DNA of 22,526 nucleotides, from positions 1-22,526 of the IMG/VR virus record IMGVR_UViG_3300047375_000218. One strand, 5' to 3'. This stretch comes from a virus. The first letter of the stretch is position 1. Each line of letters begins with the position of its first letter. Under the pieces are notes generated by a model. The model had not been told where the DNA came from. It saw only the letters and a list, made by a program, of their open reading frames with translations, and ran no database searches. The position numbers and the translations under genes were made by a program. Of the stretch, positions 1-22,526 are shown piece by piece.

Positions 1-502
1 CTTCCCCTTGAATATGTACTCTTGCCGTTGGTGTAGTTTCCCCAACGCCCAAACGCTTGTTCGTATTGTCCCAATTGAACAAAGAATCAGCACCAAAAGC
101 ACCTGAATCATTGAATTGGATTTGAGAGTCACTACCTCCTGCGGATGCAGATATACTAATATCTCCACTACCTAAAAGTGAGGTACTATTTATGGTCTTA
201 ATATTAGTACCGCTTACTAAGGTGGCTTGTACTGCTATATCTCCGCTACCTAATACTGAGGTAGAGTTTATAGTTTTAATGCTTGAGCCACTTACTAAAG
301 TAGCTTGTTTGCCGTTTATTTCAGTCTCTACATTTGTTATACTACCAATACCTACGGCAGCAGTTGATAGCTTTAAGGGGCTGTCGTTTCCTTCGCCGTC
401 GGATATAGTTTTTAAAGAAGCTGTAAGAGCGCTATTATCTCCTACTTTTATTAGTGCGTCAAAAGTTGTAGCTGGCGTTAAGCCGCTTAAAGAAGTTCCC
501 AT
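1..502 (-). CDS. Tail fibre / receptor-binding protein, N-terminal part (cut by window edge)
   Basis: The reading frame opens at ATG 502-500 and stays open for 167 codons to the left edge, so only the N-terminal part is present. Residues 67-92 and 93-118 are two near-identical 26-residue units of the type TLVSG..IKTINSTS.LGSGDI, which is common in phage tail fibres. They are followed by a Ser/Gly/Ala linker and a segment ending NTNKRLGVGETTPTARVHIQ (about 148-165), a collar-like motif that usually precedes fibre shaft repeats and a C-terminal receptor-binding or chaperone domain. It directly follows the stop of the 58-residue gene (TAA then ATG, no gap) and is the last tail gene in reading order, where the host-range fibre is expected. 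The exact fold and receptor cannot be read from this fragment. Confidence 0.8.
   Translation of the reverse strand, partial: MGTSLSGLTPATTFDALIKVGDNSALTASLKTISDGEGNDSPLKLSTAAVGIGSITNVETEINGKQATLVSGSSIKTINSTSVLGSGDIAVQATLVSGTNIKTINSTSLLGSGDISISASAGGSDSQIQFNDSGAFGADSLFNWDNTNKRLGVGETTPTARVHIQGE
149..304 (-). repeat. Two tandem 78-base repeats inside the tail fibre gene
   Basis: Bases 304-227 and 226-149 encode two 26-residue units that differ at only six residues (for example SS/TN after TLVSG, and V/L before LGSGDI). Many of the base differences are synonymous. Such repeats normally form a trimeric fibre shaft, and their copy number can vary by recombination. Confidence 0.85.
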
Positions 503-679
503 TTAGTCCCAGGTTTGTGCAGTAACTGCGTCCCAGTTTGCTGCTGTTATTGTCTGCCATTGCGACGTACTAAAAACAAAATCTACCAAAGAAATAGGTA
601 AATTCAGCGCCACCGCTGCTACAGTTATTAAAGTCATTGCTACCGATTGAATAGCCGGAAGTTTTAAATTAACGCTCAT
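503..679 (-). CDS. 58-residue hydrophobic protein, function unknown
   Basis: This short ORF starts at ATG 679-677, overlapping the stop of the upstream 119-residue gene by one base (TAATG), and ends with TAA immediately before the fibre ATG. Residues about 11-36 (QSVAMTLITVAAVALN and onwards) are hydrophobic enough for one membrane-spanning segment. The C-terminus repeats a Trp/Asp pattern (TAANWDAVTAQTWD). Its tight coupling on both sides shows it belongs to the tail operon. It could be a small structural or membrane protein or, less likely, part of lysis. I do not recognise a family. Confidence 0.6.
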   Translation of the reverse strand: MSVNLKLPAIQSVAMTLITVAAVALNLPISLVDFVFSTSQWQTITAANWDAVTAQTWD

Positions 680-1038
680 TAGTCCGTTACGTCTTGCTTT
701 ATTATAAAGTTACCGCCGGCCCAAGTTTGTACCGTTGAGTCGGATATTTTAGTAGCTTGTATGTCGAAGTAATAGAAGCCCGGTACTAGGTCCATCTCCG
801 CGCTAGTCTTATTCATTGTTAAGTTTCCGCTCGCGTCTTTTGTGAAGTCGCTATCGGAAAAGCTTAAAAAGTTAGTAAGGTCGCTAGTGTTCTTTTTTAC
901 CTCCGCTATGAAAGTGTAGGCGGTAAGATCTATTAAAATGTCGTTAGAGTCCTTCCATACCATAGCTAGCGTAAAGGTATCGTTACGCATACACGTTACA
1001 TTTAACGTCTGCTTTAAGATTAGGTTTGCGTCTGCCAT
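679..1038 (-). CDS. Baseplate/tail protein with BppU-N-like domain
   Basis: The 119-residue protein resembles the N-terminal domain of lactococcal BppU-type baseplate proteins: an immunoglobulin-like beta-rich domain that begins with a recognition strand (QTLNVTCMRNDTFTLAMVWK) and ends FYYFDIQAT..ADSTV-like followed by GNFIIKQDVT. Such domains anchor receptor-binding parts to the tail tip. There is no signal peptide or membrane segment. It overlaps the stop of the 285-residue gene by one base at 1038 and couples into the 58-residue gene through TAATG. The family call rests on pattern and position only. Confidence 0.6.
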   Translation of the reverse strand: MADANLILKQTLNVTCMRNDTFTLAMVWKDSNDILIDLTAYTFIAEVKKNTSDLTNFLSFSDSDFTKDASGNLTMNKTSAEMDLVPGFYYFDIQATKISDSTVQTWAGGNFIIKQDVTD

Positions 1039-1895
1039 TATAATTTAATGTAATAGTTAGTATACCAAGCTCGCTCTATTGTCTGCATATCCGTAGCCGT
1101 TAGAGCTCCTCCTAGTCCAAACATTCCAATAGTGGCCGTACTCTCTAGGTAAGCGCCTTTAGCTTGTAGTAGTACTAGGTTATCGTTTAGTAAGCTACTG
1201 CTGTCGCTTGCCGTATCTTCTGCGCTCTTAACGTCGTTAGCTGCTAGGTCCGTACTTCTATAGTTAGCCGTACTGTCGTCCGTTCTATTTTGGAAAAATA
1301 TAGTATCGTTATCCTTATGGAAGTCTGGCGCTGTATCGGGGTCTTGGTAGTCGGCTCCGTTTATCCAGTTACGGTTAGATAAGTCCGCAGCGTCTACGTC
1401 TATTCTAGGGCTTAAAAAGTTAGCGCTAGCTGGATCCTCATTACCGTATACGCGGTTATTGGTTTGGCTAGTCGTACTCATTATAGGAAAAGCTACAAAG
1501 GCCCCTGCATCGTTTAGCGTGTACTTGTCTCCATCAGTACTAAAGTTAAACGTAGTGTCTAGGTAGTTGCTACCGCCTCCGTTACTAAATCCTTTGTCAG
1601 TTGTAAAAGTAGGCGTACCGCTATTAGCTAGCTCAAAAGTATCCGGAGCTTTCCAATTAAGTCTAGCGAAGTTTTCACTCTCGCCAGCTAATAAATAAAA
1701 TAGGTCTAGCTTGTCCCAAACCCCATAAGCTTTTAGCGTCTTTATTATATTGCTTTGTAAATTCTGCTGGGTATCGCTAGGCGCTGTAAAGCCTCGCGTA
1801 GTAGCTTGGTCTAGTACTGCTTGATAATCCGAGTCTAAACCGCCACCGCTAAAAAAGCCTCTGCGTAGCAGGTAGAAGTATTGAGCTTTTTTCAT
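1038..1895 (-). CDS. Lectin-like (LamG/ConA-type) tail protein
   Basis: The 285-residue protein has a layout often seen in Bacteroidota phages: an N-terminal helical part (about 1-70, including QAVLDQATTRGFTAPSDTQQ), then a beta-rich region starting near LNWKAPDTFELANSGTPTFT with a conserved-looking GFSNGGGSNYLDT segment, and a C-terminal LGGALTATDMQTIERAWYTN helix. The central and C-terminal features are typical of LamG/concanavalin-like jelly-roll structural proteins that may bind glycans. It lies between the tail-tip protein and the BppU-N-like gene, with a 27-base gap upstream and a one-base overlap downstream. Receptor or glycan binding is inference. Confidence 0.6.
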   Translation of the reverse strand: MKKAQYFYLLRRGFFSGGGLDSDYQAVLDQATTRGFTAPSDTQQNLQSNIIKTLKAYGVWDKLDLFYLLAGESENFARLNWKAPDTFELANSGTPTFTTDKGFSNGGGSNYLDTTFNFSTDGDKYTLNDAGAFVAFPIMSTTSQTNNRVYGNEDPASANFLSPRIDVDAADLSNRNWINGADYQDPDTAPDFHKDNDTIFFQNRTDDSTANYRSTDLAANDVKSAEDTASDSSSLLNDNLVLLQAKGAYLESTATIGMFGLGGALTATDMQTIERAWYTNYYIKL

Positions 1896-1922
1896 ATTCT
1901 ATTTATTGTATAAACTTAGTTC

Positions 1923-4256
1923 TTATTTCTCTTTCTTTTGTACTATATACCAATTTCCCGAAAAGCCCAAGAGACTAATGCCGTCAAAGCTCCTATCCAT
2001 TACGTAAGTGCTTTCTCCGTCTATAGTTTCGCTGCCGTCTGCGCTTAGTGTTACCGTCTTATTAGCTAGTACTGTATCGTCCGTTTTAAACCTTAATAGT
2101 ACCCCATCGCTAGCCGCCGGAAGGTTTAAGGTATACGTACCGTTAGCACCGCTGTAGCCTATAAAATTCATATAGTTAGCTGCGCTTATTTCTTCGCTAC
2201 CTCCAGGGGTTGCCGCTACCGCGTTTACCGCCGTCGTTACGCCTCCGTTAGTTGATAAGGTCCCTTCTACATTAGCTTGCGTAGTGTTTACTATGTCGGC
2301 TATTATAATCTCGTCCGTACCCTGCTGGCTGCTTACCCTAGCTTGGAAGTCGGAGCCTCCCCCAGTACCTACCGGAGTGTCTGCGGCTATGTCGCTGTCT
2401 TCGCTATCTATTGCGAACCATTCAGCGCTCCATTCGTCCATATTAGCGTTAAACGTCCCGCCCATTATAAGCCAGTCCGCACTATCAAAAACATAGCGGC
2501 GGCCAAATTCAAACGGTCCTACTATAGTGCCGTTATAAATTTCTATGGGCTGGTGGTGTAAGCTTAATACTTCCGAGGTTAAAAGCTTTAGCAAGCTTTG
2601 ATAGCTACCGCTGTTACCTCTACGCCATTGCGTAGAAGCTACCCAAGCGCTGCCCGTATAAACGTATAGGCTGCCTTGTATTCCGGTACTGTCTCCTAGC
2701 CTTAACTCGCCAAGATCTAGTATAAGGTTACTCTTTACCGTAGCGCTACTATTGGTAGAGCTGTAAATAGTTATATCGCTTTGCGCTCCGCTATCATTCA
2801 AGTAAAGCGCTCTAAAGTTCTTAGCTGTTCTAGTTTCGGTAAAGTAACTAGGTACGGTTTGTACGTTATAGTTAAAGTCGTAGACGTTGTAAAACTCTAC
2901 GTCTAGCTCTGCCGTACCGCTTACCGGTAAAGGCGGAGTAACTAGACCTACTACTTTAGCTAGGTAAACTCCGTCCAATTCATTATTAGCGCTACCGCCA
3001 TCTAAATAGTAGTAGTACCCTTGAGCATTGGTAGCTGAAGTAGAAGAAATCCACGAAGTAGCCCCGTAGATATTAGCGCCGGGGGCCGTTCCTGGGCTCC
3101 AATCTCTTTTAAGGTAGTGGTACGTTCCGGGGTTTAGTACGTCCTCTATGCGTAGTTCTATACGCCATACGGGCCGCCAGGATAAACCAATAGTTACCGT
3201 ACCCGCCCCGCCGTTATGCGTGAGCTGATAAAGTAAGTCTCCTACTACCTCTACTCTAGCGTTATCGCTGTCCGATAAAAAGCCTAAGTTTTGTCTTCCG
3301 GTGGTAGCTGTAAAAGTCATACCACTAGCTAGCAAGTTATTTGCTCGCTCTTGGTTAAAGCTTACTTGTACTTTCTGCATAGCAGGCAAGTAAGTATAGC
3401 TATTACCCGAAAGCCTAGCCCCTCCGGTAGTCGTACCGTCTAGCGTTACATCGTCGCTTATGGTTTGAGTAAGAGACAAAGCACCATTAAAACGATAAGT
3501 ATATACTACCCTGCTAGCGTTAGCTCTTTCTAGGTATTGCTCGAAATAGTAAATACCATTTTTTTGATAGAACCTAGCACCAAAAGCTATACAAAGCTCT
3601 TTAAGTATTTCTAAGTAATTAGAATACGTTATAGTTCCGTCTTCGTCTTTAGAGCTGTATACCCTAGGATCAAACCTAGTAAGCGTAGTTACGTCCGTAG
3701 TAGCGCTGTATACTTGCTGTATGTCCCAAACATTTACGGAAGTAGCGTAAAATAAGTCGCTCGCTGCGTAGATTTCGTCTAAGCCTATAGCTCCTACAGC
3801 ATCCTCTAAAAAGTCTTCTACTGTTTGGTTTGTTAGCTCTTGGTATTCTTTGTTAGCCAGTAGGCCTATTCCGTCCGTAGCTACTATTTGAAAAATACTA
3901 GGGCTGCTTTCGTCTTGCTCGCTTATCAAGTCTTGAGTAAGTACACCGGTCCAATAAGTACCGTAACCGCTACCGCTGTCTAAACTTATTTTAAGATAAA
4001 AGAGGTGCTCTTGTCTATTGGTTAGCTTGCTTATAAAACCGTCTAGCGCTCCGTTTCTATTATAGGCGTTTATCGTACACCTAGAGCCAATAATAGGGCT
4101 TACTATGTCGTCCGTTTCTCCGGAGTATTCCAAGGTAAAGCCGTCGCTAGCTACCGTAAAAGAAGTAATACCCGCGCTATAGCCTTCTTGGTATATCTCT
4201 ATTTTATAGAGCTTATTGGTTGAGCTGTGGAATTCGCTTTGTAATCTTAAACCCAT
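1923..4256 (-). CDS. Large tail-tip / tail-hub protein
   Basis: The 777-residue protein follows the tape measure gene by three bases, the position of the distal tail and hub proteins in siphoviruses. Residues about 1-130 (KIEIYQEGYSAGITSFTV, then GSRCTINAYN and YWTGVLTQDLI) look like the beta-rich N-terminal domain of hub proteins that cap the tail tube. The middle is long, beta-rich and rich in Tyr, Ser and Thr. Residues from about 640 form a separate C-terminal module (GYSGANGTYTLNLPAASDG through SFDGISLLGFSGNWYIVQ) that resembles small phage surface domains presumed to contact glycans or the cell surface. There is no catalytic motif that I recognise. A distal-tail/hub fusion is inferred. 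Confidence 0.65.
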   Translation of the reverse strand: MGLRLQSEFHSSTNKLYKIEIYQEGYSAGITSFTVASDGFTLEYSGETDDIVSPIIGSRCTINAYNRNGALDGFISKLTNRQEHLFYLKISLDSGSGYGTYWTGVLTQDLISEQDESSPSIFQIVATDGIGLLANKEYQELTNQTVEDFLEDAVGAIGLDEIYAASDLFYATSVNVWDIQQVYSATTDVTTLTRFDPRVYSSKDEDGTITYSNYLEILKELCIAFGARFYQKNGIYYFEQYLERANASRVVYTYRFNGALSLTQTISDDVTLDGTTTGGARLSGNSYTYLPAMQKVQVSFNQERANNLLASGMTFTATTGRQNLGFLSDSDNARVEVVGDLLYQLTHNGGAGTVTIGLSWRPVWRIELRIEDVLNPGTYHYLKRDWSPGTAPGANIYGATSWISSTSATNAQGYYYYLDGGSANNELDGVYLAKVVGLVTPPLPVSGTAELDVEFYNVYDFNYNVQTVPSYFTETRTAKNFRALYLNDSGAQSDITIYSSTNSSATVKSNLILDLGELRLGDSTGIQGSLYVYTGSAWVASTQWRRGNSGSYQSLLKLLTSEVLSLHHQPIEIYNGTIVGPFEFGRRYVFDSADWLIMGGTFNANMDEWSAEWFAIDSEDSDIAADTPVGTGGGSDFQARVSSQQGTDEIIIADIVNTTQANVEGTLSTNGGVTTAVNAVAATPGGSEEISAANYMNFIGYSGANGTYTLNLPAASDGVLLRFKTDDTVLANKTVTLSADGSETIDGESTYVMDRSFDGISLLGFSGNWYIVQKKEK

Positions 4257-4259
4257 CTA

Positions 4260-6542
4260 CTAAAAGCCTCTATATCTAGTTCTTACTCGTCCTGCTTTCT
4301 CGGAGCTTAAGAGTATGTCCTGGCCGCTTATGCGTCCGTACACCTCTACAGCTCCTCCGTTGGCTCCGGCTATTTGTGGTAGCTTGCTTAGTGGTATTAC
4401 TGCCTCGCTTTCTCTACCCTCGCCGATGAGAGCTAGGGTAGGTCCGGTCACGATTCCACCCTCGGCAAGTCCAGGAATACCCATAGCAGGTAAAGTAACA
4501 AGTTTCATTGCTGTACCTATACTTTGTAAGCTAGTGCCTGCTATACCCCCAGTAGCTAAACTTAATACTACAGCTAGTATAGCGGCTACTGTTACGGCTG
4601 CTAAAAGCTGTGCTATTATACTTTGAATAGCTTGTCCTAAGGTTTGCATAAAGCTTGTAGCTAATAGACCTACGGAGGCCGTTAAGGCTTCCGTTCTGCT
4701 AGCTCCCTCGTCTACCATATTGTTATATATGGTAAACGCCTCGTCTACACTCATAACCATATTAGCCATAGCGTTACCAAAACCGTCAGCTATTTGTCTT
4801 CCTAGTCCGTTAGTTAAATCTATAGCTTGCTGTAGTGGTTGTTTTAAACGATTTAGACCTTCTCTATAATTAAAAAGATTATTGCTATGTACTTGGGTAA
4901 ATACCCCGTCTATTAATTCCTTTACTTTTTCTTGACTAGGGTATAAATCATTATCTAAAGTTTTAGAAACTTGTACTAAGCTCTCATTATAAAATAAAGT
5001 TTCTTCTCTAGCTTTACGCTGCTCTTCGGCGTAATCCGCCATAGCCTTACGGTAATTCTCTAAGCTTTCGGTGTTCTCATCTTGTACACCCTTTAAAGCT
5101 TCTAGTAAGTCTATCCGCTGCTGTTCTAGTTTAGTTACTGCCGCTTGCTGCGCGTCTTTAGCTTGTACATTAGTAGCACGTTCTAAAGCTTCTCTACGAA
5201 GTTTTAACTGGTCGTTTACTTCTTTTAAACGCTGCTTTAAATTCTCTTGAGCCTTTACAAAATTTTCACTTTCTAAAGCTTTTTTTATAACCTCGTCGCT
5301 TTCGGTTACCTCCTTCTTTAAAGCTTGATAAGCTAATACTACCCCAGCTATAGCTATACCTACTGGCCCCATAGCCGCCGTCAAAGATCCAAAGGCTATA
5401 GTAAGAGCTCCTACCGCAGTAACTACTAAAGGTACTAAAGCAAGTAAGCCGGCTAGTATAACCTTGTTATACTGCTCGGCTGCTGTCATTCCACTAATAG
5501 CTTTAGTAATCTTTCCTACTGTAGCGGTAAGCTTTTCTAGTACCCCTTTAAATACTTCGTTTTCCGTTATTGATTCGCCTATTTCAATTAAGGCCCCCTC
5601 CGTAGCACTTTGTAAAATCTTAAAGGCTCCGGCGGTGTTATCCATCATTTCCTCGGCCATAGCTTGCGCTGCGCCTTCGGCATCTTGATAACTTACTGTA
5701 AGCTCGTCTACTAGCCCCATTTGCTCAGTAAGAACCAATAAAGCACCTTTAGCCCTTTCTCCTACTAAGTCGTTAGCATCCGCTAAATTTATATTTTGAT
5801 TAGATAGCTCTCTAAAGGTTTGCGTCATTGGCTTACCTTCTCGGTGCAGCTCGCTAAGTATCTTCTTTAGAGCTGTACCTGCTATAGAGCCTTTAATACC
5901 GTTATTGGCTAAAGCTCCTAGCATTGCGCTAGCTTCCTCTACACTAACCCCGGTAGCTTTTGCAATAGGGGCTACGGTCTTCATAGCTTCCGCGAAGCTC
6001 TCCATATCTAGGGAGCTAGTGCTAAAGCTTTTTGCCATTACGTCCGTAACTCTGCCGGTTTCTTCTGCTGCTAGGCCAAAGGCTCGTAAAGTAGATCCTG
6101 CTACCTCTGCCGCTCGTCCTAGTTCAGCGCCTCCAGCCTGGGCTAAGTATAGCGTAGATTCCGTAACCTTATCTATCTCGCTAGCCGTAAAACCAAGCTT
6201 TGCAAATTCTACCTGCAAGCCTGCTACCTCGGAAGCTGTAAAGGTTGTAGCAGCTCCTAGCTTTTTAGCTTGGTCCTCTAGTATTTTAAATTCTTGAGCA
6301 GTAGCACCGGAGACGGCCTTTACTTTGCTCATCTCTGCTTCGAAGCCTTGGAAGGTTCTTACAGCTATGGCCCCTAATCCAATTAGAGGCGCAGAAATTC
6401 CAGTACTTAAAGTAGTACCTATTTGTTTAGCTTGCGTACCAAAGCGGCGTAATTTAGAGCTGGCTATTTTTAGCCCTCTTTTAAGTCCGTTTAAGTTAGC
6501 ACCTATGCTAACATTAGTACTCGCTACGCTCTTTTTTGCCAT
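4260..6542 (-). CDS. Tail tape measure protein
   Basis: This 760-residue protein sets tail length and is threaded inside the tail tube. It has the classic layout: a basic N-terminal helix (20-45), a TP901-type tape measure core (about 65-290, with FTASEVAGLQVEFAKLGFTA and APIAKATGVSVEEASAMLGA), a hydrophobic stretch at about 362-406, a long coiled coil at about 410-515, a second hydrophobic segment near 625-670, and the hallmark C-terminus GLAEGGIVTGPTLALIGEGR followed by ESEAVIPLSKL. At the usual 1.5 angstroms per residue the tail would be near 115 nm (inference). Its ATG lies inside the last codons of the frameshifted chaperone product, and it ends three bases before the tail-tip gene. Confidence 0.95.
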   Translation of the reverse strand: MAKKSVASTNVSIGANLNGLKRGLKIASSKLRRFGTQAKQIGTTLSTGISAPLIGLGAIAVRTFQGFEAEMSKVKAVSGATAQEFKILEDQAKKLGAATTFTASEVAGLQVEFAKLGFTASEIDKVTESTLYLAQAGGAELGRAAEVAGSTLRAFGLAAEETGRVTDVMAKSFSTSSLDMESFAEAMKTVAPIAKATGVSVEEASAMLGALANNGIKGSIAGTALKKILSELHREGKPMTQTFRELSNQNINLADANDLVGERAKGALLVLTEQMGLVDELTVSYQDAEGAAQAMAEEMMDNTAGAFKILQSATEGALIEIGESITENEVFKGVLEKLTATVGKITKAISGMTAAEQYNKVILAGLLALVPLVVTAVGALTIAFGSLTAAMGPVGIAIAGVVLAYQALKKEVTESDEVIKKALESENFVKAQENLKQRLKEVNDQLKLRREALERATNVQAKDAQQAAVTKLEQQRIDLLEALKGVQDENTESLENYRKAMADYAEEQRKAREETLFYNESLVQVSKTLDNDLYPSQEKVKELIDGVFTQVHSNNLFNYREGLNRLKQPLQQAIDLTNGLGRQIADGFGNAMANMVMSVDEAFTIYNNMVDEGASRTEALTASVGLLATSFMQTLGQAIQSIIAQLLAAVTVAAILAVVLSLATGGIAGTSLQSIGTAMKLVTLPAMGIPGLAEGGIVTGPTLALIGEGRESEAVIPLSKLPQIAGANGGAVEVYGRISGQDILLSSEKAGRVRTRYRGF

Positions 6543-7176
6543 TTGCTTAGTATTGCTTTAGCTTGTTCTTTACTTAGCTTTGCTCCTTTGTTTGTGTGGT
6601 CCCAAGGAAATTTATAGAGCTCTTTAGGCTTTACTCTTTTATTCTTAGGTAGCTGTAAGTTAACTAGCGTTACCGTTTGGCTTCGCATTATTTCCCAAAG
6701 CTCGCGGCTTACCGCTTCCCTCTTTTCGCTAAAACCCGCTACAGCGTTATTAAGGCTGCGCGGGGTAAGTTCTATAAACTCGCTGTAATTATAACCTAGT
6801 AAACCTAAAGCTATTTCTTCGCAGCGGTCAAAAGTAAGCGGGGCTTCGGGGCCTTTAGGTCCCCTAGCCCCGTCTACTTTTTTGCAGGTGTAAAGCTTTC
6901 GGTAAAGACTGCTAAAACTTGCTCTAAGGCTTCCGGGGTTTCGTCTAGCCAGTCGGCTATTTCTTCGCTAGTAGCGTTAAACTTTTCGCCCTCTATTCTA
7001 GCCCCTTGCTTTAGTCCAGCTTTAATAAGCTCTATAGCTTGGCTTAGTGTTAGGCTATCGCCTATACTATCTAACTGCGCTAACGTATAACCGGTAGCGT
7101 CCGTAAATTGCATTAGTGCGGCAAAGCCAAACTTTACTGGCCTTTCCTCGCCTCCTATATTAACCTTCTTTACCAT
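6524..7176 (-). CDS. Tail assembly chaperone, -1 frameshift product (gpGT type), about 217 residues
   Basis: The first 100 codons are shared with the short chaperone. At the slippery heptamer A AAA AAG (6883-6877) the ribosome can step back one base, and the -1 frame then continues without a stop for 117 codons to TAG 6526-6524. The extension begins VDGARGPKGPEAPLTFDRCE and contains GYNYSEFIELTPRSLNNAVA. This matches the T-domain style seen in HK97- and lambda-like tails, where it recruits tail tube protein to the tape measure. The extension overlaps the tape measure start by 19 bases. In known phages a minority of ribosomes make the long form. The join is read directly from the sequence, and the function from position and family knowledge. 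Confidence 0.88.
6839..6883 (-). promoter_or_regulatory. Programmed -1 ribosomal frameshift signal (slippery site plus hairpin)
   Basis: On the minus strand the codons GCA AAA AAG TAG contain A AAA AAG (6883-6877), the same heptamer as E. coli dnaX. Four bases later a long hairpin starts. Bases 6872-6866 (CGGGGCT) pair with 6845-6839 (AGCCCCG). Then 6864-6861 (GGGG) pair with 6851-6848 (CCCC), and 6859-6858 (CC) with 6853-6852 (GG), around a TAAA loop. This gives 13 pairs, 11 of them G-C. The spacing and strength fit a stimulatory element. Confidence 0.9.
6874..7176 (-). CDS. Tail assembly chaperone, short form (gpG type)
   Basis: The 100-residue acidic protein begins MVKKVNIGGEERPVKFGFAA and has the compact helical composition of siphovirus tail chaperones (ALMQFTDATGYTLAQL, then LTLSQAIELIKAGLKQGAR). 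It sits between tail tube and tape measure genes, the conserved place for this pair. It ends FTPAKK then TAG, and the two lysine codons are the slippery site used for the longer product. The chaperone holds tape measure and tube subunits during assembly and is absent from the mature particle in known systems. Confidence 0.88.
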   Translation of the reverse strand: MVKKVNIGGEERPVKFGFAALMQFTDATGYTLAQLDSIGDSLTLSQAIELIKAGLKQGARIEGEKFNATSEEIADWLDETPEALEQVLAVFTESFTPAKK

Positions 7177-7202
7177 TTGCTTTATGTGTGTTTAGTGTTC
7201 TA

Positions 7203-7613
7203 TTAAGATACTACGCCGTAAGTTATAGCTCCGCTTAACTCAAATGTAGCCGAGTAACTTACATTGTCCTCCATTCCGGAATTTACTTCTAAAGAAGTAA
7301 CGTAAGCTGAAGCTTCCCAGTAGTGGTCCCCAGTTACCTCAGTAGAGAACTTAACGGTAAGCGTAGAGCGTCCGCTCCAAGCTGTCATAAGATCATCTAC
7401 GCCGTAAGCTGCGTCTTCTGCGTATAGTGCAGATACCGAAATAGTACCGCTTTTAGTTGCCTCTAGTAAGTCTCTTGTGCCGGAGCTGTCCTTAGTAGTT
7501 GCGTCTCTCGTGTCCATTGAGAGAGAAATAGAGCCCTCCGTAGCGTGAGCTATTAGAGTGCCTGCCGAGTAAACCCCTAATAGGGTTCCATTCATAATGC
7601 CAGTAGTTGCCAT
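7203..7613 (-). CDS. Major tail (tube) protein
   Basis: The 136-residue beta-rich protein fits the TP901-1-type major tail proteins that polymerise into the tail tube. Visible features are an opening GTLLGVYSAGTLIAHATEGS, the STRDATTKDSSGT-like motif (SMDTRDATTKDSSGTRDLLE) typical of these proteins, a DDLMTAWSGRSTLTVKFST segment, and a final VSYSATFELSGAITY strand. It lies directly upstream of the chaperone pair and downstream of the tail terminator, as expected. There is a one-base gap to the preceding 62-residue gene. There is no Ig-like extension. Confidence 0.85.
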   Translation of the reverse strand: MATTGIMNGTLLGVYSAGTLIAHATEGSISLSMDTRDATTKDSSGTRDLLEATKSGTISVSALYAEDAAYGVDDLMTAWSGRSTLTVKFSTEVTGDHYWEASAYVTSLEVNSGMEDNVSYSATFELSGAITYGVVS

Positions 7614-7614
7614 T

Positions 7615-7803
7615 TTAATTCAAATTTATTTGTTCTTCTTCTATTACTTGCGGAGCTTCTGCCGGGGCTTCCTCTCCAAATTTTACAGCCTTTCCCGCTT
7701 CTATAAGCTCCTGGCCGTATTCGTTTACTACTGTTAAAGTTAGACCTTTAGCTAGCTTCTTACCACTAGGAGAGGTTACTTTTTTTGTTAGTGTTATTTT
7801 CAT
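7615..7803 (-). CDS. 62-residue small protein of the head-tail cluster
   Basis: The protein starts MKITLTKKVTSPSGKKLAKG, has a central VVNEYGQELIEAGKAVKF and ends in an acidic, proline-containing tail. The first 45 residues have the same pattern as the 66-residue gene at 9613-9813: a short strand, a GxxV-like turn, a helix ending in AGxA/AGF, then a final strand. Such small proteins are common in head-tail regions of Bacteroidota and other phages, without a proven role. It overlaps the upstream tail terminator gene by four bases (ATGA). Confidence 0.7.
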   Translation of the reverse strand: MKITLTKKVTSPSGKKLAKGLTLTVVNEYGQELIEAGKAVKFGEEAPAEAPQVIEEEQINLN

Positions 7804-8189
7804 CGCTTAATTCTTAAAATGTACTCCGAGCTGCTTACGTAAGTCTCGGTAGCTGGATCGTTATCTACGTCCAAATCTATAAACTGTATGCTATCTACTA
7901 CTACTCCGCTAACGGTTCCCGTGTAACGGTCTAAAGCTAGTCGTATTCTTTCCGTAAGGCTCGAAAGTGTAGCGTAAGTTTCCGCTGCCGCTACTATATC
8001 GTAGCGCACTTCGTCTAAAGTACTTACCCCGCTTTTAGTATCGCTAGGGCTGTTATCTTGTAGCACATATACAACGAAAGGAAAAGCCGCGCCTTGCGCT
8101 GCTATTTGCGGGTAAACTTTGTTACCTACTACCGCAGATACTCCCGCGTCCTCGGTTAGAATAGTATATATAGCTTTGCCTTCGTTCAT
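7800..8189 (-). CDS. Tail completion/terminator protein (DUF3168-like)
   Basis: The 129-residue protein has the DUF3168 signature: an N-terminal helix (AIYTILTEDAGVSAVVGNKV), the strand motif YPQIAAQGAAFPFVVYVLQD, then RYDIVAAAETYATLSSLTER and a final ETYVSSSEYILRIKR strand. Proteins of this family (SPP1 gp17 and lambda gpU type) close the head-proximal end of the tail tube. The position after the gp10-like gene and before the tube gene agrees. It overlaps the upstream stop by one base and the downstream start by four bases. Confidence 0.82.
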   Translation of the reverse strand: MNEGKAIYTILTEDAGVSAVVGNKVYPQIAAQGAAFPFVVYVLQDNSPSDTKSGVSTLDEVRYDIVAAAETYATLSSLTERIRLALDRYTGTVSGVVVDSIQFIDLDVDNDPATETYVSSSEYILRIKR

Positions 8190-8713
8190 TATCTACTTAG
8201 CTGGTATAAGCTCTGCTTTAGTATTTTTTGCACCTCTCTTAATAGCTGTGCTTGTGTTTGTGCTACGGCTTTCTTAAAGCCTTTCTCTGCGTAGTTTACA
8301 TTACGCTTATTATCCGGTTCAGCTTTTGCCTTTCCTCTAGGTAGTCCGTAATTTACGATAGCAGCATAGTAGCCGTCGAAAGTCTTACCTGCCTTCTTAC
8401 CCATTCTAGCTCCTACATAACCTAAAAGAGCTCCCCTTTTCCTAGAAGGGAAAAACCCAATAGACCGGCGTAAGTTCCCGCTCTTATTGGTTATAGTACT
8501 CTCTTTGTTTTTCTTTTTAACCGTTCTAGTAGTTACGCTGCTTTTCTTTGAGTCTTTTATAGAAGCCTTTACAGCCGTTACCATTGGCTTAGCTGCCTTT
8601 CGTATGCCGGCCTTAAATTGTCTAGCTTTCTTACGGTCTATTTCTGCTAACCGCTCTAGCTTCATTAAAGCCTTTTCTAGTCCTTCTACCTCAAAGTAAA
8701 TGCCGTCCTTCAT
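8189..8713 (-). CDS. HK97 gp10-like head-tail joining/tail completion protein
   Basis: The 174-residue very basic protein matches the HK97 gp10 family: an N-terminal VEGLEKALMKLERLAEIDRK helix, a KAAKPMVTAVKASIKDS helix, a lysine-rich loop, the GNLRRSIGFF motif typical of this family, then a GYVGARMGKKAGKTFDGYYA segment and AIVNYGLPRGK near the C-terminus (compare the family pattern YA.ivEyGt). A C-terminal helix follows. It acts at the head-tail interface during tail completion. It overlaps both neighbours by one base. Confidence 0.82.
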   Translation of the reverse strand: MKDGIYFEVEGLEKALMKLERLAEIDRKKARQFKAGIRKAAKPMVTAVKASIKDSKKSSVTTRTVKKKNKESTITNKSGNLRRSIGFFPSRKRGALLGYVGARMGKKAGKTFDGYYAAIVNYGLPRGKAKAEPDNKRNVNYAEKGFKKAVAQTQAQLLREVQKILKQSLYQLSR

Positions 8714-9030
8714 TAGTCCCTTAGTGTAGTGTCTAAAATCAAGTAACGCTCTCTACCTTCTAAGCTTACGCCCTCTATTTCGTAGGTGTTTCCGTCCCAG
8801 CTTATTTTAGTGGTAGCGTCTACATCGCTTCTATAACGAATAGTAAAACGTACCTTATTAACGCTAGTAAGTCTAGAGGTTTCTTCTCCTTCCTTTACTG
8901 TGCGGTAGTCTACTTTAGCCCATACGTTACCCAGGTCGCTATACGTGCGTACGGCCTGGCCGAAGCTGTCCGTACTTACGCTAGCACTTCGTAGCGTTAT
9001 TCTTCTATCTAGTTTACCGGGATCAATCAA
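8713..9030 (-). CDS. Head-tail adaptor (SPP1 gp16 / phage H_T_join family)
   Basis: The 105-residue protein starts MIDPGKLDRRITLRSASVST, nearly a textbook start for this family (xxGxLrhRItl), followed by DSFGQAVRTYSDLGNVWAKV and a C-terminal FTIRYRSDVDATTKISWDG then YEIEGVSLEGRERYLIL. These small beta-barrel proteins form the stopper ring under the connector and close the head after packaging. It overlaps the connector gene by eight bases and the gp10-like gene by one base. Confidence 0.9.
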   Translation of the reverse strand: MIDPGKLDRRITLRSASVSTDSFGQAVRTYSDLGNVWAKVDYRTVKEGEETSRLTSVNKVRFTIRYRSDVDATTKISWDGNTYEIEGVSLEGRERYLILDTTLRD

Positions 9031-9613
9031 AGCGGAAAACTCTAAACGGGTTTAGTAAGTACTCGCTAGCTGTAGGTAAGCGGTGTACGCTGTCTACTCG
9101 CTTCTCGTACATTTCTCCAATAATCAAAAGCATAGCCATTTTTATATTTGCCGGTACGTCCGAAGCTTGAGTATAGCCGCAGGTATAACGAATAATAACA
9201 GCGTTTACCGTGTCCTTTGTAGCTTGCCAGCCTTGGTCGGGCATTATACGCCCCGGCTCGCTTACTAGGTCGGTATTGTAGTCGCTAGCTGTTACGGTCT
9301 GCTCTACTCCGCTGCCGTCTACATACTTAACACTAGCTACGCTTTGTACTGGTCCTCTACTTAAATAGATTATATTTTTGTCCCCTTGGAACGGATCTAC
9401 TCCCGTTTTATACACCGGGAAGAAATCGTAGAACTCATCTATCACCGTAGTCAATAAGAACCGCCCTAAGTAGTGCTCCGCTATTTGTGTCGAAGCTTCA
9501 ATAAGTACCCCTAGTAGAGTGTCCTCGTCGCTAGAGTCTACGCGTAAATAGTCCTTAACCTCTTGTACGGTTAAAGCTTTTAAAGTTGCTGGGGTTACTA
9601 TACTGTAGCTCAT
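9023..9613 (-). CDS. Head-tail connector protein (HK97 gp6-like)
   Basis: The 196-residue protein has the gp6/gp15 connector motif near the N-terminus: LTVQEVKDYLRVDSSDEDTL, followed by LGVLIEASTQIAEHYLGRFL. A long middle with a YLSRGPVQSVASVKYVDG segment and an RYTCGYTQASDVPANIKMAM helix follow, as in longer members of the family. The protein forms the ring below the portal. The ATG at 9613 overlaps the stop of the 66-residue gene by one base. Confidence 0.88.
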   Translation of the reverse strand: MSYSIVTPATLKALTVQEVKDYLRVDSSDEDTLLGVLIEASTQIAEHYLGRFLLTTVIDEFYDFFPVYKTGVDPFQGDKNIIYLSRGPVQSVASVKYVDGSGVEQTVTASDYNTDLVSEPGRIMPDQGWQATKDTVNAVIIRYTCGYTQASDVPANIKMAMLLIIGEMYEKRVDSVHRLPTASEYLLNPFRVFRFD

Positions 9614-9813
9614 TACTTAGCTTTGCGGGTTGTTCTTTTTGTGGTCTTTTTGCTTACTGCTCTCTCAGCTTTAGCCGCTTTCTTTTCTTCTACTACCGAG
9701 CAAAAGCCAGCGTTTAAAAGGTCTTGAGCTAGCGCAGTAGGCAGCACTTCCACCTGCCCTTTACGGTAGTGGAAGTCTGCCCCTGCTATAGCTTGGTTAA
9801 AAATAACCTTCAT
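9613..9813 (-). CDS. 66-residue small basic-tailed protein between capsid and connector
   Basis: The protein opens MKVIFNQAIAGADFHYRKGQ, then VEVLPTALAQDLLNAGFCSV and a strongly basic, lysine- and threonine-rich tail from about residue 44. The first 42 residues share their pattern with the 62-residue protein at 7615-7803. It lies two bases after the capsid stop. A role in head completion is possible from position, and the basic tail could touch DNA or capsid, but this is inference. Confidence 0.7.
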   Translation of the reverse strand: MKVIFNQAIAGADFHYRKGQVEVLPTALAQDLLNAGFCSVVEEKKAAKAERAVSKKTTKRTTRKAK

Positions 9814-9815
9814 TA

Positions 9816-11045
9816 TTAAGAGCCCATTACTAGGTGCTTAATAGCGCTGCCTTGTAGTACGTTAGCGTCTATACGTCGGTAGCCGATGAAGCCCGTCGAG
9901 AGGGAGTCAGCGAACCTTTCCGAAAGTCTTAAAATCTGTACGCCGCCCGCTTCGTGGATGTAGTACTGTGAAAGATCACCGAATAAAATAACTTTAGCAT
10001 CAGCACCAATCGAAGCCATATCTTCGTTAATGTATACCGGCTTACCAAATAACATATCCGGCTCACCTACTGACATTCCCGGCACATACGAAGGGAAATC
10101 ATTTGTTTGCGCAAAACCGAGGATTCTAATAGCTTTAGCTGTGCTAGAATTCATCATCCACCCCGCGTTAGGAGCGTTACGGTAAGAAGCGTCTACACTA
10201 TAGAAAAGGTCCATAACTTCACTCAACGTAATAGCTGAATTTGAAGTTAAGAGCTTACCTTGAGTAGATCCAGTTACGATACCTTGAGGCTTAGAAACTG
10301 CTGGAGGTCCTACAACGTCAGCACCAGTAGTAAGGTCTGCGTTAATACCTCTCTTTAAGCGGTTAGCCAATTGGCCACCTACGAAGCTAGCCAAGTCGAA
10401 AGCGTTATCGCTCATCAATTGGTTAGAAACTTTTACCAAGCCCGAACCGTAAGTAAATGGCTCAAATTTAACATTAGTAAAAGTCATATCGCTAACAGTT
10501 GCAGCAGTACCTTCTCCTAAGATAGCAGCTACTACCGCTGTATCGTCGTTAGCAGGTAAGTTAAACGCTTGGCCGTTTGCCGTGCGGATAACTGTAGCTA
10601 CTTGCTCAATGTCCGATTTAAACAACTCGGTAGCGCTTATAAAGTCGCTCCAGTTTTCCGGTACAAGGAAGCCTCCTAAGCCGTCGGTAGTAGTAATTTG
10701 CGTATCAGTTCCTCGTAACTCTTGAATAGCGCGAGCCTCTGCTGCGTTCAAACCGTTAATACCCTTACGTAAGTAAGCGTTAAAAGCGTCGCGAGCTTCT
10801 ACTTTAGCAGGTGTCGCATTGTCGCGTACCTCGTCAGCTTTAGAAGCTAGTTCTTTTTTAAGTTCTTCGGCTCTTTCGATACGAGTAGCAGAAGCGCGGA
10901 GCTCGTCTACTTCGTTGTTAATAGTGTCGAACTTTTCGTTTTCCTCGTTTGAAAGGTTACGGCCTTCTGCTTTAGCAGCCGCTACCATTCCTTGCATTTG
11001 CTCAATAAGAGCAGCGCGTTTTTCGCGCAATTGTTTAGCGTTCAT
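9816..11045 (-). CDS. Major capsid protein (HK97 fold)
   Basis: The 409-residue protein has the layout of HK97 gp5. It has an N-terminal coiled-coil delta domain (about 1-95, MNAKQLREKRAALIEQMQGM onward), a likely protease cleavage zone near residues 95-130, then the shell domain with GGFLVPENWSDFISATELFK, GWMMNSSTAKAIRILGF, the YINEDMASIGADAKVILFGD and GFIGYRRIDANVLQGSAIKH motifs of the family. The delta domain replaces a separate scaffold protein, and none is visible. The gene overlaps the protease C-terminus by 11 bases. It has no extra decoration domain. Confidence 0.95.
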   Translation of the reverse strand: MNAKQLREKRAALIEQMQGMVAAAKAEGRNLSNEENEKFDTINNEVDELRASATRIERAEELKKELASKADEVRDNATPAKVEARDAFNAYLRKGINGLNAAEARAIQELRGTDTQITTTDGLGGFLVPENWSDFISATELFKSDIEQVATVIRTANGQAFNLPANDDTAVVAAILGEGTAATVSDMTFTNVKFEPFTYGSGLVKVSNQLMSDNAFDLASFVGGQLANRLKRGINADLTTGADVVGPPAVSKPQGIVTGSTQGKLLTSNSAITLSEVMDLFYSVDASYRNAPNAGWMMNSSTAKAIRILGFAQTNDFPSYVPGMSVGEPDMLFGKPVYINEDMASIGADAKVILFGDLSQYYIHEAGGVQILRLSERFADSLSTGFIGYRRIDANVLQGSAIKHLVMGS

Positions 11046-12324
11046 TTTTAGCTAGTTTAATTAAAGCATTATATAAATTCAAGTTTACCTCCTCTTTGGG
11101 TGTCTCTCTTGCTTCCTCCGCTTCGCCTTCGCCGTTAGGCTCGGCGCTGCGTAGTCCGCTTGAGGCTTGTACGTACGCCGGGTAAACTACGGCGCTGACG
11201 TCAAATAAAGAACTTACGCTCTCTATATATCTTACGTGCTGGCCGTCCTCTAGGCGCCAGCTATCTTTATCTACAGTAAAGCCAAAGCTAGACTGTGTTA
11301 AATCTCCTCTTTTATAAAGCTCCAGTAAGTCATTACCGTAGCTAGTGTTAGGCATATCAAAACGATAGTAAAGGCCTTTATCGTCCTCCTTAACTTCTAA
11401 CGTACCGCTAGCAGTTCTAGCTAGCAGGTAGTTACTATCGTGGTTATAGAGCGCTCGTATATCGTCGTTTAAAGCGTTCTTAAAAGCTCCTGGTAGTATG
11501 ATCTCCCTAAAGCCTCCTAAGTCCTCGCTCATTGAATTAAATACACTAGCGTAACCTTCTACCGTTCTGCCCTCTAGAGCTCGCGTTTCGCTGTTGTAGC
11601 TTCTTTGCTCTACTAAGTTCTCTTTACTGCGTACCTCTGCGCCGTCTACTTTCGTTAACGTGCTGAATAGGTGCGCTACTTTTAGAGGCGGCTTACGCTC
11701 CGTAAAAGCTTGCTCTTCGCTATCGTATTCGTAAATACTTATAAGCGCTGCGGGATCTTCCGCAGTTCCGTTTACTTTAAAACCGCTGTCGCTTTCTATT
11801 TGTCCGTGACGCTCTACTTCTACTATAACCCCTTGGCTACGTCCTCCGGAGCTATTCCAGCTTACGAAGTCCCCTACGTTTACCTCGTCGGCTTCCGCTC
11901 GGCCCTGGTCTTCTTTATAGCCGGCTTCCTCCATTGGTTCCGATTTGCCGTATGTTATAATAATCTCGGTAGCTGTTTCTTCTACCTTCTTTATATGGCG
12001 CTCGCTTTTTTCTTCTTTCATATTTTCTAAGGTTCTTTCTGCCCAGCGGTGCATTTCATCACCGCCCCAAGCTGCGTACATTATAGAGCCGCAGATTTGT
12101 TTACCGTCCTCGTCTTTAAAACGTCCTTTATCGTAAACTTTAGCTCTAGATAAAAAGCTGTAAATACGAGGTAAGCGCTGCTTTGTTACCGCCTCTCTAT
12201 TAGCTATTATTCGGGCCGATTCCCAGCCTACTGGCGTACCGCAGTCGGTCCCTTCCTCCTCTCGGATTTTTAGAGCTCTCTTTGCGTTATCTACGGCAGC
12301 TTGTGGGTAGTCGGTCCAGGGCAT
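11035..12324 (-). CDS. Prohead serine protease with two extra N-terminal domains
   Basis: The 429-residue protein is about twice the usual length. Residues about 1-105 form a helical domain (YPQAAVDNAKRALKIREEEG, GWESARIIANRE, then IMYAAWGGDEMHRWAERTLE) known as a stand-alone or fused domain in phages. Residues about 146-225 are a small tudor/SH3-like module of the HVA1/DUF2945 type (VGDFVSWNSSGGRSQGVIVE through KVAHLFSTLTKV). Residues about 226-395 are the HK97-type prohead protease, with the expected YNHD (His295) and QSSFGF (Ser345-346) motifs. The enzyme cleaves the capsid delta domain during maturation. It follows the portal gene directly and overlaps the capsid start. The extra domains may help incorporation into the prohead (inference). 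Confidence 0.92.
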   Translation of the reverse strand: MPWTDYPQAAVDNAKRALKIREEEGTDCGTPVGWESARIIANREAVTKQRLPRIYSFLSRAKVYDKGRFKDEDGKQICGSIMYAAWGGDEMHRWAERTLENMKEEKSERHIKKVEETATEIIITYGKSEPMEEAGYKEDQGRAEADEVNVGDFVSWNSSGGRSQGVIVEVERHGQIESDSGFKVNGTAEDPAALISIYEYDSEEQAFTERKPPLKVAHLFSTLTKVDGAEVRSKENLVEQRSYNSETRALEGRTVEGYASVFNSMSEDLGGFREIILPGAFKNALNDDIRALYNHDSNYLLARTASGTLEVKEDDKGLYYRFDMPNTSYGNDLLELYKRGDLTQSSFGFTVDKDSWRLEDGQHVRYIESVSSLFDVSAVVYPAYVQASSGLRSAEPNGEGEAEEARETPKEEVNLNLYNALIKLAKNER

Positions 12325-13545
12325 CTAGTCAGCGTCTACGTTAGTATTATCTTGTCCGCTTTGGACCATATTTAAAGGCTGTAGGTATACGTCTCCACCT
12401 TCTACCGGGTTAAGGTTCTCTAGGTCCCTAATATCGTTTACCGATAGCCAGCCCCATTGGCGGGCAGTAGCGTAAGCTTCGTACCTTGCCTTTTGGTCCC
12501 CACGCATTAAACCCTCTAGGGTAAAGTAAGCGTAGTAGTTACTTTCGTCTTCTCTAAATAGCTTACGGTTTAGCTCTACCTCCATACGTCTAACGTAAGG
12601 CTGTAGACAGTCCCTAACGAATACTATACTTTGCTGCTCTACGTTAGCTCTAGTGCTTGAGTTCTCAAGGTCCGCTAAGTAGCTCGGAGGTATTCTAAAG
12701 ATTCTAGCTATTTCGTTTACTTGGAATTTACGAGATTGTAAGAACTGGGCCGCCTCCGGATCTAGTCCTATTTTCTCGTACTTCATACCTTCCTCAAGGA
12801 TAGCCGTAGAGTGCGCGTTACTGTTACCTGCTTGCGCTCGGTTCCAGCTTGCTTTAAGTCTCTTTATTATTTCGTTATCTAATCTACCGGGAGCCGTAAT
12901 AACCCCGCCAGTATTTGCGCCATTAGAGTAGAAACGTGCGCCGTACTCTTGGGCCGCTAGCCCAATAGCTACGGCTTCCCGTGCTACCGTTATAGGGCTC
13001 TTACCCGTTAGGCCGTTAAAGCTTAACCCTACAAAGTGTAAAACCTCGTAATCTAGGTAAGTATGTTTTTTATCGAATATATAGACCTTTTCGCCGTCTA
13101 CTATTTTAACCTCTACTAGTAAAGGATTAAGAGGCGTTAAAGATACGGGCCTCCCGGCTCCGTTCATTTCTATTTTAGCGTAGCTGTTACCGTGTAGTAC
13201 CAAGTTAGCCGCCATACATTCACGAAAAGTAAAGGTAGAGCTCACGCTATTTGGCTGCTCTGCTAATAGCTTTTGGATTGGATGGCCTACCGCTTTTACG
13301 CGGGTTTCGCCGTCTGCTTTATATACGTTTAGAGGTATGCTAGCTATCGTTTCGCTTATGATCCTTACAGCTGCGTAAACAGCGCTAAAGGTTAGCGCGT
13401 TGTCTTCGCTTACTTGTACTCCCGTTTTGCTAGTACCAAAAAGCCCCGTAAGCCACGCAGCAGGGTTAGCTAAACTAGTGCTGGGGTTTTCCGGGGAGCT
13501 TCTAAATAAGCGGGCTAGTAGCCCTGGGTTTTTATTTTCTGCCAA
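12325..13545 (-). CDS. Portal protein (HK97 family)
   Basis: The 406-residue protein matches HK97-type portals: LTFSAVYAAVRIISETIASI near residue 51, then VKAVGHPIQKLLAEQPNSVS, a GNSYAKIEMNG motif, VLHFVGLSFNGLTGKSPI, the AQFLQSRKFQVNEIARIFRI PPSYL motif, and RDCLQPYVRRMEVELNRKLF. It forms the dodecameric ring through which DNA enters and leaves the head. The gene is separated from the upstream accessory island by 68 bases that carry a good -7 promoter element, and it abuts the protease gene. Confidence 0.95.
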   Translation of the reverse strand: MAENKNPGLLARLFRSSPENPSTSLANPAAWLTGLFGTSKTGVQVSEDNALTFSAVYAAVRIISETIASIPLNVYKADGETRVKAVGHPIQKLLAEQPNSVSSTFTFRECMAANLVLHGNSYAKIEMNGAGRPVSLTPLNPLLVEVKIVDGEKVYIFDKKHTYLDYEVLHFVGLSFNGLTGKSPITVAREAVAIGLAAQEYGARFYSNGANTGGVITAPGRLDNEIIKRLKASWNRAQAGNSNAHSTAILEEGMKYEKIGLDPEAAQFLQSRKFQVNEIARIFRIPPSYLADLENSSTRANVEQQSIVFVRDCLQPYVRRMEVELNRKLFREDESNYYAYFTLEGLMRGDQKARYEAYATARQWGWLSVNDIRDLENLNPVEGGDVYLQPLNMVQSGQDNTNVDAD

Positions 13546-13568
13546 AACTTAGAAGTGTATACTTTATG

Positions 13569-13576
13569 CAAATATA
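13569..13576 (-). promoter_or_regulatory. Possible -7 element upstream of the head operon
   Basis: The minus strand reads TATATTTG at 13576-13569, an exact match to the Bacteroidota -7 consensus TAnnTTTG, about 23 bases before the portal ATG. At the position 19 bases further upstream there is CAAG, not TTTG, so the -33 element is missing or weak. The region has A/T runs. It could start late transcription with help from a phage factor (inference). Confidence 0.45.
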
Positions 13577-13613
13577 CAAAAAAAAGTCTTTACTTCTTGT
13601 TTGGTTGCGTTTT

Positions 13614-13790
13614 TTATTGTATAGGGAGCCTAGTAATTTTAAAGCGGTCGTTCTCGTAGTAGTTGCACTTGGAGTTAATAACCTTCGTTAATGTACTGTA
13701 GTTTAAGTTTAAGGCCTTGCAAGCTTTGGTAAGTGTCCTAAACCCTTCTACCTTTCTAGAGCTCTTAGACTCTACTAAAATAATCCTCAT
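13614..13790 (-). CDS. 58-residue protein with a helix-turn-helix-like segment
   Basis: I chose the start at ATG 13790-13788 because it overlaps the upstream stop as ATGA and begins MRIILVESKSSRKV, the usual look of this protein type. The longer frame up to 13877 overlaps another coding gene. The segment GFRTLTKACKALNLNYSTLT (about 16-35) resembles NUMOD1-like or other short helix-turn-helix units (compare the pattern sl.eAakalgis.sti..ai), followed by a basic C-terminal strand. DNA binding is therefore plausible, but no partner domain is present. It is the last gene of the accessory island. Confidence 0.65.
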   Translation of the reverse strand: MRIILVESKSSRKVEGFRTLTKACKALNLNYSTLTKVINSKCNYYENDRFKITRLPIQ

Positions 13791-13909
13791 ATAAATAAAA
13801 TAGCGTTTTCGTATTCCTTTTCTATGCAAGCGGCGCAGGCTTGCGGATCCTCTCCAGCTTCCGTATAAATAGCGCAAGCTTCGCAGTAGTAACCTATCTT
13901 AGTAGACAT
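13787..13909 (-). CDS. 40-residue zinc-ribbon-like protein
   Basis: This small ORF begins at ATG 13909-13907 inside the end of the upstream membrane-protein gene and ends in the ATGA overlap with the 58-residue gene. It carries two CxxC pairs (CEAC at residues 9-12 and CAAC at 25-28) within an acidic 40-residue chain, which suggests one zinc-binding ribbon. The tight overlaps and Cys spacing argue that it is real. The function is unknown. Adaptor or nucleic-acid contact roles are common for such proteins (inference). Confidence 0.6.
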   Translation of the reverse strand: MSTKIGYYCEACAIYTEAGEDPQACAACIEKEYENAILFI

Positions 13910-14048
13910 AGCCTAAAAGAATGTACTGTATAAAGCTCATAGCTTTAAATAGTAGGTTCATCATTGGGAAGAATAGCAGCCCGCTAGCTACTATTATTAA
14001 GAGCGTCCTCGCGTCTCTTTGGTCCTGGGTTATTACTTTCTTTGCCAT
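13899..14048 (-). CDS. 49-residue single-span membrane protein, holin candidate
   Basis: The ORF starts at ATG 14048-14046 and ends TAA 13901-13899, overlapping the next gene by 11 bases and the previous by 16. It has a charged N-terminus (MAKKVITQDQRDAR) and then a hydrophobic span (TLLIIVASGLLFFPMMNLLF) with a second weaker hydrophobic part (SFIQYILLGYVY). The charge-then-span layout is compatible with a small holin or a membrane-located accessory protein. The endolysin lies about 4.5 kb upstream, so the holin idea is only a guess. Confidence 0.6.
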   Translation of the reverse strand: MAKKVITQDQRDARTLLIIVASGLLFFPMMNLLFKAMSFIQYILLGYVY

Positions 14049-14194
14049 TGCTTTAAATAAAATTTAGCTTTTTCTAAGCTGTTAAACTTGCGGCTTCCGT
14101 AGAAGCTTGGGGTATTGGGTAAGGCGGTAAAAGAGCCGGGCTGAGTCTCTAAGATCTCAGCGCCGGCGTATTGTATTACTCTCTTAAGCTTCAT
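14033..14194 (-). CDS. 53-residue basic protein, function unknown
   Basis: The ORF starts at ATG 14194-14192, overlapping the 79-residue gene's stop by one base (TAATG), and runs to TAA 14035-14033. The chain is basic (MKLKRVIQYAGAEILE at the start and LEKAKFYLKQWQRK at the end). Its C-terminal coding bases overlap the start of the membrane-protein gene. The coupling on both sides supports expression. I recognise no family. Confidence 0.6.
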   Translation of the reverse strand: MKLKRVIQYAGAEILETQPGSFTALPNTPSFYGSRKFNSLEKAKFYLKQWQRK

Positions 14195-14433
14195 TACTTA
14201 GCTAGGAAATTAGCGACATACTTAAAGAAGTGCATTACGTCTCCGTTATGAAAGTCAATTTTTACTAAGTTGTTTTTAGCTGTTGCCTGCGTTTTCTTGT
14301 CAGCTGAAGCTAAGAAGTCTACTACTATAGCTAAAGGGATATAGTTTACGCCCCACTCTTTACCCTCTGCTTCTATTACTGTATCTAAGCTTAGGCCTTT
14401 CTCTTCTAGTAGTGTGTTTAAGTAGTTTCTCAT
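14194..14433 (-). CDS. 79-residue phage protein, function unknown
   Basis: The protein starts MRNYLNTLLEEKGLSLDTVI and continues with GVNYIPLAIVVDFLA and a C-terminal DVMHFFKYVANFLAK helix. It is a type I have seen as a conserved hypothetical of Bacteroidota phages. It is all-helical in appearance, with no catalytic motif. It is the first gene after its own promoter/leader cassette (-7 at 14470-14463) and the first of five overlapping small genes that lead to the portal. Independent promotion suggests a regulatory, anti-host or early role rather than a head role (inference). Confidence 0.75.
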   Translation of the reverse strand: MRNYLNTLLEEKGLSLDTVIEAEGKEWGVNYIPLAIVVDFLASADKKTQATAKNNLVKIDFHNGDVMHFFKYVANFLAK

Positions 14434-14435
14434 TT

Positions 14436-14493
14436 TAGTAGTTGTTGTTGTTATTACTGGTGTAAATATACGGCAGTTTTTTAACTATGCAAA
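14436..14493 (-). promoter_or_regulatory. Bacteroidota-type promoter with repeated leader, copy 1
   Basis: On the minus strand TTTG (14493-14490) is followed after 19 bases by TATATTTA (14470-14463), which fits the -33/-7 promoter of Bacteroidota (TTTG, TAnnTTTG). The 37 bases 14472-14436 are identical to 15036-15000 and hold the -7 element plus a leader with three AAC units. The ATG of the 79-residue gene lies two bases beyond the repeat. An A-rich stretch upstream may help. Confidence 0.82.
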
Positions 14494-14530
14494 TAAAATG
14501 CTATTTTTTTTCATATTTTTTTTTAGGCCA

Positions 14531-14553
14531 TAAAAAAAGCCCCTCGCGGGGCT
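14531..14553 (-). terminator. Rho-independent terminator of the 145-residue gene
   Basis: The minus strand forms AGCCCC-GCGA-GGGGCT (14553-14538), a perfect six-pair stem closed by a GNRA tetraloop (GCGA), followed by a run of T (14538-14532). The hairpin starts five bases after the stop of the 145-residue gene. It ends that unit before the next promoter cassette begins. Confidence 0.92.
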
Positions 14554-14558
14554 CTCTC

Positions 14559-14996
14559 TTATTCGTTCAGTCCTAGCTTCTCTAGCTCTTCGTATTTCTT
14601 AGTACCGTACTTAGCTCCGATATTTAAAGTAGCGTACTTAAATTGAAAGTCTATACCTAGCTGCTTCTCTACTCCGTTATTATTGTACTCGTAGATATCT
14701 TCCATACCGTTAAAGCTTCCGCTTTGAAATACGCTTCTAAAATCTGCTTTAGCTTCTTTTATGTGATCTGCGTAAATATCTCTAGGATCAATCCAAACAT
14801 CTACCGAAGAGCCCATACTGAAAAAGTCGGTAGATACCTGGCACTTACAGCCGTAGAAAGCTTTTACATATTGCTTTACCATTGCTGACTGTCCGCGACC
14901 GGTTAGGTGTGTAGTGTAACCTTCTTTAGGAGCGTTGTAAGCTTCGATGTTTTTAAATTCTACTCCGTAAGCTGTAAAGTTGATTTTAGTTTTCAT
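14559..14996 (-). CDS. 145-residue LPD29-like accessory protein
   Basis: The protein starts MKTKINFTAYGVEFKNIEAY. Its middle reads QYVKAFYGCKCQVSTDFFSM and then GSSVDVWIDPRD, a pattern like the LPD29-type domain of phage polyvalent proteins (a short helix, a strand with S-FSMGxSIDV). The C-terminal part is charged and ends YGTKKYEELEKLGLNE. It is monocistronic: its own promoter cassette lies just upstream (-7 at 15034-15027) and a strong terminator just downstream. Such isolation between terminase and portal is typical of a moron-like gene. The biochemical role is unknown, and the LPD29 assignment is by eye. Confidence 0.75.
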   Translation of the reverse strand: MKTKINFTAYGVEFKNIEAYNAPKEGYTTHLTGRGQSAMVKQYVKAFYGCKCQVSTDFFSMGSSVDVWIDPRDIYADHIKEAKADFRSVFQSGSFNGMEDIYEYNNNGVEKQLGIDFQFKYATLNIGAKYGTKKYEELEKLGLNE

Positions 14997-14999
14997 TTG

Positions 15000-15057
15000 T
15001 AGTAGTTGTTGTTGTTATTACTGGTGTAAATATACGACTACTTTTTTAATATGCAAA
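15000..15057 (-). promoter_or_regulatory. Bacteroidota-type promoter with repeated leader, copy 2
   Basis: TTTG (15057-15054) and TATATTTA (15034-15027) are again separated by exactly 19 bases. The stretch 15036-15000 is identical over 37 bases to copy 1. The ATG of the 145-residue gene follows four bases later. The -33 element and the stretch between the boxes lie inside the last codons of the 57-residue gene, so the promoter is embedded in coding sequence. Confidence 0.82.
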
Positions 15058-15211
15058 CTTTTCCGTAAAAATTTGCATTTTTTTTTAGTGTGTAGCACTC
15101 TCCCTCTACCAATATATTAACGCAAGCCCCGTCTTTACTAAGCTGCGGAAAGGCTACTATTTTTTTATCCATTAAAAAAAAAGTTAACTCTTTAGCTTCC
15201 TCTACCGTCAT
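15038..15211 (-). CDS. 57-residue protein downstream of the large terminase
   Basis: The ORF starts at ATG 15211-15209, overlapping the terminase stop by one base (TAATG), and ends at TAG 15040-15038. It reads MTVEEAKELTFFLMDKKIVA with a later GACVNILVEGECYTLKK and NFYGKVCILKK, a small alpha/beta protein with three cysteines. Its last bases double as the promoter of the next gene. I know no family for it. The coupling to the terminase supports translation. Confidence 0.6.
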   Translation of the reverse strand: MTVEEAKELTFFLMDKKIVAFPQLSKDGACVNILVEGECYTLKKNANFYGKVCILKK

Positions 15212-16758
15212 TATAAAATAATTAGGTCCCGCTCGTCGTATATACTGCCTTCCTCGTCGTCCGTTCTATGCTTCACTAACCAAATACCCACCGCCATAGC
15301 CCAAGCCTGCGCGACATCTATTTTATCCGTGCTCTTAGCTTTGTCAAACTTTAAGTTTCCTGCCGGATCGCTTTTAGCCTGCACATTACTAACGCACCAA
15401 CGTAGTAGCCTATTACTGTTGTGAGCTATTTGGTTACTCCTAATCCATATTTCTAACTGCTTAATAGCTGGGCTCATACTTGCAAAGCCTTGGCCGTAAG
15501 GCTCCACCGGTAGCCCTTCCTCGGCTAAATCTGCTATAAGGCTGCTAGAGTTCCATCTATCGTAAGCTATGGCCCGTATATTAAACAGCTCCGCTACCTC
15601 GTAAACTACCTTACTTATATAGCGGTAGTCCGTTACGTTGCCCTCCGTTACGTCTAGCTCGCCACTACTTATAAAAGCGTTATAGTCCGCTCCGCTCTTA
15701 CCTTGCCTTCTATCTACTGCCGCCTCGCTTACCCAGGACCATACCAAGGTTTTAAAAGGTTCTCCTTCATAGACCGGAGGAAATACCAAAACTAGCGCCG
15801 TTAAATCTTCAGTACTTGCAAGGTCTAAGCCTGCGTAGCAGTCTCGCCCTTTCAAGTCCTCTATATTGTACTCCTCGCTACAGCTCATAAAATCCTCGTC
15901 ACTTATCCAACGTACCTCGCTCGTAGTCCATTGGTTCAAGTGCAGCCTCCTAAAAGTATTTTCATAGGTTACTAAGGCTTTAGCTTTTTGCGCTTGCGCT
16001 TTTATATAGTCCTCCTTTATCGTTATGCCGTAACCGGGGTTAGCTTTCTTCCAAGTCTTGGGGCTGTAAATATCGTCCTCCTCATCAGCTTCGAAGATAT
16101 GCGGGTAGAAAGTAGGATCTTCTATAATACCGTCCCTAACCTTTTTAGCGTAGTCGTATACCTCGTAGCATATACTCTCCTTATTCGTTCCTGCGGTAGA
16201 TATGCTAAAAAAAAGCGGTTGCCTCCTAGCTCCGCTAGAGGTTTTCATAACATCGTATAACGCCCGGTTAGGCTGGCTGTGTAGCTCGTCCATCAGTATT
16301 GCGTGTGAGTTGTAACCGTGAGCTGTATCGGAGTCAGCGCTTCGAGCTTGTATAAAACTTCCGTCTTTAGCTACTATGCTATTACGGTATACCTTTACCT
16401 TATCCATTAGCAAAGGGCTTTGCAAAACCATTTGCTTCTGTATTTCGTGAATCATTCCAGCCTGTGCTCTATCCGCTGCACATACTATTATCTCAGCGCC
16501 GGGCTCGTTATCTGCTACCAATAAGTAAAGGCCTAGAGCTGCTAGAAAATTAGTCTTACCATTCTTACGAGGCCAAAAAAGGAAGGCTTCACGCGTTATG
16601 CGTAAGCCGTCCTCGTTCACGTTGCCGAATATATCGCTTATTACTTGCTTTTGGAAAGGCTCTAGTATAAAGGGCTGCTTCGCTAGCTCTCCTTTCGTAT
16701 GCGTAGTAATGCGCTCTATAAACTTTATTACTCTCTCTGCTTTGTGTTTATCGTACAT
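15211..16758 (-). CDS. terL: Terminase large subunit (packaging ATPase/nuclease)
   Basis: The 515-residue protein has all parts of a Terminase_1/HK97-like large subunit. The ATPase has Walker A RKNGKT at 64-69 and Walker B ILMDEL at 153-158, followed by a SISTAGTNKES coupling motif near 185-195. The RNase-H-like nuclease has Asp312 in GLDLAST, Asp400 in IAYDRW and Asp481 in DKIDVAQAWAMAVG. It packages DNA into the prohead and cuts it. It follows the small terminase with a four-base gap. Confidence 0.96.
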   Translation of the reverse strand: MYDKHKAERVIKFIERITTHTKGELAKQPFILEPFQKQVISDIFGNVNEDGLRITREAFLFWPRKNGKTNFLAALGLYLLVADNEPGAEIIVCAADRAQAGMIHEIQKQMVLQSPLLMDKVKVYRNSIVAKDGSFIQARSADSDTAHGYNSHAILMDELHSQPNRALYDVMKTSSGARRQPLFFSISTAGTNKESICYEVYDYAKKVRDGIIEDPTFYPHIFEADEEDDIYSPKTWKKANPGYGITIKEDYIKAQAQKAKALVTYENTFRRLHLNQWTTSEVRWISDEDFMSCSEEYNIEDLKGRDCYAGLDLASTEDLTALVLVFPPVYEGEPFKTLVWSWVSEAAVDRRQGKSGADYNAFISSGELDVTEGNVTDYRYISKVVYEVAELFNIRAIAYDRWNSSSLIADLAEEGLPVEPYGQGFASMSPAIKQLEIWIRSNQIAHNSNRLLRWCVSNVQAKSDPAGNLKFDKAKSTDKIDVAQAWAMAVGIWLVKHRTDDEEGSIYDERDLIIL

Positions 16759-16762
16759 TCGG

Positions 16763-17236
16763 CTACATTTCTATAATATCGTCTATGTCTAAAGTTCTGC
16801 CTTCCGGGCGCTCTAGCTTGGATCTACTAGCAGGGGTTAAACCAAATTCTATTAGCATCATTCTAATACGGCGCCACGCGTCCGCGCTTTGAGCTGCGGC
16901 CGGGTGCGCCTTTAATACTTTAGCTCCGTTACTGCTGAAGGTTTCATATATGCGGCCTTCCCTTTGTAGCTTGAGCTCTGCGCTGTACCATTCCTGGTAA
17001 GCCATAGCTAAAAGCTCTAGAGCTGTATCGTCTATTTGACTAAGCAGGCCCATACTATGTAAGTGGCTTACGCTTCGCTCGTACATTAGCTTACCCTTTG
17101 CTTTTAAGAAGCTGGGCGCTTTATTTACGGGCTTACTTACCGTAGTGCTTACCGGGTTTTTTGGTGCTCGGTCCTTTCGTGCCGTGCCTCTTTTTTGCTT
17201 TAGTGCCTGCGGTGCGGGCCTTCGTCCTTTAGCCAT
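16763..17236 (-). CDS. terS: Terminase small subunit (P27 family)
   Basis: The 157-residue basic protein has the P27 signature at the C-terminus, where KAHPAAAQSADAWRRIRMML is followed by EFGLTPASRSKL. The N-terminal 30 residues are rich in Lys/Arg and the middle is a helical DNA-binding core (LSQIDDTALELLAMAYQEWY). It recognises the packaging start site on DNA and directs the large subunit. It lies between HNH and large terminase, the conserved order for cos phages with an HNH partner. Confidence 0.92.
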   Translation of the reverse strand: MAKGRRPAPQALKQKRGTARKDRAPKNPVSTTVSKPVNKAPSFLKAKGKLMYERSVSHLHSMGLLSQIDDTALELLAMAYQEWYSAELKLQREGRIYETFSSNGAKVLKAHPAAAQSADAWRRIRMMLIEFGLTPASRSKLERPEGRTLDIDDIIEM

Positions 17237-17335
17237 TTTCTTTACTTCCTAGATTCCTCATTCAATTTTGACACCATAAAAATGGTGGTCTGCGCGTCGA
17301 TGTACAGCCGTTTTGCTTCTACATTTGATACCCCC
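17237..17335. other. 99-base intergenic region before the small terminase; candidate cos/control site
   Basis: This is the only clear gap in the packaging segment. It contains a hairpin with arms CACCAT and ATGGTG (17272-17277 and 17282-17287) around an AAAA loop, extendable by an outer GAC/GTC with one bulge. Next to the HNH stop there is a short dyad, ATACC-N6-GGTAT, with a G run in the spacer. Neither hairpin is followed by a T run in the gene direction. A cos site is a hypothesis from position only. Confidence 0.35.
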
Positions 17336-17635
17336 CTAGGTATACTTTTTATCTCGCTCGCTTCTGCTCTTTTTGTTATGGCAGCTTGTGCACATTGGCT
17401 GTAAGTTTTCGTGGTTCCACTTACTACCGCCTAATCTTATAGGTGTAATATGATCCACTACAGTAGCTACAGCTGTGCACTCTCTACATAGTGGCTCCCC
17501 AGCTAGAATATAAGCGCGGAGCTTACGCCAGTCTCTACTATTGTAAAAGTCTGCGTCCTCTCCTTGATTACCTTTAAAGGTCTTACGCTTTGCTAGCCAA
17601 GGTTTATTACTTCCTTTCTTCGGTACGTAAGGCAT
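17336..17635 (-). CDS. HNH endonuclease of the packaging module
   Basis: The 99-residue protein contains a full HNH core: zinc-binding CREC (Cys50, Cys53) and CTSCH (Cys82, Cys85), with catalytic Asp61-His62 in VVDHITPIRLGG, Asn77 in NHENLQPMC and His86. The N-terminus is basic (MPYVPKKGSNKPWLAKRKTF). In HK97-like cos phages an HNH protein next to the terminases is needed for specific cutting of cos. The same arrangement here suggests the same role. It ends 99 bases before the small terminase and starts three bases after the 60-residue gene. Confidence 0.93.
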   Translation of the reverse strand: MPYVPKKGSNKPWLAKRKTFKGNQGEDADFYNSRDWRKLRAYILAGEPLCRECTAVATVVDHITPIRLGGSKWNHENLQPMCTSCHNKKSRSERDKKYT

Positions 17636-17637
17636 TA

Positions 17638-17820
17638 CTATTTGTCTCCGTCGTTTATTAGTCTATCTATTAGCTCCGGGTTATAGTGTCTTACGCTGCG
17701 TAGGTTGTTACGCTCTTGCATCTTTGCAGCTTGTACTTCTGCTTTGCTGCTATCCGTTCCTAAGTTTTGGAATAGCTGCGCGTTATGCTCTAGTACTTTG
17801 TCTATAGCTTTGTTTCTCAT
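17638..17820 (-). CDS. 60-residue helical protein, function unknown
   Basis: The protein MRNKAIDKVLEHNAQLFQNL is followed by a predicted amphipathic helix (SSKAEVQAAKMQERNNLRSV) and RHYNPELIDRLINDGDK. It has no known motif. It overlaps the upstream nuclease gene by four bases (ATGA) and precedes HNH by two bases, so it is made with them. It may be a small partner of the neighbouring nuclease or packaging proteins (inference from position only). Confidence 0.65.
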   Translation of the reverse strand: MRNKAIDKVLEHNAQLFQNLGTDSSKAEVQAAKMQERNNLRSVRHYNPELIDRLINDGDK

Positions 17821-18212
17821 ACCTCTATTTTATTTAAGTAGCTACCATCTTCTATACTTATGTAAGCTATCTGCTTTACTATTGGTGTGTTATTATTAAA
17901 ATCCGTTTGCTTTGGCAGTTCCTTATTAAACCAACGTAAGTTAATATAGGTAAGGTCCCAAGCCCATACGCCTAAAGGAGTAGAACAAACGTATAAAGGT
18001 TTATAGCCTCGGTCTGCTGCTCTATTTAATAGCGTTTGGTATTTAGGCCATTCTATAAGCAAGTCTCTATAATGGGACCGTCTACACTTAAACTCTACCA
18101 CTACTTTAGCTCTATGGCAAATAGCGTCGAAGGGGCTGTAAGTATCTATAGCTACTTTAAGCTCCGGTAGGTAGTGCTCTTTAAACTTGTAAAATAGTTC
18201 GGGCTCGTTCAT
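17817..18212 (-). CDS. PD-(D/E)XK-like nuclease
   Basis: The 131-residue protein shows the nuclease core FDAICHRAKVVVEFKCRRSH, with Asp29 and the pair Glu40-x-Lys42 on consecutive strands, followed by a helix (YRDLLIEWPKYQTLLNRAAD) and a strand LYVCSTPLGVWAWDLT. This order (D, ExK, helix, strand) fits small phage nucleases of the RecB/VRR-NUC superfamily. Its substrate is unknown. Its place between replication and packaging genes suggests recombination or DNA processing, and host DNA breakdown is also possible. It overlaps both neighbours by four bases. Confidence 0.65.
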   Translation of the reverse strand: MNEPELFYKFKEHYLPELKVAIDTYSPFDAICHRAKVVVEFKCRRSHYRDLLIEWPKYQTLLNRAADRGYKPLYVCSTPLGVWAWDLTYINLRWFNKELPKQTDFNNNTPIVKQIAYISIEDGSYLNKIEV

Positions 18213-18421
18213 CCGTCCGTATATTGGTTCATAAAGCTAACTACTTTATTTAGGTGCATATCTTTAGCCTCCGTTCTTATCTCGTTAGCGTTCTTATACT
18301 CTCTAGCGTCCCAAAATCCTATAAACTCCAGGAATAAGTCTAGCGCAATAGTGGGGCCAAAAGCTTTTGCAGCTTTGGCTCGGATTGCTTTTTTATACTC
18401 GTAGCTGTTATTATTAAACAT
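18209..18421 (-). CDS. 70-residue protein, function unknown
   Basis: The protein opens MFNNNSYEYKKAIRAKAAKA, has an aromatic helix (FGPTIALDLFLEFIGFWDAR) and ends LNKVVSFMNQYTDG. It overlaps the next gene's ATG (ATGA), which supports its frame. Its 5' end overlaps the end of the preceding 70-residue ORF by 82 bases, more than is usual here. I recognise no family. Confidence 0.65.
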   Translation of the reverse strand: MFNNNSYEYKKAIRAKAAKAFGPTIALDLFLEFIGFWDAREYKNANEIRTEAKDMHLNKVVSFMNQYTDG

Positions 18422-18552
18422 TGCTCTAAAATTTTACTGTTATTTACTTCGTGTAATAGGGGTATAGCGGTAGCGTCGCTTATTGGTAGAGTAGTTCCTA
18501 CCTCCATTAGTAACACTACCTCTATTATTTTATTTCTTCTTGTAAAACTCAT
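18340..18552 (-). CDS. Overlapping 70-residue ORF, uncertain
   Basis: The ORF starts inside the end of the M15 peptidase gene (23-base overlap) and fills the otherwise empty stretch 18422-18529. An inner in-frame ATG gives MEVGTTLPISDATAIPLLHE. The last 27 codons overlap the next gene in another frame and look like chance translation (a C-terminus rich in Leu and Lys). Either this is a real gene with an 82-base overlap or the region is mostly spacer. Coding is suggested only by the compact style of the genome. Confidence 0.45.
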   Translation of the reverse strand: MSFTRRNKIIEVVLLMEVGTTLPISDATAIPLLHEVNNSKILEQCLIITATSIKKQSEPKLQKLLAPLLR

Positions 18553-19030
18553 AGTGAGTCCTTCCGTTTACGCTCTTAGCTAGTAGTACCTCTCCTTTGT
18601 TTAGTTTTGGATCACTAGACCAAGCTACGTGCACCCAGTTAGGGCTAGTACCTTCCTCGTATACGTCTCCTCCAAATTCCCAAATAACCTGCTTAAACTC
18701 TAGCTTAGTTCTTATAAAGTGGAATAGCTCAGCGTTTGTACCGTTGCCGTAGGTATCGCAGTCTAAGTCGAAAGCTGCGGTCTTCTCGTCCTTTATCATA
18801 TGATCCGAAGACAAAGCGCCGCCTATGCGCTCATTAAGTGCTTTACTTCTAAAACCGCTACTAACTCTTAGCGGTCCTCCTACAAACTCCCGGCAGGGCT
18901 CGAAGATTGCGTTAGCTAGTTTCTTTAGTGCTTCTAACTGGCCTATGTTCGGCTGGTTATTTATTCCGTGCTTTATAGCTGTAGCGCTATAAGTTGCTTC
19001 TTTAAGGGTTAAGTGTTTACTCAGTTTCAT
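18530..19030 (-). CDS. M15 family zinc peptidase, likely endolysin
   Basis: The 166-residue protein matches the Peptidase M15_3 pattern: an N-terminal LSKHLTLKEATYSATAIKHG segment, VSSGFRSKALNERIGGA, the zinc motif SSDHMIKDEKTAAFDLD (His77 and Asp88 as likely ligands) and WVHVAWSS (His134). Such enzymes cut peptidoglycan peptide bridges and act as endolysins at the end of infection. It has no signal peptide, so release would need a holin or similar. The ATG at 19030 overlaps the stop of the 53-residue gene (ATGA). It is placed among replication genes rather than with late genes. Confidence 0.88.
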   Translation of the reverse strand: MKLSKHLTLKEATYSATAIKHGINNQPNIGQLEALKKLANAIFEPCREFVGGPLRVSSGFRSKALNERIGGALSSDHMIKDEKTAAFDLDCDTYGNGTNAELFHFIRTKLEFKQVIWEFGGDVYEEGTSPNWVHVAWSSDPKLNKGEVLLAKSVNGRTHYEFYKKK

Positions 19031-19188
19031 TTTATGGTGTTTTCGTTTTCTATGTAATTAACTATATAGTGCCGGCTCGTTAAATCGCCTTGCTTCTTTT
19101 TGTAATCTTTCCACTTTTTTTTTATACGTTCCGCGTCCTTCTCGTCTCTAGCTTGTGCCCAAGTATTTTTAGCTATCTCTATCCACAT
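19027..19188 (-). CDS. 53-residue charged protein, function unknown
   Basis: The ORF MWIEIAKNTWAQARDEKDAE is followed by a lysine-rich helix (RIKKKWKDYKKKQGDLTSRH) and YIVNYIENENTIK. It starts two bases after the primase stop and ends in an ATGA overlap with the endolysin gene. It is highly charged and probably a single long helix, which could bind nucleic acid or protein. I know no family. Confidence 0.62.
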   Translation of the reverse strand: MWIEIAKNTWAQARDEKDAERIKKKWKDYKKKQGDLTSRHYIVNYIENENTIK

Positions 19189-19190
19189 TA

Positions 19191-21155
19191 TTAAAACGGC
19201 GGTTCGTCCGTACCTTGATTAGTTCCGTTTAAATTTACTAAAATCTTGGGGTTTTTTTCATTTGTCAGCATTATATATTTACCGGCCTCCATTAAACTAA
19301 CTGCGGTAGAGGCTTCTACAAGCTTGCAGCTCTCTACATCTCTTATAAAAGTCTTAGCTTGGTTTATCGTTTTACCTTGTACGCTCCTAGCTAGCCTTTC
19401 TAGTTCGTCTACGGTCCATTCTTTACCTCCTGGGCCTTCTAATTCCTTTACGCTTATTTCTACGTCTCTGCCTAATACGTTTAGTTCTAGATCCGGAAAG
19501 CTTGCGTTTCTCGTATACAGTCCCTCTATGTACGTACTGTTACCGTCTTCGCTTCTACTTACACCGTAAACGGTTTCTGCCTTTTGTACTAGGTAGCTTC
19601 CTAAGTGTCCTTTAGCGCCTCTATCGTTCTTATTTTCGTGCAGGACCGTAACTAGGTTTAGGTTCTTATCTGCGCTTATCTTCATTAGCTTACTAACCAA
19701 AGCTATAGCTTCGGGTTCCTCGTTTACCCCGTTAGCTACATCTACTATACCATCTATAATACATAAGCTAATACCTTCTATACGTCTTAGCGCATATTCT
19801 ATAATACTTAGCCTATCTGCGTTAGTATCTGCTCTACGTAGTGCGAAGTATTTAAGTCTCTCTTGGCCTACCTCTTTAGGTATTCCGGCTAAGTGTAGTA
19901 TTCTTTGGTTCACTCTCTGCGCGTGGTAGTCTCCTTGCTCAGTATCGAAGTATAAGACGTTACCTTTTACTATTCCAGCTTTTAGCAGGTTCTCGCTGTA
20001 GCCTTCTCTTATAGCTGCGGCAGCCAAGGCACTAACAAAGTAACTCTTTCTACTCTTAGCCTTTCCTTGTACTAGGCTTATATTACCGGCAGTAGCCAGC
20101 GTATAAGTCTCTAGCCCTAGCTTTAACTCTAATACGCTAGGCGGGTTTTTTATTTCTTCCGTAGGATCAAGTAAATACTTTTCTAGCAGGTCCTCGGTAG
20201 GCTCTGCGCTCTCTTGGGATTCGCTTAGTGCCTCCTCGTACCTTTCTACCTCGTTTAGTTGCTTTGGCTTTTGGGCTCCGTAGCCTTCAGCTCTTAGCGC
20301 TTTAGCACTTTCCCTATAGTCGTTATTATACTCTAAAGCTGTAAGTAGTGTATAGCTGTTATAAATCGTTTCTGCTTCTAGAGCTGTGCTAGTGGTCCAT
20401 ACGTATAAAAGTCCGGAGTCCTTAAATATTTTACCGCTGTCCGGTGCGTCCGTTTGTCCCGGTCTTTTAACGTAGATAAACTTACTATCCTCTCGTACTA
20501 TGGTCCAGCCGTGGCTTTGTATTACCGTTAGGCAGTCTACTTTGCTTTTATAATCGTCCCACGGTGTAAGCTCGTCGCTGTCGTTTAAGCTTGGTTTAGG
20601 TGCTTTGTAGGTTACTTCTACTTTAGGCGTTTCGTCTAATTCTCTAGCGCAGTCCAATAGTATAGCCCTTTCTTCCGGGGTTATAAACTGTATGTTACTC
20701 GCTTTAGTCTCTAGCTTGTAGCCAGGAGTAGGCCAGGCGGCTACTTGGCCTCCTATTCCTCTAGTCTCGAAAGTAACTTCTTTAGCTTTGTTCTTAGCTA
20801 GCTTTTGGTTCCCTTCGATAACCTCGCAGCGGTACATAAAATGGAAGCCACCGCTAGGCGTTTCTTGTATTACTAGCTTTGGTAGAATATCGGGGCCGTT
20901 AGCTTCTAGTAGTGCTATGTAGTCTTTAAACTCGTTCCCGGTAAAGTGTTTAGCGTCTATATCCAATACCTCTAGGCCGTTATACCCACAAACTAAGCCG
21001 AGGCTATCCGTAGTAAATAGGTTAAGATCTTCTATAGGAGCTTCTTTGTACTTTGTCCAGTCCTTTAGTAGTGGTCGTTTTTGTCCACTTACTAGGGGCA
21101 CCGGGCTAAAGCCGTGCTCTATATATAATTTAGCGGCCTGCTGTATATCTTGCAT
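19191..21155 (-). CDS. Primase-polymerase fused to RepA-like (AAA_25) ATPase/helicase
   Basis: The 654-residue protein is a two-part replication enzyme. Residues about 1-160 form a PrimPol (bifunctional primase/polymerase) domain: GFSPVPLVSGQKRPLLKDWT, catalytic LEVLDIDAKH (Asp65, Asp67), SGGFHFMYRC (His105) and RGIGGQVAAWPT. Residues about 200-300 are a linker domain. Residues about 345-545 form a RecA-like ATPase with Walker A GKAKSRKS at 364-371, LYFDTEQGD, Walker B LCIIDG (Asp468) and a sensor TVLHENKN. An Arg replaces the usual Gly before the Walker A Lys. It likely primes and unwinds phage DNA. It follows the PD-(D/E)XK gene with a nine-base gap. Confidence 0.88.
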   Translation of the reverse strand: MQDIQQAAKLYIEHGFSPVPLVSGQKRPLLKDWTKYKEAPIEDLNLFTTDSLGLVCGYNGLEVLDIDAKHFTGNEFKDYIALLEANGPDILPKLVIQETPSGGFHFMYRCEVIEGNQKLAKNKAKEVTFETRGIGGQVAAWPTPGYKLETKASNIQFITPEERAILLDCARELDETPKVEVTYKAPKPSLNDSDELTPWDDYKSKVDCLTVIQSHGWTIVREDSKFIYVKRPGQTDAPDSGKIFKDSGLLYVWTTSTALEAETIYNSYTLLTALEYNNDYRESAKALRAEGYGAQKPKQLNEVERYEEALSESQESAEPTEDLLEKYLLDPTEEIKNPPSVLELKLGLETYTLATAGNISLVQGKAKSRKSYFVSALAAAAIREGYSENLLKAGIVKGNVLYFDTEQGDYHAQRVNQRILHLAGIPKEVGQERLKYFALRRADTNADRLSIIEYALRRIEGISLCIIDGIVDVANGVNEEPEAIALVSKLMKISADKNLNLVTVLHENKNDRGAKGHLGSYLVQKAETVYGVSRSEDGNSTYIEGLYTRNASFPDLELNVLGRDVEISVKELEGPGGKEWTVDELERLARSVQGKTINQAKTFIRDVESCKLVEASTAVSLMEAGKYIMLTNEKNPKILVNLNGTNQGTDEPPF

Positions 21156-21164
21156 TAGGTTTGT

Positions 21165-21569
21165 TTATAGTAGTAGTTCCCAGTTGTTTTTATACTGGTC
21201 GTATTTGTTGTTATCGTTCTTAGGATCTAGAGTAATGCTGCTTTTCTCTACTGCTCCAAAAGGTATAATATAAAAGGTGTCAATGTACCAAATGTATATA
21301 CCGTAAAAGTCTACCTCGTTAGCTTGGTATTTTCTATAGGTTGGGTTAGTGCTTTTTATTCTTCTATGAAGCATTGAGCTAAATACATTACTTAGGCGCT
21401 TATCCTTGCTAGCGTATTTTATTTGGATCTTATATAGGTTTCTGCTGTTATCTATAATACAGTCGTAAGCGTAGCCTTCTACAGCAGGTACTAATACTTT
21501 TAGGTCTAAGCTAATCGCAGTACTTATAAAGCGGTATTCAGCTAGAGCTCCTTTATTCCGGGTATTCAT
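21165..21569 (-). CDS. PD-(D/E)XK endonuclease-like protein (PDDEXK_5 type)
   Basis: The 134-residue protein has an N-terminal helix with NKGALAEYRFISTAISLDLK (Glu11), then YAYDCIID (Asp36) and LYKIQIKYASK (Gln49-x-Lys51), the pattern of the nuclease fold seen in I-Ssp6803I-like/PDDEXK_5 proteins. Gln replaces the usual Glu in the E/QxK pair, as in several active members of that family. Its role could be homing, structure-specific cutting or recombination. It overlaps RusA by 17 bases and the primase gene follows, so it is part of the replication and recombination set. Confidence 0.72.
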   Translation of the reverse strand: MNTRNKGALAEYRFISTAISLDLKVLVPAVEGYAYDCIIDNSRNLYKIQIKYASKDKRLSNVFSSMLHRRIKSTNPTYRKYQANEVDFYGIYIWYIDTFYIIPFGAVEKSSITLDPKNDNNKYDQYKNNWELLL

Positions 21570-21930
21570 CCGATAGCGTTATTATAATTTGCGCCGTGTT
21601 CGCTGGTAGTGATTCCTTCCATACCAAAAGCAAGTGTCGAAAGTATTTAGGGCTGTCGTCCTTAATCCAGCCCAAGGCTTTAAGAGCGTCGCTAGTGAAT
21701 TTAACAGCAATAATACTATTATCCAAATCGTAACGGTAACGAACATTAGCAGTAACTCTAAAGCTATTATAAGGAGCGTCTTGATTAAAACCCAGTTGCT
21801 CCTTAACCTCTTTGAGTGCAGCGTCTTTAGCTTTTTTTCTTTTGGTCCAATGGCTCCCCGCATAAAAACTATTTAAGCTAGGTACTTTACCTAGCGTTAG
21901 TACTATTTCTTTATTCTTCCTGGTCTTCAT
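21553..21930 (-). CDS. rusA: RusA-family Holliday junction resolvase
   Basis: The 125-residue protein has the RusA pattern: GKVPSLNSFYAGSHWTKRKK at the N-terminus, RYRYDLDNSIIAVKFTSDAL with the catalytic Asp68 and Asp70 and Asn71, and LGWIKDDSPKYF with Asp91 and Asp92. The C-terminus ends with a typical beta strand (AQIIITL). RusA dimers cut four-way junctions and help resolve replication and recombination intermediates before packaging. It overlaps the 42-residue gene by 20 bases. Confidence 0.93.
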   Translation of the reverse strand: MKTRKNKEIVLTLGKVPSLNSFYAGSHWTKRKKAKDAALKEVKEQLGFNQDAPYNSFRVTANVRYRYDLDNSIIAVKFTSDALKALGWIKDDSPKYFRHLLLVWKESLPANTAQIIITLSDEYPE

Positions 21931-22039
21931 CCTCGCATTTGCAGTCGTAGTATTCTTCTAATAAACACCCGCCGCAGTTCTCGCAGGTTTCCTCTTGCTC
22001 CTTGTAGTAGCTTCTTAGGTCGTAGTCTAGTCTATCCAT
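21911..22039 (-). CDS. 42-residue Cys-rich acidic protein
   Basis: The ORF MDRLDYDLRSYYKEQEETCE continues with CENCGGC and YDCKCEDED. Five cysteines (three spaced by two residues, then CxC) fit a small zinc-binding knuckle. It starts four bases after the 27-residue ORF and overlaps RusA by 20 bases, so it is part of the early operon. The function is unknown. Confidence 0.6.
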   Translation of the reverse strand: MDRLDYDLRSYYKEQEETCENCGGCLLEEYYDCKCEDEDQEE

Positions 22040-22043
22040 TAGC

Positions 22044-22127
22044 TTAATCTTTCTCTATTCCGTTCTCATCCCTATCTCTAAGGCATAGCTGTATCATTGT
22101 CATAGGCTTAGTGCAGTTGCAGCTCAT
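22044..22127 (-). CDS. 27-residue ORF, uncertain
   Basis: MSCNCTKPMTMIQLCLRDRD and a charged tail, stopping at TAA 22046-22044. It starts with ATGA overlap on the upstream membrane ORF and stops four bases before the next gene, the spacing typical of this operon. It has three cysteines (CNC and one more). It is short enough that translation is uncertain. Confidence 0.42.
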   Translation of the reverse strand: MSCNCTKPMTMIQLCLRDRDENGIEKD

Positions 22128-22249
22128 TTTAATGTGATTGTAGGGTGTGCGTAAACATAAAGTAAAGCCAAAACGCTCAATGCAAACATCGCTATCGTAA
22201 AGGCTAAAAGGTAGAATAGAATCTTTGTGGCTTTCTCTTGCTCATTCAT
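22124..22249 (-). CDS. 41-residue single-span membrane protein
   Basis: The ORF starts at ATG 22249-22247, directly after the second copy of the 26-base leader (which carries AAAGAGAG before the ATG). A charged start (MNEQEKATK) is followed by the hydrophobic span ILFYLLAFTIAMFALSVLAL and a short tail. This is the layout of a small membrane protein, such as an early accessory protein or a holin-like peptide. The next ORF overlaps its stop (ATGA). Confidence 0.62.
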   Translation of the reverse strand: MNEQEKATKILFYLLAFTIAMFALSVLALLYVYAHPTITLK

Positions 22250-22272
22250 CTCTCTTTGGTTTTAAAGGTTAA
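22247..22272 (-). repeat. 26-base leader repeat, copy next to the membrane protein
   Basis: The minus strand reads TTAACCTTTAAAACCAAAGA then GAGATG here. It matches 22365-22340 at 25 of 26 bases. The copies are offset by 93 bases. It contains the purine-rich AAAGAGAG just before the ATG and probably serves as a ribosome binding site and leader. Confidence 0.8.
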
Positions 22273-22339
22273 TAATGCCAGTAATCTGTTTTAATGGCAA
22301 AAGTTAGTGGTTTCAGTTGTCAAGTAATCCTTAACTACT
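22273..22339 (-). other. Short intergenic stretch between the two leader repeats
   Basis: These 67 bases hold the three-codon ORF's tail, a weak inverted pair (TGCCA and TGGCA, 14-base loop) and two copies of GATTACT. No ORF longer than a few codons and no full promoter is visible. Confidence 0.5.
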
Positions 22340-22365
22340 CATCTCTCTTTGGTGTTAAAGGTTAA
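22340..22365 (-). repeat. 26-base leader repeat, copy without a gene
   Basis: This copy also ends in GAGATG, but the frame that follows reads ATG AGT AGT TAA, so it encodes only three residues. Its upstream end touches the T run of the terminator-like element. A lost or replaced gene, or a leader peptide, would explain it (inference). Confidence 0.75.
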
Positions 22366-22437
22366 AAAAGACCCCATTAACTGCGTGTACTTTGCAGAGC
22401 CTACTTCGCCTTGTTCTTATGGGTAAGGGGTGGGGTC
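22364..22437 (-). terminator. Structured terminator-like or small RNA element
   Basis: On the minus strand GACCCCA (22437-22431) can pair with TGGGGTC (22376-22370), followed at once by six T (22369-22364). Between the arms are two small hairpins: CTTA-CCCA-TAAG (22427-22416) and CTGC-N9-GCAG (22397-22381). This makes a three-way junction closed by the outer stem. The whole lies just after the stop of the partial gene. A plain terminator with an unusually large loop, or a structured small RNA, are both possible. Confidence 0.6.
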
Positions 22438-22442
22438 ATCTC

Positions 22443-22526
22443 TTAAATATCTATTTCAAATTTAGGCGTTGGTTTATCAAGCCATTGTATAGGGAAATTC
22501 AAAACTTCCATAACCTTAAACAAAGT
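22443..22526 (-). CDS. C-terminal end of an unknown gene (cut by window edge)
   Basis: The frame is open from the right edge to TAA 22445-22443, giving 27 residues that include LFKVMEVLNFPIQWLDKPTP and end KFEIDI. This is too short to name. It precedes the terminator-like element, so it is probably the last gene of the unit to the right. Confidence 0.55.
   Translation of the reverse strand, partial: TLFKVMEVLNFPIQWLDKPTPKFEIDI

Follow-up and report, generated by a model that had tools for sequence, protein, structure and literature searches.

Why should two separate accessory genes of one phage begin with the same stretch of non-coding DNA? The question was raised by a virus record of 22,526 nucleotides (the window, that is, the whole stretch of DNA that was analysed). 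Pfam matches identified the small and large terminase subunits, the portal protein, a primase/polymerase-AAA protein and a PD-(D/E)XK protein, the packaging genes matching Phage_portal, TerL_nuclease/TerL_ATPase and Terminase_4; the remaining genes were known from reading of the ORF list. The first-pass annotation had proposed that two identical promoter/leader cassettes drove two accessory genes and that their identity reflected either a recent duplication or a shared control point. We consider it likely that the two stretches were the constant 5' ends of swappable cassettes located between the terL and portal genes.

Anatomy of the paired repeat

On the minus strand, positions 15036-15000 and 14472-14436 were the same in 37 of 37 nucleotides (CGTATATTTACACCAGTAATAACAACAACAACTACTA), and self-comparison of the window placed this repeat within a 71-nt pair with 85% identity. 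Such a repeat is far beyond chance. At both promoters (P1 and P2) the gap between TTTG and TATATTTA was 19 bases, and the ATGs of the 145-aa and 79-aa ORFs came 2-3 nt past the end of each 37-nt stretch. Sites of the form TTTG-N18-20-TATATTTR occurred twice in the 22.5-kb window, namely at P1 and P2, where a first-order Markov control predicts 0.08. A terminator was located between the two ORFs (Table 1). Each of these elements had been described in the first-pass annotation, and its view of two promoter/leader cassettes serving two separate accessory genes was supported.

The -33 box and the spacer of P1 were also the final codons and the stop of the 57-aa ORF (15038-15057). Because P1 was embedded in the end of this ORF, the coding sequence and the promoter limit each other at these positions. 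A leader peptide was rejected, since the leader had no start codon and the ATG reading through it in some relatives was upstream of the promoter. At the other end of the locus, the last cassette had no terminator, so the right-flank ORFs were presumably transcribed by read-through from its promoter.

Table 1. Features of the two cassettes and their flanks in the window
Feature	Position	Strand	Description
P1	15027..15057	minus	-33 TTTG 15057-15054, 19-nt spacer, -7 TATATTTA 15034-15027
Leader A, slot 1 (CACCAGTAATAACAACAACAACTACTACAA)	14997..15026	minus	Predicted start ~15022-15021, from the 4-5 nt spacing in F. johnsoniae
Slot-1 accessory gene, 145 aa	14559..14996	minus	ORF; member of a 125/145/160-aa family
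Terminator GCCCC-GCGA-GGGGC-T7	14532..14554	minus	Closes the slot-1 cassette, between both ORFs
P2	14463..14493	minus	-33 TTTG 14493-14490, 19-nt spacer, -7 TATATTTA 14470-14463
Leader A, slot 2 (CACCAGTAATAACAACAACAACTACTAAA)	14434..14462	minus	Predicted start ~14458-14457
Slot-2 accessory gene, 79 aa	14194..14433	minus	phrog_6004
Left constant flank, 57-aa ORF after terL	15038..15211	minus	3' end holds the P1 -33 box
Right constant flank, 53-, 49-, 40- and 58-aa ORFs	13614..14194	minus	Presumably read from the promoter of the last cassette

Exchange of small genes between fixed boundaries

Related phages were gathered through their TerL proteins (82-99% identity), and the interval from the TerL stop to the portal start was compared. 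The first-pass annotation had suggested looking for further copies of the cassette. The window itself contained only the two promoters of this form, and the related phages had 57 cassettes at 37 loci with 1-4 units each. Every unit was arranged in the order promoter/leader, small gene and, in the non-last units, terminator. Namely, a GC-rich hairpin with a T run closed 20 of 20 non-last units; a terminator followed two of the 37 last units, and the other 35 continued into a constant small-gene operon. The left flank was constant in the relatives (a 57/58-aa ORF, or an 85-aa ORF in a few), as was the right flank (53-, 49-, 40-47- and 58-aa ORFs). In 21 relatives the locus had a single slot and the extra cassette was missing.

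About 25 gene families in total were found behind the leaders, a number in which distant homologues may be split because families were grouped at a local BLOSUM62 score of 60. Leader A (TATATTTACACCAGTAATAACAAC...) preceded 22 families and a second one, leader B (TATATTTGAAGTGTCAAACAACAA...), preceded four. The last base of the -7 box was A in leader A and G in leader B. Leader B was restricted to non-last units (13 of 20, versus 0 of 37 last units; Fisher p = 3e-8, which is descriptive since the counted contigs are related). Leader A was in slot 1 of three multi-slot loci, namely those of the window, L023 and L056. Moreover, seven gene families were present in multi-slot loci and also as the sole cassette of single-slot loci, which is the pattern that recombination between P1 and P2 would produce.

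In pairwise comparisons of loci with different last genes, homology ended at a median of 7 nt upstream of the ATG and restarted at about the stop codon, with apparent breakpoints spread over tens of bases. Since homology stopped near the ATG and resumed near the stop codon, the gene itself was exchanged. Thus, the exchanged unit is the gene from start to stop, and the promoter, leader and terminator remain. Exchanges were also observed in other sets of phages, between flanks of 93-95% identity: a 60-aa ORF in L107 corresponded to a 128-aa ORF in L138 and L139, and a 111-aa ORF in L116 to a 66-aa ORF in L124. The anatomy of the cassette, its recurrence and the gene exchange between fixed boundaries were directly visible in these alignments.

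The leaders were not limited to this locus. The exact 27-mer TATATTTACACCAGTAATAACAACAAC was found in 26 viral contigs, and an exact 20-mer comprising the -7 box and leader in 36. A degenerate form of the leader was present in 62 viral contigs, versus three for a reversed control pattern; about four of the 62 matches (L112, L115, L120 and L130) were in non-leader-like contexts, in agreement with that control. Leader A or its near variants preceded small ORFs in L022 and its relatives, L101, L114, L116/L124, L126, L128, L131 and others, and leader B or its near variants did so in L107/L138/L139, L136, L142, L144, L145 (which lies within a record of 224,680 bases) and L146. In L022, L107, L138 and L139 the unit was also directly after terL. 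Protein comparison of these stretches placed L116, L124, L126 and L128 in a loose group with the window and put L022 together with L107/L139, and most of the other carriers had zero or single proteins in common with the rest. Additionally, in one relative of the window a diverged copy (TATATTTGCTCCAGTAACAACAAC) preceded a 116-aa gene at a different genome site. The same start signal is kept, with unrelated small genes exchanged behind it, across many viruses of Bacteroidetes-type bacteria. In cultured-phage DNA we found no near match to the window and only weak leader-like matches. A known RNA element was rejected, since no Rfam family gave a credible match to the leader.

Two known kinds of phage module resemble this arrangement. 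PeSLs (promoter early stem-loop) are mobile cassettes with a regulatory role in T4-type phages (Arbiol 2010; Comeau 2014, cited in PMC4503421). They consist of a conserved promoter and a terminator, are found repeatedly between exchangeable genes, and have had modular shuffling attributed to them. The repetition of a promoter and a stem-loop terminator between exchangeable genes was found here as well. However, the phage had packaging genes of the Phage_portal, TerL and Terminase_4 types and the promoter boxes TTTG/TATATTTA of Bacteroidota, rather than the genes and early promoter of a T4-type myovirus. Furthermore, unlike in PeSLs, the conserved unit spanned most of the 5' leader nearly to the start codon, one leader was used across lineages with few or no common proteins, and the last unit had no terminator. 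Morons are classed by their expression independent of the rest of the prophage (PMC7380047). The likeness to them is that an accessory gene carrying a promoter and a terminator of its own sits between genes that adjoin each other in relatives, as illustrated by the 21 single-slot relatives. In contrast to morons, the promoter/leader was common to many unrelated genes. By analogy, the cassettes would work like PeSLs or morons, and we filed them as neither; the first assignment was withheld because the T4-type context was absent.

Accessory genes are poorly known in Bacteroidetes phages, and leader A or B may serve as a sequence tag for exchangeable, mostly unknown small genes in them. For a phylum in which Shine-Dalgarno sequences are ignored, the module may also provide a portable promoter-leader of natural origin. 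Finally, it would represent a second setting, beyond T4-type phages, where one conserved unit of expression may also act as the joint at which genes are swapped.

Expression signals and the proposed mechanism

The consensus of Bacteroidota sigma-ABfr promoters is TTTG/TANNTTTG (Baez 2019, PMC6847099), and in F. johnsoniae transcription starts 4-5 nt after the -7 box, whose last base is almost always G (PMC6847099). Both window copies and 50 of the 57 cassettes had the -33 TTTG at 19 nt from the -7 box. Thus, the promoters resembled the sigma-ABfr type in their boxes and in the predicted distance to the start, and differed from it in that leader A ended the -7 box in A where G is usual. Bacteroidota do not use Shine-Dalgarno sequences; their initiation regions tend to be unstructured, with A preferred at -3, -6 and ~-12/-13 (PMC6847099). 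The leader of ~30 nt was similar to these Kozak-like regions: A was present in 82% of leader-A units at -3, 64% at -6, 80% at -12 and 91% at -13. The mean folding energy from -28 to +30 was -0.7 kcal/mol for leader A and -0.2 for leader B versus -4.6 for 31 other window genes, these controls including leaderless genes that start inside or beside a preceding gene. In leader B, GTGTC and GACAC would pair into a 5' hairpin (-5.5 kcal/mol in L003) if transcription started directly after the -7 box; it is not claimed here since a start 4-5 nt further 3' would remove most of it.

In the mechanism that we propose, a cassette comprises a promoter of the Bacteroidota sigma-A type, a short A/C-rich leader that is unstructured and has no Shine-Dalgarno sequence, and one small gene, with an intrinsic terminator on every cassette but the last. 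Each cassette would be transcribed independently by the host RNA polymerase, and its leader would let translation start efficiently in a host that does without Shine-Dalgarno pairing, so that the module would provide strong, stand-alone expression. The near-identical promoter/leader blocks on one side, and the terminators or the constant downstream genes on the other, would supply the homology for recombination, which would swap, add or delete genes. The promoter of the last cassette may also drive the downstream small-gene operon. Such feeding of the operon would explain both the missing terminator and the constant leader A of the last cassette.

What distinguishes these leaders from other Bacteroidota initiation regions is that the sequence itself was conserved, beyond its composition. 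The 24-nt core (-7 box and leader) had 96.9% identity between loci, whereas identity was 62.4% at the four-fold degenerate sites in the neighbouring 3' end of terL and 66% across the 19-nt spacer of the promoter. This exceeds what an unstructured A/C-rich leader requires and hints at a further sequence-specific role. Such a role could be the shared control that had been suggested, where a factor acting in trans (a phage protein, a host RNA-binding protein or a small RNA) would bind leaders A and B and co-regulate the genes behind them, this binding being the reason for the conservation. The persistence of the leader in lineages with few or no common proteins and non-matching flanks would fit such binding, as would the division of two distinct leaders by slot. 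However, no partner protein or RNA and no Rfam family was identified, promoter escape, translation or recombination could instead conserve the leader, and the leaders interchanged before one and the same gene (the 145-aa gene followed leader A in the window and leader B in L003 and L006). We therefore regard shared control in trans as a possibility, and a doubtful one. The broader idea, that leaders A and B form a sequence-specific expression code common to otherwise unrelated Bacteroidota phages and read by a host or phage factor, with accessory (possibly counter-defence) genes traded as plug-in ORFs, is put forward just as tentatively.

History of the leaders and products of the genes

The recent duplication that had been offered for the window would account for the identity of its leaders by recency alone, and the 37 identical positions in a 71-nt context of 85% identity agree with a tandem event. 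The 145-aa protein was 97-98% identical in L003 and L006, where its gene followed leader B in slot 1, which suggests that leader A in slot 1 of the window may be a recent replacement. On the other hand, leader A was also present in dozens of relatives, before genes in slot 2 or before single genes, and in other phage lineages, and the upstream regions of the two copies were separately conserved contexts, the end of the 57-aa ORF and a terminator. With the module in front of ~22 families, local duplication as the full account was refuted by the relatives, and recency as the whole reason for the identity is unlikely. According to the first-pass annotation, absence of the cassette from close relatives that keep both genes would count against it. 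This came about by half: none of the relatives found had both genes, those with the 79-aa gene (in slot 2 of 2, 1 of 1 or 3 of 4) had leader A wherever it was found, and L003 and L006 kept the 145-aa gene behind leader B. Since these close relatives carried the gene with another leader, the pairing of leader and gene was loose and leader A was exchangeable rather than bound to the 145-aa gene. Within the exchangeable cassette system, the best reading of the identity of the window's leaders is that a leader was replaced or converted, and slot 1 may have been converted recently from slot 2. Two identical leader copies should also favour the loss of slot 1 by deletion.

Leader A could alternatively be a host leader taken up by phages, as its promoter was of the host sigma-A type. 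However, the exact 20-mer had a single occurrence among 84,980 prokaryote species genomes, by chance and in a non-leader context, and we consider this origin very unlikely. Because the same 20-mer was present in many viral contigs, leader A appeared to be a feature of phages, within the limits of the form scanned, namely the exact 20-mer with the A-ending -7 box. Integron-like capture, with the leader as the recombination site of a dedicated recombinase, would resemble integron cassettes in that single genes are swapped precisely, at one site and between fixed boundaries, and it was rejected as scarcely credible since the cassette ends had no attC-like hairpin or other suitable inverted repeat, no integrase-like ORF was recognised on reading the ORF list of the window (a record that may be incomplete), each cassette had its own promoter, and the breakpoints varied over tens of bases as in homologous exchange.

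The products of the exchanged genes were approached through the two proteins of the window. For the 145-aa family (members of 125, 145 and 160 aa, 12 aligned sequences), the predicted model was of good confidence (pLDDT 84) and its best named structural neighbours were large-polyvalent-protein-associated (LPD) phage proteins (E 2.7e-4), while a PDB fold search gave no match at E<=0.001. LPD29 identity was rejected at the sequence level: PF18847 (LPD29) had no match in the window, and profile comparison of the 145-aa protein with a true LPD29 protein was negative. The predicted fold therefore resembles LPD phage proteins without sequence-level support. The roles proposed for polyvalent proteins are action against restriction and CRISPR and a jump-start of replication or transcription (PMC5512222). 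The 79-aa protein belonged to phrog_6004, a family with no assigned function, and its predicted fold was of low confidence (pLDDT 55) and was left unused. That the cassette genes have host-takeover or counter-defence functions is a guess and the weakest step of our explanation. The 128-aa ORF of L138 and L139 was a genuine LPD29 protein (E 4.9e-11); in L138 (3553-3939), a GC-rich phage, it stood alone behind leader B, at a site occupied by an unrelated 60-aa gene in a relative. In L144 (4888-5067, minus strand), a leader-B-like promoter preceded a HicA toxin gene, with a 136-aa ORF just 3' of it.

Two other features of the window were observed. Many independent contigs of relatives started at or near CCACCATTTTTATGGTGTCAAA..., ~500-550 bp before terL. 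In the window, which runs through this point, the shared start corresponded to ~17225-17345 on the minus strand, between an HNH-like ORF (17635-17336) and terS (17236-16763). This point is probably a cos site, the physical end of the genome, and the window would then run across the two ends in joined form. Another leader, AACCTTTAA[A/C]ACCAAAGAGAGATG, was likewise duplicated in the window, at 22246-22275 and 22339-22368 (minus strand, 93% identical), one copy beginning a 41-aa ORF and the other only a 3-codon ORF. L124 had two copies of this leader as well, which preceded the same 41-aa ORF and an 83-aa ORF, respectively.
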